A stretch of 64,000 nt of DNA, taken from assembly GCF_015689335.1 (NCBI RefSeq), contig NZ_CP065053.1, positions 3,658,001-3,722,000 of the forward strand, read 5' to 3'. The stretch is from Massilia antarctica (lineage in GTDB: Bacteria > Pseudomonadota > Gammaproteobacteria > Burkholderiales > Burkholderiaceae_D). The notes under the pieces are model-generated. The model was not told where the DNA came from. It did not search any database and saw only the letters and a list, made by a program, of their open reading frames with translations. Below are positions 1 through 64,000 of this stretch, one piece after another (positions within the stretch are counted from its first letter, which is position 1; each line of letters starts with the position of its first letter). The translations under genes were made by a program, and so were the position numbers.

Positions 1-100
1 GCAAGGTTTCGCCGGGATCGACGCCGCGCTTCTGGAACAGCCAGGTGTCGGCCTTGGCGCGCACCGCGGCGGGAATGAAGCGGTTCGGGGAGGCCGCCAT
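1..100 (-). CDS. DUF58 domain protein, N-terminal fragment
   Basis: The gene runs off the left edge. The ATG is at 100-98, four bases after the stop of the upstream moxR-like gene, so the two are almost certainly co-transcribed. About 33 residues are visible. The stretch WLFQKRGVDPGETL matches the basic/aromatic N-terminus typical of DUF58 proteins that follow MoxR ATPases. In that family the DUF58 protein carries a degenerate von Willebrand A-like fold and works with the MoxR ATPase, probably in chaperone-like maturation. The call rests on the short N-terminus plus the strong neighbour, so it is probable rather than certain. Confidence 0.7.
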   Translation of the reverse strand, partial: MAASPNRFIPAAVRAKADTWLFQKRGVDPGETL

Positions 101-104
101 TGCC

Positions 105-1025
105 TCACACCGGCACGGATTTCTGCAGCTGCAGGACCAGGTCGCGGCTGGCCAGCGCCACACCGTGCGCCGACTTCAGGGGCCGCAGGCGGTGCGCGCA
201 GACCGGCACCAGCACCGCCTGGATATCTTCCGGCACCACGTGGTCGCGCCCTTCCATGGCGGCCCAGGCGCGCGCGGCCTGCAGCAGCGCGATCGAGGCG
301 CGCGGCGACAAGCCTTCGGCGAACATGCCGTTCTGGCGCGACGCCTGCGCCAGCGCCTGCACGTAATCGATCAGCGAGGCCGAGGCGTGGATCTCGCGCA
401 GCGCTTTTTGCGCCACTGTCAGTTCGGCGGGCTGCATGGCGGCCGGCAGCGACTTGAGCATGCTGCGGCGGTCGTCGCCCATCAGCAGCGCGCGTTCGGC
501 GGCGGCGTCCGGGTAACCGAGCGAGAGGCACATCAAAAAGCGGTCGAGCTGCGACTCGGGCAGGGCGAAGGTGCCCACCTGGTGCAGCGGATTTTGGGTG
601 GCGATCACGAAAAACGGCGACGGCAGGGCGCGCGTGGCGCCGTCGGCGGTCACTTGGCGCTCTTCCATCGCCTCCAGCAGACCCGATTGGGTTTTCGGCG
701 TGGCGCGGTTGATTTCATCGGCCAGCAGCACTTGCGTGAAGATCGGACCGGGATGGAACACGAAGCCATTCTTTTCGCGCTCGTACACCGAAATGCCGGC
801 CACGTCGGCCGGCAGCAGGTCGCTGGTGAACTGCACGCGGTTGAATTTCAGCCCCAGCGAAATGGCCAGCGCGTGGGCCAGGGTGGTCTTGCCGACACCA
901 GGCACGTCTTCGATCAGCAGGTGGCCGTTGGCCAGCAGGCAGGTGAGCGCCTGGCGCACTTGCAGGTCCTTGCCGACGACAATCTGGCTGACCTGGCGGG
1001 CGACGGCGTGCATCTTTTTGAACAT
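105..1025 (-). CDS. MoxR family AAA+ ATPase
   Basis: A 306-residue AAA+ ATPase. The Walker A motif GVGKT is at residues 43-47 and the Walker B/sensor stretch DEINRATPKTQSGLLEAMEE starts near 103, which is the MoxR/RavA signature. The C-terminal helical lid is present. MoxR ATPases act as cytosolic chaperones that help insert cofactors or assemble protein complexes, usually with DUF58 and VWA partners, and a DUF58 gene follows directly here. I chose the ATG at 1025 because it begins the conserved MFKKMHAVARQV start and has an AAGAGAA ribosome-binding site just upstream. A longer reading frame upstream has no family similarity. Confidence 0.93.
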   Translation of the reverse strand: MFKKMHAVARQVSQIVVGKDLQVRQALTCLLANGHLLIEDVPGVGKTTLAHALAISLGLKFNRVQFTSDLLPADVAGISVYEREKNGFVFHPGPIFTQVLLADEINRATPKTQSGLLEAMEERQVTADGATRALPSPFFVIATQNPLHQVGTFALPESQLDRFLMCLSLGYPDAAAERALLMGDDRRSMLKSLPAAMQPAELTVAQKALREIHASASLIDYVQALAQASRQNGMFAEGLSPRASIALLQAARAWAAMEGRDHVVPEDIQAVLVPVCAHRLRPLKSAHGVALASRDLVLQLQKSVPV

Positions 1026-1201
1026 GGTGGTTCTCTTTACAGTGTGCTGTGGGTGGTCGCGCGCACCCGCGCGGGGCACGGCATGGTAGATTAGCGCCAT
1101 CGGCACCGACTATTCCGTCATCACGACCCGTTCTCAGGATTTTATGCGAGAACGGCATTTCCGGTGCAACATTGATGACACCCGCCATTGAAATGACGCA
1201 C

Positions 1202-2134
1202 ATGAGCACAGCAATCTACAGCCACCCCGACTGCCGCCGCCACGACATGGGCGAATGGCACCCGGAATCGCCGGCGCGCCTGCAGGCGATCGAAGACCAG
1301 TTGATCCTGGCCCGCCTCGACGGCCTGCTCGAACGGCGCGAGGCGCCACTGGCCGAAATTCCGGCCATCGGACGCAATCACACGCCGGAAGCGATCGCCC
1401 TGGTGCGCGACAACACCCCCACGGCGCAGGGCGACATCTATCCGCTCGACGGCGATACTTCGCTTTGTTCGTACAGCTACCAGGCCGCGCTGCGCGCCGC
1501 CGGCGCCGCGCTGGCCGCCACCGACGCGGTCATCGCCGGCAGCATCGCCAACGCCTTCTGCGCGATCCGCCCGCCCGGCCACCACGCTATGCCCACCGAG
1601 CCGATGGGTTTCTGCCTGTTTAACAACGTGGCCATCGCGGCGCGCCACGCGCTCGATTCGCACGGCCTGGAACGGGTGGCGATCATCGACTTCGACGTCC
1701 ATCACGGCAATGGCACCGCCGCCTCGTTCCGCGACGATCCGCGCGTGCTGATGGCCAGCTTTTTCCAGCATCCGTTTTATCCCTACACCGAACCGGAGCC
1801 GCGCACTGCCACCATGATCAATATACCGGTGCCGGCGCGCAGCGGGGGCGACGTGGTGCGCCAGCTGATCACCGAACACTGGCTGCCGGCGCTGCACGAG
1901 TTCAAGCCGGAGATGATCTTCATCTCGGCCGGCTTCGACGCCCACCGCGAGGACGATGTGGGCGGCATGGGCCTGGTGGAAGCCGATTACGCCTGGATCA
2001 CGCGCCAGATGATGACGGTGGCGCGCCTGTACGCGCGCGGGCGCATCGTCAGCTGCCTCGAAGGCGGCTACAACCTGTCGGCCCTGGGCCGCAGCGTGGT
2101 GGCGCACGTCAAGGTGCTGGCCGATCTGGAGTAA
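1202..2134 (+). CDS. Histone deacetylase family protein (class II-like)
   Basis: A 310-residue zinc-dependent deacetylase of the HDAC/AcuC/AphA superfamily. RPPGHHA is at residues 123-129, with the catalytic His pair at 127-128. DFDVHHGNGT (163-172) contains the metal-binding Asp and His, and SAGFDAHRED supplies the second metal Asp. A terminal GGYN motif is also present. Bacterial members deacetylate acylated lysine, acetylpolyamines or other small acetyl-amides, and the substrate cannot be told from sequence. The start at 1202 gives the family-typical N-terminus (MSTAIYSHPDC). In-frame ATGs at 1193 and 1175 are possible, and none has a strong ribosome-binding site. The gene is divergent from moxR. 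Confidence 0.93.
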   Translation: MSTAIYSHPDCRRHDMGEWHPESPARLQAIEDQLILARLDGLLERREAPLAEIPAIGRNHTPEAIALVRDNTPTAQGDIYPLDGDTSLCSYSYQAALRAAGAALAATDAVIAGSIANAFCAIRPPGHHAMPTEPMGFCLFNNVAIAARHALDSHGLERVAIIDFDVHHGNGTAASFRDDPRVLMASFFQHPFYPYTEPEPRTATMINIPVPARSGGDVVRQLITEHWLPALHEFKPEMIFISAGFDAHREDDVGGMGLVEADYAWITRQMMTVARLYARGRIVSCLEGGYNLSALGRSVVAHVKVLADLE

Positions 2135-2200
2135 TGTTTTCCGGAGCTTGGCCCGGCCCCGGTAAAATAGCGCCTCATACGAGAATTCCGAAAGCACAGC

Positions 2201-3148
2201 ATGTCGATACAATGGTACCCGGGCCACATGAACGCCGCCCGCAAGAAGGCGGCCGAACAGATGGAGAACACCGATCTGGTGATCGAGGTGCTCGACGCGC
2301 GCCTGCCCGAGGCGAGCTGCAACCCGATGGTCGAAGAACTGCGCCTGTTCCGCCAGCGTCCCTGCCTGAAGATCCTCAACAAGGTCGACCTGGCCGATCC
2401 GGCCGCCACCGCCGCCTGGAGCGCCTACTACAACGCGCAGGAAGGCGTGACCGCCTACGCGATGACCACCAAGAAGCCGGGCGACGTGGCCCGCATTCCC
2501 GACCTGTGCCAGTCACTGGCGCCGCACCGCGGCGTGCCGACCAAGCCGCTGCGCATCATGATCATGGGTATTCCCAACGTCGGCAAATCGACCCTGATGA
2601 ACGCGCTGCTCAAGAAAAAAGTGGCGAAGGTGGGCGACGAGCCGGCCGTCACCAAGATGCAGCAAAAGCTTTACCTCGGCAAGAACACCATCCTGGTCGA
2701 TACACCAGGCATGCTGTGGCCGAAGATCGCGCTGGCCAGCGATGGCCTGATGCTGGCCGCCAGCCACGCCATCGGTTCGAACGCGCTGATCGAAGATGAA
2801 GTGGCCGTGTTCCTGGCCGACGAACTGCTGGCGCGCTATCCGGCGCTGCTGACGGCACGCTACGGCTTCAAGACCGAGGGCATGGACGGCATCGCCGTGG
2901 TCGAAGGCGTGGCGGCGCGGCGCGGCTACCGCCAGAAGGGCGGCGACCTCGATTTTGAAAAGGCCTCGCATATCTTCCTGCAGGATTACCGCACCGGCGC
3001 CTTGGGGCGCATCAGTCTGGAGACGCCGGAAACGCGCGCCGTGCGTCTGGCCCAGCACGATGCCGAGATGGCCGCCAAGGCCGCCAAGGCGGCCGCGATT
3101 GCCGCCGAAAAAGCGGCTAATTCGGCGCGCGGCAAGCGCGGTACCTGA
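2201..3148 (+). CDS. ylqF: Ribosome biogenesis GTPase YlqF/RbgA
   Basis: A 315-residue circularly permuted GTPase. The G4 motif NKVD (residues 60-63) comes before the G1/P-loop GIPNVGKST (123-131) and G3 DTPG (167-170), the G4-G1-G3 order that defines the YlqF/YawG family. The N-terminus MSIQWYPGHM is the conserved RbgA start. RbgA binds the late 50S precursor and promotes its maturation with GTP hydrolysis. The Ala/Lys-rich tail after about residue 285 (KAAKAAAIAAEKAA) is low complexity and could bind RNA. A TAAAAT hexamer at 2163-2168 could serve as the -10 of its own promoter. Confidence 0.95.
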   Translation: MSIQWYPGHMNAARKKAAEQMENTDLVIEVLDARLPEASCNPMVEELRLFRQRPCLKILNKVDLADPAATAAWSAYYNAQEGVTAYAMTTKKPGDVARIPDLCQSLAPHRGVPTKPLRIMIMGIPNVGKSTLMNALLKKKVAKVGDEPAVTKMQQKLYLGKNTILVDTPGMLWPKIALASDGLMLAASHAIGSNALIEDEVAVFLADELLARYPALLTARYGFKTEGMDGIAVVEGVAARRGYRQKGGDLDFEKASHIFLQDYRTGALGRISLETPETRAVRLAQHDAEMAAKAAKAAAIAAEKAANSARGKRGT

Positions 3149-3290
3149 GCCGCACAGCCGCATCCGGCCCAGCCGCGCCATGCTTGCGCGCGGACCGGCG
3201 CCCTCAGTCGATGAACGGAAGTACCTGTGTGGCGAGTATTGTCCACTCGTCAGGATGCTATATTTCCTGTTCATCAGCCTGGAGTCCTCC

Positions 3291-3839
3291 ATGAACGCAA
3301 CGCGTCCCCCGATCACCTATACCGAAGGCAAACGATTTGCCTGGGCGTGTATTCCCGTCAGTGCGGTTGTCCTGTGGCTTTGCGTGGCGGCATTTAGGGA
3401 AGGCAAGACCGGCTTTTTCATCGCCGGGCTCTTGCTGGGCGGGTGGGCCGGCGTGATGGGTATTGTTCAGTTTGCCATGAATGGCAAGGCCGCAACGATG
3501 ACCGTGAGCGACGAGGGCGTGCGCTTTGCCGATGGTTTGTTCGTGGCGTTTTCGGACATGGAGAAAATTACGACCATCAATCCATTGCCGACTATTTTTG
3601 GCAGTTTCCTGAACATCGTCTTTTACGTCAAGCCGGACGTTGCGGTCATACAGGCCGGACGGAGCTTGCGGCGCGCGTTCTGTCTCACCACGGTGGGCGG
3701 CAACATCAGCATGGTCGGGAAGCATAAAATGTTCAGCTTCATGACGCCGGGCATGCGCCCGATGTCCGGCGCCAAAATGGACCAGGACGCCATTCTGGAA
3801 GACTTGTTTGCCCGCTTCGATGCCGTCCGGAGCCACTGA
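3291..3839 (+). CDS. Small membrane protein of unknown function
   Basis: A 182-residue protein. Two hydrophobic segments near residues 15-33 and 40-60 form an N-terminal membrane hairpin. A roughly 120-residue soluble domain follows, with alternating beta-like stretches (MTVSDEGVRFADGLFVAFSDMEKI), the layout of bacterial PH-like/YdbT-type membrane-anchored domains. I do not recognise a named family. The start is set by a GGAG at 3281-3284, six bases upstream of the ATG. An upstream in-frame ATG at 3255 lacks such a site. It lies alone between ylqF and the expansin gene. Confidence 0.7.
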   Translation: MNATRPPITYTEGKRFAWACIPVSAVVLWLCVAAFREGKTGFFIAGLLLGGWAGVMGIVQFAMNGKAATMTVSDEGVRFADGLFVAFSDMEKITTINPLPTIFGSFLNIVFYVKPDVAVIQAGRSLRRAFCLTTVGGNISMVGKHKMFSFMTPGMRPMSGAKMDQDAILEDLFARFDAVRSH

Positions 3840-3878
3840 ACGGCGCGTGCGCCAGCGCTCGGCACTTCCCGCAATGCA

Positions 3879-3907
3879 TTGACATCTGTTCAACTATGGC
3901 GCCTAAT
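3879..3907 (+). promoter_or_regulatory. Candidate sigma70 promoter for the expansin gene
   Basis: A perfect -35 TTGACA at 3879-3884, a 17-bp spacer and CCTAAT at 3902-3907 as -10. It lies about 145 bp before the expansin ATG, implying a long 5' leader. Prediction from sequence only. Confidence 0.45.
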
Positions 3908-4053
3908 GAAAGCATCGTGCAAACGATTTCAGAGGGCGGCCGATGGCTTGACTGAGCGGATATCCGACATTCCGGACTCTTGGTTGACAAATTCGTCGCT
4001 TGCCTGCGCCAGATCTGGCGCACACCGATTACTTCAACCGAAATGGAGTCCGA

Positions 4054-5151
4054 ATGCGAGTCATGCTGCGTTCCACCGTCATCTGTCAAGCCATCGTCGC
4101 CGGCCTGTTTGCCACCTCCGCACAGGCGGCAACGCCGGTGTCGCTGACGTATGTCGTCAACAATCCGTGGGCGGGCGGTTACTGCGCCATCGTCAAGGTG
4201 TCCAACCCGAACGCGGAGGCGGTCCAGTGGAGCGGTTCGCTCCCGATACGGGGCACGGTCACATCGCTGTGGAATGCCCTCGGCAAGCAGTCCGGCGGGG
4301 CCATTGTGTTCACCGGCGGGCTCGATTGGAACAAGATCATCCAGGGCAAGTCGACGATGGAATCGATCGGCTTTTGCGCGACCGATGCCGTAACGCCGAC
4401 GCCGACACCGACTCTGACACCGACGCCAACACCGACTCCGACACCGACGCCAACACCAACGCCGACACCAACGCCGACTCCTACTCCTACTCCGACTCCT
4501 ACTCCTACTCCTACCCCTACACCGACACCGACACCGACTCCGACTCCGACGGGCGCGCTTTCGCCAGTCTACCAAGGCGAAGGCACCTTTTACGGCGCAA
4601 CGGGCGAGGGCAATTGCAGCTACGACGCCAGTCCCGGCAACCCGATGGTCGCGGCGATGAACCAGAAGGATTACGCCAACAGCGGGGCGTGCGGCGAATA
4701 TGTCGTCGTCACCGGCCCCAAAGGCAAGGTCACGGTGCGCATCACCGACCGCTGTCCCGAGTGCAAACCGGGCGACATCGACTTGAGCGAACAGGCCTTC
4801 GTCAAGGTGGCCGAGAAGTCGGCGGGCAGGGTGCCGATCAGCTGGTATGTGGTCGCCGGCGACACCACGGGGACGGTCAGCTACCGCTTCAAGGAAGGCA
4901 GCACCATCTACTGGCAGGGCATCCAGGTGCTCAACCACCGCCTGCCGATCACGAAACTCGAGATCCGGCCGAACGGTAGCGCCAACTGGATCGACGTCAA
5001 GCGCGAAGAATTCAATTACTTCATTTATCCGAGCGTGATTGCGGCAGGTCCGATGCAGGTTCGCATCACAGCCCTGGGCGGCGCCACCCTGATGCAAACT
5101 TTGCCCGAACCCCAGGGCGGCCTGGTCGTCAAGGGCAGCAACCAGTTCTAA
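4054..5151 (+). CDS. Secreted bacterial expansin with N-terminal CBM2-like domain
   Basis: A 365-residue secreted protein. Order: a signal peptide ending ATSAQA at about residue 23; a CBM2-like cellulose-binding domain (about 25-110, with the conserved pattern around [18 protein letters not shown] and QSGG, and two Cys that could form the end-to-end disulfide); a 53-codon Thr-Pro linker; then a two-domain expansin. The expansin D1 double-psi barrel starts [16 protein letters not shown] and contains [17 protein letters not shown] with its catalytic-site Asp. D2 is the beta-sandwich CBM63-like module. Expansins loosen plant or microbial cell walls without hydrolysis. The start is chosen by GGAG at 4045-4048 and the signal peptide. 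It is a plausible trait for a plant-associated or litter-degrading bacterium. Confidence 0.88.
4393..4551 (+). repeat. Thr-Pro-coding microsatellite, expansin linker
   Basis: 53 codons alternating ACN and CCN (one CTG interrupts). They encode the flexible linker between the cellulose-binding and expansin domains. The 6-bp periodicity makes in-frame length variation by slippage likely. The antisense reading frames across it are spurious. Confidence 0.95.
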
Positions 5152-5178
5152 CGAAGCCTGGCCGAACCGGTGGCGCTG

Positions 5179-5997
5179 TTACGGCGCCACCGGTTCCCCA
5201 AAGCGAAAGCTCGACACGGCCAGGTGGCCGAAAAATTCATCTTCGTGATACACGCAGGCCGCATCCTCCGATTCGGCCGCGCCCAGCGCCACCATCAGCG
5301 GCAGCAAATGCTCTTCGCGCGGGTGGGCGTTGCGCGCATACGGCGCCTCGCCCCAGTGCAGCAGGGCGGTGGTGCGCTCCGGCGGCGGCAGCTTGAGCAC
5401 CATTTGCAGCCAGTCGTCGAACTGGTGCGAGGCCAGCCTGCCTTCGGGTCCGAACTGGCGCAGGTTATGGTAGCTCAGGCCACTGCCGATAATGAGCACC
5501 CCTTCGTCGCGCAGGGACGCGAGCGCGCGCCCGATCTTCACGTGCGTCAGCGGATCGAAGCCATGCTGCAGCGACAGCTGCACCACCGGCACATCGGCCT
5601 CCGGGTAGACCGGATAGAGCATCGAAAACGTCCCGTGATCGAAACCGCGCTGCGGGTCGAGCGACACCGCGTGGCCGGCCGCGGCCAGCAGGGCGGCCGC
5701 GCGTTCGGCCAGTTGCGGCGAACCTGGCGCGGGGTATTTGACCTGGTAGGTTGAAGCCGGAAAGCCGCCGTAATCGTAGATCATCGGCGGCTGCGCGCCG
5801 GACGACAGCATCAGCTCCTTTTCTTCCCAATGCCCGGAAACGACCAGCACCGCGGCCGGCTTGACATCGCCGATCTGGCGCCGGATGTCGACCAGCGACG
5901 CCTCCAGCACGTCGTAGGTTTCGCCGTACTGCTCCTTCATGAACGGCCACGGTCCGCCCCCATGGGAGACGAAATAGGTCGGCAGGCGGTGGCTCAT
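5179..5997 (-). CDS. ygiD: DODA-type extradiol aromatic ring-opening dioxygenase
   Basis: A 272-residue member of the LigB/DODA superfamily, closest in appearance to E. coli YgiD (4,5-DOPA extradiol dioxygenase). Visible metal/active-site features are SHGGGPWP near residue 11, SGHWE near 54, DHGTFS in the middle and HPREEHLLPL near 225. These supply the His/Glu set that binds the non-haem metal. These enzymes open catecholic rings next to the diol. The physiological substrate is unknown. The start ATG has a GGAG eight bases upstream. It is a stand-alone gene with no ring-catabolic neighbours here. Confidence 0.88.
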   Translation of the reverse strand: MSHRLPTYFVSHGGGPWPFMKEQYGETYDVLEASLVDIRRQIGDVKPAAVLVVSGHWEEKELMLSSGAQPPMIYDYGGFPASTYQVKYPAPGSPQLAERAAALLAAAGHAVSLDPQRGFDHGTFSMLYPVYPEADVPVVQLSLQHGFDPLTHVKIGRALASLRDEGVLIIGSGLSYHNLRQFGPEGRLASHQFDDWLQMVLKLPPPERTTALLHWGEAPYARNAHPREEHLLPLMVALGAAESEDAACVYHEDEFFGHLAVSSFRFGEPVAP

Positions 5998-6053
5998 GGC
6001 AATGCTCCAGACGGTGGATTATCTATCCAATATAAGGACGTGCGCGCGCTTTA

Positions 6054-6932
6054 TCAAGTCATGCGCGTGCGCGCCAGCTCGATCAGCGCGAACAGGCGCG
6101 CGCTGCGCGTCCAGCCGATGGTGACCACCGCCGCTTGCGTCAGCAGCAGGGCGGACGTGAAGCCCAGCGCATCGACCCCCGCCATGTTCGCGCGCGCCAG
6201 CGCCAGCAGGCCGGCCACGGCAAGGCCGGCGATGCTGATGCCGACGTAGCTGCCTAGCGCCGCCAGCGGATGGCGCACCAGCAGCGTGCAGCCCGAGCGC
6301 CACGCCCCCAGCGCGGAGTGTTTGCGCGGGTCGTAGGCCAGGAAGGCGCGCCCGGCATCGAGCGAGACAGTCACCAGGCCGATGAGCAGCACCATCAGCG
6401 CCTGCGCCAGCATTAGCGGCAGCGCCGCGTCGTCCGCCGCGATGGCCTTGCCGGCGTAGGCGCTCGCCGCGTCGATGGCGCTCATGCCGGCGACAAACGC
6501 CACGCCGAGCGGCAGCGCGCCCCAGGCCAGCAGGCGCAGCATGGGGGCGTAGTAATCGACGCCGCCGCGCGTGAGCGCCGCGAAGCTTGGCACGTGCTCC
6601 GCGCGCGCCGCCGTCGCCACCATCCCCGACAGCATCGGTGAAATCAGCACGGTGGCCAGCAGCGCCATGCTGCCGGCCTGGGTAACCGCCACCTGGTGGC
6701 GCGCGTGCACGGCCATCAGGTCGCTCAAGGCCGTCATGTCGAGCGCGCGCGCCAGCGCCGCCGCGTGCACCGAGTAGTCGAGGCTGGCCGAGAGCAGGTG
6801 CCAGGCTGGCAGCGCCATGATCAGGGTCGGCACCAGCATCCACAGGACCCACAGCAGCAGCAGGCGCCATTGCAGCGCCGCGCGCGCGGCCCGTGGAATG
6901 GAGGCGATCGAAAAGGGAGGAGTCGGATGCAT
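6054..6932 (-). CDS. Multi-pass membrane protein, partner of the M1 peptidase
   Basis: A 292-residue hydrophobic protein with about six membrane segments (one near residues 20-45 with WVLWMLVP, others around 90-110, 135-150, 165-190, 225-250 and 255-275). No recognised catalytic motif. Its ATG overlaps the stop of the upstream M1 metallopeptidase gene by one base (TGATG), a hallmark of translational coupling. A GTG one codon earlier is an alternative start. The coupling suggests the protein assists, anchors or exports the peptidase. Function unknown. Confidence 0.72.
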   Translation of the reverse strand: MHPTPPFSIASIPRAARAALQWRLLLLWVLWMLVPTLIMALPAWHLLSASLDYSVHAAALARALDMTALSDLMAVHARHQVAVTQAGSMALLATVLISPMLSGMVATAARAEHVPSFAALTRGGVDYYAPMLRLLAWGALPLGVAFVAGMSAIDAASAYAGKAIAADDAALPLMLAQALMVLLIGLVTVSLDAGRAFLAYDPRKHSALGAWRSGCTLLVRHPLAALGSYVGISIAGLAVAGLLALARANMAGVDALGFTSALLLTQAAVVTIGWTRSARLFALIELARTRMT

Positions 6933-9016
6933 CACACGGTCGCAATCAGGGAAAACAGGATATTGAAAAACGCGGCCAGGTCTCCCGCCCAGCGGCGCGC
7001 GGCGCGCCCGCTTGGCTCCAGGGTGCGGCTGTCATCGAGCTTGCTGGTGTCGAGGTAGTGCAGACGCTGCGGATCGAGTTCGGCCGATACCGCCCTGGCC
7101 GGCTTGACCCAGCTGAAGGTGCGCCAGCGCTGCTGGTCGTCCCACACGGCGGTTTCGCTGCTGCCGTCGGCGAATTTGACCAGCACGGTTTGCGCCACCG
7201 GTGCGCCGCGCCGCCGCACCGTGACCCTGGTGTGCCAGGAGCGTGCGGCGCCGGGTTTGTCCGGCACTTCTTCTTCGCTCGACAGGCGCGAGACGCGGTC
7301 GTCGATGGGGGCCGTGGCATATACCTGCTGCGCGAACACGGCGTTGACGGCGACGCGCTGGCCGCTCACCTCGGCGAGCGTATCGCGCAAATCGGCGATG
7401 CTCGGATGGCGGAACTTCCAGCGCCGGTAGTATTCCTTGAAGGCGCGTTCGGTCGTCTCCTTGCCGATGCTCGCCTCCAGGTCGCGCAGCATGGTGGAGC
7501 TGCGCACGTACACCGGGCCGATGCCCTGCAGGCGCATGTGGGCGTTCTGTCCGATCGCGTCGGCCGGCTCCACGCGTGGCGCCTCGTGGCGTTCGACGTC
7601 GAAGCCATTGAACCCGGGCGCGAAACCGAGCGCCTTGAGCAGGGGCGAACCGAGATACGACTGCTGGCCGGTATCGCGCAGCATGCGGTAATTCCAGAAT
7701 TCATTCAAGCCTTCGTCGAGCAGAGGTTCTTCGAATTCGTTCGATGCCAGGATGCCGTAGAAGTAGCCATGGCCGACTTCGTGGATGGTGACGAAATCGA
7801 GGTCGAAGGCGGCCGCCGTGCGCGGGACCACCTTGTTGTAGCCGGTGGTGGTGACGAAGGTCGGGTACTCCATGGCGCCGGCGTCGTCGGCGTTCAGCGG
7901 CGGAATGACGATGGTCAGCGTTTTGTACGGATACGGTCCGAGCGTTTTTGAAAAATAGCTCAGCGCATCGCTGGCGGCCTTGAGCGCGGGCGCGGCGCTG
8001 GCCGCGCGGTCGGGCGGGAACAGTACAGCCAGTTGCACAAGCGGGCTGCCCGGCGCGCTCCAGGTGGCGCGCAGGGGCGGGGCGGTGCGCTTGTCGGCGG
8101 TCCAGGCGAAATCGTGGACGTCGCCCTGCACGTAGTGGTGGGTCAGCATCCCGCCACTTTCCACCGGCGCGCCTTGCAGCTCGCCGGTCGCGCCCACGGT
8201 GTAGCCCTTGGGCGCGGTCAGCTTGACGTCGAAGCGGCCGAAGTCGGCGTAGAACTCGCTGTCGTGGTGGTATTCGTGGGCGTTCCAGCGGGTCCGGATG
8301 GCGCCGCGTTCGCCCGGCAGTTCCAGCACCCCGATCTTGGGGAACCACTGGCCCACCAGGTGAAAGCTGCCGAAGTAGCCGGTGCTGCACACCACGCGCG
8401 GCAACTTGGTCAGGAACGATATGTCGAAACTGGTGGAGGCGCCGGGGGCCACCGGCGCCGGCAGGTCGAAGCGCACCACCGTCTGGTCGGCGGCAGGGCC
8501 GTTGTCGGGATGGACGAACGACCAGTCGACCCTGCCCCCGCCCTGGGTCACGCTGCGCAGCGCGATACTGCCCCATTGGCCGGGGGCGATCGTGGCATTG
8601 TTGCCGGCTTCGCGCTGCTCGGTGAAGTAGGTGCTGCCGCGGCTTTGGAAGGCGTTCATGTACAGGTGCACGTAGACGCTGCGCACGGTTTCCTTGCTGC
8701 GGTTGCGCCACGTGAGCGTCTGCTTGCCGTCGACCGTGTGGGCGACCGGGTCGAGCGTCGCTTCGATCCGGTAGTCCACCACGCGGTCCGACAGGGTCGC
8801 TTCGCTGCCGCTGCGCGGCCCGCCCCACGCGTCCGGCGCGCTCGGCACGTCCACCGCGCTGGCCGCCGGCAGGGCCAGGCCGATGCCGACGTCGGTCACC
8901 GGTTGCGCAATCGGCGTGATGGTGATGTCGCCCTGGGCCAGCAGCTCGGCGCCGGCAATGGCGGCTGCCGCCAGCAGGACTGCCTTGAAGGCCATGGTTC
9001 GGGTACGCGCTTGCAT
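6932..9016 (-). CDS. M1 family zinc metallopeptidase, exported
   Basis: A 694-residue exported peptidase. An N-terminal signal peptide (hydrophobic AVLLAAAAIAGAELLAQG) is followed by a beta-rich region with aminopeptidase N-like repeats. The zinc site is HEVGH at residues 412-416, with the third ligand E435 exactly 18 residues further on (HExxH-x18-E). GAMEYPTFV near 370 is the GAMEN-type substrate loop of M1 aminopeptidases, here in the variant form seen in large exported M1 proteins. The start at 9016 has AGGAGA upstream and gives the signal peptide at once. It overlaps the following membrane gene by one base. Confidence 0.88.
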   Translation of the reverse strand: MQARTRTMAFKAVLLAAAAIAGAELLAQGDITITPIAQPVTDVGIGLALPAASAVDVPSAPDAWGGPRSGSEATLSDRVVDYRIEATLDPVAHTVDGKQTLTWRNRSKETVRSVYVHLYMNAFQSRGSTYFTEQREAGNNATIAPGQWGSIALRSVTQGGGRVDWSFVHPDNGPAADQTVVRFDLPAPVAPGASTSFDISFLTKLPRVVCSTGYFGSFHLVGQWFPKIGVLELPGERGAIRTRWNAHEYHHDSEFYADFGRFDVKLTAPKGYTVGATGELQGAPVESGGMLTHHYVQGDVHDFAWTADKRTAPPLRATWSAPGSPLVQLAVLFPPDRAASAAPALKAASDALSYFSKTLGPYPYKTLTIVIPPLNADDAGAMEYPTFVTTTGYNKVVPRTAAAFDLDFVTIHEVGHGYFYGILASNEFEEPLLDEGLNEFWNYRMLRDTGQQSYLGSPLLKALGFAPGFNGFDVERHEAPRVEPADAIGQNAHMRLQGIGPVYVRSSTMLRDLEASIGKETTERAFKEYYRRWKFRHPSIADLRDTLAEVSGQRVAVNAVFAQQVYATAPIDDRVSRLSSEEEVPDKPGAARSWHTRVTVRRRGAPVAQTVLVKFADGSSETAVWDDQQRWRTFSWVKPARAVSAELDPQRLHYLDTSKLDDSRTLEPSGRAARRWAGDLAAFFNILFSLIATV

Positions 9017-9132
9017 GCATTCTCCTGCGCCGCTGGGCGCTTGCGATGGGTAGGTGGGGCCGGCGGGCAGCCGGCCAGCCGCACAGCATGCCACAACACC
9101 CGCCGGGCTGCGGTCCGGGTGGCGTATCCGAT

Positions 9133-9138
9133 TATAAT
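9133..9138 (+). promoter_or_regulatory. -10 hexamer ahead of the cobalamin riboswitch
   Basis: A consensus TATAAT that would start transcription around 9145, just before the riboswitch aptamer. The -35 region is weak. The leader would be about 210 nt. Confidence 0.55.
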
Positions 9139-9149
9139 GGCGCAGTTTT

Positions 9150-9262
9150 GGTGCCCGCCCGCGTGTTCACGCCGGCAGTTAAACGGGAAACACATAGTGT
9201 GCTGCCCCCGCAACGGTACTGCCAGCCGCGCCAAGCGGCTGGCCAGCCCGGATACCGGCCAA
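9150..9262 (+). promoter_or_regulatory. Cobalamin riboswitch aptamer
   Basis: The leader contains the ordered conserved blocks of the cobalamin (B12) riboswitch: a GGTGCCCG start, AAACGGGAAACAC, the core CTGCCCCCGCAACGGTA, and the B12-box-like AGCCCGGATACCGGCC at 9245-9260. The segment 9263-9356 up to the btuB start is the likely expression platform. It contains an inverted repeat GACAG...CTGTC and a T-run before the ATG. With cobalamin bound, such switches normally block translation or continue to a terminator, so the downstream receptor and binding protein should be made when B12 is scarce. Confidence 0.95.
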
Positions 9263-9356
9263 GACAGGTGGACACGATGCCGCGCCGCGCGCGTCTGTCC
9301 GTGCAATCCGGCTTGCGGGGACGCAGGCCAGGACTCTTTTTTCTGAAGACGACATC

Positions 9357-11354
9357 ATGATTTCTGCAGTATCGCCGCGCCGCGCGCTCTCCGCCAGGCC
9401 GCTCGCGCTGGTTTCCGCCCTGTCCCTGTGTTTCCTCTCCGGCGCCGCGCTGGCCGCTGAAACCCAGACCCTGCCCGCCGTGACCGTGACCGTGACCGGC
9501 GCCCGCTTCGCCAGCGACCCGGCGCTGGCCCCGGTCGGCGCCACCGTCATCAGCGCCGACGACATCCGCCGCGCCGGCGCGGCCGACGTCAACCAGGCCA
9601 TCCGCCAGATCGGCGGCGTGTACGGCCGCCAGAGCCTGGACGGCTCGCCCGATTTCAGCCTCGACCTGCGCGGCTTCGGCACCAACAGCAGCCAGAACAT
9701 GGTGGTCACGCTCGACGGCGTGCGCATGTCCGAGAGTGAATTGAGCAATGCGACCTTGTCATCGATTCCGATCGAGACGGTCGAACGCATCGAAATCATC
9801 CGCGGCGGCGCCAGCGTGCTGTATGGCGAAGGCGCGACCGGCGGCGTGATCCACATCGTCACGCGCCGCCCCGAGGCCAACGGCCGGCGCGGCATGCTGC
9901 GCGCCGAAGCCGGGCAGTTCGGCCTGCGCGACCTGCGTGCCGCCATGGCCCAATCGTGGAATGGCTTCGCGCTCGACGCCTCGGTCGGCAGCGCCCGCAC
10001 CGACAACTACCGCGACCATAACGATTTCGCGCTCGATACCTTCAGCGGCGGCGCCCAGTGGGCTTACCAGGGCGGCCGCGCCGGTGTGCGCTACGACCGC
10101 GCGCGCCAGGATTCGGACCTGCCGGGCGCCCTCTCCATGCAGCAGTTCCGCGCCAATCCGCGCCAGGCCAGTACCCCGGACGATGTGGGCTCGCTCGATT
10201 CGGACCGCCTGACCGCGTTCGTGGAGCAGCGTGTGGGCAGTGTCGACCTGGCCGCCGAACTGTCGCGCCGCGAGCGCACCGCCCGTTCGACCTATGTTTA
10301 CACCGTCGAAGGCAAGCGCATGGCCTCCAAGGCGACCTACGACAGCACCCAGACCCAGTTCTCGCCGCGCCTGCGCCATCTGGCGCGCGTCGGCGGCATG
10401 CTCAATGAGCTGGTGTCCGGCGTGGACCTGGTCAAGTGGACGCGCGTGACCGATTCGGACTATTCGGACGCCGACGCCACGCAAAAATCGAAGGCGCTGT
10501 ACGTGCGCGACGAACTCAAGTTCGACGGCGCGCACCAAGCCCGCGTGGCCGTCGGCGCGCGCCGCGAGCGCTTCGAAAAAGATGCCACCGACGTGCGCGC
10601 CTTCGCCGCGCCGTATGCCAGCAAGACCACGCTCAACGCCTGGGAAGTGCAGGGCAGCTTTGACGCGATGCCGCTGGTGAACCTGTACGCAAAGGCTGGG
10701 CGCAGCTACCGCGTGGCCAACGTCGACGAGAACGGCTACCGTTCCACGCCTGGTGTGCTGGCGCCGCAAACCTCGCGCGACCTGGAACTGGGCATGGTCT
10801 ACGGTGATGCGGCCCTGGGCGCGACGACGCGCCTGTTCCGCCATCAGCTGCGCAATGAGATTTTCTACGACCCGACCGTGAACGGCGGCTACGGCGCCAA
10901 CACCAATCTCGATCCGACCGAGCGCAAAGGCGTGGAAGTCGACGTTCACGCCCTCATCGCGCGCGACTGGCGCGTGAGCGCCAACTGGCAGCACGTGCTG
11001 GCCCGCTTTACCGATGGCCCGAACGCCGGGCGCGAGATGGTGCTGGTACCGAAGAACGTGGTCTCGGCGCGCCTGGCCTGGGTGCCGGGCACCGGCCACA
11101 GTGCCGATATCGGTGTCCAGTGGGCTGGCAGCCAGCGCTTCGGCGCCGACTTCGCCAACAATTGCGGCGCGCGCATGGCGCCCGCCGCCACGTTCGACGC
11201 GCGTTACGCGCGCCAGATCGGCACCTGGGAATTCGCAGTGGCGGGCCTGAACCTGGCCGACAAGCATTACACCAGCAATGCCTACGGCTGCAACAGCGGC
11301 ATCTATCCGAGCGACGGGCGCCAGCTCAAGGTCTCGGCGCGCTACGACTTCTGA
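9357..11354 (+). CDS. btuB: TonB-dependent vitamin B12 outer membrane receptor
   Basis: A 665-residue TonB-dependent receptor. A signal peptide ends LSGAALA near residue 32. A TonB-box-like LPAVTVTVTGAR follows, then the plug domain (ISADDIRRAGAADVNQAIRQIGGV; LDGVRMSE; IEIIRGGASVLYGEGATGGVIHIVT). The 22-strand barrel ends in the C-terminal aromatic KVSARYDF. B12 specificity comes from the cobalamin riboswitch directly upstream and the coupled btuF downstream, not from the barrel alone. The gene ends in TGATG, overlapping btuF. Confidence 0.92.
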   Translation: MISAVSPRRALSARPLALVSALSLCFLSGAALAAETQTLPAVTVTVTGARFASDPALAPVGATVISADDIRRAGAADVNQAIRQIGGVYGRQSLDGSPDFSLDLRGFGTNSSQNMVVTLDGVRMSESELSNATLSSIPIETVERIEIIRGGASVLYGEGATGGVIHIVTRRPEANGRRGMLRAEAGQFGLRDLRAAMAQSWNGFALDASVGSARTDNYRDHNDFALDTFSGGAQWAYQGGRAGVRYDRARQDSDLPGALSMQQFRANPRQASTPDDVGSLDSDRLTAFVEQRVGSVDLAAELSRRERTARSTYVYTVEGKRMASKATYDSTQTQFSPRLRHLARVGGMLNELVSGVDLVKWTRVTDSDYSDADATQKSKALYVRDELKFDGAHQARVAVGARRERFEKDATDVRAFAAPYASKTTLNAWEVQGSFDAMPLVNLYAKAGRSYRVANVDENGYRSTPGVLAPQTSRDLELGMVYGDAALGATTRLFRHQLRNEIFYDPTVNGGYGANTNLDPTERKGVEVDVHALIARDWRVSANWQHVLARFTDGPNAGREMVLVPKNVVSARLAWVPGTGHSADIGVQWAGSQRFGADFANNCGARMAPAATFDARYARQIGTWEFAVAGLNLADKHYTSNAYGCNSGIYPSDGRQLKVSARYDF

Positions 11355-12241
11355 TGCGCAAACGCTTCCTGTTCGCCGCGCTGGCCGTGCTGGCCGCCAC
11401 GGCCGGTCGTGCCGGCGCCGCCATCACGGTGGTCGACGACGCCGGCCGCAGGGTGGTGCTGGCCGCGCCGGCGCAGCGCATCGTGTCGATGGCGCCGCAC
11501 GTCACCGAGCTGCTGTTCGCGGCCGGCGGCGGCGCGCGCATTGTCGGGGCGATGAGCTACAGCGACTATCCGCCGGCCGCCCGCAGCATCCCGCTGGTCG
11601 GCGACAACAGCCAGATCGACATCGAAAGGGTGCTGGCGCTCAAACCCGACCTGCTGGTGGTCTGGCAGAGCGGGAACACGGCGCGCCAGCTGGAGCAGTT
11701 GCGCCAGCTCGGCATTCCGATGTTTTACAGCGAGCCGGCGCGGATGGACCAGGTGGCCGGCAGCATGCTGCGGTTCGGCCAACTGCTCGGCACTGAAACG
11801 GCGGCGCAGGCGGCGGCCGCGTCATTTCGCGCCCGCATCGCGGCGCTGGCGGCGCGCTACAGCAAGCGCGCGCCGGTGAAGGTGTTTTACCAGGTGTGGG
11901 AAAAGCCGCTGTACACCCTCAATGGCCAGCAGATCGCCAGCGATGCCATCCGCCTGTGCGGTGGCGAGAATATCTTCGCCGCGCTGGCGGTCAAGGCGCC
12001 CGCGGTCGGGATCGAGGCGGTGTTGCAGGCCAATCCGGAAGCGATCGTCGGCAGCGAACCGCACGACGCCTCGGAACGGGGGCTGGCGATGTGGGCGCCT
12101 TACAAAACCCTGTCGGCGGTGCGCCAGGGCAATCTGTTCACCCTGGATGGGGAATTGCTGACCCGGGCCGGGCCGCGCCTGCCCGATGGCGCCGCCATCC
12201 TGTGCGAAAAACTCGACCTGGCGCGTCAACGCCGCAAGTAA
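11354..12241 (+). CDS. btuF: Periplasmic cobalamin-binding protein
   Basis: A 295-residue class III periplasmic binding protein with a signal peptide (MRKRFLFAALAVLAATAGRA). ITVVDDAGRRVVLAAPAQRIVSMAPHVTELLFAAG is the conserved BtuF/FhuD-like start, written here only as family context. Later blocks include GAMSYSDYPP, LKPDLLVVW and GGENIFAAL. It captures B12 in the periplasm and delivers it to the BtuCD ABC importer. No btuCD genes are visible in this window. Its ATG overlaps the btuB stop by one base. Confidence 0.9.
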   Translation: MRKRFLFAALAVLAATAGRAGAAITVVDDAGRRVVLAAPAQRIVSMAPHVTELLFAAGGGARIVGAMSYSDYPPAARSIPLVGDNSQIDIERVLALKPDLLVVWQSGNTARQLEQLRQLGIPMFYSEPARMDQVAGSMLRFGQLLGTETAAQAAAASFRARIAALAARYSKRAPVKVFYQVWEKPLYTLNGQQIASDAIRLCGGENIFAALAVKAPAVGIEAVLQANPEAIVGSEPHDASERGLAMWAPYKTLSAVRQGNLFTLDGELLTRAGPRLPDGAAILCEKLDLARQRRK

Positions 12242-12380
12242 GCCTGCGTTTACATCGTGACTGCGCAAGCATTGGGCCGGCATTTGCAACGCAATGTAAA
12301 ATGCGGGTCCCTGGCCCGGGACCTGCCGCAAAAAGTGGTAATCTCGCGATCGTCGTCTCAACTTAACATGAAGGATATTT

Positions 12381-13109
12381 ATGCGTTTCCTGCGTATTGC
12401 TCTCGCCGTCGTCAGTCTGGCCGCCAGTACGGCGTTCGCGTCGCCCGTTGAACCGAAAGAGGGCGCCGAGTTCGTGACCTTGGCCGCGCCGCAGCCGACC
12501 AAGGCGACGGGCAAAAAAGTCGAAGTCATCGAATTTTTCATGTACCACTGCCCGCATTGCTTTTCGCTTGAACCGCATCTGGCCGAATGGGTCAAAAAGC
12601 AGGGCGACAACGTCCTGTTCCGGCGCGTGCACTTCGCCTCCAGCGCTTCCGATCCGGAGGCGCACCTGCACCTGACGCTCGAAGCGATGGGCAAGTCCGA
12701 GGAAATGCATCCGAAAGTGCTGCAAGCCTTTCATGTCGAGCACCTGCGCCTGAACAAGGACGCCGCCATTCTCGAATGGATTCCCAAGCAGGGCATCGAC
12801 CAGGCCAAGTTCATGGAATACTGGAATTCGTTCGGCGTGCTGACCAAGCTGAAAAGCGCATCGCAGCTGACCCAGAACTACAAGGTCGACAGCGCGCCGA
12901 CCGTGGTGCTCGACGGCCGCATCGTGACCTCACCATCGGTCGTTGCCGAAGTCAATCCGGGCCTGACCAAGGCCACCGAGTACCCGGCGTTCCAGCAGAC
13001 GCTCGACGCGCTTGTGACCAAGATCCAGAAAGAGAAGGGCGTTGGCGCCGCACCGGCCAAAGCGCCCGCCAAAGCGCCTGCAGCACCTGCTAAATCCGCC
13101 GGAAAATGA
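12381..13109 (+). CDS. dsbA: Thiol:disulfide interchange protein DsbA
   Basis: A 242-residue periplasmic oxidoreductase. A signal peptide is cleaved after STAFA (about residue 20). The active site is C57-P-H-C60 in EFFMYHCPHCF, the cis-Pro loop is SAPTVV, and the DsbA helical insert lies between. DsbA oxidises cysteine pairs in exported proteins and is recharged by DsbB. A 25-residue Ala/Pro/Lys-rich tail (APAKAPAKAP) extends the usual length and is low complexity. The stop overlaps the next gene's ATG (ATGA). Confidence 0.95.
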   Translation: MRFLRIALAVVSLAASTAFASPVEPKEGAEFVTLAAPQPTKATGKKVEVIEFFMYHCPHCFSLEPHLAEWVKKQGDNVLFRRVHFASSASDPEAHLHLTLEAMGKSEEMHPKVLQAFHVEHLRLNKDAAILEWIPKQGIDQAKFMEYWNSFGVLTKLKSASQLTQNYKVDSAPTVVLDGRIVTSPSVVAEVNPGLTKATEYPAFQQTLDALVTKIQKEKGVGAAPAKAPAKAPAAPAKSAGK

Positions 13110-13420
13110 GCGATCCTGAAGAAAAAATCATCAAAATCTACGACGGCTCGCGCCCCGTAGAGGAAGATTTGTTCGAGCGCAACTGGATCAACCAGCTGGC
13201 ATGGAGCCTGGTGGTGGTGCTGTGCAGCGTCGTGGTGTGGTTGTCGATTGCGATCGTCAATGCCGAGAACCAGCGCTATGCCCTCATCACCAAGCAATGC
13301 GCCGATCCGGTGTTCAAGGGCGAGGTCGACACGCGCTGCATGCAGGTGGTCAGTTCGCGTCCGCACTGGTGGGAACACCTGTGGTACGGGATTACGCATC
13401 TGAGGCCGGCGGAGAAGTAG
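13106..13420 (+). CDS. Small single-pass membrane protein
   Basis: A 104-residue protein with one transmembrane segment (about residues 31-51, AWSLVVVLCSVVVWLSIAIV). It has an acidic cytoplasmic head and a short periplasmic tail with two Cys (QCADPV, TRCMQV) that could form a disulfide. It overlaps dsbA by four bases, so it is likely translated with it and may be linked to disulfide chemistry. That link is inference. No family recognised. It is followed by a strong terminator. Confidence 0.65.
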   Translation: MSDPEEKIIKIYDGSRPVEEDLFERNWINQLAWSLVVVLCSVVVWLSIAIVNAENQRYALITKQCADPVFKGEVDTRCMQVVSSRPHWWEHLWYGITHLRPAEK

Positions 13421-13425
13421 ACTCG

Positions 13426-13453
13426 TCGGTTCCGCCAGTGGCGGAACCGATTT
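13426..13453 (+). terminator. Rho-independent terminator after the dsbA operon
   Basis: A perfect 11-bp stem (TCGGTTCCGCC / GGCGGAACCGA) with a 3-nt loop, followed by a short T run. It ends the dsbA-membrane protein transcript. Confidence 0.8.
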
Positions 13454-13860
13454 CCCGCGCAGCCTCCAGTTCCTAAGAAACTCCTCCAATTCCTTGGAAC
13501 GAGGCAAGTCCAGAGGTTAATACCGATAGCTTAAGCACCGTCTTTCCCGCGCAGGGCTAGGCGCCCCCACGGCAATCCAAGTTCGTCGAGCCGCCTGTGA
13601 CTGCGCTTCGGAATTGGGTTCCCGCCTCTCCAGGAACTAGCCTTTGCCACTAAGTTGAGCAGTTTTGACCGCAAATCTCGAAACCGTCGCTCCCGCGGAG
13701 GCGGGAGCCCATAGCACCTTTGATGATCCAATGTGCTATGGATTCCCGCCTGCGCGGGAAAGACGGAGCTTAAGTTAGCGCTATTTGAAACCGGCCTCTG
13801 ACTTTGCACGGTTCCAAGAGAGTTGAGGAGTTTCCTTGAAACCGGGCGCTGCGCGGGAAC
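13451..13860. mobile_element. Non-coding 410-bp element with long imperfect inverted repeats (MITE-like)
   Basis: The left arm (13451-13556) and the reverse complement of the right arm (about 13749-13860) align over roughly 105-110 bp with about three quarters identity and a few small gaps. Shared blocks include GAAACTCCTC, CTTGGAAC and CCGTCTTTCCCGCGCAG. TTCCCGCGCAG occurs at both ends of each arm, four times in all, and resembles the short repeat family rich in TTCCCGCNNNGCGGGAA. No credible gene lies inside. It fills the gap between the convergent ends of the dsbA operon and the sensor kinase gene. A MITE or REP-type element is the best reading. No transposase or clear target-site duplication was identified. 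Confidence 0.7.
13692..13758. repeat. Inner hairpin of the MITE-like element
   Basis: 26-bp arms at 13692-13717 and 13733-13758 with three mismatches and a 15-nt loop. The arms carry CCATAGCAC / GTGCTATGG next to a GC-rich CCCGC palindrome. It would form a very stable stem in RNA or single-stranded DNA. Confidence 0.85.
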
Positions 13861-13868
13861 GACATCGC

Positions 13869-15167
13869 TCAGGCCGGCAAGGCGATCACGAAGCGCGCCC
13901 CGCCCATCGCCGACTGTTCCACCGCAATCGTGCCGCCATGCAGGGCCACGGCCTTCTGCGCGATCGATAATCCCAGCCCGAAGCCGCCGGTACTGCGGTC
14001 GCGGCTGCGGTCGAGCCGGTAAAACGGTTCGAATACCTTGCCCCGTTCCGCTTCCGGAATGCCGGGCCCGTCATCTTCCACCACGATTTCCACCCCCTCA
14101 GCGCGCCGCGCCGACAGCGCAATGTGGCCGTTGCCGTATTTCTGGGCATTCCTGAGCAGGTTGCCCACCGCGCGCAGCAACAGGCGGCGGTCGCCGGTCA
14201 TGCTGCCCAGCGCGCTGTCGAGCCGGACCTGGGGCCGGGCCGCCAGCGGGTCGAGCGAGTCCACGCAGCCCAGCAGCGCCGGCGCCAGCTCGAAGCTGGC
14301 TTCCTGCAGCGCCTGGCGGCTGTCGAGCCGGATCATGCCCAGCAGTTCATTGACCAGCCCATTCAGCTCGGCGACATCGCCTTCCATCGCCACGATGCGC
14401 TGTTCCAGCGCCGGATTTTCCGCTGCCGAGCGCAACAGTTCCAGCGCGAATTCGAGGCGCGCGATCGGGGTGCGCAATTCGTGCGAGACGGAATGGAGCA
14501 GGTTTTTCTGCGCGTCGAGCAAGCCTTCGATGCGCCCGGTCATGTGGTTGAGGCGCTCGGCCAGCGGATAAATGATGGCCCAGGTCTTGAAGCGGGCGCG
14601 CGCCGACAGCCGGCCGGCGCCGACCTCGTCGGCCACGCGCGAGAGTTCCTGCAGCCCCAGCCAGTGCGAGCGCGACCACAGGGCAATCGGCACCAGCAGG
14701 AACAGCGCCACGATCACGTAGCGCACCGCTTCCATCTCCAGCGCCAGGCCGATGTCGATCGGCAGCTCTTGCGCATGGATGACTTCCTCGGCGCTGCCGA
14801 TATAGCTTTCCCCATGCAGGTCGACCCTGCGGTAAAAGGCTTTGTTGGCGGTGTCGAGCACCAGTTCGCCACGGTTGAGCGCGGCGTGCTGATGGGCCGG
14901 CAGGGAGGCGCGCACGCTGGTCAGCGGCACCAGGTCGAGCTTGACGTCCGATACTTCGCGTACCTTGTTGAGCCGCACCAGCCATTCGTCGGCCGGGGCT
15001 TTGTCGATGTATTGTTCAAGCAGGAAAATCTGGGCGGCCGCCTGGCGCCGCGCGATATCGTCCAGCGGATCGCCGAACAGGCGGCTGGTGGCGAAATAGA
15101 TGGCAAAGGTCGCGACCGTAATCGACAGCATGACCAGCACAAAGAAGCGGAAGAAGATCCGGTTCAC
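13869..15167 (-). CDS. Sensor histidine kinase, RstB/OmpR-partner type
   Basis: A 432-residue membrane kinase. TM1 is at about residues 6-26, a periplasmic sensor follows, and TM2 is at about 148-165. Then come a HAMP region, a HisKA domain with phospho-acceptor H229 in SVSHELRTP, and a HATPase domain with N-box NLLRNAQKYG, G1 EDDGPGIP and G2 GGFGLGLSI. The start is taken as GTG 15167 (reads NRIFFRFFVLVML, with GGGAA seven bases upstream). A TTG at 15185 is the longer option. No regulator is adjacent. The best partner is the OmpR-type regulator at 21344-22030, which shares its upstream 15-mer. Confidence 0.9.
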   Translation of the reverse strand: MNRIFFRFFVLVMLSITVATFAIYFATSRLFGDPLDDIARRQAAAQIFLLEQYIDKAPADEWLVRLNKVREVSDVKLDLVPLTSVRASLPAHQHAALNRGELVLDTANKAFYRRVDLHGESYIGSAEEVIHAQELPIDIGLALEMEAVRYVIVALFLLVPIALWSRSHWLGLQELSRVADEVGAGRLSARARFKTWAIIYPLAERLNHMTGRIEGLLDAQKNLLHSVSHELRTPIARLEFALELLRSAAENPALEQRIVAMEGDVAELNGLVNELLGMIRLDSRQALQEASFELAPALLGCVDSLDPLAARPQVRLDSALGSMTGDRRLLLRAVGNLLRNAQKYGNGHIALSARRAEGVEIVVEDDGPGIPEAERGKVFEPFYRLDRSRDRSTGGFGLGLSIAQKAVALHGGTIAVEQSAMGGARFVIALPA

Positions 15168-15231
15168 GCGTGTTTCCCGCCACAACGTTGTTCAATAACT
15201 GTTGCCATAGCCATCGCTTCTCCTTGCGCAG

Positions 15232-15285
15232 CATTGTATAAGAGCGGCGCGGATCGGGGTATTACAAATAAGTGACAAATAGGGG
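15232..15285 (-). promoter_or_regulatory. Kinase promoter with shared -10 block and direct repeat
   Basis: On the minus strand CGCTCTTATACAATG (15246-15232) provides a TATACA/TACAAT -10. The same 15-mer occurs upstream of the response regulator gene at 22050-22064. Further upstream, ACAAATAAGTGACAAATA on the plus strand is a direct repeat with an 11-bp period, the usual layout of OmpR-family operators. Autoregulation by the regulator at 21344-22030 is inferred. Confidence 0.5.
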
Positions 15286-15402
15286 ACAGTTCATGGCGGA
15301 AGTGTGCCGCGATTCTCGATATCATGGCCTCACTCGAATTCCAGGTCTGCCCGCCGCGCTTGCGCGTGGGCAGGTATCGCTTCCCTTATGAAAGGATTTG
15401 CC

Positions 15403-16710
<1,308 letters not shown>

Positions 16711-16767
16711 GGCAGTTTTCCGTTTCCCTGGTGGCGCGCAAGCGCCGCCGGGCCCGGACCCCGATGT

Positions 16768-17664
16768 ATGAAAATCCTGTTGACCTTTGTGCTGGGCGCG
16801 GCTTGCGCCAGCGCCACCGCGCGCACCCCGGCCGGCAATCCGATGCCGGACGGCAGCCGCGACATGTATGTCGGGCTCGGCTTCGTAGCGGCGCCCGCCT
16901 ACGAAGGCGCGCGCCGGCCGCGCCGCATGGCGGTGCCGGTGCTGCAGGGCGAGTGGAGCAATGGTGTGTTTATTTCAGGCATGAATGCCGGCGTGCACCT
17001 GTCGGACCAGCCATCGCTCGAATTCGGGCCGTTGCTGTCGGTCCAGGCGCGGCGTAGCGAGTCGGGCAACGGCGCCGCGCTGGGCGGCGCCTCGCTCACT
17101 TCCATGACCGACAACGGTTCCGCGCTGGCGCCCATCGGCGAGACGCCGGCCCAGCCATCGGGCCAGCCCGGCAAACTGGCGCGCAGCGGCGCCAACCGCC
17201 TGGCCGGCATGGACGTGGTCGGCGCGCGCCTGCAGGCGGGCGGCTTCGTCAACGTCTACCTCAGTCCCAGCCTGCGCCTGACCAACAGCGTGCTGTACGG
17301 CGCTGGGCGGGATGCCAACGGCCTGCTGTGGAACCTCGGCATCCAGCACGTGGCGCAGCAGTTTTCGCCGCATCACAGCGTGTCGCTGTCGGCCGGCGTG
17401 AGCGTGGTCAACCGCCACTACAACGCCAGCTTTTTCGGCGTCAGCGCGGCTGAATCTCTACGCAGCGGCAACCCGGCATATGCGCCCGGCGGCGGCCTGA
17501 ACGGTGCCAGCGCGGGTGTGCGCTGGCATTGGGCCCTGTCGCCATCCTGGCTGCTGATTAACGACGTGCAAGCGACCCGGGTGCTGGGCGCGGCGCAAAA
17601 GAGTCCCTTGGTGGAGCGCCCCAACGGCTTTGTCGTGTCCACCGCGCTCGCTTACCGGTTTTGA
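16768..17664 (+). CDS. MipA/OmpV family outer membrane protein, copy 1
   Basis: A 298-residue protein. A signal peptide (MKILLTFVLGAACASATA) is followed by a beta-barrel that opens MYVGLGFVAAPAYEGA and closes SPLVERPNGFVVSTALAYRF, the conserved first and last strands of the MipA/OmpV family, with a terminal aromatic residue. Members are outer membrane barrels, one of which scaffolds MltA and PBP1b in E. coli. The family is often controlled by neighbouring two-component systems. It is clearly paralogous to 18708-19610 (shared NPMPDGSRDMYVGLG, AESLRSGN, YAPGGGL, SPSW, SPLVERPN). Its stop overlaps the next gene (TGATG). Confidence 0.85.
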   Translation: MKILLTFVLGAACASATARTPAGNPMPDGSRDMYVGLGFVAAPAYEGARRPRRMAVPVLQGEWSNGVFISGMNAGVHLSDQPSLEFGPLLSVQARRSESGNGAALGGASLTSMTDNGSALAPIGETPAQPSGQPGKLARSGANRLAGMDVVGARLQAGGFVNVYLSPSLRLTNSVLYGAGRDANGLLWNLGIQHVAQQFSPHHSVSLSAGVSVVNRHYNASFFGVSAAESLRSGNPAYAPGGGLNGASAGVRWHWALSPSWLLINDVQATRVLGAAQKSPLVERPNGFVVSTALAYRF

Positions 17665-18380
17665 TGATGAATGCCCCACGCCGTATCGCCCTCCTGCTCG
17701 CGCTGCTGTTGTCGGCAGGCACCAGCACGGCGCACGCGCCTGCGCCGGAGTGGCTCAGCTATCGCGACGCTTACCGCGCCATGGTGATGTTCCAGAAGTA
17801 CGGCGGACCGAAACACTATCTGCAAAACCAGCTGCAGCTGGTGTCGGCGCGCCAGGGCGCCGTGGCGCCGGACTTGCGGCTGATCTTGCAGACCCGCGAC
17901 GGCGACCAGTATCTTGCGCTCGATCCCACCGGGCGCGCGGCATTTCCGCTCAGTACGGCGGCCTATAACGAGAACGCGCCCTTGCTGGTCAGCGGCGGCG
18001 CCGGGCCGGTCGGTTTTCGCGCGCGCGTGTCGATCGTGCCGCGCGCCAATGGCCTGTACGACAGCGCCGAGCTGCGCGCCGCCTGCGGCCAGGCGCTCGA
18101 CTACCTGCGCTACACCGACACAAGTGCCCGCGCGCGCGCCTGTGTGGGCGTGCGCTTCGTTTATCCGCACGAGGGCACTGCCGCCGCGGCGCCAGCCCCG
18201 GTGCGCTTGCGCAGCGGCGCGGCCGAGGCGGTGGCGCTGCCGGTGACCCAAGGCGGCGCGTTTCCCGACGATGGACAGACGGGCTTTCGCATCGTTAATT
18301 ATCGTTTCAGCCATGGTGCCGAAGCGAACCAGCTCATCACCAGCAGTACGCCGCTGGCGATCACGCCCCTGATCGAATAG
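17664..18380 (+). CDS. Exported protein of unknown function paired with MipA, copy 1
   Basis: A 238-residue protein with a signal peptide (RIALLLALLLSAGTSTAHA). The mature part starts EWLSYRDAYRAMVMFQKYGGPKHYLQNQ and ends PLAITPLIE, both nearly repeated in the paralogue at 19613-20314. Two Cys (RAACGQAL, RARACVGV) are conserved in both copies and could form a disulfide. No named family recognised. Translational overlap with the MipA gene and duplication of the pair argue that the two products work together in the envelope. The start is the ATG in TGATG; a second ATG follows directly. Confidence 0.75.
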   Translation: MMNAPRRIALLLALLLSAGTSTAHAPAPEWLSYRDAYRAMVMFQKYGGPKHYLQNQLQLVSARQGAVAPDLRLILQTRDGDQYLALDPTGRAAFPLSTAAYNENAPLLVSGGAGPVGFRARVSIVPRANGLYDSAELRAACGQALDYLRYTDTSARARACVGVRFVYPHEGTAAAAPAPVRLRSGAAEAVALPVTQGGAFPDDGQTGFRIVNYRFSHGAEANQLITSSTPLAITPLIE

Positions 18381-18707
18381 CGTGCTCAACAGTATGGTGA
18401 TGTCGAATACACATTTACGACAATTGCCAGACATTTCGAGGCGGAAAGGACGGCACGAAGCGCCTAAGCTATGCGCATCGGGTTTTCCGTTCGCCCTCGA
18501 TGCTCTCCGGTGTCGTGGGCTTTTTTTATTCGCAACAACAGCATGATGGCGGTGCAGCGGGACGCATGAAAGCGCTCGCCATCGGCGCATCGTGGGATGC
18601 CGCGGCGCGCAGGCGAGGCGCTTGCGGTCTTGACGAAAACTCAGCGATTTCGGCGATGTTGACGGCAGGCCGTAAAATGGCGGCTGATCATCTTTTCGGC
18701 GAACTTC
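18381..18707 (+). other. Intergenic region between the two MipA units
   Basis: 327 bp with no credible gene. Near 18405-18430 the plus strand reads TACACATTTACGACAATT. It partly matches the TACAAATAAGTGACAAAT direct repeat upstream of the sensor kinase, so it is a possible regulator site (weak). A T7 run at about 18522-18528 could end transcription, but no strong stem precedes it. The second MipA unit therefore probably has its own promoter. Confidence 0.4.
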
Positions 18708-19610
18708 ATGAGAACCCTTTTTGCCCTCGTCCTGGCCGGCCTCGTGCCTGCCGCCTGGGCCCAGACTCCTGCCACCAATCCGATGCCGGACGGCAGCCGC
18801 GACATGTATGTCGGGCTGGGCGCCGTCTCGGCGCCACGCTATCAGGGCGCCCACGAGCGCCGCGTGACGGCCTTGCCGCTGCTGCAGGTCGAGTGGAGCA
18901 ATGGCGTGTTTGTCTCGGGCATGAGCGCGGGGATGCACTTGTCGAGCAATCCGGTGCTCGAATATGGCCCCCTGGTCGCGCTGCTGCCGCGCCGCAGCCA
19001 TTCCGGCAGCGACCGCGATTGGTTGGGGGCGCCCGTGGCCGCGGTCGCGGGTGAGTCGGTGCCGACCTTCGGCGTGATCGATAAGACCGGCCAGTCGGAC
19101 CGCCCAAGCTTGGTGCCGGCGGCGGAAAAACGCAGGGACAACCGTCTCAGCGGCACCGACCCGATTGGCGCGCGCCTGCAAGGTGGGGCGTTTTTCCATT
19201 ATTATCTGAGCCCATCCTTGCGTATAACCAATAACTTGCTGGGAGGCTCGGGAAGGGACCGCCACGGCGCCACCTGGACCGTGGGCCTGCAGCACGTGGC
19301 GCGTGCCCTCTCGCCGCACCATACGGTGTCGCTGTCGGCCGACCTGACCCTGGTGAACGGCAGCTACAACCGCAGCTATTTCGGCGTGACCGAGGCCGAG
19401 AGCCTGCGCAGCGGCAATGACGCCTATGCGCCGGGAGGCGGCCTCAAGGACGTGGCGCTGGCCGCGCGCTGGAACTGGGCGCTGTCGCCTTCCTGGATGC
19501 TCGGCAGCGGCGTGCGCGCCGCGCGCCTGCAGGGCGATGCGCGGCGCAGCCCGCTGGTCGAGCGCCCCAACAATGTCACCGTGTCCACCGGACTCGCTTA
19601 CCGATTCTGA
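18708..19610 (+). CDS. MipA/OmpV family outer membrane protein, copy 2
   Basis: A 300-residue paralogue of 16768-17664 with the same architecture: signal peptide (LFALVLAGLVPAAWA), NPMPDGSRDMYVGLG start and SPLVERPNNVTVSTGLAYRF end. The N-terminal DNA of the two copies is also alike (ATGCCGGACGGCAGCCGCGA in both), so the duplication is fairly recent or kept similar by conversion. The middle loops (residues about 90-140) have diverged most, as expected for surface-exposed parts. Two bases separate it from its partner gene. Confidence 0.85.
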   Translation: MRTLFALVLAGLVPAAWAQTPATNPMPDGSRDMYVGLGAVSAPRYQGAHERRVTALPLLQVEWSNGVFVSGMSAGMHLSSNPVLEYGPLVALLPRRSHSGSDRDWLGAPVAAVAGESVPTFGVIDKTGQSDRPSLVPAAEKRRDNRLSGTDPIGARLQGGAFFHYYLSPSLRITNNLLGGSGRDRHGATWTVGLQHVARALSPHHTVSLSADLTLVNGSYNRSYFGVTEAESLRSGNDAYAPGGGLKDVALAARWNWALSPSWMLGSGVRAARLQGDARRSPLVERPNNVTVSTGLAYRF

Positions 19611-19612
19611 TC

Positions 19613-20314
19613 ATGCCCTTTGTACGCCACGTTTGCGCCATGTTTGCCTTGCTGTTGACAGCAGGCGGCGCGACGGCCAATGAAGTTGGCGGTGAATGGC
19701 TCAGCTATCGCGACGCTTACCGCGCGATGGTGGTGTTCGAAAAATACGGCAGGCCCAAGAATTTCTTGCAGAACCATTTCCAGGTCATGTTGAAAGAGAG
19801 GGGCGTGCTGGCCGACGGTTTGCAGTTGAGCCTGCTCACCAAGGCCAGCAGTGTGAACTTGCCGCTCGATCCGACCGGGCGCACCGTCTTTCCGCTGCTC
19901 AAGGCCGCGTATGACGATAACGCCACGTTGATGCTCACCCGCAACGCCGCCCAGTATGTCTTCCGGGCGCGCGTATCGATCGTGTTGCGTTCCGACGGCG
20001 TGTACGAAACGAGCGACCTGCGCGCGGCCTGCGAGCAGGCGTTGACGTATCTGCGCCATGTGGATGCCTCGGCGCGCACGCGCCGGTGCAGCGGGGTGCG
20101 CCTGAGTTACCTGCGCAAGGGGCTGGACCCGGTGGTCAAGCTGCGCAACGGCAGCGGCGACGTGGCGCTGCTGTCGGTGGCCGAGGGCGCCACTTTCGGG
20201 GATGACAACAACGAGGGCTTCCGGGTCGTCAATTACCGTTTCGGCGACCATGCCGACAAGGGCCAGCTGGTGACCCAGAGCGCGCCGCTGGCGATCGCGC
20301 CGCTGCTGGAATAG
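19613..20314 (+). CDS. Exported protein of unknown function paired with MipA, copy 2
   Basis: A 233-residue paralogue of 17664-18380. Shared blocks include GEWLSYRDAYRAMVVFEKYG, LDPTGRTVFPL, FRARVSIV, LRAACEQALTYLRH, GFRVVNYRFGDHA and PLAIAPLLE. A signal peptide ends TAGGATA. The pattern of conserved blocks suggests a folded soluble periplasmic domain with one disulfide. No enzymatic motif is visible. The gene is likely co-translated with the preceding MipA copy. Confidence 0.75.
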   Translation: MPFVRHVCAMFALLLTAGGATANEVGGEWLSYRDAYRAMVVFEKYGRPKNFLQNHFQVMLKERGVLADGLQLSLLTKASSVNLPLDPTGRTVFPLLKAAYDDNATLMLTRNAAQYVFRARVSIVLRSDGVYETSDLRAACEQALTYLRHVDASARTRRCSGVRLSYLRKGLDPVVKLRNGSGDVALLSVAEGATFGDDNNEGFRVVNYRFGDHADKGQLVTQSAPLAIAPLLE

Positions 20315-20363
20315 CTCAGGCCAGCCAGACAGGTTCCGCATCCGCCGACAGGATCCCCGCGAC

Positions 20364-21095
20364 TCAGAGACTGACGCCGTATTTGCCGTAGATTCTGGTG
20401 ATGGCCCCCGAGCGTTTCATGATGAGGATGGCTTCGTCCAGTTTCGGCAACAAGGCTTTCTTGCCGGGCTGGACTCGTATCGAGACATCGTACGAACCCA
20501 GGACGTCACCGATGACGAACTCACTGTAATTGGGCGTTTGGAGCATGCTGTATTGCGCGACCGCCTTGTTGATCAGGATCTGGTCCATCCGCCCGGCGGC
20601 GAGCATGGCCATGAGCTGCTTCTCGCTCACGGCGTCGGAGCGATGCACGACACCGCTGTCGAACAGTTCGCGCAATTCCGGATAGCTATAACCCCTGACC
20701 AATCCCAGTGTCCTGCCACTCAAATCCCTTGGCGTGCTCACTTTAAAATGTTTTCCCGGGGCAAACACAAGGACGTCGACCACCTTGCCAAACGGCACTG
20801 AAAACACGCCGGGGACTCTTTCCTGCTTTACCCAGCCGGGGAACACGCCAGGTTCGAGGTCGATCTGCCCCAGGTCGAAGCGTTTGGCAAGACGCGCGTA
20901 GGGAAGGTACTCGATCTGGAAACGATGGCCGGTAATCTGGCCCAGTTCGTCGAGGAGTTCCTGGTAAATGCCCGTGCGCCCGCTTTCGATCATCATGGGT
21001 GGGTAATTGTAGAAGCCGACCTTGAACGTCTCGCAGCGCGCGTCCGTCAACCAGGCGGCGCACACCAGGCATGCCGCGTAAACTAGGATTTTCAT
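20364..21095 (-). CDS. Family 3 extracellular solute-binding protein
   Basis: A 243-residue protein with a signal peptide (MKILVYAACLVCAAWLTDA). The SBP_bac_3 fold is indicated by FKVGFYNYPPMMI at the start, GIYQELLDELGQITGHRF, and GRTLGLVRGYSYPE in the hinge region. No ABC permease or ATPase is adjacent. Such orphan proteins in betaproteobacteria may be signalling or scavenging proteins rather than true importers. Ligand unknown. It lies between the MipA cluster and the OmpR-type regulator, convergent with the former. Confidence 0.85.
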   Translation of the reverse strand: MKILVYAACLVCAAWLTDARCETFKVGFYNYPPMMIESGRTGIYQELLDELGQITGHRFQIEYLPYARLAKRFDLGQIDLEPGVFPGWVKQERVPGVFSVPFGKVVDVLVFAPGKHFKVSTPRDLSGRTLGLVRGYSYPELRELFDSGVVHRSDAVSEKQLMAMLAAGRMDQILINKAVAQYSMLQTPNYSEFVIGDVLGSYDVSIRVQPGKKALLPKLDEAILIMKRSGAITRIYGKYGVSL

Positions 21096-21343
21096 GTCTG
21101 CCCCAAGTCATGCGGAGTGGGATCGAACGCCGCTCGAAGGCGTTGCGAGCGCGCCAGCATTCCGTATCGGCTATTGTGCCCGTGCCGTTCAAAGTCAGGC
21201 GCCGTGTTGGCGCCGTTGTCGCTGATCCGAATCCATCGGCGGCGCTGGTGGAGCGCCCGGCCATTCCGGTCGAGTTAGTGCCACAGCGGTCCTGCTACCA
21301 CCAGCCGGAAACACGGGGCGCCGTGGCGGCCCCCCGTTGCGCG

Positions 21344-22030
21344 TCAGGCCCAGGCCGAGGGCGAAAACAGATAGCCTTCGCCCCACACGGTCTTGATTTT
21401 TTCGGAATCGACGTCGTCGAACTTGCGCCGCAGCTTGGAAATGCAGTTATCGATGCTGCGGTCGAGCCCATCGAACTCGATGCCGCGCATTTTTTTCAAC
21501 AGCGCATCGCGCGACAGTACCCGGCCGGCCGACTCGGCCAGCACCAGCAGCAGCTTGTATTCGGTATTGCTGAGAAGGCATTGCTCGCCGCGCCAGGTGA
21601 CGATACGGTCGCTGGCGATGATCGACAGGGCGCCGAATTCGAGCGCCGCCGGGTCGCCGCCTGGCTTGCCCTGGGCGCGCCGCAGCAGGGCGCGCAGGCG
21701 CGCCAGCAGCACCCGCGGCTGCACCGGTTTGTTAACGAAATCGTCCGCGCCCTGTTCCAGCACCGACACTTCATCGTAGGAATCTTCGCGCGCGGTCAGG
21801 ATCAGGATGGGCGTTTCGCTCAGTTCGCGGATCTGGCGGCATACCACCATCCCGTCCAGGCCGGGCAGCATCAGGTCGAGAATGACCACGTCCGGGGTGA
21901 GCGCCTTGAAGCGGTCCAGCGCGGCGTCGCCGCGCGTGACCAGGTCGACCGTGAACTCGTACCCGCTCAGGTACTCCGTGACCAGTTGCGCCAGACGCGC
22001 ATCGTCCTCCACCAGCATTACACGAAACAT
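21344..22030 (-). CDS. OmpR-family response regulator (RstA-like)
   Basis: A 228-residue regulator. The receiver domain has acidic residues E8/D9/D10 and phospho-acceptor D52 in LDLMLPGLDG. T of ILTAR and K of FVNKPVQP complete the switch set. The C-terminal winged helix has the LLVLAESAGRVLSRDALL and TVWGEGYLFSP elements. AGGAGA precedes the ATG. No kinase gene is next to it. The shared 15-bp promoter block points to the kinase at 13869-15167 as its partner, 6 kb away on the same strand. Confidence 0.92.
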   Translation of the reverse strand: MFRVMLVEDDARLAQLVTEYLSGYEFTVDLVTRGDAALDRFKALTPDVVILDLMLPGLDGMVVCRQIRELSETPILILTAREDSYDEVSVLEQGADDFVNKPVQPRVLLARLRALLRRAQGKPGGDPAALEFGALSIIASDRIVTWRGEQCLLSNTEYKLLLVLAESAGRVLSRDALLKKMRGIEFDGLDRSIDNCISKLRRKFDDVDSEKIKTVWGEGYLFSPSAWA

Positions 22031-22049
22031 GAATTTTCTCCTAGCCGCC

Positions 22050-22090
22050 CATTGTATAAGAGCGACTACAAAAAAAGTCAGTTGCAGAAC
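22050..22090 (-). promoter_or_regulatory. Response regulator promoter
   Basis: On the minus strand CTGACT, a 17-bp spacer and TATACA form a reasonable sigma70 promoter. The 15-mer around the -10 (22064-22050) is identical to the one upstream of the sensor kinase gene. This is evidence for joint origin or regulation. Confidence 0.5.
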
Positions 22091-22132
22091 AGCGCGGACA
22101 ATTTGCTACACTTTCATGACACTCTGCCTACC

Positions 22133-22738
22133 TTACTGCTGGGGAATACAGACTTCCAGCACTTTTTCGATGCGCTCGTTGAGTATGGTACGAGCGGCGG
22201 GCGCTTCGAGGATCCGGTTGGTCACCAGTTTTTCGCCGGCCGAGCTGGTACGGAATTGCTCGAAATCGACCATCTCGTCCTCGGTGAAGCGCGGCAGCGC
22301 TTCCGGCAGCGGCTCACCGGCCGCCGCATACACGCCCAGGTAACCGTGCTTGGCGAACTTCTTGCCGACCGACTTCGTCAGGAAGGATTGGATACGGATC
22401 AATTCCTTGCTGTCGAGATTGGCGAGGAGCAACTGCTTGTAGACCTCATCGAAACTGGCGGGGTCGAGCCCCTGCACGCATTTCAACTGGTCGGCGGTCA
22501 CCTTGCCCTGTTTGGCGCCCGCCTTCATCGACAGTTGCACGCCGAGCAGGGCGGGCTTGGAGAAGACGGCGGCGGTGGCCGCGGTGACGGTTTGCGCCTG
22601 CGCCGCACCGCCCAGCAGCAATGCCGCCGGCAACAGCAAGGTGGCGATGTGACGTCCAGACAGTGCAGAAATACCCGGGCTTGAACGAGGCGTCCGTAAC
22701 AAGCAGGCTTTGTATGGGGAATTCATGTCACCGTCCAT
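22133..22738 (-). CDS. Exported protein of unknown function
   Basis: About 201 residues. A hydrophobic export segment (HIATLLLPAALLLGGAAQAQ) lies near residues 30-49 after a long basic N-region. The mature part is alpha-helical and resembles DUF2059-type periplasmic proteins (FTEDEMVDFEQFRTSSAGEKL), with two Cys (LKCVQGL, LEVCIPQQ). Function unknown. Start uncertain: TTG 22747, ATG 22738 and ATG 22726 are all in frame, and the TTG has AGGAAA upstream. It lies upstream of the response regulator in the same direction, about 100 bp away. Confidence 0.65.
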   Translation of the reverse strand: MDGDMNSPYKACLLRTPRSSPGISALSGRHIATLLLPAALLLGGAAQAQTVTAATAAVFSKPALLGVQLSMKAGAKQGKVTADQLKCVQGLDPASFDEVYKQLLLANLDSKELIRIQSFLTKSVGKKFAKHGYLGVYAAAGEPLPEALPRFTEDEMVDFEQFRTSSAGEKLVTNRILEAPAARTILNERIEKVLEVCIPQQ

Positions 22739-22974
22739 TCTTTTCAAGTCACTTTCCTATCAACAGCGCGGGTACGCCAGGTCATCCGGAAGGGTTAAAT
22801 CAGCCGTGTTGCCGAACATTATGACTGATCTGTGGACATTTGTGTGCATGAAAAGCAACACTGGTAAACATGGTGAAAATTCGGCGTTTTCACGAAAAAT
22901 GCTTAATTTAACGTGGTGAAAAGTGGTTTTCAACGAACGAACTCATCGTATTGTATCCCAATTGCAATCACCCG

Positions 22975-23517
22975 TTAAGATTCAATACGCATAGTTTTTA
23001 ATCGAAGTGTTGCTTCTTGGTGAACTTCGCCGTGATCCATCACCAAGGTGGTGAATCCGGGGTCCATTTTGGTGCATTCCAGCATACCCGAGCGCTCGAT
23101 CCGCACCAAAACGCGGCAAGCGCAGCGCATCAATTGCTCGATATACAGGTTGGCCGGTTCCTCCTCCATCGCCTCATCCGTCAGATAGGCCTCGATGGCT
23201 TCCCTGAACGGCTCCCAGCCCGGGTCCCAATGTGCCTGATCCAGGTTGAAACCGTGGTATTTCCAGTCGCCCATATTGCTTGTCAGTTGCGACGGGCGGG
23301 CGGCGCCGCCATGGAAGCGGTCGGCATCTTCCCTGGCGCTGTCGGCCAACGCCGCTTTGCTGTCAAAGGACAGCAGGAAGATGCCCATTTCGGCGTCGCA
23401 GTCGATCCCGAAGCCATGGAAGCGCTCGTCCTGGTGTTGGTCGGCGAACAGCCGCAGCGATTCCATGGACAGGGTGAACAACTGTTCTTCGATGGGGAGC
23501 AAGTCGGGAGCCTGCAT
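22975..23517 (-). CDS. DUF4303-like cytosolic protein
   Basis: 180 residues, no signal peptide and acidic. The N-terminal part (LRLFADQHQDERFHGFGIDCDAEMG) resembles DUF4303 proteins, whose role is unknown but which occur near immunity-type genes in some bacteria. AAGGA six bases before ATG 23517 fixes the start. There is no operon partner. AT-rich DNA (22748-22974) separates it from the next gene downstream. Confidence 0.6.
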   Translation of the reverse strand: MQAPDLLPIEEQLFTLSMESLRLFADQHQDERFHGFGIDCDAEMGIFLLSFDSKAALADSAREDADRFHGGAARPSQLTSNMGDWKYHGFNLDQAHWDPGWEPFREAIEAYLTDEAMEEEPANLYIEQLMRCACRVLVRIERSGMLECTKMDPGFTTLVMDHGEVHQEATLRLKTMRIES

Positions 23518-23730
23518 GGCATATCCTTGTGTGGCCGCCGCGCCGGCCGTGCAGGGTTTGCCCGGTTTCAGGGAGCGCGCACAAATTTTACCGCCAGCGC
23601 CGCGGCGCCTGCAAAAAACCGCACGGCTACATCGATGCATCCATGCGGGTGCGAAGACAGCGGCACCTTGCGGGCGCCAATCCAGGCGCGCTGGCGATGA
23701 GTAATTTCATCAAGATTTGACGCGGCAATA

Positions 23731-23769
23731 AAAAAAGAAGCCTGTGCTGAACGCAGAGGCTTCTTTTTT
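23731..23769. terminator. Bidirectional terminator after sodB
   Basis: AAAAAAGAAGCCT and AGGCTTCTTTTTT are perfect 13-base inverted arms around a 13-nt loop. The A/T tails give a terminator in both directions. It ends the sodB transcript on the minus strand. Confidence 0.9.
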
Positions 23770-23812
23770 GGGGCACCGGCAAGCGCGCTGGAGTGCCGCG
23801 CCTGCCGTGCAA

Positions 23813-24391
23813 TCAGGCCGCGTTTTGCGCGACGAAGTCCCAGTTGACCAGGCCCCAGAAGGTTTCGACATACTTGGCGCGGGCGTTGCGGTAGTCGATG
23901 TAGTAAGCATGCTCCCACACGTCGCAGGTCAGCAGTGGCTTGTCGCCGGTGGTCAGCGGGCAGCCGGCGTTCGAGGTGTTGACGATGTCAACGCCGCCGT
24001 CGGCTTTTTGCACCAGCCAGGTCCAGCCGGAACCGAAGTTGCCGAGGCACGACTTGGTGAATTCTTCCTTGAATTTGTCGAAGGAACCCCACTTGGCGTT
24101 GATCGCGTCGGCCACCTTGCCGCTTGGCGCACCGCCACCGTTCGGCTTCATGCCGTTCCAGTAGAAGGTGTGGTTCCATACCTGGGCTGCGTTGTTGAAG
24201 ACGCCGCCGGAGGATTTCTTGATGATCTCTTCGAGCGACAGGTTCTCGAACTCGGTGCCCTTGATCAGGTTGTTCAGGTTGGTCACATAGGTCTGGTGAT
24301 GCTTGCCGTAGTGGTATTCCAGCGTTTCTTTCGAAATGTGGGGAGCCAGGGCGTCCATTTCATACGGCAGAGGCGGCAGTGTGTGTTCCAT
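23813..24391 (-). CDS. sodB: Iron superoxide dismutase
   Basis: 192 residues, full length for SodB. Metal ligands are H27, H74, D157 and H161 (motif DVWEHAYY). [11 protein letters not shown], with Gln70 preceding the ligand His, is the Fe-type signature. It removes superoxide in the cytoplasm. AAAGGA precedes the ATG and a strong terminator follows. It lies downstream of xseA in the same orientation, about 125 bp away. Confidence 0.97.
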
Positions 24392-24517
24392 GTTGTGTCC
24401 TTTTTGTTTGGAAAAGCGTCAATGATTCTGAAACGGTGCTTATTGTAATTCGGATAGGCGTTCGTTGCTTATTTGCTTCGTGCCGGAAAGCGCGCTTGCC
24501 TTGGTGCCAGTCGGCGC

Positions 24518-25915
24518 TCACTCCAGCTGGGTCTGGACGCTCGCTACGCCCACCTCGGCGCTGCCCTCGGCCAGGCGCACGGTGAGCACCTCGTTCGGCT
24601 TGATCTGCAAGGGCGAGCGCACCACCTTGCCCTTGGTATCTTGCACGATGGCGTAGCCGCGTTCGAGCGTGCGCTGGGGATTGAGCAGGTCGAGTTGAGA
24701 CGCCAGCGCGCCCAGCGCATTGCGCTTCTGGCCAAGTTGATTGGCCAGGCTGCCGGCGGTGCGGCGCTGCTGCGACGCGATCTCGGCGCGCAGCGCGCGC
24801 AGGTCCGGCCGCTGGCTGGCCCAGCGCGCGCGCAATTGCGCCAGAGCATAGGCCTGGCGTTGCACCGGCGCCCGCAGCGCGTGTGTCAGCGCGGTCGACA
24901 GCGCCACCAGTTCCAGGCGCTGGTGGCCGATGCGTGCCGAGGGGCTCAGCAGCCGGCGCTGCCAGTTGTCCAGGCTCTGGTGCGCGTCGTTCAGGGTGTG
25001 GCGCATCGCGCGCCGCAGGTCGCCGGCGTCGGCCGACAGCGAGGCGATCCAGTCCGCGCGCGGGGTGGCGGCCAGTTCGGCGGCGGCGGTCGGGGTCGCC
25101 GCGCGCAGGTCGGCGGCAAAGTCGGCGATGGTGAAATCGGTCTCGTGGCCGACCCCGGAAATGACCGGCATGGCGCAGTTGGCAATCGCATGGGCCACCA
25201 CTTCTTCGTTAAAGCTCCACAAGTCTTCGATCGAACCGCCGCCGCGGCACACCAGCAGCAGGTCCACTTCCGCCCGGCGCGACGCCGTTTGAATAGCGCC
25301 GGCAATCCGGTCGGCCGCGCCCTGGCCCTGCACTGGGGCAGGGTAGAGCACGATGCGCACGTGCGGCGCGCGCCGCTTGAGCGCGCTGAGGACGTCGCGC
25401 AGCGCCGCCGCCTGCGGGCTGGTGACGATGCCGATGCTGCGCGTGAACAGGGGCAGGGGACGCTTGCGCTCCCGGTCGAACAAGCCCTGCGCGCCCAGTT
25501 TCTCCTTCAGGCGCAGGAAGGCTTCGTACAGGGCCCCCACGCCGGCGCGGCGGATCGCCTCGACGTTGATCTGGTAATCGCCGCGCGCGCCGTACAGGGT
25601 CACCAGGGCGCGCACCTCGACCTTGTCGCCTTCGCGCGGAATGAAGCCGGCGTACTGGGCGCGGCCGCGGAACATCACGGCACGCACCTGGGCGGCGTCG
25701 TCCTTGAGTGTGAAATACCAGTGGCCTGAACTGGCGCGCGTGAAGTTCGATATTTCACCGCTGATCCAGGTCAGCGGAAAGGAGCGTTCCAGCAGGCGCG
25801 CCACCTGGGCATTGAGCGCGCTAACGGTCAGCACCGGCGGCGCGCCAGGCGACGCGCCAGGCGACGCGCCAGACGGCGGAGCGAACAGGGGATCTTGGTC
25901 GAAATCGGTGTGCAT
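24518..25915 (-). CDS. xseA: Exodeoxyribonuclease VII large subunit
   Basis: 465 residues with an N-terminal OB fold ([25 protein letters not shown]). The catalytic core includes [29 protein letters not shown] and [19 protein letters not shown], and a C-terminal coiled coil is present. With XseB it degrades single-stranded DNA in repair. The N-terminus carries [12 protein letters not shown] from a 12-bp repeat (about 25850-25875), an unusual low-complexity insertion before the OB fold. The six-module DnaA/IHF array begins 155 bp upstream of its start, so the array could influence its promoter. Confidence 0.95.
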
Positions 25916-26069
25916 GGGAAGAGTTCCGGAATAACTGTCCACAAAATTTTAAAGCGGTCATGCTTATGTCACATATCGCGCAGAACAACAAGACTTTTTT
26001 CTAAGTCGATGATTTTAAACGAAAAAGCTAAGGTGCTGGTTTTCCTCGCAATGGCGGAAATCCCTTCTG

Positions 26070-26134
26070 AATCAAGCACTTTGGCGGTCCGGGCGGGAGT
26101 TGCTCACAAAGTTATCCACAGAAATTGTGTAGAA
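26070..26134 (+). promoter_or_regulatory. IHF/DnaA module 1
   Basis: AATCAAGCACTTT (one mismatch to the IHF consensus) at 26070; TTGCTCACA at 26100; perfect DnaA box TTATCCACA at 26112-26120; inverted TGTGTAGAA at 26126-26134. Confidence 0.8.
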
Positions 26135-26198
26135 GTTTTGCTGTACGTACACGCGGGCAACTGCCTGCTGCTTGCGCACCGGCTTGCTATCTCTTTGT

Positions 26199-26263
26199 AA
26201 TCAAGCGCTTACGCGCTTCCGGAGTGGCTTGCACACAATCTTGTCCACAGAAGCTGTGCAGAA
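26199..26263 (+). promoter_or_regulatory. IHF/DnaA module 2
   Basis: AATCAAGCGCTTA (full IHF consensus match) at 26199; TTGCACACA at 26229; TTGTCCACA at 26241-26249; inverted TGTGCAGAA at 26255-26263. A further TTATCCACT sits at 26273, offset +74. Confidence 0.85.
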
Positions 26264-26338
26264 CTGCCCGGCTTATCCACTGTCCGGTCCCGGCGCGGTC
26301 CCTGCCATTCATTTGAGCATGGGGATATTATCGTTTAA

Positions 26339-26403
26339 AATCAATGGGTTGATACAGTGTTGACGGGCTTGCTCACAATCTTGTCCACAAAAGGTGTGCA
26401 GAA
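26339..26403 (+). promoter_or_regulatory. IHF/DnaA module 3
   Basis: AATCAATGGGTTG (full IHF consensus match) at 26339; TTGCTCACA at 26369; TTGTCCACA at 26381-26389; inverted TGTGCAGAA at 26395-26403. TTGTCCACC at 26413 is again at offset +74. Confidence 0.85.
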
Positions 26404-26528
26404 CGCGCCGACTTGTCCACCGCAGTCCAATACCGGGAAAATGGGCGCCCGTGATGGCGTTTCGGGCGCCCAAATAGCCGCTTATCCCTGTTTGCCGCAT
26501 ATTTGTGCACGACCGTATTATTCAATGA

Positions 26529-26593
26529 AATCAAGGGATTGGGGAGACTTCGGCGGCCTTGCTCACAATCTTATCCACAAAAGGTGTGCAGAA
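26529..26593 (+). promoter_or_regulatory. IHF/DnaA module 4
   Basis: AATCAAGGGATTG (full IHF consensus match) at 26529; TTGCTCACA at 26559; perfect TTATCCACA at 26571-26579; inverted TGTGCAGAA at 26585-26593. Confidence 0.87.
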
Positions 26594-26645
26594 GATGTGC
26601 GCGCCAGCCTGCCTTATTTTTGCGCTTGAACCTTTTTTCCTTTTT

Positions 26646-26710
26646 AATCAGGGACTTGACCCTCCACCCCCGGTATTGCTAACAATCTTATCCACAGTTT
26701 TTGTTCAGAA
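26646..26710 (+). promoter_or_regulatory. IHF/DnaA module 5
   Basis: AATCAGGGACTTG (one mismatch to the IHF consensus) at 26646; TTGCTAACA at 26676; perfect TTATCCACA at 26688-26696; weaker inverted TGTTCAGAA at 26702-26710. Confidence 0.82.
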
Positions 26711-26773
26711 CACTGGCTGAATTTTTAATTTTCCACATGCCTTATTTTTGCGCACGGCAAATTTTCCCTTTGA

Positions 26774-26838
26774 AATCAAGCACATCGTCCCGCTTGGGGG
26801 CGCTTGCGCACAATCTTATCCACAGAAGGTGTGCAGAA
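26774..26838 (+). promoter_or_regulatory. IHF/DnaA module 6
   Basis: AATCAAGCACATC (core WATCAA intact, TTR lost) at 26774; TTGCGCACA at 26804; perfect TTATCCACA at 26816-26824; inverted TGTGCAGAA at 26830-26838. It lies about 85 bp before the exbB start. Confidence 0.82.
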
Positions 26839-26921
26839 GTGGACTTGCCGAGTGACTGGCAACACGTTACATTGCCGGGGTTCGTTCTTATCAAGAATTA
26901 CCTTTCACTCAGGAGTTTGTT

Positions 26922-27527
26922 TTGCTGCCCATTCTTCAAGCTGCAGGTTGGCCAATCTGGCCGTTGCTGATCGCCTCTCTCGTCGCTTTAGCCTTGATCG
27001 TCGAGCGCATTATTTATCTGCGCCGCGCCAAAATCCTGCCGCCGCAGCTGCTCGATGAAGTGGTGCGCGTCTATCACAACGGCAAAATCACCAAGGACGT
27101 GGTCGAGTCGCTCGAAAAGAACTCGCCGCTCGGCGCCGTGCTCGCCGCTGCCCTGCGCAATGTCGACGCGCCGCGCGAAGTGATGAAGGAATCGATCGAA
27201 GAAGCAGGGCGCGGCGTGGCCCACGTGCTGGAACGCTTCCTGACCACCTTGGGCACCATCGCCTCCCTCGCTCCGTTGATGGGCCTGTTCGGCACGGTGG
27301 TCGGCATGATCGAGATTTTCGGTTCCACCAGCTCGACCGGCGCCAATCCGGCCCAACTGGCACACGGGATTTCGGTGGCGCTGTACAACACCGGTTTCGG
27401 CCTGGCCATCGCCATGCCTTCCCTGGTTGCCTACCGCCACTTCCGCGCCCTGGTCGACAGCTTCATCATCGACATGGAATTGCAGGCAGTGAAGTTCGTC
27501 GACGTCGTGCACGGTGCCCGCAAATGA
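26922..27527 (+). CDS. exbB: MotA/TolQ/ExbB proton channel family protein
   Basis: 201 residues with three membrane segments (about 10-30, 110-130 and 150-172) and the conserved GTVVGMIEIF and NTGFGLAIAMP motifs of ExbB/TolQ. With ExbD it forms the proton-driven motor that energises TonB and receptors such as the BtuB in this window. It starts with TTG: AGGAG at 26911-26915 lies six bases before it, and no ATG occurs until well inside the protein. It overlaps exbD by ATGA. The promoter must lie within or next to the DnaA/IHF array. Confidence 0.93.
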   Translation: MLPILQAAGWPIWPLLIASLVALALIVERIIYLRRAKILPPQLLDEVVRVYHNGKITKDVVESLEKNSPLGAVLAAALRNVDAPREVMKESIEEAGRGVAHVLERFLTTLGTIASLAPLMGLFGTVVGMIEIFGSTSSTGANPAQLAHGISVALYNTGFGLAIAMPSLVAYRHFRALVDSFIIDMELQAVKFVDVVHGARK

Positions 27528-27967
27528 TGAACTTTCGCCGCGGCCAGAAACGTGAAGATCCAGAGATCAATCTGATCCCCTTCATCGACGTGCTGCTGGT
27601 GGTGCTGATTTTCCTGATGGTCACGACCACCTACAGCAAGTTTACCGAGTTGAAAATTACCCTGCCGACCGCCGACGCCGAAAAGGCGCTGGAAAAGCCG
27701 TTCGAACTGAACGTCACGGTCGATGCCAAGGGTAACTACACGATCAACAACCAGCCGGTCTCGTTCAGTAACGTCGCCAACCTGGCGGCCGACCTGAAAA
27801 CGGCCGCTGCGGCCGGCCAGGCGGCGGCCGGCGAGAAGAGCCCGGTCGTGGTCATCAACGCCGACCAGTTCGCGATGCACCAGATGGTCATCAACGTGAT
27901 GGAAGCGGCGCGCATGGCAGGCTACGACAAGCTGACCTTCGCCGCCCAGACCGGCGAGAAGAAGTAA
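27524..27967 (+). CDS. exbD: Biopolymer transport protein ExbD
   Basis: 147 residues. A short cytoplasmic start is followed by one membrane helix, INLIPFIDVLLVVLIFLMV, with the essential proton-carrying Asp (PFIDVLLV) conserved. A periplasmic domain follows. It is translationally coupled to exbB. A (A/G)-rich loop at about 95-105 (TAAAAGQAAAGEK) is slightly longer than usual. Confidence 0.93.
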   Translation: MMNFRRGQKREDPEINLIPFIDVLLVVLIFLMVTTTYSKFTELKITLPTADAEKALEKPFELNVTVDAKGNYTINNQPVSFSNVANLAADLKTAAAAGQAAAGEKSPVVVINADQFAMHQMVINVMEAARMAGYDKLTFAAQTGEKK

Positions 27968-28000
27968 GCAGCGCAGGCGAAGCGATTCGCCTGCCGCCTC

Positions 28001-29077
28001 ATGGCTTCCCCCTCATCCTCCTCCCTCGAAACGACGCTACAGCGCGCCTGGCAGCGCCGCGGCGCGCTCGCTTGCGCGCTGTGGCCGCTTTCCCTGCTGT
28101 TCCGCGCGCTGAGCGGCCTGCGCGCGCTGCTGTATCGCTTCGGCCTGCTGCGCTCGACCCGGCTGCCGGTGCCGGTCATCGTGGTCGGTAATATTTTTAT
28201 CGGCGGCACCGGCAAGACCCCGCTGACGATCTGGCTGGCCGATGCCTTGCGCGGCGCCGGCTTCACACCAGGCATCATCTCGCGCGGCCACGGCGGCGCT
28301 GATGGCGCGTCGCCTAGCGCGTCGCATAGCGCGTCGCGTAGCGCCCCGCGCGCGGTCACATCGGACTCCAGCGCGCGCGAGGTCGGCGACGAGCCGCTCC
28401 TGATCGCGCGCCGCAGCGGCTGCCCGGTGGTGGTGGGGCGCGACCGCAGCGCCGCCGGCCGCGCCTTGCTGGCCGCCCATCCCGAGGTCGACGTGATCCT
28501 CACCGACGACGGCCTGCAGCACTACGCCCTGCGCCGCGATATCGAAATCATGCTGTTCGATGGACGCGGCACCGGCAATGGCTGGCTGCTGCCGGCCGGA
28601 CCGCTGCGCGAGGCGCCGTCGCGCCGGCGCGACTTCACCATCGTCAATGCGCCCGAACTGACGCCGGCCTTGCGCCAGGCGGTCGGCGGCGTCCCGTTCC
28701 GCATGCAGCTGGCGGGCGGGTTCGCCGAGCCTTTGGCGCGTCCGGGCGAGCGCGTGCCGCTGGCCAGCCTGGCTGGCCGCCGCCTGGTTGCCGCCTGCGG
28801 CATCGGCAATCCGCAGCGCTTCTTCGCCCTGCTGCGCGGCGCCGGCCTGGAGGTGCTTGAGCTGGCGCTGCCGGACCATCACGATTTCCTCGACCAGCCA
28901 TTTGCCGCCCTTGAAGCGGACTGCATCCTGATCACCGAGAAGGATGCAGTAAAATGTGCGCAAATTGAAAATCTCAAAAACGACCCGAGACTGTGGGTCG
29001 TACCGGTGACGGCGCAGCTCGATGCCGCGCTGGCCGAACAAATTGTGGAGAAATGTCGTGGATGCTCGACTGCTTGA
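28001..29077 (+). CDS. lpxK: Tetraacyldisaccharide 4'-kinase
   Basis: 358 residues. N-terminal membrane-associated helices are followed by the P-loop GGTGKTP (68-74), SRGHGG (about 95-99), [12 protein letters not shown] and a C-terminal ITEKDAVKC. It phosphorylates the lipid A disaccharide at the inner membrane. Between SRGHGG and VGDEPLL the protein carries [14 protein letters not shown], encoded by three copies of a 12-bp repeat (about 28306-28345). This extends a loop that is shorter in the homologues I know. It lies in the conserved exbBD-lpxK-ycaR-kdsB order. Confidence 0.94.
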
Positions 29078-29228
29078 TATCCTGGTCTGCCCTGTATGCA
29101 AGGGTCCGCTCGAACTGGACAAAAAGGCCCAGGAACTGATTTGCCGCGGCGACCGCCTGGCGTTTCCTATCCGCGACGGCATTCCCATCATGTGGGCCGA
29201 CCAGGCGCGCAAGATCGAAGCGCTGTAG
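29058..29228 (+). CDS. ycaR: Trm112-family zinc-binding protein
   Basis: 56 residues. CPVC plus a later ICRG provide zinc-ligand cysteines. The sequence [19 protein letters not shown] is the classic YcaR/Trm112 start. It begins with GTG at 29058, supported by GGAG at 29047-29050, and overlaps the end of lpxK by 20 bases. In yeast Trm112 activates methyltransferases. The bacterial role is unclear, but the lpxK-kdsB context is widespread. Confidence 0.92.
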
Positions 29229-29231
29229 GCG

Positions 29232-29984
29232 ATGGGGTTTATCGTCATCATTCCGGCGCGCCTGGCCTCGACCCGGCTGCCGAACAAGCCGCTGGCCGAC
29301 CTGGGCGGTAAACCGATGGTGGTGCGCGTGGCCGAACGCGCCGCGGCCTCGGGCGCGGCGCGCATCATTGTCGCCACCGACCACGAGACCATCGCCGCCG
29401 CCTGCCGCGCGCACGGGGTGGAAGTGTGCATGACCCGCGCCGACCATCCGTCCGGCACCGACCGCATCGCCGAAGTGGCGCGCGCGCTGGAGCTGGCGCC
29501 GGATACGGTGGTGGTCAACCTGCAGGGCGACGAGCCCCTGATCGACCCGGCGCTGCTGGCCGCCACCGCCGCCAGGGTCGGGGTGGACGTGCCGATGGCC
29601 ACCTGCGCCCATCCGCTGCACGAGGCCGCCGACGCCTTCAATCCGAATGTGGTCAAGGTGGTGCTCGACAAGGCCGGGCGCGCCCTGTATTTTTCGCGCG
29701 CCACGATTCCCTGGCACCGCGACGGCTTCGCGCAGTCGCGCGAGAGCTTGCCGGCGGCGTATGCGGCGCTGCGCCATATCGGCCTGTACGCGTACACCAA
29801 CGCCTTCCTGCAAACCTATCCGACCCTGGAGCCGGCACCGCTCGAAGCGATGGAAGCGCTGGAACAATTGCGCGTGCTGTGGCATGGCTATCCGATCGCC
29901 GTGCACGTGACCGACAGCGCCCCGGCGGCCGGTGTCGACACCCCCGAGGATCTCGAACGAGTACGCCGGCATTACCCGGATTAG
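29232..29984 (+). CDS. kdsB: 3-deoxy-manno-octulosonate cytidylyltransferase
   Basis: 250 residues. The nucleotide-binding start [17 protein letters not shown], the VATDHETI strand, [14 protein letters not shown] and NLQGDEPLI are all present. It activates KDO as CMP-KDO for lipopolysaccharide core synthesis. It follows ycaR by three bases. Confidence 0.96.
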
Positions 29985-30036
29985 CTTTGCTACAGCGCAG
30001 CACTTGTAGCGGTTCTCATCGGTAACCGACGCATAG

Positions 30037-30828
<792 letters not shown>

Positions 30829-30838
30829 TCGGTACAAG

Positions 30839-30862
30839 AGCGGACTTCGGGTCCGCTTTTTT
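30839..30862 (+). terminator. Rho-independent terminator after adk
   Basis: The stem AGCGGAC / GTCCGCT with loop TTCGG is followed by a run of T. Confidence 0.9.
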
Positions 30863-31054
30863 GATGGCCGCGCCCTGCGGCCATGTCGTGCACTGAATGT
30901 CTTGCCATGCCGCCCCGCGCGGCCGGCGTTCCCGGTTTTTTAAGATTCAAGGTTTTGCAGTACGCAGTGAGCTTGGCCCATCTCTTTCACATGTGGTTGG
31001 AGCGGTCTTTCAAATGTGTTGTTGTGTTACTTGATAAAAAAGCGAGGGGACGAT

Positions 31055-33214
31055 ATGGCAGCAAAATTTCTTGTCTTTGCAGTTGTGTGCGGCGTCATTG
31101 CCGTGATTTATGGATTAGTCACGCGCAGCTGGATTCTGCGCCAGGACCCGGGCAACGCCCGCATGCAGGCCATCGCCCAGGCCATCCAGGAAGGTGCCGC
31201 CGCCTACCTCGGGCGCCAGTACCGCACCATCGGCATGGTCGGCGTGGTGCTGCTGATCGCCATCGGTGTGCTGCTCGATCTCAATACCGCGATCGGTTTC
31301 CTGATCGGCGCGGTGCTCTCCGGCGCCTGCGGCTTCATCGGCATGAATGTGTCGGTGCGCGCCAATGTGCGCACCGCCCAGGCCGCCACGCGCGGCATGA
31401 ACGAAGCGCTCGACGTCGCCTTCAAGGGCGGGGCCATCACCGGCATGCTGGTGGTCGGCCTGGGATTGCTCGGCGTGACCCTGTTCTACTGGATGCTGAC
31501 GGCCCAGGCGGCCGGCAGCAGCGCCAGCCAGCATGACGTCATCAAGCCCCTGATCGGCCTGGCCTTCGGCGCCTCGCTCATTTCCATTTTCGCCCGTCTC
31601 GGCGGCGGCATCTTCACCAAGGGCGCCGACGTCGGCGCCGATCTGGTCGGCAAGGTCGAAGCCGGCATTCCCGAGGACGATCCGCGCAACCCCGCCGTGA
31701 TCGCCGATAACGTGGGCGACAATGTCGGCGACTGCGCCGGCATGGCCGCCGACCTGTTCGAAACCTATGTGGTGACCCTGATCGCCACCATGCTGTTGGG
31801 CGCGCTGATGATGGCGACGCCGGGCGGCGAAGCGGTCATTTATCCGTTGCTGCTGGGGGCGGTGTCGATCATCGGCTCGATCGTCGGCTGCTCCTTGGTC
31901 AAGGCCAAGCCGGGCAAGAAGATCATGTCGGCCCTGTACACCGGCCTGTGGTGGGCCGCCGGCCTGTCGCTGATCGGCTTTGCCGCCGTCACCTGGCTGG
32001 TCTGGGGCGACGACGCCATGCGCATGAAGATGATGGGCTGCGCGCTGGTCGGCATCGTCCTCACCGGCCTGATGGTCTACATCACCGAGTACTACACCGG
32101 CACCGACTTCAAACCCGTCAAGCATATCGCCGAAGCGTCCACCACCGGCCACGGCACCAACATCATCGCCGGCCTGGGCGTGTCGATGAAGTCGACCGCC
32201 TACCCGGTGCTGGCCGTGTGCGCCGCCATCCTGGCGTCCTACCAGATGGCGCAGCTGTACGGCATCGCCATTGCCGCCACGTCGATGCTGTCGATGGCCG
32301 GCATCGTGGTCGCGCTCGACGCCTACGGGCCAATTACGGATAACGCCGGCGGCATCGCCGAAATGTCGGGCATGCCCGAATCGGTGCGCGCCATTACCGA
32401 CCCGCTGGATGCGGTCGGCAACACCACCAAGGCCGTCACCAAGGGTTACGCCATCGGTTCGGCCGGGCTGGCCGCGCTGGTGCTGTTCGCCGACTACACC
32501 CACGCCCTGGAGTCGGTCGGCAAGCAAGTCTCGTTCGACCTGTCGAACCCGATGGTGATCGTCGGCCTGTTCATCGGCGGCCTGATTCCCTACCTGTTCG
32601 GCGCCATGGCGATGGAAGCGGTGGGGCGTGCCGCCGGCGCCGTGGTGGTCGAAGTGCGGCGCCAGTTCCGCGACATCAAGGGCATCATGGACGGCACCGG
32701 CAAGCCCGAATACGACAAGGCGGTCGACATGCTGACCGCCTCGGCCATCAAGGAAATGATCCTGCCATCCTTGCTGCCGGTGGTGGTGCCGGTCGTGGTC
32801 GGCATGCTGCTCGGGCCGGCCGCGCTGGGCGGGCTGCTGATGGGTACCATCGTCACCGGCCTGTTCGTGGCCATTTCCATGACCACCGGCGGCGGCGCCT
32901 GGGACAACGCCAAGAAATACATCGAGGACGGCCACTTCGGCGGCAAGGGCTCGGAAGCGCACAAGGCCGCCGTCACCGGCGACACCGTGGGCGACCCGTA
33001 CAAGGATACCGCCGGCCCGGCCGTCAATCCGCTCATTAAAATCATCAATATCGTGGCCTTGCTGTTGGTGCCGTTGTTGCCGGCCGCCGGCTGGGTCGCG
33101 GTGACGGTGCCGGCGCATGCGCCGATCAATACAGTGGTGCCGGGTCCGGTGGCCCATATGGCACCGGCGCCGCTGCCAGCCACCCTGGCCGCCGCGCCCG
33201 CACCCGCGCCCTGA
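31055..33214 (+). CDS. hppA: Membrane-bound H+-translocating pyrophosphatase, K+-independent type
   Basis: 719 residues with about 16 membrane helices. The catalytic loops are [13 protein letters not shown] with [20 protein letters not shown], and [19 protein letters not shown] near the C-terminus. The [15 protein letters not shown] stretch carries Lys where K+-dependent enzymes have Ala, so this should be the K+-independent, proton-pumping class. It couples pyrophosphate hydrolysis to proton export. GAGGGG precedes the ATG. A 20-residue Pro/Ala tail follows the last helix. The 190 bp upstream hold the adk terminator and the presumed promoter. Confidence 0.95.
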
Positions 33215-33264
33215 GCTGCCTCACGCTTGCCTGGCCCGGCATCCGCCCGGGCCAGATATTTCTA

Positions 33265-33288
33265 GCAAAAAACTTATTATTGGGGTAA
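33265..33288 (+). promoter_or_regulatory. Shared upstream motif, copy A
   Basis: GCAAAAAA, seven bases, then TTGGGGTAA, about 45 bp before the NHL-type lipoprotein start. A near-identical arrangement precedes the PEP-CTERM gene (34782-34804). Possibly a common promoter or activator site. Sigma factor unknown. Confidence 0.35.
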
Positions 33289-33330
33289 CGTTCCTTCTTT
33301 GTTAATATTTCTTTTGGGAGGAATGCCAGT

Positions 33331-34686
33331 ATGAGTAACTTGACATCCCGCTTCAAGCGCAGCGGCACCCTTGCCGGTGGCTTGCTTTGCCTTGCTGGCA
33401 TGACTGCCTGCGGCAGCGACGACAACACCACACAAGTCAAGCAGCCCGATCCGGTGGTCGCGCCGCAGCCGGTGACGGCGGCCAGCATCACGACCCAGCC
33501 TAGGACGCAAGCAGTGCAAGCCGGTCAGCCAGCCACGTTTTCCGTGGTCGCCAGCGGCTCCGGCACGCTCAGTTACCAATGGTGGCGCAACGGCGCGGCC
33601 GTTGCCGGCGCCACCAGTGCCATCTACACCACCCTGGCGGCCACCCTGGCCGACAGCGGCGACGTGCTCAGCGTGGTCGTGCGTAACGAGGCCGGCACCG
33701 TCAACAGCGATGCCGTCGCCCTGCAGGTGGACGGCATCGGCGCGCGTGTCCTGGCCGGCGGCGCGGTCGAACCGACCCGTGCCCAGGTCGACGGGGTCGG
33801 CAAGCAGGCGCGCTTTCTCGCCGCCGGGCCGGTCGTGAACGATGGCGCCGGCAATTTGTTGCTGGTCGATACAGGCGTCAAGGCGGTGCGCAAGATCACA
33901 CAAGCCGGCGTGGTGAGCACCGCCATCGTCGGCGGGACGACCACATCGGCACTGCGTTCCCCGCGCGATATCGCCGCTGGCGCCAACGGCGTGACGTATG
34001 TCATCGACGGCATCGATGAATCGGCGTCGACGCTCGTGCGCAAGCTCGGCGCCGATGGCGTGGCCAGCACCATCGAGCTAGGTGTCACGCCAGGCGACCC
34101 GGCCGGCACCGGCGTCGCGCCGCCAGCGTTTACCGCGATGGCCACCGACCTTGCCGGCAATCTGTACGTTGCCAGCGAAGTCACGCGCCCCGGCGAGCCG
34201 GAGTGCAGTTCCTGCTTTAAACGCGGCATCGTGCGCAAAGTGGCCCCGGATGGCAAGGTGACGATCGTGTTCGAAAACCTGGGCCCGCACGCCGTCGTCG
34301 CCACCATCACCGACCTGGCTGTCGACAGGAATGGCAAGCTGTTCGTGCTGGACGACAGGGGTATCCGCACCGTCGACGGCAGCGGCCTGCCGCTCACCTT
34401 GATGGGCAACGACCAGGCCTTCATCAAAGCCATCGCGGTCGATGCCAACGGCAATCTGTATTTCGCGACCGAGCCGTTCAGCGGCCGCCCGAGCACCTGG
34501 CCCATCGGCGCCATCGGCAAGATCGCGGCGGACGGCAAGGTATCGGTGGCGGTCGATCCGAACGGCAGCGATGCCCGCTTCAAGACGGCTGACTGGATCA
34601 CCAACCCGGCCGGTCTCGCCATCGACGCCGCCGGCGCCCTGTACGTGAGCGGCAACGGCCGCGTGCTCAAGCTGGTCTTGCCGTAA
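33331..34686 (+). CDS. Lipoprotein with Ig-like domain and NHL-type beta-propeller
   Basis: 451 residues. The lipobox is LAGMTAC (Cys near 27). An Ig-like domain (about 50-132: TQPRTQAVQAGQPATFSVVAS and SYQWWRNG) is followed by a six-bladed NHL/SMP-30-like propeller with repeated DGAGNLLLVDTG, DLAGNLYVASE, DRNGKLFVLDD and DANGNLYFATE strands. Such proteins are surface or periplasmic binding scaffolds, and no catalytic site can be named. GGAGGA precedes the start. A strong terminator follows. Confidence 0.82.
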   Translation: MSNLTSRFKRSGTLAGGLLCLAGMTACGSDDNTTQVKQPDPVVAPQPVTAASITTQPRTQAVQAGQPATFSVVASGSGTLSYQWWRNGAAVAGATSAIYTTLAATLADSGDVLSVVVRNEAGTVNSDAVALQVDGIGARVLAGGAVEPTRAQVDGVGKQARFLAAGPVVNDGAGNLLLVDTGVKAVRKITQAGVVSTAIVGGTTTSALRSPRDIAAGANGVTYVIDGIDESASTLVRKLGADGVASTIELGVTPGDPAGTGVAPPAFTAMATDLAGNLYVASEVTRPGEPECSSCFKRGIVRKVAPDGKVTIVFENLGPHAVVATITDLAVDRNGKLFVLDDRGIRTVDGSGLPLTLMGNDQAFIKAIAVDANGNLYFATEPFSGRPSTWPIGAIGKIAADGKVSVAVDPNGSDARFKTADWITNPAGLAIDAAGALYVSGNGRVLKLVLP

Positions 34687-34709
34687 ACCGGGGCGCAGTG
34701 CGTCTTCCA

Positions 34710-34747
34710 GGCCGTCCAGTCGCCCGACTGGACGGCCATTGTTTTGT
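34710..34747 (+). terminator. Rho-independent terminator after the NHL lipoprotein
   Basis: Perfect 13-bp arms (34710-34722 and 34725-34737; GGCCGTCCAGTCG on the left) are followed by TTGTTTTGTT. Confidence 0.88.
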
Positions 34748-34781
34748 TACGGCGCGAAGCTGACGCTTTAGCGCTACGCTT

Positions 34782-34804
34782 GCAAAAAATCATCGTTGGG
34801 ATAA
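34782..34804 (+). promoter_or_regulatory. Shared upstream motif, copy B
   Basis: GCAAAAAA, six bases, then TTGGGATAA, followed 26 bp later by TATTTCTTTT, the same string that follows copy A. It lies about 130 bp before the PEP-CTERM gene. Confidence 0.35.
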
Positions 34805-34932
34805 TATTTTTTTCGCAATAGCGACGTAGTATTTCTTTTCGTCGTTCTTGACGCTCATTCACTTCATTATTCGGCGAGACGACGAATCCCGGCCGCATCC
34901 CAGGCCGCTTCCCACCGTGACCGGAAGGACGA

Positions 34933-35649
34933 ATGATGAACATGATGATACGGCTGCTCGTTACGGCAGCGCTTGCTTTAGCCTCTGTCAGCGCCGCCCA
35001 CGCCACCTCTCGCATCGACACAGTCGCCTTTTCGATCGTCGACCAGTGGGGCGCTTCGCCCGATATGCTGCTCTACAACAGCAACGGCCTGACCCGGATC
35101 GGCTTGAGCTCGGCCGCCAGCAGCCTCGGCGCCTACACCTCGCGCTACAGCGAAGGCAATTTTTACGCCGGCCTGTTCGAGTTGACCGTCCATGCCGGCT
35201 ATTACGTGACCGGGTTTGCGTTTTCCGGCACCTTCGAGGGCGCGCTCGACGTGGCGAGCAATCCCAACGGCACGCCGGGCAACGGCTATGCCTTCAACTC
35301 CGGCAATATCGAGTTCAGCGCCGGCTCGCGCCCCTATGGCGTGTTCTATGGCGAGCATACGCAGCGGGTCGACATGCTCGACGGCGCGATTCCGTTCACG
35401 ATGTCCAGCGGACATGTATCCTTGACCACTGATTTCAACCTGTCGCTGCAAGGCTTGATCATGGTGTCGGCCTACCCGAGCGTCACGCCGCAGTATCCGT
35501 CAGGCATTGATTCCTTCGCCAGCCTGCGGGTCGCCAACCCGATGTTGACGATTTATACCTCGGCTGTTCCCGAGCCGGCAAGCTACGGCATGCTGCTCGC
35601 CGGCGCGGCGGTCATCGGCCTGGTGCGCCGTCGCCGCCGCCCTGCCTGA
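34933..35649 (+). CDS. PEP-CTERM sorting domain protein
   Basis: 238 residues. The signal peptide ends ASVSAAHA. A beta-rich body with no known domain is followed by the C-terminal sorting tail VPEPASYGMLLAGAAVIGLV and a basic RRRRR end. PEP-CTERM tails are recognised by exosortase (EpsH), which anchors or releases the protein during exopolysaccharide-associated surface sorting. No exosortase is in the window. ATGs at 34933 and 34936 are both possible; AAGGA at 34925 fits the second better. Confidence 0.9.
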   Translation: MMNMMIRLLVTAALALASVSAAHATSRIDTVAFSIVDQWGASPDMLLYNSNGLTRIGLSSAASSLGAYTSRYSEGNFYAGLFELTVHAGYYVTGFAFSGTFEGALDVASNPNGTPGNGYAFNSGNIEFSAGSRPYGVFYGEHTQRVDMLDGAIPFTMSSGHVSLTTDFNLSLQGLIMVSAYPSVTPQYPSGIDSFASLRVANPMLTIYTSAVPEPASYGMLLAGAAVIGLVRRRRRPA

Positions 35650-35655
35650 GGCGCA

Positions 35656-36954
35656 CTACAGCACGCACATCCGGTTCGCTTCCGCGCGCAGCGAGGCGCG
35701 GAAGTCCGGATGGGCAATCGCGATCAGCGCCTGCGCGCGCTGCTTGGCCGACTTGCCGCGCAACTGCGCCACCCCATACTCGGTCACCACATAATTGATG
35801 TCGTTCTTGCTGGTGGTGGCGTGGGTGCCTGGCGTGAGCATGGGCACGATGCGCGAAATGGTGTTGTCCTTGGCCGTCGACGGCAGCACGATGAACGACT
35901 TGCCGCCGCGCGAACGGTTACCCGCCCTGACGAAATCGACCTGGCCGCCGGTGCCGGAATAGGGCAGGTGGGCGATGCTCTCGGAACCGCACTGGCCCAG
36001 CAGGTCGATCTGCAAGGTCGCGTTGATCGTCATCAGCTTGTCGTTTTGCGCCGCCAGGTAAGGGTCGTTGGTGAAGTTCGACGGATGCATCTCGATCATC
36101 GGATTGTGGTGCAAGAATTTGTACAGCTTTTGCGAACCGAGCGCGAAGGTCGCCACCATCTTGCCCGGCATGAAGGTCTTCCTGCGGTTGGTGACCGCGC
36201 CCGCCTCGATCAGGGTCAGGATGCCGTCGCCGATCATTTCGGTGTGGATGCCCAGGTCGTGCTTGGAGGTGAGCTGCATCACCACCGCGTCCGGAATGCC
36301 GCCGTAGCCGATCTGCAGGGTCGAGCCGTCGTCGATCATGTCGGCCACGTACTTGCCGATGGCTTCCTGCACCGCGCCGATTTTCGGCAGTCCCACTTCC
36401 AGGATGGCATCGCCGCTCTCGACCAGCGCAGTCACCTGTGACACATGCACATGGCATTGGCCGTGCGCGAACGGCACGTTGGGATTGACTTCGAGGACGA
36501 CCGCGCGCGCCTTGGCGATGGCGGCCATGGTGTAGTCGACCGCCAGGCTCAGTGAGAAAAAACCCTGCTCGCTCATGGGCGAGGCCATGGCGAAGACCAC
36601 GTCGGCCGGCATCAGGCCCTGCTCGATCAGGCCGGGCAGCTCGGAAAAATAATTCGGGACGAAGTCGCACCAGCCGCCCTGGCCGGACGCGCGCGAGGCG
36701 CCGCCGAAAAACAGCGAGGCGTGGCGTACGTGGTGGGCGGTATCCTGGTCGAAGTAGCCGAACTTGCGCATGGCCAGGATCTGCGCCACCTTCACGTCGT
36801 GGAACTGCTGGCGCTGGGCTGACAAGGCGGTGAGCAGGGCGGGCGGCTCGCCCACGCCGGTCGGCACCACGATCATGTCGCCGTCGCGTACGAGGCGCAA
36901 GGCTTGCTCTGGTGTGGTCAGTTTTTGCTGATAAAGCTGGTGCGGGGTTTGCAT
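35656..36954 (-). CDS. Acetyl-CoA hydrolase/transferase family protein
   Basis: 432 residues, a class I CoA-transferase of the Cat1/4-hydroxybutyrate CoA-transferase type. Visible elements are VPTGVGEPPALL, FFGGASRASGQGGWCDFVPNYFSELP, the oxyanion-loop GYGGIPDAV, HTEMIGDGI with the catalytic-region Glu, and TGGQVDFVRAG at the C-terminal half. It moves CoA between carboxylates (for example acetate or succinate) or hydrolyses acetyl-CoA. Exact substrates cannot be set. AGGAG lies six bases before the ATG. It is a single gene, convergent with the PEP-CTERM gene. Confidence 0.9.
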   Translation of the reverse strand: MQTPHQLYQQKLTTPEQALRLVRDGDMIVVPTGVGEPPALLTALSAQRQQFHDVKVAQILAMRKFGYFDQDTAHHVRHASLFFGGASRASGQGGWCDFVPNYFSELPGLIEQGLMPADVVFAMASPMSEQGFFSLSLAVDYTMAAIAKARAVVLEVNPNVPFAHGQCHVHVSQVTALVESGDAILEVGLPKIGAVQEAIGKYVADMIDDGSTLQIGYGGIPDAVVMQLTSKHDLGIHTEMIGDGILTLIEAGAVTNRRKTFMPGKMVATFALGSQKLYKFLHHNPMIEMHPSNFTNDPYLAAQNDKLMTINATLQIDLLGQCGSESIAHLPYSGTGGQVDFVRAGNRSRGGKSFIVLPSTAKDNTISRIVPMLTPGTHATTSKNDINYVVTEYGVAQLRGKSAKQRAQALIAIAHPDFRASLRAEANRMCVL

Positions 36955-37035
36955 GGCTGTCTCCTTTATTATGGGTAAATAGTACCCCGGGAAACTGACC
37001 GAGCGCTTACTGCAAGCGCTGTGATGAAGCGGGCA

Positions 37036-38025
37036 TCAGGCCGGGCGGTAAAAGTGCCCCCTCATGGACGTGTAATCGTCCTGCGCATAGAAGTCATCGG
37101 GCTCATACTGCCCGCCCATCGCGAGCGCATCGCCAAATAGCTGGCGCGCGCGCGAGGTGTCTTGGGCGAGGCCAGGCGCGCCCGTGGCGTACAGCGATGC
37201 CAGGTTGTGCGCCGCGCAGGCGTTGCCCAGGGCCTTGGCCTTTTCCAGCAACGGCGCGGCCGCGGTTCCGCTGTGCGCAACGCCTTCACCCAGCACGTGC
37301 AGCGCGCCAAGCAGGCCGAGTGCGGCGGGAACCTGTGCGTCCACCAGTGGCGCAAGCGCGGCGATGGCGCGTTCACTGCACCCGTTGGCGATCAACCGGA
37401 TGATGGACGTCAGGACGGCATGACAGGGATCGTCACGGCGCACCTCAAGGACGGCACCGAGCCTGTATTGAAGAAACCCCTGGACCTGCAGTCTCGTCCA
37501 GGCGATCTGGCCCGTGACGTCATGAAATCGGTGCGCGTACGACTCCCTGCCGCTGCGAAAACCGATGCTCCCGATCGGGAAGCCATGAAACAGAATTGGG
37601 CTGTCCCAGCAAGCCTCGTGCAACAAGCCCGTGTCGCGCTGCGTGGTGTCGATCGGCGCAATGCGCGTGCTGCCGCATTCAACGCAGAAGGGCGGTGCTT
37701 GGCGCTCGGCGAGGTGCTGGTACAGCCACGCGAAATCGGCATCGTCGAGATCGAGCAAATCATCGTCGATGCCTTCGTGCCTCGCGCGCCCGAGCATGCG
37801 CCGCAGGCCGGCGGCGAGCGCAAATTCGCGCGCGGCGGGAATGCGTTCGACCCAGGAAGCGCCCTCGCATTGATGGCACCAGACCGGCAGTAGGAGCATC
37901 TGGCTGAAATGCGTGGCGGAGCGTCCCTCCGCTTGCGGCAAATCGGTGTACGCGCGTGCTATCGAAGGAAACGGAAACTCCTGCGCGCAGCCGCTGCATT
38001 TGAGCGGATGGTAGAGAATGTTCAT
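37036..38025 (-). CDS. Zinc-ribbon and Sel1-like repeat protein
   Basis: 329 residues. The N-terminus has paired cysteines (LKCSGCAQEF, VWCHQCEGA and, later, PFCVECGSTRI), suggesting two zinc ribbons. A middle region has no known domain. The C-terminal 110 residues form two to three Sel1-like helical repeats (APLLEKAKALGNACAAHNLASLYATG; LAQDTSRARQLFGDALAMGG). It is the last gene of a four-gene overlapping operon; its ATG overlaps the upstream stop (ATGA). No known function. An adaptor or scaffold is plausible. Confidence 0.72.
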   Translation of the reverse strand: MNILYHPLKCSGCAQEFPFPSIARAYTDLPQAEGRSATHFSQMLLLPVWCHQCEGASWVERIPAAREFALAAGLRRMLGRARHEGIDDDLLDLDDADFAWLYQHLAERQAPPFCVECGSTRIAPIDTTQRDTGLLHEACWDSPILFHGFPIGSIGFRSGRESYAHRFHDVTGQIAWTRLQVQGFLQYRLGAVLEVRRDDPCHAVLTSIIRLIANGCSERAIAALAPLVDAQVPAALGLLGALHVLGEGVAHSGTAAAPLLEKAKALGNACAAHNLASLYATGAPGLAQDTSRARQLFGDALAMGGQYEPDDFYAQDDYTSMRGHFYRPA

Positions 38026-38711
38026 GACGTGGCCGGCGCCTCGAACAGCGCCTGGTCGTGCCAGGGCATGCTGCGCCACGGGTGGCTGCGGCTGGCGAGC
38101 CACTGCGCCAGGGTCGCTTCGTCGAAGGCCGCGCCGAGGCTGTCGGCACGCGCGCCCGCGATCCATTGCCGGCGCCCGCGCGCCAGCGCCGCGCCGAACT
38201 CCTCCCAGCTGCCGAAACAGTCGCTGGCACGCTGCGCGTTCTGGTAAAGCACATCCCATTCCAGGGCCGGATCGAGCCAGCCGAGCAGGCTGGCCATGCG
38301 CACCGCGAAGGCCACCCGCGCCGAGGCGAACGCCAGCGCCGCGCGCGGATCGTCGTCCGGCCGCAGCCGGTCCAGGTCGATGCGGAACCAGTGGCGCCGC
38401 AGCAGTGCCGGCAGCGCGGCCTTGATGGCGTCGTCCTGCATATTGGCGCGCAGGCCGATGATATGCAGCAGGCTGGCGCGCAGTGCCTGCGCCTGCTCTG
38501 TCGTCGGCGCCGGGGCTTTCGGATTGGCGTAGGCGCCGATGGCGCGCGCACTGGCGATCGGGTGTGCCAGGGCCAGCGCCCGGTTCTGGCGGGCCTCGAA
38601 CTTGTAGCGCACCCGCACCGTGCGGCCCTTCCGGGACAGGATGCTGTCGCGGATCAGCACATACACGCGCCGCATCGCCCACAGGAACAGCAGCAGGATG
38701 ATCCAGTTCAT
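38022..38711 (-). CDS. DUF1266-like protein with N-terminal membrane anchor
   Basis: 229 residues. It begins MNWIILLLFLWAMRRVYVLI, a membrane anchor or uncleaved signal. The C-terminal half (AFASARVAFAVRMASLLGWLDPALEWDVLYQN followed by GSWEEFGAALARGRRQW) has the helical pattern of DUF1266, a family of unknown role, often near secretion or toxin-type genes. It overlaps the upstream gene by four bases and the downstream gene by four bases. The start ATG at 38711 follows from the overlap. Confidence 0.68.
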   Translation of the reverse strand: MNWIILLLFLWAMRRVYVLIRDSILSRKGRTVRVRYKFEARQNRALALAHPIASARAIGAYANPKAPAPTTEQAQALRASLLHIIGLRANMQDDAIKAALPALLRRHWFRIDLDRLRPDDDPRAALAFASARVAFAVRMASLLGWLDPALEWDVLYQNAQRASDCFGSWEEFGAALARGRRQWIAGARADSLGAAFDEATLAQWLASRSHPWRSMPWHDQALFEAPATS

Positions 38712-39802
38712 GCCGCGCTCCTCACCGCGTGCGCCACCAGCGGGTGCAGCGCCATGCCCTGCAACTGTTCTGGCGCGCGCGCGGCGGCGATCCACTGGGC
38801 CAGCACCGAGGGTGCCGGCAGTCGCTGGAACAGGACAGGGAAGTGGTGCGCGACGAACAGCTGGTCGGCTTCGTCGCGCGCGTCCTCCACCATCGCCCAG
38901 CCCGAGGGCAGGCGCACCATGCCCATGCTCAGCGCGTCCGGCGGCGTATGTACGTCGCTGTCGACGCTGCGCAAGAACGCCAGCAGCTCGCCGTGGTAGC
39001 GCTGCACCGGCGGGCGATTGTGCTTGCCCTTGATCTGTTCGAGCTGCAGCCGGCCGTCGGCCATGACGTGGGCGCTGATGGTGATGTGTGCCTGGCCGTT
39101 GCGCCCGCGGTAACTGAACAGGCGCATCTTGCCCGCCTCGCAGGCCGCCGCATAGTGTTCGCCGTAACCGCCGCGCAACTGGCGCCGGTCGCTGAACTGG
39201 CCCAGGCAGTGACGCATCACCTGGCTTTCGAACGCCATCTCCGCGCGCAGCAGCGGGTTCGATCCCAGCAGCTCGACCACCTGGCCGGCCTCGCCCTCCC
39301 AGCGCGTCGCCACCGCGTCCGGCTGATGTTCGCGCCAGCCGGCCGCGCTCTTCGCCTCGAACGCGGCATGTTCCGTACTCCACAGCGCCAGCGCCTGGCG
39401 GCAGTTGATGCGCTGTAGCTTGCCTTCGAGCGCGGTGCCCTGGCGCGCGCCCAAAAATTCGACCAGTTTCGCTTCCGTCGCGAGCAGCTCCGGGCCCTCA
39501 GGCGCCACCCACCACATGGATTCGCCCTCATCCTTGCCCAAGCGCGCCGTGACCCACTGCGGCACGGCGGCAGTGCCGAACAGCGCGCGCGCCTGCTCGT
39601 TCGATCCGATGCGCACCAGCGCCGGCTCGGGCGCATCGAGGCTGCCGACGGCGTAGCGGAAAAAGTGATTGGCCAGCCACTCGGCCACCTCGGGCGCATC
39701 GCCGCGCTGCGCGCTGCGGCGGGCGATGGCCAGTTTCAGCGCCGGGGCGTTGACCACGTCGCGCGCGCCGTAAGCGCTGGCGCGGCCCGTCGCCGCGGAC
39801 AT
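38708..39802 (-). CDS. PcfJ-like domain protein
   Basis: 364 residues. The central block MRHCLGQFSD, KMRLFSYRGRNGQAHITISA and LEQIKGKHNRPP matches the PcfJ-like pattern (HC-x-G, a short Arg/Ser strand, then QIKGxxNRxP). The family was named from a conjugative-plasmid gene, but it also occurs on chromosomes with unknown function. The conserved His-Cys and the Gln-Ile-Lys-Gly-Lys-x-Asn motif may form an active site; that is inference. Its ATG overlaps the upstream stop (TAATG). Confidence 0.68.
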   Translation of the reverse strand: MSAATGRASAYGARDVVNAPALKLAIARRSAQRGDAPEVAEWLANHFFRYAVGSLDAPEPALVRIGSNEQARALFGTAAVPQWVTARLGKDEGESMWWVAPEGPELLATEAKLVEFLGARQGTALEGKLQRINCRQALALWSTEHAAFEAKSAAGWREHQPDAVATRWEGEAGQVVELLGSNPLLRAEMAFESQVMRHCLGQFSDRRQLRGGYGEHYAAACEAGKMRLFSYRGRNGQAHITISAHVMADGRLQLEQIKGKHNRPPVQRYHGELLAFLRSVDSDVHTPPDALSMGMVRLPSGWAMVEDARDEADQLFVAHHFPVLFQRLPAPSVLAQWIAAARAPEQLQGMALHPLVAHAVRSAA

Positions 39803-42060
39803 TACCAGACCTTCCACCAGGGCTGGGCCGCGCGCTGCAGGCGCTTGCATTCGGCCGCGCCCTCGACGATCGCCTTGCGCTGCGATTCGTGCCACGCATC
39901 GTCCGGCTTGACGTGACCCAGCGCTTCCGCGTACATCGCCTGCGCGCGCTCGAACTGGCCGGCCGTGCGCAGGGCGTGCGCCGCCATGCGGGTGGTGTAA
40001 GGCCTGGCGGCCGCGCGTACCAGGGGCAGCACCGGCTCCAGGCGCAGCATGGCGTCGTCCGGCTGGGTATGCGCCAGGTAGTACAGCACCGACGCCAGCG
40101 CCTGTACGTACGAATGCTCATAGTCGGCGCGCTCGTCCTGCTCCACGCTGGCCCACCATTCGTCGAGCCGCTGCAGCCAGATGGCGATGTCGGTGTCGCG
40201 CCCAAGGCGGTGCAGGGCGGCGGCGACATCGTCGATGTAATCGGTCGGATTGTGCCGGCTGTAGCCATGGTCGGCCGAGTAGTGCCACAGCTGTTCGCCG
40301 CTGTCGACCATGGCCGCATCGTTGCCGCTATCGCGGTGGCAGCTCATCACGCCCTGGTAGTGTTCCGAGAACGGACTGGCGGCGATGCCCTTCTGATGCA
40401 CCGCCAGCGCGGCGGCCGGGTCGGACTTCTCGCAACGGTAGTGAATGGCCAGGTTATTGCACAGCATCGAGTAGGTATGCGCGTCGCCGTCGCGCGCGTG
40501 GCCTTCGCCGCTCATGACGAACGCTTCGTAGCGCGCCAGCCCCGTTTCGTAGTAGCGCGCGGCGAGCGCCTCCAGCGCCTCTTGCGGCACCGGCTCGCCT
40601 TCCGGCAACTGCGCGGCGAGGTTGTAGCCGAGTTCGACGCCGAGGATGTAGCACGAGGCGGCGCTCGCCGCCGGCATGAACGGCACGGCCAGCGCGGCCT
40701 GGCCGCCGTGCACGCGGATGCGCGCCACCCACAGCTTGAACAGCACAGTCGAATTGGCCAGCGCCGGGTCGCGCGCCGCCGTTTCGAGCAGGGGCAGGGC
40801 CTGATGGTAGTCGCCCGCCGATTTGATCAGGAACAGGCCTTCGACCGCATCGATGGCCGGATCCGCGTGCGCGTGGGCGCGCGCCAGCGCCAGATGGCGG
40901 CGTACATGGGCGGCCTCGCTCTCGTCCCCGCGCACCTCCACGGTGCCGTCGGCCATGCCGGCGTACGCCAGTGCCAGTTGCCAGTAAAGCTGGCCGGCCA
41001 GGCCCTCGTTCACGGCGCGCGTTGCGCTGCGCGCGCCATGTTCGGCCGAGACCTGGCGTTCGTGGAAGACCGATTCAAAGGCCAGCCGGGCGGCGTCTTC
41101 GTGTTTTCCCGCCTCCAGCAGCCAGTCGAGCATGACGGCGCTATAGCGGTCGTCGGCGTCGCCGGTGATGATGGTGCGTCCCAGGACCAGCCGCGCCAGC
41201 GCCTGATCGAGCGCGCCCTGGTGGCGCAGGGTCAGCGCTTCGAGCCGCGCGACGCGCACATCGATGTCGCGCCGGGCGAAGAACACGGTGCTGGCGGGAG
41301 TGAGCGCACGCACCCGGCCCACCACGCCGGCAATCGCCTCGGGGACAATGGTAAACAGCGCATGTCCGATGCGCAGCCAGTCGTTCAGGTCGACATCCTG
41401 ATTCGCCCCCGCCTTGGCGAGGGTGTCGATGGCGCGCGCGCCGGCTTGCGTGGCCGCGTCATCCTGCCCTTCCAGCGCGAAGCTTTGCGCCTCGCGTGCG
41501 GCCATCAGCGCATCGTCCCAGGCGCGATAGGCGGCGCGCTCCGGGTCGGCGTGCTGCAATGCGTTGCGCGCGGCGAGGCAGCGGCGCGACAGGGCATGCG
41601 CGCCGGCCTGCGTGGCCTGTTCCTCCAGATACTCCCAGGCTTTGTCGTACTGCAGGGCGTCCGGCAGCGATGTCAGTAGCGTGAACGCAGTGTCGAGCGC
41701 GGCGTGCAGGGCGCTCATGTCGCGCTGCGCGACCAGCGGTTCGAGGCGCCAGAACGCCAAGGTCAATTCCCAGTCGGGACGTTCGGCCGTGGGCAGGGCG
41801 GCCAGCGCCTCCCGGCCGTCGCTGTCGATCACGCGCGATGCCGCAACCGGGTCGCCGGCGCGCAGCCACAGCCGGAACAGGCGGCGCACGCTCGACAGGG
41901 TGTCGGCGTGCAAGCGCTGGCCTTCCAGCGATGCCTTCAGGCCCGCCTGGATCAATTCGGGGGCGAGTTCGGCGTCGTCCTGCTGTTCGAGGGCGGCTTC
42001 GGTCTGGTCGAGATAGGCGTCGAGCTGGCTGGCGCTGAGGGGTTCGTGGATGGTTTGCAT
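39802..42060 (-). CDS. Large TPR/alpha-solenoid protein
   Basis: 752 residues, almost entirely helical, with many degenerate tetratricopeptide-like repeats (for example DPAAALAVHQKGIAASPFSEHYQGVMSCHRDSGN and FERAQAMYAEALGHVKPDDA). No signal peptide, membrane segment or catalytic motif. It is the first gene of the four-gene overlapping operon 42060-37036 and probably provides a protein-binding scaffold for the other three products. The upstream 190 bp (42061-42253) would hold the operon promoter. No recognised family name. Confidence 0.72.
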   Translation of the reverse strand: MQTIHEPLSASQLDAYLDQTEAALEQQDDAELAPELIQAGLKASLEGQRLHADTLSSVRRLFRLWLRAGDPVAASRVIDSDGREALAALPTAERPDWELTLAFWRLEPLVAQRDMSALHAALDTAFTLLTSLPDALQYDKAWEYLEEQATQAGAHALSRRCLAARNALQHADPERAAYRAWDDALMAAREAQSFALEGQDDAATQAGARAIDTLAKAGANQDVDLNDWLRIGHALFTIVPEAIAGVVGRVRALTPASTVFFARRDIDVRVARLEALTLRHQGALDQALARLVLGRTIITGDADDRYSAVMLDWLLEAGKHEDAARLAFESVFHERQVSAEHGARSATRAVNEGLAGQLYWQLALAYAGMADGTVEVRGDESEAAHVRRHLALARAHAHADPAIDAVEGLFLIKSAGDYHQALPLLETAARDPALANSTVLFKLWVARIRVHGGQAALAVPFMPAASAASCYILGVELGYNLAAQLPEGEPVPQEALEALAARYYETGLARYEAFVMSGEGHARDGDAHTYSMLCNNLAIHYRCEKSDPAAALAVHQKGIAASPFSEHYQGVMSCHRDSGNDAAMVDSGEQLWHYSADHGYSRHNPTDYIDDVAAALHRLGRDTDIAIWLQRLDEWWASVEQDERADYEHSYVQALASVLYYLAHTQPDDAMLRLEPVLPLVRAAARPYTTRMAAHALRTAGQFERAQAMYAEALGHVKPDDAWHESQRKAIVEGAAECKRLQRAAQPWWKVW

Positions 42061-42253
42061 GGGGGCGATGGAGGTTGGCGTGCTGTATTAGTGTGCCGGA
42101 AGTATCGTCTTCCCAACACTTTTGGTCAACAATAAACCTTGTTTTGATGTAAATGGTCGGTTCCAGTTTGTCCACCATCCACGCCGGTCCGCAGCGCCAC
42201 GTTCGCGGCAAAAATGGTAGGCTGGCCGCTTCGCCGATCCTCTTGCGAGGTGC

Positions 42254-42676
42254 ATGATGCTGGTCCCGAAAATCGCCCTGGTCCTGATGGTTTCCCTGGC
42301 CGTCGGCGCCGTCCCGGCGCGCGCGGAAGGCGCGCCCGCGCCGGTGCGGGTCAAATCGGCAGCGCCCACAAAGCCGCCCGACAAGCCGCCGAACAAGCCG
42401 TCTGTCAAACGCCGCGCCGTGCGGCAGATCGTCGATGGCATGCCGGCTTACGGGCCGCGCCTGAACGCGCCGCCGCCGGTGCCGCTGAGCGCCTTGGCGG
42501 CGCCATCGTCCGCGCCGTCGCCCGTCGCGCCGCCGCCCGCGGTGATCAACCGCTGCGACGCCGGCGGCTGCACCGACGTCAACGGCACGCGCTACAACGG
42601 GGCGGCCGGCAACACCGTGATCGGCCCGCAGGGCCGCTCCTGCACTGCCAATGGCGGTACGATTCAGTGTTTTTAA
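42254..42676 (+). CDS. Small exported Pro-rich protein
   Basis: 140 residues. A signal peptide (VLMVSLAVGAVPARA) is followed by a Lys/Pro-rich segment (KPPDKPPNKPSVKRR) and a Pro/Ala spacer. A compact C-terminal end has three Cys (NRCDAGGCTD, RSCTANGGTIQCF gives two more), typical of small periplasmic or surface proteins in Oxalobacteraceae. Function unknown. GAGG lies before the double ATG, and the second (42257) has the better spacing. Confidence 0.62.
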   Translation: MMLVPKIALVLMVSLAVGAVPARAEGAPAPVRVKSAAPTKPPDKPPNKPSVKRRAVRQIVDGMPAYGPRLNAPPPVPLSALAAPSSAPSPVAPPPAVINRCDAGGCTDVNGTRYNGAAGNTVIGPQGRSCTANGGTIQCF

Positions 42677-42711
42677 TGCGCCACGACTGGTGTTTTCCGC
42701 GAAAAGTTCGC

Positions 42712-42747
42712 TACAATCCGGTTAGTTGACGTTTACGTAAACGTCAA
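42712..42747 (+). promoter_or_regulatory. Promoter -10 with perfect 22-bp palindromic operator
   Basis: TACAAT at 42712-42717 is a likely -10. Nine bases on, 42726-42747 is a perfect palindrome with half-site TTGACGTTTAC and no spacer. Lying over the transcription start, it should bind a repressor. The ACGTAAACGTCAA-type sequence resembles operators of MerR-family LiuR regulators of branched-chain and fatty acid degradation; this assignment is from memory and inferential. Confidence 0.7.
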
Positions 42748-42774
42748 AAAGAACTTATAAGAGAAGAGGACACC

Positions 42775-43533
42775 ATGCAAATTCAAGACAATGTATTCAT
42801 CATCACGGGCGGCGCATCGGGCTTGGGCGCGGCGACGGCGCGCATGATCGTCGAAGCGGGCGGCAAGGTTGTGCTGGCCGACGTGCAGGTCGAGGCGGGC
42901 GAGGCGCTGGCCGCTGAACTGAAGGGCAAGTTCGTGAAATGCGACGTGACCCTTGAAGCCGATGGCCAGGCCGTGGTCGCCGCCGCTGTCGCACTGGGCA
43001 CCCTGCGCGGGCTGGTCAACTGCGCCGGCGTGGCGCCGGCGGTGAAAACCGTGGGCAAGGACGGCCCGCATCCGCTGGAAGTCTTCCAGCGCACCGTGAA
43101 CATCAACCTGGTCGGCACCTTCAACATGGCGCGCCTGGCGGCTGACGCCATGGGCAAGACCGAGGCGATGGATTCCGGCGAGCGCGGCATCATCATCAAT
43201 ACCGCCTCGGTGGCGGCCTTCGACGGCCAGATCGGCCAGGCGGCCTACGGCTCGTCCAAGGCGGCGGTGGCCGGCATGACCCTGCCGATGGCGCGCGACC
43301 TGGCCCGCAGCGGCGTGCGCGTGATGACCATCGCTCCCGGCATTTTCGAAACGCCCATGCTGATGGGCATGCCGGAAGAAGTGCGGGGCGCGCTGGGCAA
43401 CATGGTACCGTTCCCGCAGCGCCTCGGCCGTCCTGCCGAATATGCCCACCTGGCCCGTGCGATCATCGAAAACGTCATGCTCAACGGCGAAACCATCCGT
43501 CTTGACGGCGCGATCCGCATGCAGCCGAAGTAA
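42775..43533 (+). CDS. SDR family dehydrogenase (3-hydroxyacyl-CoA dehydrogenase type 2-like)
   Basis: 252 residues. The NAD-binding motif is TGGASGLG (11-18), an NCAGVAPA block supports the fold, and the catalytic pair is Y158 and K162 in YGSSKAAV. The sequence closely follows human HSD17B10-like bacterial enzymes (ending RLGRPAEYAHLARAIIENVMLNGETIRLDGAIRM). These oxidise 3-hydroxyacyl-CoA or 2-methyl-3-hydroxybutyryl-CoA during fatty acid and isoleucine breakdown. That role fits the LiuR-like palindrome upstream. GAGAAGAGG precedes the ATG. A terminator follows. Confidence 0.93.
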   Translation: MQIQDNVFIITGGASGLGAATARMIVEAGGKVVLADVQVEAGEALAAELKGKFVKCDVTLEADGQAVVAAAVALGTLRGLVNCAGVAPAVKTVGKDGPHPLEVFQRTVNINLVGTFNMARLAADAMGKTEAMDSGERGIIINTASVAAFDGQIGQAAYGSSKAAVAGMTLPMARDLARSGVRVMTIAPGIFETPMLMGMPEEVRGALGNMVPFPQRLGRPAEYAHLARAIIENVMLNGETIRLDGAIRMQPK

Positions 43534-43561
43534 TTCAATTACTGTACGATAGCGGGATCGG

Positions 43562-43588
43562 ACGCGCGGCTGTGGTCGCGCGTTTTTT
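43562..43588 (+). terminator. Rho-independent terminator between the SDR gene and ggt
   Basis: ACGCGCG and CGCGCGT arms around an 8-nt loop, then TTTTTT. It ends 13 bases before the ggt ATG, so ggt transcription must pass it or start within the preceding gene. Confidence 0.8.
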
Positions 43589-43600
43589 ATTGGAGATTCC

Positions 43601-45376
43601 ATGCTCAGGTTGAAGTACCTTCCTTTCGCGCTGTTCGTTTTCAGCGCCCCCGTGTTTGCCCAGGATGGCGCCGTGCGTCCGGCCGACGCGCCCGAAATCC
43701 ACACCGCCTATGCCGACAAGGCCGGCTGGGCCTCCAGGAAATTCATGGTCGCCGCCGCCAACCCGCTGGCGGTCGATGCCGGTTACCAGATCCTGCGCCG
43801 CGGCGGCAGCGCCATCGACGCCGCCATCGCCACCCAGTTGATGCTCACCCTGGTGGAGCCGCAATCGTCCGGCATCGGCGGCGGCGCCTTCCTGATGCAC
43901 TACGACGGCAAGAACGTGCAAGCGTTCGACGGCCGCGAAACCGCGCCGGCGGCAGCCGACGAACACCTGTTCCAGAACAAGGATGGCACGCCGGTCTCGC
44001 GCGTGGCCGGCGTGGTGGGCGGGCGTTCGGTGGGCGCGCCGGGTGTGCTGCGCATGCTCGAACTGGCGCACCGCCAGCACGGCAAGCTGCCGTGGAAGGC
44101 GCTGTTCGCGCCGGCCATCGCCATGGCCGACAAGGGTTTTCCGGTCAGCCAGCGCTTGAACGGCATGCTGATGTTCGACCAGCACCTGCGCAAGGACCCG
44201 GTGGCCGCCGCCTATTTCTACGACAAGGACGGCAAGCCGTGGCCGATCGGCCACCTGCTGCGCAATCCGGCGCTGGCCGCGACCCTGCGCGAGATCGCCG
44301 CCGGCGGCGCCGATGCCTTCTACAAGGGCCACATCGCCAGGGACATCGCGGCCAAGGTGGCGGGCCACCCGAGCAACCCGGGCCTGCTGACGGCGGCGGA
44401 CATCGCCGGCTACCAGCCCAAGGTGCGCGTGCCGGTGTGCAGCGACTACCGCGCATACACCGTGTGCGGCATGCCGCCGCCATCGTCGGGCGGCATCGCC
44501 GTGGCGCAGATGCTGGGCATCCTGGAAACGAAGGACATGCGTGCCTACGCCCCGGTCGATGGCGTGATCGGGCCTGAGGCCGTGCACCTGTTTACCGAAG
44601 CCGGGCGCCTGGCCTACGCCGACCGCAACCGCTACGCGGCCGATACCGACTTCGTGCCGCTGCCGGGGCGCGGCATTCCGAGCCTGATCGATAAAACCTA
44701 TCTGCGCCAGCGCGCCGCCCTGATCGGCGACAAATCGATGGGTACCGCGGCGGCCGGCACGCCGCCCGGCATGGAAGTGGCGTGGGGTCTCGACAACGCC
44801 ATCGAAACGCCGTCCACCTCGCACTTCGTGGTGGTCGACGGCAAGGGCGCCGGCCTGTCGATGACGACCACGGTGGAAGACGCGTTTGGCTCGCGCCAGA
44901 TGGTCGATGGCTTCATCCTGAACAACCAGCTCACCGATTTCTCCTTCGATTCGGTCGACTCTAGCGGTCCCGTGGCCAACCGGGTCCAGGCCGGCAAGCG
45001 CCCGCGCAGCGCCATGTCGCCGACGGTGGTGTTCGACCGCCAGAGCGGCAAACTGGTGCTGGCGGTCGGCTCGCCCGGCGGCCCGGCCATCATCAACTAC
45101 GTGGCCAAGACCCTGGTCGGTACGCTCGACTGGGGCTTGAATGTGCAGCAGGCCATCAGCCTGCCCAACTTCGGCAGCCGCAATGGGCCGACCGAGCTGG
45201 AACAGGGACGTTTCAGTCCCGCCGTGCAGGAACAGCTCAAGGCGCGCGGCCACACCTTGCGCAGCTACGAGATGACCTCCGGCCTGCATGGCGTGCAGCG
45301 CATCCTGATCCACGGCGAACCATGGTGGTTCGGCGGGGCCGATCCGCGCCGCGAAGGCGTGGCCAAAGGCGACTAG
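43601..45376 (+). CDS. ggt: Gamma-glutamyltransferase
   Basis: 591 residues with a signal peptide (FALFVFSAPVFA). The large subunit starts after it. The autocleavage nucleophile is T406 in PSTSHFVVVDG, giving the small subunit. PPPSSGG and later GSPGGPAI complete the active-site set. It hydrolyses or transfers the gamma-glutamyl group of glutathione in the periplasm. GGAG precedes the ATG by five bases. Full length, no anomalies. Confidence 0.95.
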   Translation: MLRLKYLPFALFVFSAPVFAQDGAVRPADAPEIHTAYADKAGWASRKFMVAAANPLAVDAGYQILRRGGSAIDAAIATQLMLTLVEPQSSGIGGGAFLMHYDGKNVQAFDGRETAPAAADEHLFQNKDGTPVSRVAGVVGGRSVGAPGVLRMLELAHRQHGKLPWKALFAPAIAMADKGFPVSQRLNGMLMFDQHLRKDPVAAAYFYDKDGKPWPIGHLLRNPALAATLREIAAGGADAFYKGHIARDIAAKVAGHPSNPGLLTAADIAGYQPKVRVPVCSDYRAYTVCGMPPPSSGGIAVAQMLGILETKDMRAYAPVDGVIGPEAVHLFTEAGRLAYADRNRYAADTDFVPLPGRGIPSLIDKTYLRQRAALIGDKSMGTAAAGTPPGMEVAWGLDNAIETPSTSHFVVVDGKGAGLSMTTTVEDAFGSRQMVDGFILNNQLTDFSFDSVDSSGPVANRVQAGKRPRSAMSPTVVFDRQSGKLVLAVGSPGGPAIINYVAKTLVGTLDWGLNVQQAISLPNFGSRNGPTELEQGRFSPAVQEQLKARGHTLRSYEMTSGLHGVQRILIHGEPWWFGGADPRREGVAKGD

Positions 45377-45448
45377 GCTGGTATTGTAAAAAGTGTACAA
45401 GACCTAAGTTTCTCCCGCAAGGCGGGCAGACCCTGATACGCTTGGCGA

Positions 45449-46618
45449 ATGGAAACGGAACAAAAAACGGGCTTGATCCTCACCGGCGGTGGCGCGCGCG
45501 CCGCCTACCAGGTGGGGGTGCTGCAGGCGATCTCGCAAATCTTGTGGGAGGCCGGCTGGCGGCCCGCGCGCAATCCCTTCGACATCATCTGCGGCACCTC
45601 GGCCGGGGCGATCAACGCCGTGGCCCTGGCCTGCCGCGCCGACAATTTCGGCGAGGGCGTGCAAAAGCTGCTCGACGTGTGGGAAAACTTCACCGTCGAA
45701 CAGGTCTACCGCGCCGATTCGCTGGGCGTGCTGCGTTCGGGCGCGCGCTGGCTCTCCTTGCTGTCGTTCGGCTGGCTGCTGCGCAAATGGCGCGCCGCGC
45801 CGCCGGCTTCGCTGCTGGATAACACCCCGCTGGTCGGCCTGCTGCACCGCATGCTCGATTTGCCGCGCCTGGACGCGGCCATGTCGGACGGCCTGCTGCA
45901 TGCGCTGGCGGTGACCGCCTCGTCCTACACGGCCGGCAACCACATCACCTTTTACCAGACCGCCGCCGATATCGCGCCCTGGGTGCGCATGCAGCGCATC
46001 GCCTTGCAGGACCAGATCGGGGTCGAGCATCTGCTGGCGTCGTCGGCGATTCCCTTCATCTTCCCGGCCGTGCCCCTGTACCTGGGCAGCCACCGCGAAT
46101 TTTGCGGCGACGGCTCGATGCGCCAGCTCGCGCCCATTTCGCCGGCGATCCACCTGGGCGCCTCCAAGGTGCTGGTGGTGGGCGCCGGACGCCTGTCCGA
46201 GCCGAACCGCGACACACCAGGCCAGGCGCGTTATCCGAGCCTGGCGCAGATCGCCGGCCACGCCATGTCCTCGATCTTTCTCGACAGCCTGGCGGTCGAC
46301 ATCGAGCGCCTGAACCGCATCAACCTGACCTTGTCCTTGCTGCCCGAGGAATACCGCAACAAGATGCCGCTCAAACCGGTGGAGCTGCTGGTGATCGCGC
46401 CGTCCGAACGGCTCGACGTGATCGCCAGCCGCCACACGGCCAGCCTGCCGGCGCCGATCCGCACCATGCTCTCGGGGATAGGCGCGACCGAGGCGCGCGG
46501 TTCGGCACTGGCCTCGTACCTGCTGTTCGAATCGAGCTACACCTGTGAACTGATCCAGCTCGGCCAGCGCGACACGCATGCGCGCCGCGCCGACGTACTG
46601 ACTTTTTTCGGCTCCTGA
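45449..46618 (+). CDS. Patatin-like phospholipase
   Basis: 389 residues with no signal peptide. The oxyanion glycines GGGARAAYQ (13-21), the nucleophile S51 in GTSAG, and the catalytic Asp in CGDGSMRQ form the Ser-Asp dyad of patatins. Related bacterial proteins are lipid acyl hydrolases of the RssA/YchK group. The C-terminal third ([32 protein letters not shown]) is typical of the longer patatins of betaproteobacteria. Substrate unknown. The following regulator gene starts 32 bp later and may be co-transcribed. Confidence 0.9.
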
Positions 46619-46650
46619 GCCGCGCGCGCCGTAACCGCCATGGAGAATGC

Positions 46651-47376
46651 ATGAAAGCACTGATTGTTGACGACGACGTGGTCTCGCGCATCGCGCTCAT
46701 CGACCTGCTGTCCGTGTACGGCATTTTCGACCTGATCGAAGCCGAGGATGGCGCCGCCGCCTGGACCCTGATGGAACAAGGCCTGCATCCGGTGATCTGC
46801 TTTTGCGACGTGCGCATGCCGCGCATGTCCGGCATCGCCCTGCTCGAACGCATGAAGAGCGATCCGCACCTGGCGGACGTGCCGGTCGTGCTGGTGTCGT
46901 CGGCGTCCGACCGCGACACGGTGCTGCAGGCGGTAACCCTGGGCGCGGTCGGCTACATCCTGAAACCGCTGCACGCGGCCGAAGCGCGCGCCCACCTCGA
47001 AAAAATCTTCCGCATCACGCTCGACAAGCTGGCCGAGGACCCGGCCACCACCATGAAGCGCCTGAACATCGGGCCGGACCGGCTGGGCGCTTACCTGAGC
47101 GCCTTTGCCGAGCAGCTGCTGACCGGACGCGCCGACATCGTGGCGCTGCTCGAAGCCGGGGAGGGCGCCGACGCCCGCCTGCGCATCGATTCGGTGCACA
47201 CCGGCTGCATGACGCTCGGCCTGTGGCACGTCGCCTCCCAGCTCGATACGGCGCGCCGCGGCCTGCCCGACCCTCGCAACGTGGCCGTGGTGCTGGCCGA
47301 GGTGAGCGAATCGGTGCGGCGCCAGCTAAGCCGCCTGCACGCCGGCGCGGCCGACGGCGAAGGAGCGCTTGCCTGA
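46651..47376 (+). CDS. REC domain protein with HPt-like C-terminus, copy 1
   Basis: 241 residues. The receiver has the acidic cluster D7/D8/D9, phospho-acceptor D53 in CFCDVRMPRMSG, Ser/Thr of VLVSSAS and the Lys of ILKPLH. The C-terminal helical domain contains RIDSVHTGCMTLGL, which resembles the HPt phosphotransfer motif HxxKGxxxxLG, with H183 as candidate acceptor (Lys is missing). It lacks DNA-binding or enzymatic output. It overlaps the hybrid kinase gene by four bases (CTGA). A paralogue lies on the other side of that kinase. Confidence 0.82.
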   Translation: MKALIVDDDVVSRIALIDLLSVYGIFDLIEAEDGAAAWTLMEQGLHPVICFCDVRMPRMSGIALLERMKSDPHLADVPVVLVSSASDRDTVLQAVTLGAVGYILKPLHAAEARAHLEKIFRITLDKLAEDPATTMKRLNIGPDRLGAYLSAFAEQLLTGRADIVALLEAGEGADARLRIDSVHTGCMTLGLWHVASQLDTARRGLPDPRNVAVVLAEVSESVRRQLSRLHAGAADGEGALA

Positions 47377-50300
47377 ACCCGATCCGATTTATCGCGCTGT
47401 TCCTTCTGTTGTGCTGCCTGCCCTGCGCGGGCAGCCAGGCCGCGCCCGCGCGCACCTTGCGCTTCGAGCACCTGAGCGTGGAGCAGGGCCTGGCCCAGGA
47501 ATCGGTGCTGGCGGTGGCCCAGGATGCCGAGGGCTTCATGTGGTTCGGCAGCCAGGCCGGCCTGTCGCGCTTCGACGGCTACCGCGTCACCACCTACCGC
47601 AACGTGGTCGGCGACCCGCGCAGCCTGGTCAACAACTGGGTGCGCGTGCTGCACGTGGACCAGGGCGGACGCTTGTGGGTCGGCACCGACGGCGGCCTTG
47701 ACCGCTTCGATCCGGCCACCCGGACCTTCACCCATTACGCGCCGGAGGAACCGGTCAAGCGCGGCAACGGCAACCTGCACGTGCGCGCCATCGCCGGCGA
47801 TAACCGCCAGGGACTGTGGCTGGGCACCAGCGACGGCTTGCAGCACTTCGACATGGTCAGCGGAAAATTCAAGGTCTGGCACCACGTGCCGGGCGACCCA
47901 GGCAGCCTGGCCGACGACCAGGTCAATGCGCTGGCGGTCGACGCCGGCGGGCGCGTGTGGGTCGGCACCTCGTCCGGCGTGGACAGCCTGGCCATCGGCG
48001 CGCGCGCCTTCGAGCACTATCCGGCGCCTGGGGTCGACCACAAGAACAATATGGTGCAGGCGCTGCTGGTCGATACCGACCAGACCCTGTGGATCGGCAG
48101 CCTGGGTGGCCTGGAGAGCTGGAAGATCGGCAGCGGGCCGGCGCAGCGCCGCCAGCTGGGCGCGCCGGATGGCCTGCGCTCGGGCTACATCACCACCCTG
48201 TACCAGGACCAGGACCGCAACGTGTGGGTCGGCAGCCATACCGACGGCCTGTATCGCTGGCAGCCGGCCACGCGCCGCTTCGCCAACTACCGCCATCTGC
48301 CCGGCGACAAGCACAGCGTGGCCGACAACCAGATTTCGGCCATGTACCGCGACCGTGTCGGCACCTTCTGGGTCGGTACCTGGTACGCCGGCGTGAGCCG
48401 GGTCGATCTGAACAGCGGCGGCTTCGCGCGCATCGCACGCCATGCTGAGATTCCCGATACCCTGTCCGACAACAAGGTGCGCGCGATCGCCGCCGCGCCC
48501 GGGGGCGACTTGTGGATCGGCGCCAACAGCGGCCTGAATCGGCTCGATCCGGAAACCGGCCAGGCGCGCCTGTACCGGCACGATCCGGACAATCCCAACA
48601 GCCTGGCCGGGATTCCGGCCAGCGCGCTGGCGCACGACCGCGACGGCATGCTGTGGATCGGCAGCCATTCCGGCGTGGCGCGCTTCGACCCGGCCAGCGG
48701 CAGCTTCACGCGCCAGTCCTTCGCCGAGGGCGACCCGGACGCCAACCAGATCCGCGGCATGCTGTCCGACCGCGCCGGCGTGATGTGGATCGCCTCGCGC
48801 GGCGGCCTGCACCGGCTCGACCCGGCCACGCGCGCCGTCGTCACCTACCGCCACGATGCCGCCGACAGTTCCAGCCTGGCCGACAACGTGGTGCGCCCGC
48901 TGCTCGAAGACCGCCGCGGCCAGCTGTGGATCGGCACCTTCGACGGCCTCGACATGCTCGATCGCGCCAGCGGCAAGTTCCGCCACTTCCGCCACGATCC
49001 GGCCAACCCGGCCAGCCTCAGTCACGACGAGGTGCACTTTCTGCACGAAGACAAGCATGGCACTTTGTGGGTCGGCACCGCGGCCGGCTTGAACAAGATG
49101 AGCATCGGCGCCGGCGGCGCGGTGAGCTTTCGGCGCTACACCGTGGCCGACGGCGTGGCCGACGACGCCATTGCCGCCATCCTGGAAGACGAGGAGGGCA
49201 AGCTCTGGCTCAGCACGAACACCGGCATTTCACGCTTCGATCCCCTGACCGGCACCTTTCGCAATTACAGCGCCGGCGACGGCACCATCGAAGGCGCCTA
49301 TTTCGACGGCTCGGCCCTGCGCACGCCGGACGGCACCATGTACTTCGGCGGCTTCAATGGCGTGACCGCCTTCAATCCCAAGGCCATCAGCGACAACCGG
49401 ATTCCTCCGCGCGCGGTCATCACCGGCTTCCAGATCTTCAACCGGCCGGCCGCGCTGGCGCGTCCGGGCCTGTTCAAGGGGCCGATCGAATCGACCCGCG
49501 CGGTGACCCTGGGCGCGGCCGATTCGGTATTTTCGCTCGAATTCTCGGCCCTGCATTACGCGGCGCCCCAGCGCAACCTGTTCTCGTACCGGCTCGACGG
49601 CTTCGACCAGAACTGGGTCAGCACCGACGCCAGCCGCCGCTTCGCCACCTACACCAATCTCGATCCCGGCACCTACACCTTCCGCGTGCGCGCCGCCAAC
49701 AAGGATGGCGTGTGGAGCGAGGAGGGCGCCGCGCTGGCCATCACGATCCTGCCGCCGGTGTGGAAAACCTGGTGGTTCCGCACCCTGTCGGTGCTGCTGG
49801 TGCTGGGCAGCGCCTGGTGGGCCTACCGCGCGCGCCTGTCCGGGCTGCGGCGCCAGAAGGAGATGCTGGAAACCCAGGTGGCCGCGCGCACCGAGGAAAT
49901 CGAGCAGCAGAACCGCCTGCTGGAGCGCCAGAAGGGCGAACTCGAAGCGCAGCGGCGCGACGCCGACAGCCAGCGCGCCGAGGCCGAGCAGCGCCGCTTC
50001 GACGCCGAACGCCAGAAGGAGGAAGTCGAGCGCCAGAAGGAGAACGTGGAACAGGCGCACCGGAACATCTCGGTGCTCTCCGAGATCGGGCGCGAGCTGA
50101 CTGCCACGCTCGACATGGAAACCATCATGGGCACCGTGTACCGCCACGTGCACCACCTGATGGATGCGCGCATCTTCGGCATCGGCTTTTATCGCGAAGA
50201 CAAGGGCGTGATCGAGTTCCCGTTCGCGATGGACCAGGGCGTGCGCAGCCAGTTCTATACGCGCTCGCTGGACGATCCGCACCAGTTCGCGGTGTGGTGC

Positions 50301-52289
50301 CTGAAGCACCGGCGCGAAGTGTTCATCAACGATCTGGACGCCGAATATCACCGCTACCTGGACGCGGAACAGAGCGCGGTGCCGGTCCCGCCGCTGCGCG
50401 TGGACGGCCGCCCGCGCTCGCTGCCGGTGGCGATGATGTACGTGCCGTTGACCGTCAAGGACCGCATGATGGGCGTGCTGTGCGTGCAGAGCGTCGAGGT
50501 CAACGCCTACCACCGCGTGCACCTCGACATGCTCAAGACCCTGGCCGCGCACGCCGCGGTGGCGCTCGACAATGCGCGCGCCTACCGCGAGCTGGAAGAA
50601 ACCCAGGCGCGCCTGGTGGAACAGGAGCGCCAGGTGCGCCTGAACACCGACGAACTGGCGCTGGCCAACCGCGCGCTCCAGGAAAACGACGAGCGCTTGC
50701 GCCTGGCCAAGCGCAAGGCGGAAGACGCCACGCGCCAGAAGTCCGAGTTCCTGGCGAATATGAGCCACGAGATGCGCACCCCGCTGGCTGGTGTGATCGG
50801 CATGCTCGGGTTTGCGCTGCGCGACGCCCAGCTGCAGGAAAACACGCGCGAACAGATCCTGCGCGGGCAGGCTAACGCGCAGTCGCTGCTGACCATCATC
50901 AACGACCTGCTCGATTTTTCCAAGATCGAGGCGGGTAAGCTGACCATCGAGAATATCGATTTCGGGCTCACCGGCGCGGTCGAAAACGTGGTCAGCCTGT
51001 TCGAGGAGCAGGCCGCCGCGCAAAGCGTGCTCTTCAATGTGGCGCTGGCCGACGACTTGCCGCGCTTCGTGGTGGGCGACCCGACCCGCCTGCGCCAGGT
51101 GCTGGTCAACCTGGTCGGCAATGCCTTCAAGTTTACCAACAACGGCGCGGTGCGGCTGTCGGTCGAACGGGTGGCGCCCGCGCCGGACAGCGCGCCGGGC
51201 ATCAATACCATCCGCTTCGCGGTGAGTGACACCGGCATCGGCATCGCCCCGGACGCGGTCGAACGCCTGTTCCAGAAGTTCGAGCAGGCCGACAGCACCA
51301 CCACGCGCCGCTACGGCGGCACCGGGCTGGGACTGGCGATCTGCCGCCAGCTGGTCGATCTGATGGGCGGCTCGATCAAGGTCGACAGCATCGAGGGCGT
51401 GGGCAGCACCTTCACGGTGGTGCTGCCGCTGGCCGACGGCGTGGCCCCGCCGCTGGTGCCGCACGTGCCGCGCGAGCCGCACAGCCACCGCCTGAAGGTG
51501 CTGTGCGCGGAAGACTTCCCGACCAACCAGATCATCATCCGCATGATGCTGGAAGACCTGGGACACACGGTCGACATCGCCGACAATGGCTTGCTGGCGG
51601 TGGCGGCGTGCGCGCGCACGCGCTATGACCTGATCCTGATGGATGGACGCATGCCCGAGATGGACGGCGCCACCGCCACGCGCCTGATCCGCGCCGGCGG
51701 CCCGCCCGAAGCGCCGGTGCGCGACCAGGAGCTGATGATCGTGGCGCTGACCGCCAACGCCAGCGAGGAAGACCGCAGCCGCTACCTGGCCTGCGGCATG
51801 GACGACTTCCTGACCAAGCCGATCGACGAAGCGGCCCTGCATCATCACCTGAGCCGCGCCATCGAGCGCCAGCTCCAGCGCGGCATCAGCCTGGCGCCGA
51901 TGCGGCAGCCGCGCGCCGAACGGGCGCCCACCACGGCCGAACTGGACGCCATGTTCGGCGTCGATACCGGTCCCGCGCCGCTGGCGGGACCTGCGGCCCA
52001 TCACGCCGGGCGCCGCGCCAGCGACCTGAAAGCGCGCATGCGGGCCGCCTTCGCCAGCGACTTGCCGAGCCGCCGCGCCGACCTGGAAGAAGCCCTCGTC
52101 ACCCACGATGCCGAAACGGCGGGGCGCCTGCTGCACGGCTTCAAGGGCAGTTCCTCGTACCTGGAGGCGGCCGAACTGCATCAGTTGTCGGGTGAAATGG
52201 AAGAAGCGGCCGACGCGCGCCGCTGGGACCTGATCGCCGCGGCCATGCCGCGCCTGCGCGAACTGCTGTCGGCCTACGACGGCGCGTAG
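47373..52289 (+). CDS. Hybrid sensor kinase: propeller, GAF, HisKA, REC and HPt
   Basis: 1,638 residues. Order: signal peptide; periplasmic two-component propeller repeats (about 30-660; recurring LWVGT/LWIGS and FxxxxxDPxS motifs); Y_Y_Y domain (about 710-795); one TM (about 800-820); coiled coil; GAF (about 905-1080); HisKA with H1132 in NMSHEMRTP; HATPase; REC with D1424 in LMDGRMPEMDG; HPt with H1588 in HGFKGSSSYL. This is the BACOVA-type propeller hybrid kinase layout seen for polysaccharide sensing. No ATG or GTG precedes the signal peptide; the likely start is CTG 47373, with AAGGAG seven bases before it. Confidence 0.9.
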   Translation: MNPIRFIALFLLLCCLPCAGSQAAPARTLRFEHLSVEQGLAQESVLAVAQDAEGFMWFGSQAGLSRFDGYRVTTYRNVVGDPRSLVNNWVRVLHVDQGGRLWVGTDGGLDRFDPATRTFTHYAPEEPVKRGNGNLHVRAIAGDNRQGLWLGTSDGLQHFDMVSGKFKVWHHVPGDPGSLADDQVNALAVDAGGRVWVGTSSGVDSLAIGARAFEHYPAPGVDHKNNMVQALLVDTDQTLWIGSLGGLESWKIGSGPAQRRQLGAPDGLRSGYITTLYQDQDRNVWVGSHTDGLYRWQPATRRFANYRHLPGDKHSVADNQISAMYRDRVGTFWVGTWYAGVSRVDLNSGGFARIARHAEIPDTLSDNKVRAIAAAPGGDLWIGANSGLNRLDPETGQARLYRHDPDNPNSLAGIPASALAHDRDGMLWIGSHSGVARFDPASGSFTRQSFAEGDPDANQIRGMLSDRAGVMWIASRGGLHRLDPATRAVVTYRHDAADSSSLADNVVRPLLEDRRGQLWIGTFDGLDMLDRASGKFRHFRHDPANPASLSHDEVHFLHEDKHGTLWVGTAAGLNKMSIGAGGAVSFRRYTVADGVADDAIAAILEDEEGKLWLSTNTGISRFDPLTGTFRNYSAGDGTIEGAYFDGSALRTPDGTMYFGGFNGVTAFNPKAISDNRIPPRAVITGFQIFNRPAALARPGLFKGPIESTRAVTLGAADSVFSLEFSALHYAAPQRNLFSYRLDGFDQNWVSTDASRRFATYTNLDPGTYTFRVRAANKDGVWSEEGAALAITILPPVWKTWWFRTLSVLLVLGSAWWAYRARLSGLRRQKEMLETQVAARTEEIEQQNRLLERQKGELEAQRRDADSQRAEAEQRRFDAERQKEEVERQKENVEQAHRNISVLSEIGRELTATLDMETIMGTVYRHVHHLMDARIFGIGFYREDKGVIEFPFAMDQGVRSQFYTRSLDDPHQFAVWCLKHRREVFINDLDAEYHRYLDAEQSAVPVPPLRVDGRPRSLPVAMMYVPLTVKDRMMGVLCVQSVEVNAYHRVHLDMLKTLAAHAAVALDNARAYRELEETQARLVEQERQVRLNTDELALANRALQENDERLRLAKRKAEDATRQKSEFLANMSHEMRTPLAGVIGMLGFALRDAQLQENTREQILRGQANAQSLLTIINDLLDFSKIEAGKLTIENIDFGLTGAVENVVSLFEEQAAAQSVLFNVALADDLPRFVVGDPTRLRQVLVNLVGNAFKFTNNGAVRLSVERVAPAPDSAPGINTIRFAVSDTGIGIAPDAVERLFQKFEQADSTTTRRYGGTGLGLAICRQLVDLMGGSIKVDSIEGVGSTFTVVLPLADGVAPPLVPHVPREPHSHRLKVLCAEDFPTNQIIIRMMLEDLGHTVDIADNGLLAVAACARTRYDLILMDGRMPEMDGATATRLIRAGGPPEAPVRDQELMIVALTANASEEDRSRYLACGMDDFLTKPIDEAALHHHLSRAIERQLQRGISLAPMRQPRAERAPTTAELDAMFGVDTGPAPLAGPAAHHAGRRASDLKARMRAAFASDLPSRRADLEEALVTHDAETAGRLLHGFKGSSSYLEAAELHQLSGEMEEAADARRWDLIAAAMPRLRELLSAYDGA

Positions 52290-52411
52290 CCGCTGCCGCG
52301 CCGACCCGTTATGCATATGCTGTAATATTGGCGTATAAGCTAGAGGTATGATCCGCGGGTGTGTCTGGACAGGCGTGTTTTATGGCGTTGCTGCAAACGG
52401 GAGGTGGCCAA

Positions 52412-53131
52412 ATGAAGGTTCTGGTGGTGGATGACGACATCGTATCGCGCATGGTGCTGATGCACCTGATCGACGCCTGCGGCAAATTCGAGATCCTCGA
52501 AGCCGAAGACGGGGCCGACGCCTGGGACCAGCTCGAACAGGGCTTGCGCCCGGCAATCTGTTTTTGCGACCTGCGCATGCCGCGCCTGTCCGGCATGGAC
52601 CTGCTGCAGCGCGTGCGCGCCGACGGCGCCCTGGGCGCGATGCCTTTCGTGCTGGTGTCCTCGGCCACCGACCGCGACACGGTCGACCAGGCCAGCGGCC
52701 TTGGCGCCTCGGGCTATATCGTCAAACCGTTCCAGGGCGAGCAGGTGCGCGAGCACATGGCCGGCCTGACCGGAAGCGCCCCGATCGCGGTGGCGCTGCG
52801 CGCCGAAAAAGTACAGGCCACCCTGCTGCGCCTCGGCATCGGCGGCGAGCGCCTGATGGTTTACCTGGGCGGCCTGCAGTCGCAGGTGGCGGCGGCCGGC
52901 ACCGATATCGCCGATCTGCTCGAACGCGGCGACGACGCGGCGGCCCACATGCGCATCGACCGCCTGCACACCGGCTGCGTCACCCTGGGCCTGAACGGCG
53001 CGGCCGACGCGCTCAAGGCGCTGCCGTCCGGCGCGCTCGATGGCGCCCAGGTCAAGCTGGCGCTGGCCGAGGTGGTGCGCTCGGCGGTGCACCAGAGCGA
53101 AGCGCTCAAACGCATGGGAAGCCCTTCCTGA
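52412..53131 (+). CDS. REC domain protein with HPt-like C-terminus, copy 2
   Basis: 239 residues, paralogue of 46651-47376. D53 lies in CFCDLRMPRLSG, with VLVSSAT and IVKPFQ. In the C-terminal half RIDRLHTGCVTLGL again carries the HPt-like His, here H186. GGAGG seven bases before ATG 52412 sets the start. It follows the hybrid kinase by about 120 bp that include a TATTGGCGTATAAGCTAGAG stretch, a possible separate promoter. The two REC-HPt proteins probably accept or relay phosphate from the kinase. Confidence 0.82.
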   Translation: MKVLVVDDDIVSRMVLMHLIDACGKFEILEAEDGADAWDQLEQGLRPAICFCDLRMPRLSGMDLLQRVRADGALGAMPFVLVSSATDRDTVDQASGLGASGYIVKPFQGEQVREHMAGLTGSAPIAVALRAEKVQATLLRLGIGGERLMVYLGGLQSQVAAAGTDIADLLERGDDAAAHMRIDRLHTGCVTLGLNGAADALKALPSGALDGAQVKLALAEVVRSAVHQSEALKRMGSPS

Positions 53132-53150
53132 CGGCGATTCGCGAAAGCGC

Positions 53151-53182
53151 TTGATGTTGTGATAGTTTAAGTCTAAAGTATC
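53151..53182 (+). promoter_or_regulatory. Promoter and MarR-type operator of the aromatic-CoA operon
   Basis: TTGATG (53151-53156), 17 bp, TAAAGT (53174-53179) is a fair sigma70 promoter. Over the -10 lies an inverted repeat with half-sites GATAnTTTA and TAAAnTATC separated by 4 bp (53161-53182). The size and place suit a MarR repressor such as the one encoded at 57286. Prediction only. Confidence 0.6.
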
Positions 53183-53198
53183 CGTCGGGTGAACGGGG

Positions 53199-53236
53199 AC
53201 CTCGAAAATTGCGCCGCGTAGCGGGTTTTTCGAGGT
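53199..53236 (+). promoter_or_regulatory. 5' leader hairpin of the aromatic-CoA operon
   Basis: 10-bp perfect arms ACCTCGAAAA / TTTTCGAGGT around an 18-nt loop, 33 bases before the ligase ATG. It may stabilise the mRNA or be a second regulator site. Confidence 0.5.
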
Positions 53237-53268
53237 TCTCGACGACTGACACTTTTTTCGGGGCGACC

Positions 53269-54897
53269 ATGACACGCTTGACCGCATCGCTACTGAGCGC
53301 CTCGGCCTACCAGGACGGCTTTGCGCGCGAACACCTGCCGCCGCCGGGCCAGTGGCCCGAATTCTTGTTCGACCTGCCGGAGCTCCACTATCCACAGCGC
53401 CTGAACTGCGCCGCCGAACTGCTCGATGCGGCCGTGGAGCGCGGGGCGGGGGAGCGCATCGCCATTATCGGCGAGCACGAAAACTGGACCTACGCGCAGT
53501 TGCAGCAGCGGGTCGACCGCATCGCCCACGTGCTGCGCGCCGACCTGGGACTGGTCACCGGCAACCGCGTGCTGCTGCGCGGCGCCAACAACCCGATGAT
53601 GGCGGCCTGCCTGCTGGCCGTGCTCAAGGCCGGCCTGATCGCCGTGCCCAGCATGCCGCTGCTGCGCGCGCGCGAACTGACCGCCATCGTCGACAAGGCC
53701 AGCGTGGACGCGGTGCTGTGCGCGGCCAGCCTGCGCGGAGAGATCGATGCCATCGCCGCCTTGCCGCGCCACGTGCTGGCGTTCAACGATCCCGATAATC
53801 CGGCCTCGCTGGAAGCCATGATGGCGCGCCATCCGGTGCCGTTCGCCGCGCACGCCAGTGCCGCCGATGACGTGTGCCTGATCAGTTTTACCTCGGGCAC
53901 CACCGGCATCCCCAAGGGGACCATGCATTTTCACCGCGACGTGCTGGCCATCTGCGACTGTTTTCCGCGCCATACCCTGGCCGCGCGCGCGGATGACATC
54001 TTCATCGGCACGCCGCCGCTGGCCTTCACGTTCGGGCTGGGCGGACTGCTGCTGTTCCCGATGCGCTTTAGCGCGGCCGCCGTGCTGCTCGAAAAGCTCA
54101 CGCCCGACACCCTGCTCGCCGCCATCGAAAAATACCGCGCCACGGTGTGCTTCACCGCGCCGACCTTTTACCGCCAGATGGCGCCGCTGGCGGCGAACCA
54201 TGACCTGTCGAGCCTGACGCGCAGCGTGTCTGCCGGCGAAGCGCTGCCGCTGGCCACGCGCGAAGCCTGGCAGGCGGCCACCGGGCTGCGCATGATCGAC
54301 GGCATCGGCGCCACCGAACTGCTGCACATCTTCATTTCGGCCGCCGGCGACGCGATCCGCCCTGGCGCGACCGGCAAACCGGTGCCGGGCTACCATGCCT
54401 GCATTCTCGACGCGAACGGCCTGCCGGTGGGGCCGGGCGTGATCGGCCGGCTGGCGGTGAAGGGGCCGACCGGCTGCCGCTACCTGGCCGACGAGCGCCA
54501 GAACGATTACGTGCATGACGGCTGGAACCTCACCGGCGACGCCTACGAAATGGACGCCGACGGCTATTTCTACTACCGCTCGCGCACCGACGACATGATC
54601 ATCTCGGCCGGCTACAACATCGCCGGCGCCGAAGTCGAAGAGGTGCTGCTGCGCCATGACGCGGTGGCCGAATGCGGCGTGATCGGGCGCCCTTGCGAGG
54701 AACGCGGCCAGGTGGTGGAGGCGCACGTCGTGCTTCAACCCGGCTTCGAGCCGACCGAGGCGCTGGCCGTCCAGTTGCAGGACTTCGTCAAGCTGCAGAT
54801 CGCTCCTTACAAATATCCCCGCTCGCTCAGGTTCATCGACAAACTGCCGCGCACCGAAACCGGCAAGCTGCAGCGCTTCAAGCTGCGCGCAAACTAA
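53269..54897 (+). CDS. 2-aminobenzoate/benzoate-type CoA ligase
   Basis: 542 residues of the acyl-adenylate-forming family. The AMP-binding loop is [12 protein letters not shown], and the adenine/carboxylate region includes [33 protein letters not shown] and the C-terminal Lys in [14 protein letters not shown] complete the set. The overall pattern matches benzoate-CoA and 2-aminobenzoate-CoA ligases. It makes the CoA thioester using ATP. Substrate preference is inferred from the next gene, a bifunctional aminobenzoyl/salicylyl-CoA oxygenase. It is the first gene of the operon 53269-60193. Confidence 0.88.
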
Positions 54898-54913
54898 ACC
54901 GAAGACGAACCTC

Positions 54914-57286
54914 ATGAATATTGTGTGCATCGGCGGCGGCCCCGCCGGACTGTATTTCAGCCTGCTGATGAAAAAGCAGGACCCGTCCCACCAGATCACC
55001 GTCGTCGAACGCAATCGTCCTTACGATACCTTCGGCTGGGGCGTGGTGTTTTCCGACCAGACCTTGGGCAACCTGGTGAACGCCGACGAGCCGAGCGCGC
55101 GCGAGATCCTGCAATCGTTCAATCACTGGGACGATATCGACATCTTCTTCAAGGGCGAGAAAGTCACCTCGGGCGGGCATGGCTTTTGTGGCATCGGGCG
55201 CAAGCGCCTGCTCAACATCCTGCAGCAGCGCTGCGAGGAACTCGGTGTGCAACTGGTGTTTGAAAACGAGGTCGAGGACGATCAGGCGCTGGCCGGCATG
55301 TACGGGGCCGACCTGGTGATCGCCTCGGACGGCTTGAACAGCCGTACCCGCAAGCGCTATGCAGACACCTATCGGCCCGAGATCGAGGCGCGCCGCTGCC
55401 GCTTCGTGTGGCTTGGCACGCGCAAGAAATTCGATGCGTTCACGTTCGCCTTCAAGGAGACGGAGCACGGCTGGTTCCAGGCGCATATCTACCAGTACGA
55501 TGGCGACACCTCGACCTTCATTGTCGAAACGCCGGAACAGGTGTGGCGCCGCGCGGGACTGGACCGGATGACGCAGGAAGAGAGCATCGCGTACTGCGAG
55601 CGCCTGTTCGCCGACCAGCTGGGCGGGCATGCGCTGATGTCCAATGCGCCGCATTTGCGCGGTTCGGCGATGTGGATTACTTTTCCGCGCGTGGTGTGCG
55701 CACAGTGGGTGCATTGGAATGGCGCGGTACCGGTGGTGCTGATGGGTGACGCCGCCCATTCGGCGCATTATTCGATCGGTTCGGGCACCAAGCTGGCGCT
55801 GGAAGACGCGATCGAGCTGGCGCGCTGTTTCGGCGCGCACGCGGATGCGGCGCAGGCGCTGGCGGCCTACCAGGAAGTGCGCGCGGTCGAGGTGCTCAAG
55901 CTGCAAAGCGCGGCGCGCAATTCGATGGAATGGTTCGAGAACGTGGAGCGCTATACCGCCATGGAGGCGCCGCAGTTCGCGTACTCGATGCTCACGCGCA
56001 GCCAGCGCCTGTCGCACGAAAACCTGCGCCTGCGCGACCCGGATTACGTGGCCGGCTTCGAAGCCTGGATCGCGCGGCGCGCCTGCGAGCAGGCCGGATT
56101 GGCAGCGCCGGCCGGCGCGCGCGTGCCTCCCATGCTCACGCCCTTCAAGCTGCGCGGGGTGACCTTGAAAAACCGCATCGTGGTCTCGCCCATGGCGCAG
56201 TATTCGGCGCTTGACGGCGTGGCCGGCGACTATCATCTGGTGCACCTTGGCGCACGCGCGCTCGGTGGCGCGGCTCTGGTGTTCGCGGAGATGACGTGCG
56301 TGTCGGCCGATGCGCGCATCACCCCAAGCTGCCCCGGCATGTATGCGCCCGAGCACACGGCGGCGTGGAAGCGCATCGTCGACTTCGTGCATGCCAGTTC
56401 GGACGCCAGGATCGCGCTGCAACTGGGCCACGCCGGACCGAAAGGATCGACCCGCGCGATGTGGGACGGGATCGACCAGCCGCTCGCAAGCGGCAACTGG
56501 CCGCTGGTGGCCGCGTCGAGCGAACAGTATCTGGAGGGCGTATCGCAGACCGCGCGCGCCGCCACGGTCGATGACATGGATCGCATCGAAGCCGATTTCG
56601 TGCGCGCCACGCGCGCGGCGTTTGACGCGGGCTTCGACTGGATCGAACTGCACTGTGCGCACGGCTATCTGCTGTCGTCGTTCATTTCGCCGCTGACCAA
56701 CCGGCGCGAGGATGAATTCGGCGGCAGCCTGGAAAACCGCTGCCGCTATCCGCTGCGGGTGTTTCGCGCGATGCGCGCCGTCTGGCCGGCCGACAGGCCG
56801 ATCAGCGTGCGCATTTCCGCGCACGACTGGGTCGACGGCGGCATCACGCCCGACGACGCGGTGCACATCGCGCGCCTGTTCAAGGATGCAGGCGCCGACA
56901 TGATCGACTGCTCGTCAGGGCAGGTCAGCAAGCGCGAAAAGCCGGTGTACGGACGCATGTTCCAGACCCCGTTCGCCGACCGCGTGCGCAACGAGGCGAA
57001 GATTCCGACGATCGCGGTCGGCTCGATTTTCGAGGCCGACCACGCCAACAGCATCATCGCGGCCGGCCGCGCCGATTTGTGCGCGGTGGGACGGCCGCAC
57101 CTGGCCAATCCGGCGTGGACCCTTACCGAGGCGGCGCGCATCGGCTTTTCCGCGATCGACTGGCCGAAGCAGTACCGGCCGGCCAAGCTGCAGTTGGAGC
57201 GCAACCTGGAACGCGAACGCCAGCTGGCCGCCGCCGGCGCCGGTTTGACTCCGCAGCAGGTCGCGGCCGGATTGCTGGAGGGCTGA
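54914..57286 (+). CDS. Bifunctional aryl-CoA monooxygenase / OYE-type reductase
   Basis: 790 residues. The N-terminal half is an FAD monooxygenase ([15 protein letters not shown] at 6-; [25 protein letters not shown]). The second half, from about residue 405 ([25 protein letters not shown]), is an old yellow enzyme/NADH:flavin oxidoreductase domain with [18 protein letters not shown] and GQVS plus [10 protein letters not shown]. This fusion is known as 2-aminobenzoyl-CoA monooxygenase/reductase of Azoarcus evansii and is annotated in databases as salicylyl-CoA 5-hydroxylase/oxidoreductase. It hydroxylates and then hydrogenates the ring. It ends in TGATG, overlapping marR. Confidence 0.92.
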
Positions 57287-57777
57287 TGGACGACCTCACG
57301 CCGCCAAACGATGGCGCGGCGCTGGACCTGGCCAGCCGCCTGACGCAGGATCATCACCAATCGCTCAAGCTGTGGCTGCGCATGCTCTCGTGCACGGTGC
57401 GCATCGAGAACGAGATACGCAGCCGCCTGCGCACGACGTTCGACATCACCTTGCCGCGTTTCGACCTGATGGCGCAGCTGGAGCGCCATCCGGACGGCCT
57501 GCGCATGGGTGAGCTGTCCAGGCGCATGATGGTCACCGGCGGGAACATCACCGGTATCACCGACCAGCTGGAGCAGGAAGCGCTGGTGGTGCGCGTGCCC
57601 GACCCCAAGGACCGGCGCGCCTACAAGGTCAAGCTGACGAGCGAGGGCCATACGGCGTTCGCCAGAATGGCGGTGGTGCACGAGGAGTGGATCGCCGACC
57701 TGCTCAAGGATATGTCGCCCGACGACAAAGGGCAGCTTATCGCGCTGCTCTCGCAAATGAAACAGCATCTTCAATAA
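57286..57777 (+). CDS. MarR family transcriptional regulator
   Basis: 163 residues with a winged helix. The recognition region is [25 protein letters not shown] and the wing is [19 protein letters not shown], both standard for MarR. It probably represses this operon and is relieved by an aromatic acid or its CoA ester. The inverted repeat at 53161-53182 is the candidate operator. Its place inside the operon, coupled to the oxygenase gene by one-base overlap, implies autoregulation. Confidence 0.92.
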
Positions 57778-57785
57778 GGAATACC

Positions 57786-58640
57786 ATGCGTTACCTACCA
57801 GGCCAGGCGCAGCAATTGCCCGGCAACCGCGGCGCGCTGGCGTCGTACCAGGCCAGCCACTTTCGTTTCGAGGTCGAGGACGCGGTCGCGACCCTGACCC
57901 TGAACCGGCCGGAGCGCAAAAATCCGCTCACCTTCGCGTCCTACGCCGAGCTGCGCGACCTGTTTCGCGCGCTGGCGTATGCGGACGATGTGAAAGTGGT
58001 CGTCATCACCGGCGCGGGCGAGAATTTCTGCTCGGGCGGCGATGTGCACGACATCATCGGTCCCCTGACGCAGCTCGACATGCCCGGGCTGCTGGCGTTT
58101 ACGCGCATGACCGGGGATCTGGTCAAGGCGATGCGCGCCTGTCCGCAGCCGGTGATCAGTGCGGTCGATGGCATCTGCGCGGGCGCCGGTGCGGTCCTGG
58201 CGCTGTCGTCGGACATGCGGCTCGGGACTGCGCGCAGCAAGACGGCGTTTCTGTTCACGCGGGTCGGCCTGGCCGGCTGCGACATGGGCGCCTGCGCGCT
58301 GCTGCCGCGCGTGATCGGGCAGGGGCGCGCCGCCGAACTGCTGTACACGGGCCGCTCGATGTCGGGCGTTGAAGCCGAACGCTGGGGTTTTTTCAACAGC
58401 GTCAGCGAGCCGGAGACGCTGCTGGCCGACGCGCAGGCGCTGGCCGCATCGCTCGCTTCCGGGCCGACCTTCGCGCATGGCATGACCAAGAAGATGCTGC
58501 AGCAGGAGTGGAACATGGGCGTGGACGAAGCCATCGAGGCGGAAGCGCAGGCGCAGGCAATCTGCATGGCGACCAACGATTTTCACCGCGCTTATCACGC
58601 CTTCGTGGCCAAGCAGCGGCCTGTGTTCGAGGGGGATTGA
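57786..58640 (+). CDS. Enoyl-CoA hydratase/isomerase family protein
   Basis: 284 residues of the crotonase fold. [12 protein letters not shown], the oxyanion-hole [15 protein letters not shown] and [20 protein letters not shown] are all present. In the aerobic 2-aminobenzoyl-CoA pathway it would hydrate the partially reduced, unsaturated ring-derived CoA ester. An N-terminal extension of about 20 residues ([13 protein letters not shown]) precedes the core. It starts nine bases after marR. Confidence 0.92.
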
Positions 58641-58641
58641 G

Positions 58642-59799
58642 ATGGCGGACAAAACTTATCTGGACTGGCCGTTTTTCGACGCCAGACACGCCGCGCTGGA
58701 ACAGGCGCTGGACACGTGGGCGAGCGCCAACCTGGCGCCCACGCACGGACGCGATGTCGATGGCGCCTGCCGCGCGCTGGTGCGCCAGCTCGGCGCGGGC
58801 GGCTGGCTTGACCATGCCGTTGGCGCGATCGACACGCGCGCCATTTGCCTGATCCGCGAAACCCTGGCGCGCCACGACGGCTTGGCCGATTTTGCGTTCG
58901 CCATGCAGGGACTGGGGTCGGGCGCGATTTCCCTGTTCGGCAGCGCCGCCAACAAGGAGCGCTACCTGGCGCGGGTGGCGCGCGGCGAGGCGATTGCGGC
59001 GTTCGCGCTGTCCGAGCCCGAGGCCGGGTCGGACGTGGCGGCGATGCAGTGCGCGGCCGTGCGTGACGGCGACGAGTATGTGATCGATGGCGAGAAGACC
59101 TGGATTTCCAACGGCGGCATCGCCGACTTTTACGTGGTGTTCGCGCGCACCGGCGAGGCGCCTGGCGCGCGCGGCATCAGCGCGTTTATCGTCGATGCCG
59201 ATACGCCCGGGTTGTCGGTGGCCGAACGGATCGAAGTGATCGCCCCGCATCCGCTGGCACGCCTGCGTTTCGATAGCTGCCGGGTGCCGGCCTCGCAGCG
59301 TCTGGGCGAGGCGGGGCAGGGCTTCAAGGTGGCGATGGCGACCTTGGACGTGTTCCGCACCTCGGTGGCGGCGGCGGCGCTGGGCTTTGCGCGGCGCGCT
59401 TTCGACGAGGCGATCGCGCATGCCAGCACGCGCAAGATGTTCGGCCAGACCCTGGCCGACTTCCAGCTCACGCAGGCCAAGCTGGCCGAGATGGCGACCG
59501 GGATCGATGCGGCGGCGCTGCTGACGTACCGGGCGGCGTGGCAGCGCGACCAGGGCCGCAAGGTGACGAAGGAGGCGGCGATGGCCAAGATGACGGCGAC
59601 CGAAACGGCGCAGAAGGTCATCGACGCGGCGCTGCAGATGTTCGGCGGGATGGGCGTGGTCAGCGAGCATCCGGTGGAGCGGCTGTACCGCGAAATCCGC
59701 GCGCTGCGCATTTATGAAGGCGCCACCGAGGTGCAGCAATTGATAATCGCACGCGAACTGCTGCGCGAAGCCGCGCCAGCGGCGGATGGAAAGGCATAG
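58642..59799 (+). CDS. Acyl-CoA dehydrogenase
   Basis: 385 residues. [15 protein letters not shown] and [22 protein letters not shown] (FAD/substrate binding) are followed by the C-terminal helical domain with [24 protein letters not shown] and the catalytic-base region [16 protein letters not shown]. It oxidises the acyl-CoA intermediate and passes electrons to ETF. Its ATG lies one base after the hydratase stop, so the two are co-translated. Confidence 0.94.
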
Positions 59800-59800
59800 C

Positions 59801-60193
59801 ATGGAATTTCTACAACCGCCGGGATGGGTGCGGGCACGCGGCTATTCGAACGGCGTGGCGGCCAGCGGACGCACGGTGTGCGTGAGCGGCATGATCGGCT
59901 GGGACGGGCAGGGCATGTTTCACACGGATGACTTCGCCGGACAGGTGCGCCAGGCGCTGCAGAACGTGGTCGATGTGCTGGCCGAGGCCGGCGCGCGGCC
60001 CGAGCACATCGTACGGATGACCTGGTACGTGCTCGACAAGCACGAGTATCTGAGGGCGCACAAGGAAGTCGGCGCGGCCTACCGCGAGGTGATCGGCAGG
60101 CATTTTCCGGCCATGACGGCGGTGCAGGTGGCTGGCCTGATCGAAGACCGGGCGCGCGTGGAAATCGAAGTGACGGCGATCGTGCCGGAATAG
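59801..60193 (+). CDS. RidA/YjgF family protein lacking the catalytic Arg
   Basis: 130 residues with the typical chorismate-mutase-like fold and VEIEVTAIVPE end. In archetypal RidA an Arg (E. coli R105, in the ARS motif) binds the imine carboxylate. Here the place is taken by M105 (HFPAMTAVQVA). The protein therefore belongs to a divergent Rid subfamily that may not deaminate enamines but could still act on a pathway imine. A RidA homologue is also reported in the 2-aminobenzoyl-CoA gene cluster. It follows the dehydrogenase stop by one base. Confidence 0.88.
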   Translation: MEFLQPPGWVRARGYSNGVAASGRTVCVSGMIGWDGQGMFHTDDFAGQVRQALQNVVDVLAEAGARPEHIVRMTWYVLDKHEYLRAHKEVGAAYREVIGRHFPAMTAVQVAGLIEDRARVEIEVTAIVPE

Positions 60194-60318
60194 CCTGGCT
60201 GGCTGGCTGGCTCGCGCGGCGGGCCGGGCCGGTTGCCTGTCCTTGACGCCAAACGTGCGCCGGTTGCGGGTGGTGCCGGGCCGCCGTAAGATGGCCGCAT
60301 GGACCGCCGCCTGACTTC

Positions 60319-60582
60319 GTGCGACACGCATATCGATCATTATTGCGGACCTTGGCTACCAAGGCTGACCTGGAACAGTTGCGCTTTGAAATCAAGTTGA
60401 TGAAGCTGAGGGCCGTGGCCGTGGCGATGATCGTCGGAATGATTTTGCTGCTTGTCGTTACTGATATTTACGTGGGTATTGCGATCGACAAACTGTCCGA
60501 GCGACTATCCGGTGCCGGCGTGACTGTTGTGTCGCCGCCAGGTCGGCAAGTGTCTTGTGTTTTGCCGGCCGCGCAGCGCTGA
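60319..60582 (+). pseudogene. Truncated paralogue of the coiled-coil membrane protein
   Basis: An 87-codon reading frame whose N-terminal part (RTLATKADLEQLRFEI), including its DNA (ACCTTGGCTACCAAGG), matches residues near 45 of the gene at 60724-61305. A transmembrane segment follows (AVAMIVGMILLLVVTDIYVGIAI). The repeat region and N-terminus are missing, and no ribosome-binding site is seen. It is probably a decayed duplicate, though a short functional membrane protein cannot be excluded. The rest of 60194-60723 shows no other gene. Confidence 0.55.
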
Positions 60583-60723
60583 GCTGTTCAATTTTTCAGT
60601 TTGTTCCCCTCGTCCGTGCCTTGTCTGACGCCCGACAAGGTGTGCGTGGAACACTGGGTGACGGCAATCGTGCAGGCCTACACTTGATGGCGCGGCGCGT
60701 GCCGTGCCAGCCGGAGAATGTCG

Positions 60724-61305
60724 ATGAGTATGAATGCCGTGCCCAGCGGGCCGCCGGAACCTGACCGTAAAGATGCGCCGCTTGAGGGCGGCGGGGGACC
60801 GCCGCATGATGGCGATACCGAGCGCCGCCTCGCCGTGCTCGAAACGCGTTTCGACACCATCCTGCCGACCTTGGCTACCAAGGCGGACCTGGCCGACTTG
60901 CGTGTCGAAATCAACGGGAAAATGGATAAGCTGCGTTTGGATCTGAGCGGAGAGATGAGCGGCTTGCGTCTGGACCTGTACGAAAAAATGAACAGCTTGC
61001 GTCTGGACCTGAACGAAAAAATGAGCGGCTTGCGTCTGGATCTGAACGAAAAAATGGACAAGGTGAGTTCGGACTTACACACCGCGTCGACGAACACCGT
61101 CAAGTGGTGTGTTGGTATTGCCGTGACCCTGTTCGTCTCCATACTCGGCAATGGCCTGTATGTGCGAACCCAGATCAATGATCTTGCCGCGCGCCAGACG
61201 CCAGCCCCTCCCGCGCCCCCGGCGCCGGACCGATCGGCTACCTCACCCGCGCCAACGTTACCTGATGCGCCGCCCAAGCCGGGGGCTGCAGCGGATCCCG
61301 GTTAA
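60724..61305 (+). CDS. Coiled-coil membrane protein with 11-residue repeats
   Basis: 193 residues. An acidic start is followed by TLATKADLADLRVEING, then four 11-residue repeats of the type M-S-G-L-R-L-D-L-N-E-K (about residues 67-110) that should form an extended coiled coil. One membrane helix (TVKWCVGIAVTLFVSILGNGLYV) and a Pro/Ala-rich tail come last. The arrangement resembles DUF1640/CCDC90-like and phage tail-associated ATKADL proteins (ATKADLxxLR motif). Function unknown. The ATG at 60724 has GGAG seven bases upstream; 60718 is too close. Confidence 0.68.
   Translation: MSMNAVPSGPPEPDRKDAPLEGGGGPPHDGDTERRLAVLETRFDTILPTLATKADLADLRVEINGKMDKLRLDLSGEMSGLRLDLYEKMNSLRLDLNEKMSGLRLDLNEKMDKVSSDLHTASTNTVKWCVGIAVTLFVSILGNGLYVRTQINDLAARQTPAPPAPPAPDRSATSPAPTLPDAPPKPGAAADPG
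60922..61053 (+). repeat. Four tandem 33-bp repeats
   Basis: Copies start at 60922, 60955, 60988 and 61021. The last three are nearly identical (ATGAGCGGCTTGCGTCTGGA). They encode the 11-residue coiled-coil units and could expand or contract by recombination. Confidence 0.9.
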
Positions 61306-61502
61306 ACCGCTCCGCTTGCGTTGCTACCCGCGCTACCGGCGTGAGCCGGGGAGTGCCGTCGCGTCGCCTGGTATTGCCACACCTCTGTCCACAGCGCCGT
61401 CCGCGATTTTTCATCATTCACGCCAATCGCGTCGAACTTTTATGCCATCGCGCACTCTGACCAATATCCGGGCACGATCACCCATCATTCTGCGGGGAAG
61501 CA

Positions 61503-61904
61503 ATGGACCAGCAACAAGCCAGGCAGCAGGCGGCACGTTTCATCGACCAGTTGCGCCGTCTTGAAGATGGCGACCAAACGGCGGCCGATGCGCTGGCCGG
61601 GCTGTTCGCCGACGATGCGCATCTGCGCAATCCCGTCGCCCAGCATGCGGGCCGCGAGAACATCGCCGCCTTCTGGCGCACTTACCGCGCCAGCTTCGGC
61701 ACGGTGCAGTCCACGTTCTCCCACATCACTTCCGCCGATGCCTGTGCGGGCCTGTTCTGGCGCTCGTCCGGCACCGGTCCGCACGGCCAGCCGGTCGCGT
61801 ACGAGGGCGCCACCCTGCTGGAGTTCGACGAGGCCGGGCAAATTATCCGTTTCCTTGGCTATTTCGATAGCCGGCAAGTGCGGGTCGAGGTACCGGCGCA
61901 CTAG
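61503..61904 (+). CDS. NTF2-like/SnoaL-type protein
   Basis: 133 residues with the helical start LARLFADD-like region (ALAGLFADDAHLRNPV), an internal GRENIAAFWRTYRASF, and a beta-sheet ending ATLLEFDEAGQIIRFLGYFDSRQV, all typical of the SnoaL-like polyketide cyclase/NTF2 fold. Members are small isomerases, cyclases or binding domains. No specific role can be assigned. It sits alone, upstream of the damaged oxidase locus. Confidence 0.78.
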   Translation: MDQQQARQQAARFIDQLRRLEDGDQTAADALAGLFADDAHLRNPVAQHAGRENIAAFWRTYRASFGTVQSTFSHITSADACAGLFWRSSGTGPHGQPVAYEGATLLEFDEAGQIIRFLGYFDSRQVRVEVPAH

Positions 61905-62007
61905 CGGCAGGCACTAGCGGCAGACACGTGCGGCAGGACCGGCGCTGGCATGCGCGCGGAATCGACGGCTTGTCATGGCAGGCTACAGCGACAGATCGGG
62001 AGCGGCA

Positions 62008-63390
62008 ATGGACACGGTGGCAGGGATCGATGCGGTACTGTTTTCACGCATCCAGTTCGGGTTCACGATCGCGTTTCATATCGTTTTCCCAGCCTTTACG
62101 ATCGGGTTGTCGGCCTTTATCGCCACGCTCGAAGTGCTGTGGCTGCGTACCAGGCAAGCGCATTACCACACCCTGGCGCGCTTCTGGACCAAGATTTTCG
62201 CGGTATCGTTTGCCACGGGCGTGGTATCGGACATCGTCATGGAATACCAGCTGGGCACCAACTGGAGCCGCTTCGCCCAGATCATCGGCAATACCCTGGG
62301 GCCCTTGTTCAGCTATGAAGTGCTGACCGCCTTCTTCCTCGAAGCGAGCTTTCTCGGGATTATGCTGTTCGGCTGGAACCGCTTTCCTCCGTGGTTGCAC
62401 ACGCTCGCCTGTATCGCGGTCGCGTTCGGCACGGCGCTGTCCGGGTTCTGGATCCTGTCGGCCAACAGCTGGATGCACACGCCGGCCGGATTTGCCATGG
62501 AGCAGGGCGTCACGTATCCCGTCAGCTGGTCCGACATCATCTTCAATCCCAGTTTCCCGTACCGTTTCACGCACATGATGATCGCCGCCTACCTGACCAC
62601 CTCGCTGGTGGTCTGCGCGACGGGCGCGCGCTACGCGCTGGCCGGACGTTTTGCGCCGGAAGCGCGCACCATGCTGCACATGGGCCTGGGCATGCTGGCG
62701 GTACTCGCGCCGCTGCAGGTGGCGGTGGGCGAGCTGCACGGCCTGAACACCTTGCAATGCCAGCCGGTCAAGATCGCGGCAATCGAGGCGCACTGGGATG
62801 GTTCGCGGCCGGCCCGCCGGTGCTGTTCGCCTGGCCCGACCGCGCCGCCGGCCGCAACCGCGCCGAAGTCGCCATACCGAAGCTGGGCAGCCTGATCGTC
62901 ACACACGACTGGAATGGGCGTTTTCGCGGGCTGCTCGATTTTCCCGCCGACCAGCGCCCGCCGGTGGCGCCGGTGTTTTTCATGTTCCGGCTGATGGTCG
63001 GGCTGGGCTTGCTGATGATCGCCATCGGCTGGGTCGGGGCCTGGCTGTGGTGGCGCCAGTGCTTGCCAAGCACGCGCTGGTTCCTGCGGCCGCTGGCGCA
63101 TGCCTGGCCGCTCGGCTTCGTCGCCATCCTGGCCGGCTGGACGGTCACCGAAACCGGGCGCCAGCCGTGGATCGTGTACGGCGTGTTGCGGACCGCGCAG
63201 GCGGTGTCGCCCGTCACGGCGGCCCAGGTCGTCACATCCCTGGCGCTGTTCGTGCTCGTGTATGTGCTCGTGTTTTCGATTGGCGTGTGGTACATCAGCC
63301 GGATGATCGGCAGCGGGCCGCAGGCCGCGCTGCCCGCGCCGGACATCCTGCCCAACCGTCCGCTGGCGGGCGGCCGGAGCGCGCCGCCGG
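62008..63390 (+). pseudogene. cioA: Frameshifted cyanide-insensitive bd oxidase subunit I
   Basis: CydA/CioA-type sequence. The first frame runs to a stop at 62893-62895 but leaves the family sequence at about 62811 (…EAHWDGSRP). The correct continuation (VLFAWPDRAAGRNRAEVAIPK…) is in the frame starting one base earlier, as if one base had been lost in the GC-rich run 62807-62820. The downstream part keeps GRQPWIVYGVLRTAQAVSP and the CioA-type tail LPNRPLAGG. The short Q-loop fits the cyanide-insensitive class, which oxidises ubiquinol and reduces oxygen. GGGAG precedes ATG 62008. Confidence 0.85.
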
Positions 63391-64000
63391 CGCAGCCGCC
63401 AGTATTGCTGCTGGCACTGATTTTCCGCGGTGTGGCCTTCGAGTTCCGCTGGGTGGCCGGCAAGCACCAGCGCATCCGGGATGGCGCTTTTGCCGCCGGC
63501 TCGACCCTGGCCGCGTTCGCGCAGGGCGTGATCCTGGGCGGCTTGCTGCAAGAGATCCGGGTGCGCGACGGCCAGTTCGCAGGCGCTCCCTTCGACTGGC
63601 TGACCCCGTTCGCGCTCATGTGCGGGCTGGGGCTGGTCAACGGCTACGCGCTGCTGGGCGCGAGCTGGCTGCAGATGAAGACCGAGGGCGAGGTCGAAGG
63701 CAAGGTGCGCAGGATGGCGCCCGCCTTGCTGGCCGGATTGCTGGGGTTCATCGCGCTGGTCAGCGTCTGGACGCCGCTGCAGATTCCCCGCATCGCCCAG
63801 CGCTGGTTCAGCATGCCGAACATGGCTTACCTCGCCCTGGTGCCGGTGGCTACCGCGCTCAGCGCGTGGCTGTGCTGGCGCGGCATCCGCGGCGGACGTG
63901 GCGTGCAGGCGTTTGCGGCTGCGGTCGGCTTGTTCCTGCTGGCGGTGGCGGGGCTGGTGCTGTCGAACATGCCGTATGTGGTGCCGCCGGCGCTCACGGT
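63391..64000 (+). pseudogene. cioB: 5'-truncated cyanide-insensitive oxidase subunit II, fused to cioA
   Basis: From about 63391 the frame of the downstream cioA part passes without a stop into CydB/CioB sequence: LLLALIFRGVAFEFRW, then FDWLTPFALMCGLGLVNGYALLGASWLQMKTEGE, to the window's end. The first 70-80 residues of CioB (its start codon, first helix and the DGFDLG/WDGNETWLV region) and the cioA stop codon are absent. This is best explained by a deletion of roughly 250 bp that joined the two genes in frame. The gene continues beyond the right edge. Confidence 0.8.

Follow-up and report, generated by a model that had tools for sequence, protein, structure and literature searches.

The window analysed here is a stretch of 64,000 nucleotides from Massilia antarctica, whose 7.43-Mb genome is a single contig; it covers positions 3658001-3722000 of that contig. 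An array of six modules occupies positions 26034..26838 on the plus strand (805 bp, from the first dyad through the last box I). Because xseA lies on the minus strand and exbB on the plus strand, as identified by Pfam, the array sits in a divergent gap. Each module contains three DnaA boxes, of which two are direct repeats 3 bp apart (boxes III and II) and the third, after a further 5 bp, is inverted (box I). An IHF-like site lies at −30, counted from the first base of box III, and a dyad lies farther out. The parts of the array and its flanking genes are as follows.

24518..25942, minus strand: xseA, flanking gene directed away from the array (Pfam Exonuc_VII_L, 3.2e-106)
26034..26050: module 1 dyad TGC-N11-GCA at −66, 6 mismatches to GNNYAAWWWTTRNNC, a poor Fis match
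26070..26082, plus strand: module 1 IHF-like site AATCAAGCACTTT, 1 mismatch
26100..26134, plus strand: module 1 DARS-type core (box III 26100-26108, box II 26112-26120, inverted box I 26126-26134), 2 mismatches
26162..26178: module 2 dyad TGC-N11-GCA at −67
26199..26211, plus strand: module 2 IHF-like site AATCAAGCGCTTA, 0 mismatches
26229..26263, plus strand: module 2 DARS-type core, 2 mismatches of 27
26303..26319: module 3 dyad TGC-N11-GCA at −66
26339..26351, plus strand: module 3 IHF-like site AATCAATGGGTTG, 0 mismatches
26369..26403, plus strand: module 3 DARS-type core, 2 mismatches of 27
26493..26509: module 4 dyad TGC-N11-GCA at −66, 2 mismatches to GNNYAAWWWTTRNNC
26529..26541, plus strand: module 4 IHF-like site AATCAAGGGATTG, 0 mismatches
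26559..26593, plus strand: module 4 DARS-type core, 2 mismatches of 27
26610..26626: module 5 dyad TGC-N11-GCT, one base off, 1 mismatch to GNNYAAWWWTTRNNC
26646..26658, plus strand: module 5 IHF-like site AATCAGGGACTTG, 1 mismatch
26676..26710, plus strand: module 5 DARS-type core, the weakest, 4 mismatches of 27
26738..26754: module 6 dyad TGC-N11-GCA at −66, 1 mismatch to GNNYAAWWWTTRNNC
26774..26786, plus strand: module 6 IHF-like site AATCAAGCACATC, 2 mismatches
26804..26838, plus strand: module 6 DARS-type core, 2 mismatches of 27
26922..27527, plus strand: exbB, flanking gene directed away from the array (Pfam MotA_ExbB, 1.9e-29)

An array in the window and related sites in the genome

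An earlier note on this DNA had described six modules between xseA and exbB with invariant internal offsets. We relocated all six, and the triplet at +30 and the inverted box at +56 from the IHF-like site hold in every one. The reported four-to-two division of box II also proved correct (TTATCCACA in four modules and TTGTCCACA in two), as did the full IHF consensus of modules 2, 3 and 4, each with 0 mismatches to WATCAANNNNTTR. Box III reads TTGCNCACA in every module except module 5, where it reads TTGCTAACA. Against the E. coli consensus, boxes I and III match weakly. Consecutive modules are spaced by 129, 140, 190, 117 and 128 bp. As a test against chance, TTGCNNACANNCTTRTCCACA with up to 2 mismatches was searched in the window, where it matched six times, and in 100 shuffles, where it never matched; the three-box geometry with up to 5 mismatches of 27 likewise gave six matches in the window and none in 40 first-order Markov sequences.

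The whole genome contained 17 pattern matches, compared with 1 in the control. Besides the six-copy array and another of three copies, they include a small number of single cores and some matches at chance level; with two arrays and few single cores, a mobile repeat was rejected. The second array, of three modules with the TTGTTAACA variant, lies at 4260 kb, 576 kb from the array in the window. It adjoins a TonB-receptor-like ORF and a gluconokinase-like ORF; these names are our own reading, and for the latter Pfam gives only an AAA/shikimate-kinase type. Single full cores with 1 mismatch each were found at priA–hemE and at 6275 and 6278 kb. These sites have the same three-box core as the array modules but differ in that there is one core per site and the IHF-like site is reversed and lies at −96/−97, which is 66-67 bp further away. 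At loci of other genera, some cores without an IHF-like site at −30 (L084, L085, L108) have boxes that resemble those of the priA–hemE cores.

Four short ORFs of at least 80 aa (84-101 aa), all on the plus strand, overlap the array, and a consensus promoter scan found 3 plus-strand promoter-like sites inside it compared with 1.1 expected. Rfam gave no match at gathering scores between 25900 and 26960, and an RNA element was rejected on that basis.

The core has the geometry of DARS1 and DARS2

For comparison with E. coli MG1655 we took the bioD–uvrB gap to be DARS1 and the rppH–ygdT gap to be DARS2. The first contains a candidate DARS1 core, TAATACACA-3-TTATCCACA-5-inverted TTATCCACT, and the second, before mutH, a candidate DARS2 core, TTCTTCACA-3-CTATCCACA-5-inverted TTATTCACC. 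Scored on the III-3-II-5-<I arrangement, the six window modules have 2, 2, 2, 2, 4 and 2 mismatches, DARS1 has 2, DARS2 has 3, datA has 5 and oriC has 9. The window modules share the box spacing of DARS1 and DARS2, with box I inverted. For the two E. coli elements, boxes I to III are described as spaced identically in both, with box I opposite to boxes II and III (PMC5742627), and the head-to-head I/II pair is said to be a hallmark of DARS and essential for function (PMC10380432).

When 576 partner arrangements around box II were ranked by total mismatches, the window was fitted best by the direct partner at 3 bp with the inverted partner at 5 bp (14 mismatches, compared with 18 for the runner-up). 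These two partners also ranked first for DARS1, DARS2 and the second array. This ranking settled the ties of a looser scan (up to 5 mismatches), in which three further arrangements out of 288 had likewise matched at six places in the window. Extra fixed DnaA boxes within the module, such as TTATCCACT after module 2, were rejected, the commonest offset occurring in 23/460 modules.

An IHF-like site is phase-locked to the core

In 22 loci picked by core hits, 120 cores with up to 1 mismatch were found, and WATCAANNNNTTR (up to 1 mismatch) began exactly at −30 in 91 of them; the next offset accounted for 12. Among loci from other genera, fetched by the core pattern alone, the IHF-like site was at −30 in 59/86 and at −29 in 8. 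A larger set included 120 loci fetched with the phase-locked pattern itself, and the modules matching this pattern were dropped for the test. Among the 248 non-redundant modules that remained, the site (up to 2 mismatches) was at −30 in 202 and at −29 in 37. Although the length between the IHF-like site and the core is fixed, linker positions −15 to −6 carry no more than 0.12 bit each.

Each of the six window modules has its IHF-like site at −30, with 0-2 mismatches, which places the site on the box III side of the core, as in E. coli DARS2. The MG1655 DARS2 core has two IHF-like sites, at −87 and −71 and 3 bp apart, in agreement with the closeness of IBS1 and IBS2 remarked on for DARS2 (PMC4245941); the sites in the array are 41-57 bp closer to the core. 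In E. coli DARS2 a 5-bp shift of the IHF sites is reported to be worse than a shift of 10 bp away from the core, and moving them 10 bp towards the core was also harmful (PMC4245941).

A Fis-like dyad forms a fourth element

Position-wise information in 460 non-redundant modules revealed a fourth phase-locked element, TGC-N11-GCA with a T-rich centre, between −66 and −50. The dyad was at −66 in 216/460 modules. In the genus set retrieved by the core alone it was at −66 in 39/73 modules and at none of 43 control offsets, and in the corresponding set from other genera it was at −66 in 14/63 and at −67 in 5 more. Window modules 1, 3, 4 and 6 have it at −66 and module 2 at −67; in module 5 it is one base off.

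We compared the dyad with the published Fis consensus, GnnYAnnnnnTRnnC. Exact matches began at −65 in 56/460 modules compared with 0.5 per control offset, and matches with up to 1 mismatch in 215/460 compared with 7.1. The consensus with up to 1 mismatch also matches the DnaA boxes, at +2 in 315/460 modules and at +16 in 283/460. Against the stricter Fis pattern GNNYAAWWWTTRNNC, mismatches number 3-9 in modules 1-3 of the window and in the second array. As a possible counterpart of the DARS2 Fis sites, the dyad shows a family-wide enrichment of the Fis consensus, with 2 mismatches or fewer to GNNYAAWWWTTRNNC in window modules 4-6 only. The best-conserved letters of the dyad also include a fixed T, C, G and A outside the Fis consensus. 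Because of these off-consensus letters, the poorly matching modules and the match of the loose consensus to the boxes, the protein on the dyad, for which Fis is a candidate, may be another. The order of core, IHF-like site and putative Fis-like element is the order of E. coli DARS2, where core, IBS1-2 and FBS2-3 can be read from the description of the shifted sites (PMC4245941).

The genome encodes both IhfB (3645 kb) and IhfA (6163 kb), each above the curated cut-off. A 77-aa Fis-family protein is encoded directly after dusB (DusB, 402.7 bits; cut-off 293.3), matching the pairing in E. coli, where dusB is the neighbour of fis. It scored just under the cut-off of the Fis-family model (118.3 vs 122), and the E. 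coli-type model gave 88.6 vs 99 (92.7 in the genome search). Thus IHF and Fis, the two DARS2 cofactors, are both encoded, with the Fis-family protein just under the curated cut-offs. DnaA is identical to E. coli DnaA at 246/458 positions. Residues D269, R285 and L290 are kept, R227 is H and E21 is Q; D269, R285, L290 and R227 are among the residues named in the DnaA literature.

Distribution among relatives

The core pattern (up to 1 mismatch) was present in 17/17 genomes of the genus, with no control match. At the family level, 257/294 genomes had a core among the matches listed, again with no control match, a count that includes cores of the priA–hemE type; the pattern used gave none in 37/294 among those same matches. 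The phase-locked pattern (up to 1 mismatch) was found in 20/399 genomes of the order, namely in 9/13 of the own family and in 11 elsewhere, and only in the own family was there more than one match per genome. The exact pattern occurred in 2/369 genomes of the class, the second being a single site in G706. Persistence of the module in relatives with non-random spacing had been set beforehand as a test of the earlier proposal, and the cores in all genomes of the genus, together with the locked lengths described below, bear it out.

A scan of named species gave at least 120 stretches, 80 of them titled. Six of the 80 fall outside the Oxalobacteraceae or could not be placed by name (two Methylomonas, a Coxiella endosymbiont, a Legionellaceae MAG, a Rubrivivax MAG and one proteobacterium), and one is a Burkholderiaceae MAG. 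The remaining titles are names that we take to belong to the Oxalobacteraceae, partly checked and otherwise assumed, such as Massilia, Duganella, Janthinobacterium, Rugamonas, Pseudoduganella, Collimonas, Herbaspirillum, Noviherbaspirillum, Undibacterium, Herminiimonas and Keguizhuia. Among the 120 stretches listed, 103 had a match to XseA or ExbB and 76 to both. These 76 xseA–exbB loci carry 1-9 modules between the two genes, and 372/372 modules point towards exbB.

Motifs and lengths of the array are conserved

The five inter-module spacings do not differ between the window and six close relatives. The earlier note had described the inter-module DNA as variable in length, which holds within the array (117-190 bp) but not between close species, where the spacings are fixed. 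Identity to the window was 100% for box II, 99.5% for the dyad ends, 98% for boxes I and III and 94% for the fixed letters of the IHF-like site, compared with 74% for inter-module DNA and 69% for linkers. Divergence across the modules is not uniform, as the earlier reading had required.

Across the 805-bp array the 21 pairs of these seven species differ by 3067 substitutions and 0 indels at 82% identity. In the same pairs we counted 18 indels and 264 substitutions in the sodB–xseA gap, 21 and 64 in the gap between the array and exbB, 24 and 2894 in xseA, and 20 and 561 in exbD. Two other segments are also free of indels, exbB (888 substitutions) and the 91-bp flank on the xseA side (206). Coding as the cause of the missing indels was rejected, the ORFs being short and the 10- and 11-bp indels not being multiples of three. 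Motif and length both appear to be under selection.

Among 96 distinct arrays, 496 of 726 orthologous spacings compared were identical. The 96 distinct spacing changes were of 1 bp (22), 2 bp (6), 9-12 bp (30), 20-23 bp (12) and 31-33 bp (7); three were of 3 to 8 bp, and the others were scattered (13-14, 19, 24-26 and 36 bp or more). Of changes of at least 4 bp, 46/68 were within 1.6 bp of whole 10.7-bp turns compared with 27.5% expected, although these counts are not independent events because the arrays share ancestry. Indels were also tallied in three groups, named after titled members, and most were of 1 bp or near whole turns. Ten Janthinobacterium-type arrays (76% identity, 11052 pairwise substitutions) had 45 indels, all of 1 or 11 bp. 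The indels of Duganella-type arrays were of 1, 9-12, 20-21 and 59 bp, and those of Pseudoduganella-type arrays of 1-2, 10-12, 45 and 55-56 bp.

Spacings pooled by genus had a peak period of 10.9 bp (R 0.41, n=128), a value matched by 0/2000 jittered sets. Taking distinct spacing values alone, the signal was weak (R 0.19, reached by 416/2000 jittered sets), and with one locus per group (10 groups) mean R was 0.45 at 10.75 bp compared with 0.16 in jittered sets. The IHF phase and the near-whole-turn spacing between modules both appear to be under selection.

Discussion

We consider the locus likely to be an array of compact DnaA-reactivating sequences of the DARS2 type, activated by IHF and possibly by Fis. 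The earlier proposal of a tandem array that titrates or reactivates DnaA is supported, at the level of sequence, by the conserved cores, the locked lengths, the DARS1/DARS2 geometry and the DARS2-like order of elements. Because the core has the DARS1/DARS2 arrangement with its head-to-head pair, and the order core, IHF-like, Fis-like resembles DARS2, the comparison favours reactivation over pure titration, although some titration is to be expected anyway.

In the mechanism that we propose, ADP-DnaA would bind box III, box II and the inverted box I of each module. The head-to-head DnaA pair on boxes II and I would be distorted and drop its ADP, and the freed apo-DnaA would take up ATP. A bend by IHF at −30, possibly together with Fis on the dyad at −66, would build and activate the complex. 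The near-whole-turn spacings would align the modules along one face of the helix, and the array would therefore probably fold into a single wrapped structure. Its output would grow with module number and help to time the start of replication. Binding by the three proteins, ADP release, the direction of the effect and cooperation between modules are what we infer from these arrangements. A wider reading, which we offer tentatively and hold to be plausible though still somewhat doubtful, is that Oxalobacteraceae reactivate DnaA with a dedicated multi-module machine. Its 1-9 DARS2-like units would share one face of the helix, and IHF and Fis would fold them into a single, cooperative superhelical complex. 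Selection would adjust how many units there are, through gain or loss of modules, and with that the initiation mass, while permitting mostly whole-turn changes of length.

An unlikely alternative is that the array is a DnaA sink, in which up to 18 boxes titrate DnaA without nucleotide exchange and IHF just aids binding. It would account for 18 box positions within 805 bp, for the extra cores elsewhere in the genome and for the rise of core number with genome size (Spearman 0.52, p 0.0003; 44 genera, one genome each, phylogeny ignored), and a paper of 2025 makes the case for titration in E. coli (PMC12371093). However, titration requires no DARS core, IHF phase or near-whole-turn spacing, and these are the features that appear selected.

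We regard as improbable that the locus is datA-like, with IHF and DnaA hydrolysing DnaA-bound ATP and the array repressing initiation. datA also joins DnaA boxes with one IHF site, the minimal datA being described as boxes 2, 3 and 7 plus that site, and like the array it is chromosomal and away from oriC. In contrast to the array, it is reported to inactivate DnaA and has another box arrangement: with datA scored on DARS geometry, a one-way comparison, it has 5 mismatches and the position of box I is off, whereas DARS1 and DARS2 fit with 2 and 3. The figure legends for minimal datA give no Fis site, and the head-to-head core pair is given as a DARS characteristic (PMC10380432).

It is quite improbable that the array is a DnaA- and IHF-dependent promoter region for exbB or xseA. 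Such a region could lie between two divergent genes, with every module facing exbB at the 76 loci listed and more promoter-like sites than expected, but the number of modules varies from 1 to 9 at one gene pair, the second array adjoins different genes and the core matches DARS. E. coli DARS1 and DARS2 are reported to be inactive once transcribed through (PMC5010248), and the divergent gap may shield the array from transcription despite the three promoter-like sites inside it.

A secondary or former replication origin is very improbable. oriC likewise consists of DnaA boxes and IHF sites, but E. coli oriC misfits the core, with 9 mismatches at best, and 44 sampled stretches showed no switch of GC skew near 3.7 Mb. 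Neutral tandem duplication of one DARS-like site is hardly credible: modules do lie head to tail, and five near-identical modules 245-246 bp apart at one locus (L104) show that duplication does occur, but for the window this reading is refuted by the contrast between motifs (94-100% identical) and linkers and by the complete lack of indels in 21 species pairs, and in other groups indels are mostly of 1 bp or near whole turns.

The module shares with E. coli DARS2 the three-box core, its orientation, the 3- and 5-bp gaps, an IHF site on the box III side and an intergenic location. It differs in the distance of the IHF site (−30 instead of −87/−71) and in size (about 100 bp compared with a 455-bp locus), and the array differs from DARS2 in having 1-9 tandem copies with helical phase between them. 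DARS1 shares the core arrangement, with 2 mismatches. Unlike the array it is a single 101-bp site, described as working in vitro without other factors, and we found no IHF consensus within 160 bp of the MG1655 core.

DARS1/2-like sequences are conserved in many proteobacteria according to a review (PMC10380432). DARS2 with its IHF and Fis sites is described by its authors as conserved in gamma-proteobacteria close to E. coli, while E. coli-proximal beta- or gamma-proteobacteria are named in a review. In the open-licence literature we found no report of a tandem, helically phased DARS array and none on DnaA-reactivating sequences in Betaproteobacteria; a search for DARS with Burkholderia led to one Vibrio paper. 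DARS-like sites are therefore known in proteobacteria, and within this literature the tandem, helically phased array appears to be new.

The array is a candidate multi-copy control device for the start of chromosome replication. How replication is coupled to growth, by DnaA switching or by titration, is debated, largely with arguments from E. coli. The family offers a natural series in which one conserved locus carries from 1 to 9 copies of the same reactivation-like module, and copy number, helical phase and dependence on IHF or Fis could each be varied with initiation mass as the readout. The length-locking, with most indels being of 1 bp or close to whole turns, would be strong evolutionary evidence that DARS modules can join one larger nucleoprotein assembly.

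The position of the array on the chromosome was compared with that of the E. coli elements. In M. antarctica dnaA is at 1366 kb and the array at 3684 kb; an origin directly upstream of dnaA was rejected, only one perfect box being found there. In the 44 sampled stretches GC skew was mixed at 0-1.1 Mb, mostly positive at 1.3-5.2 Mb and negative at 5.4-7.2 Mb, so the array lies inside a replichore, at 62% of its length from dnaA. By our own calculation E. coli DARS1 lies about 66% along the path from oriC to the point opposite it. The DARS and datA loci of E. coli are reported to keep their relative distances (PMC5010248). With dnaA as origin proxy and most genome sizes rounded to 0.1 Mb, the array was at 53-72% of the replichore in 13/14 genomes and at 4% in G016, a conservation of relative distance that ordinary conservation of gene order may explain.

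Related modules within and beyond the genome

A second array was found in the M. antarctica genome, where three modules share the architecture of the window array. Its box III is TTGTTAACA, and its IHF-like sites carry one mismatch apiece. Cores like those of this array occur at 2-3 per genome in the relatives G002, G003, G005, G007, G009 and G016. The M. antarctica genome also contains two further single DARS-type cores, each with a reversed IHF-like site at offset -96/-97 from the core, and the stretch GCATTTTGT.GAAACCCGC is common to both sites.

G000:C1:4260080-4260402 (L021:5080-5403), three-module array, with a TonB-receptor-like ORF on one side and a gluconokinase-like ORF on the other
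L023:4342-4376 and L023:7923-7957, single cores, 3.6 kb between them

The relatives G013 and G015 have single modules, repeated at 1.5-3.8 kb intervals, in which the IHF-like site is shifted (L075:2679, 4196 and 7309; L076:3090 and 6925). Judged by its sequence, locus L104 of G029, a relative within the family, is a recent amplification of the module, because its five modules are near-identical and lie 245-246 bp apart. Among the matches listed beyond the family, single matches to the phase-locked IHF plus core pattern were observed in two Methylomonas, a Coxiella endosymbiont and a Legionellaceae MAG (L147, L168, L170 and L184).

Candidate chromosomal origin

A possible chromosomal oriC of M. 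antarctica is the priA-hemE gap, which has many DnaA boxes, whereas only one perfect box lies upstream of dnaA. AT-rich stretches and two perfect IHF-consensus sites are also present in the gap.

L022:4335-4925 (G000 about 1515.3-1515.9 kb), priA-hemE gap
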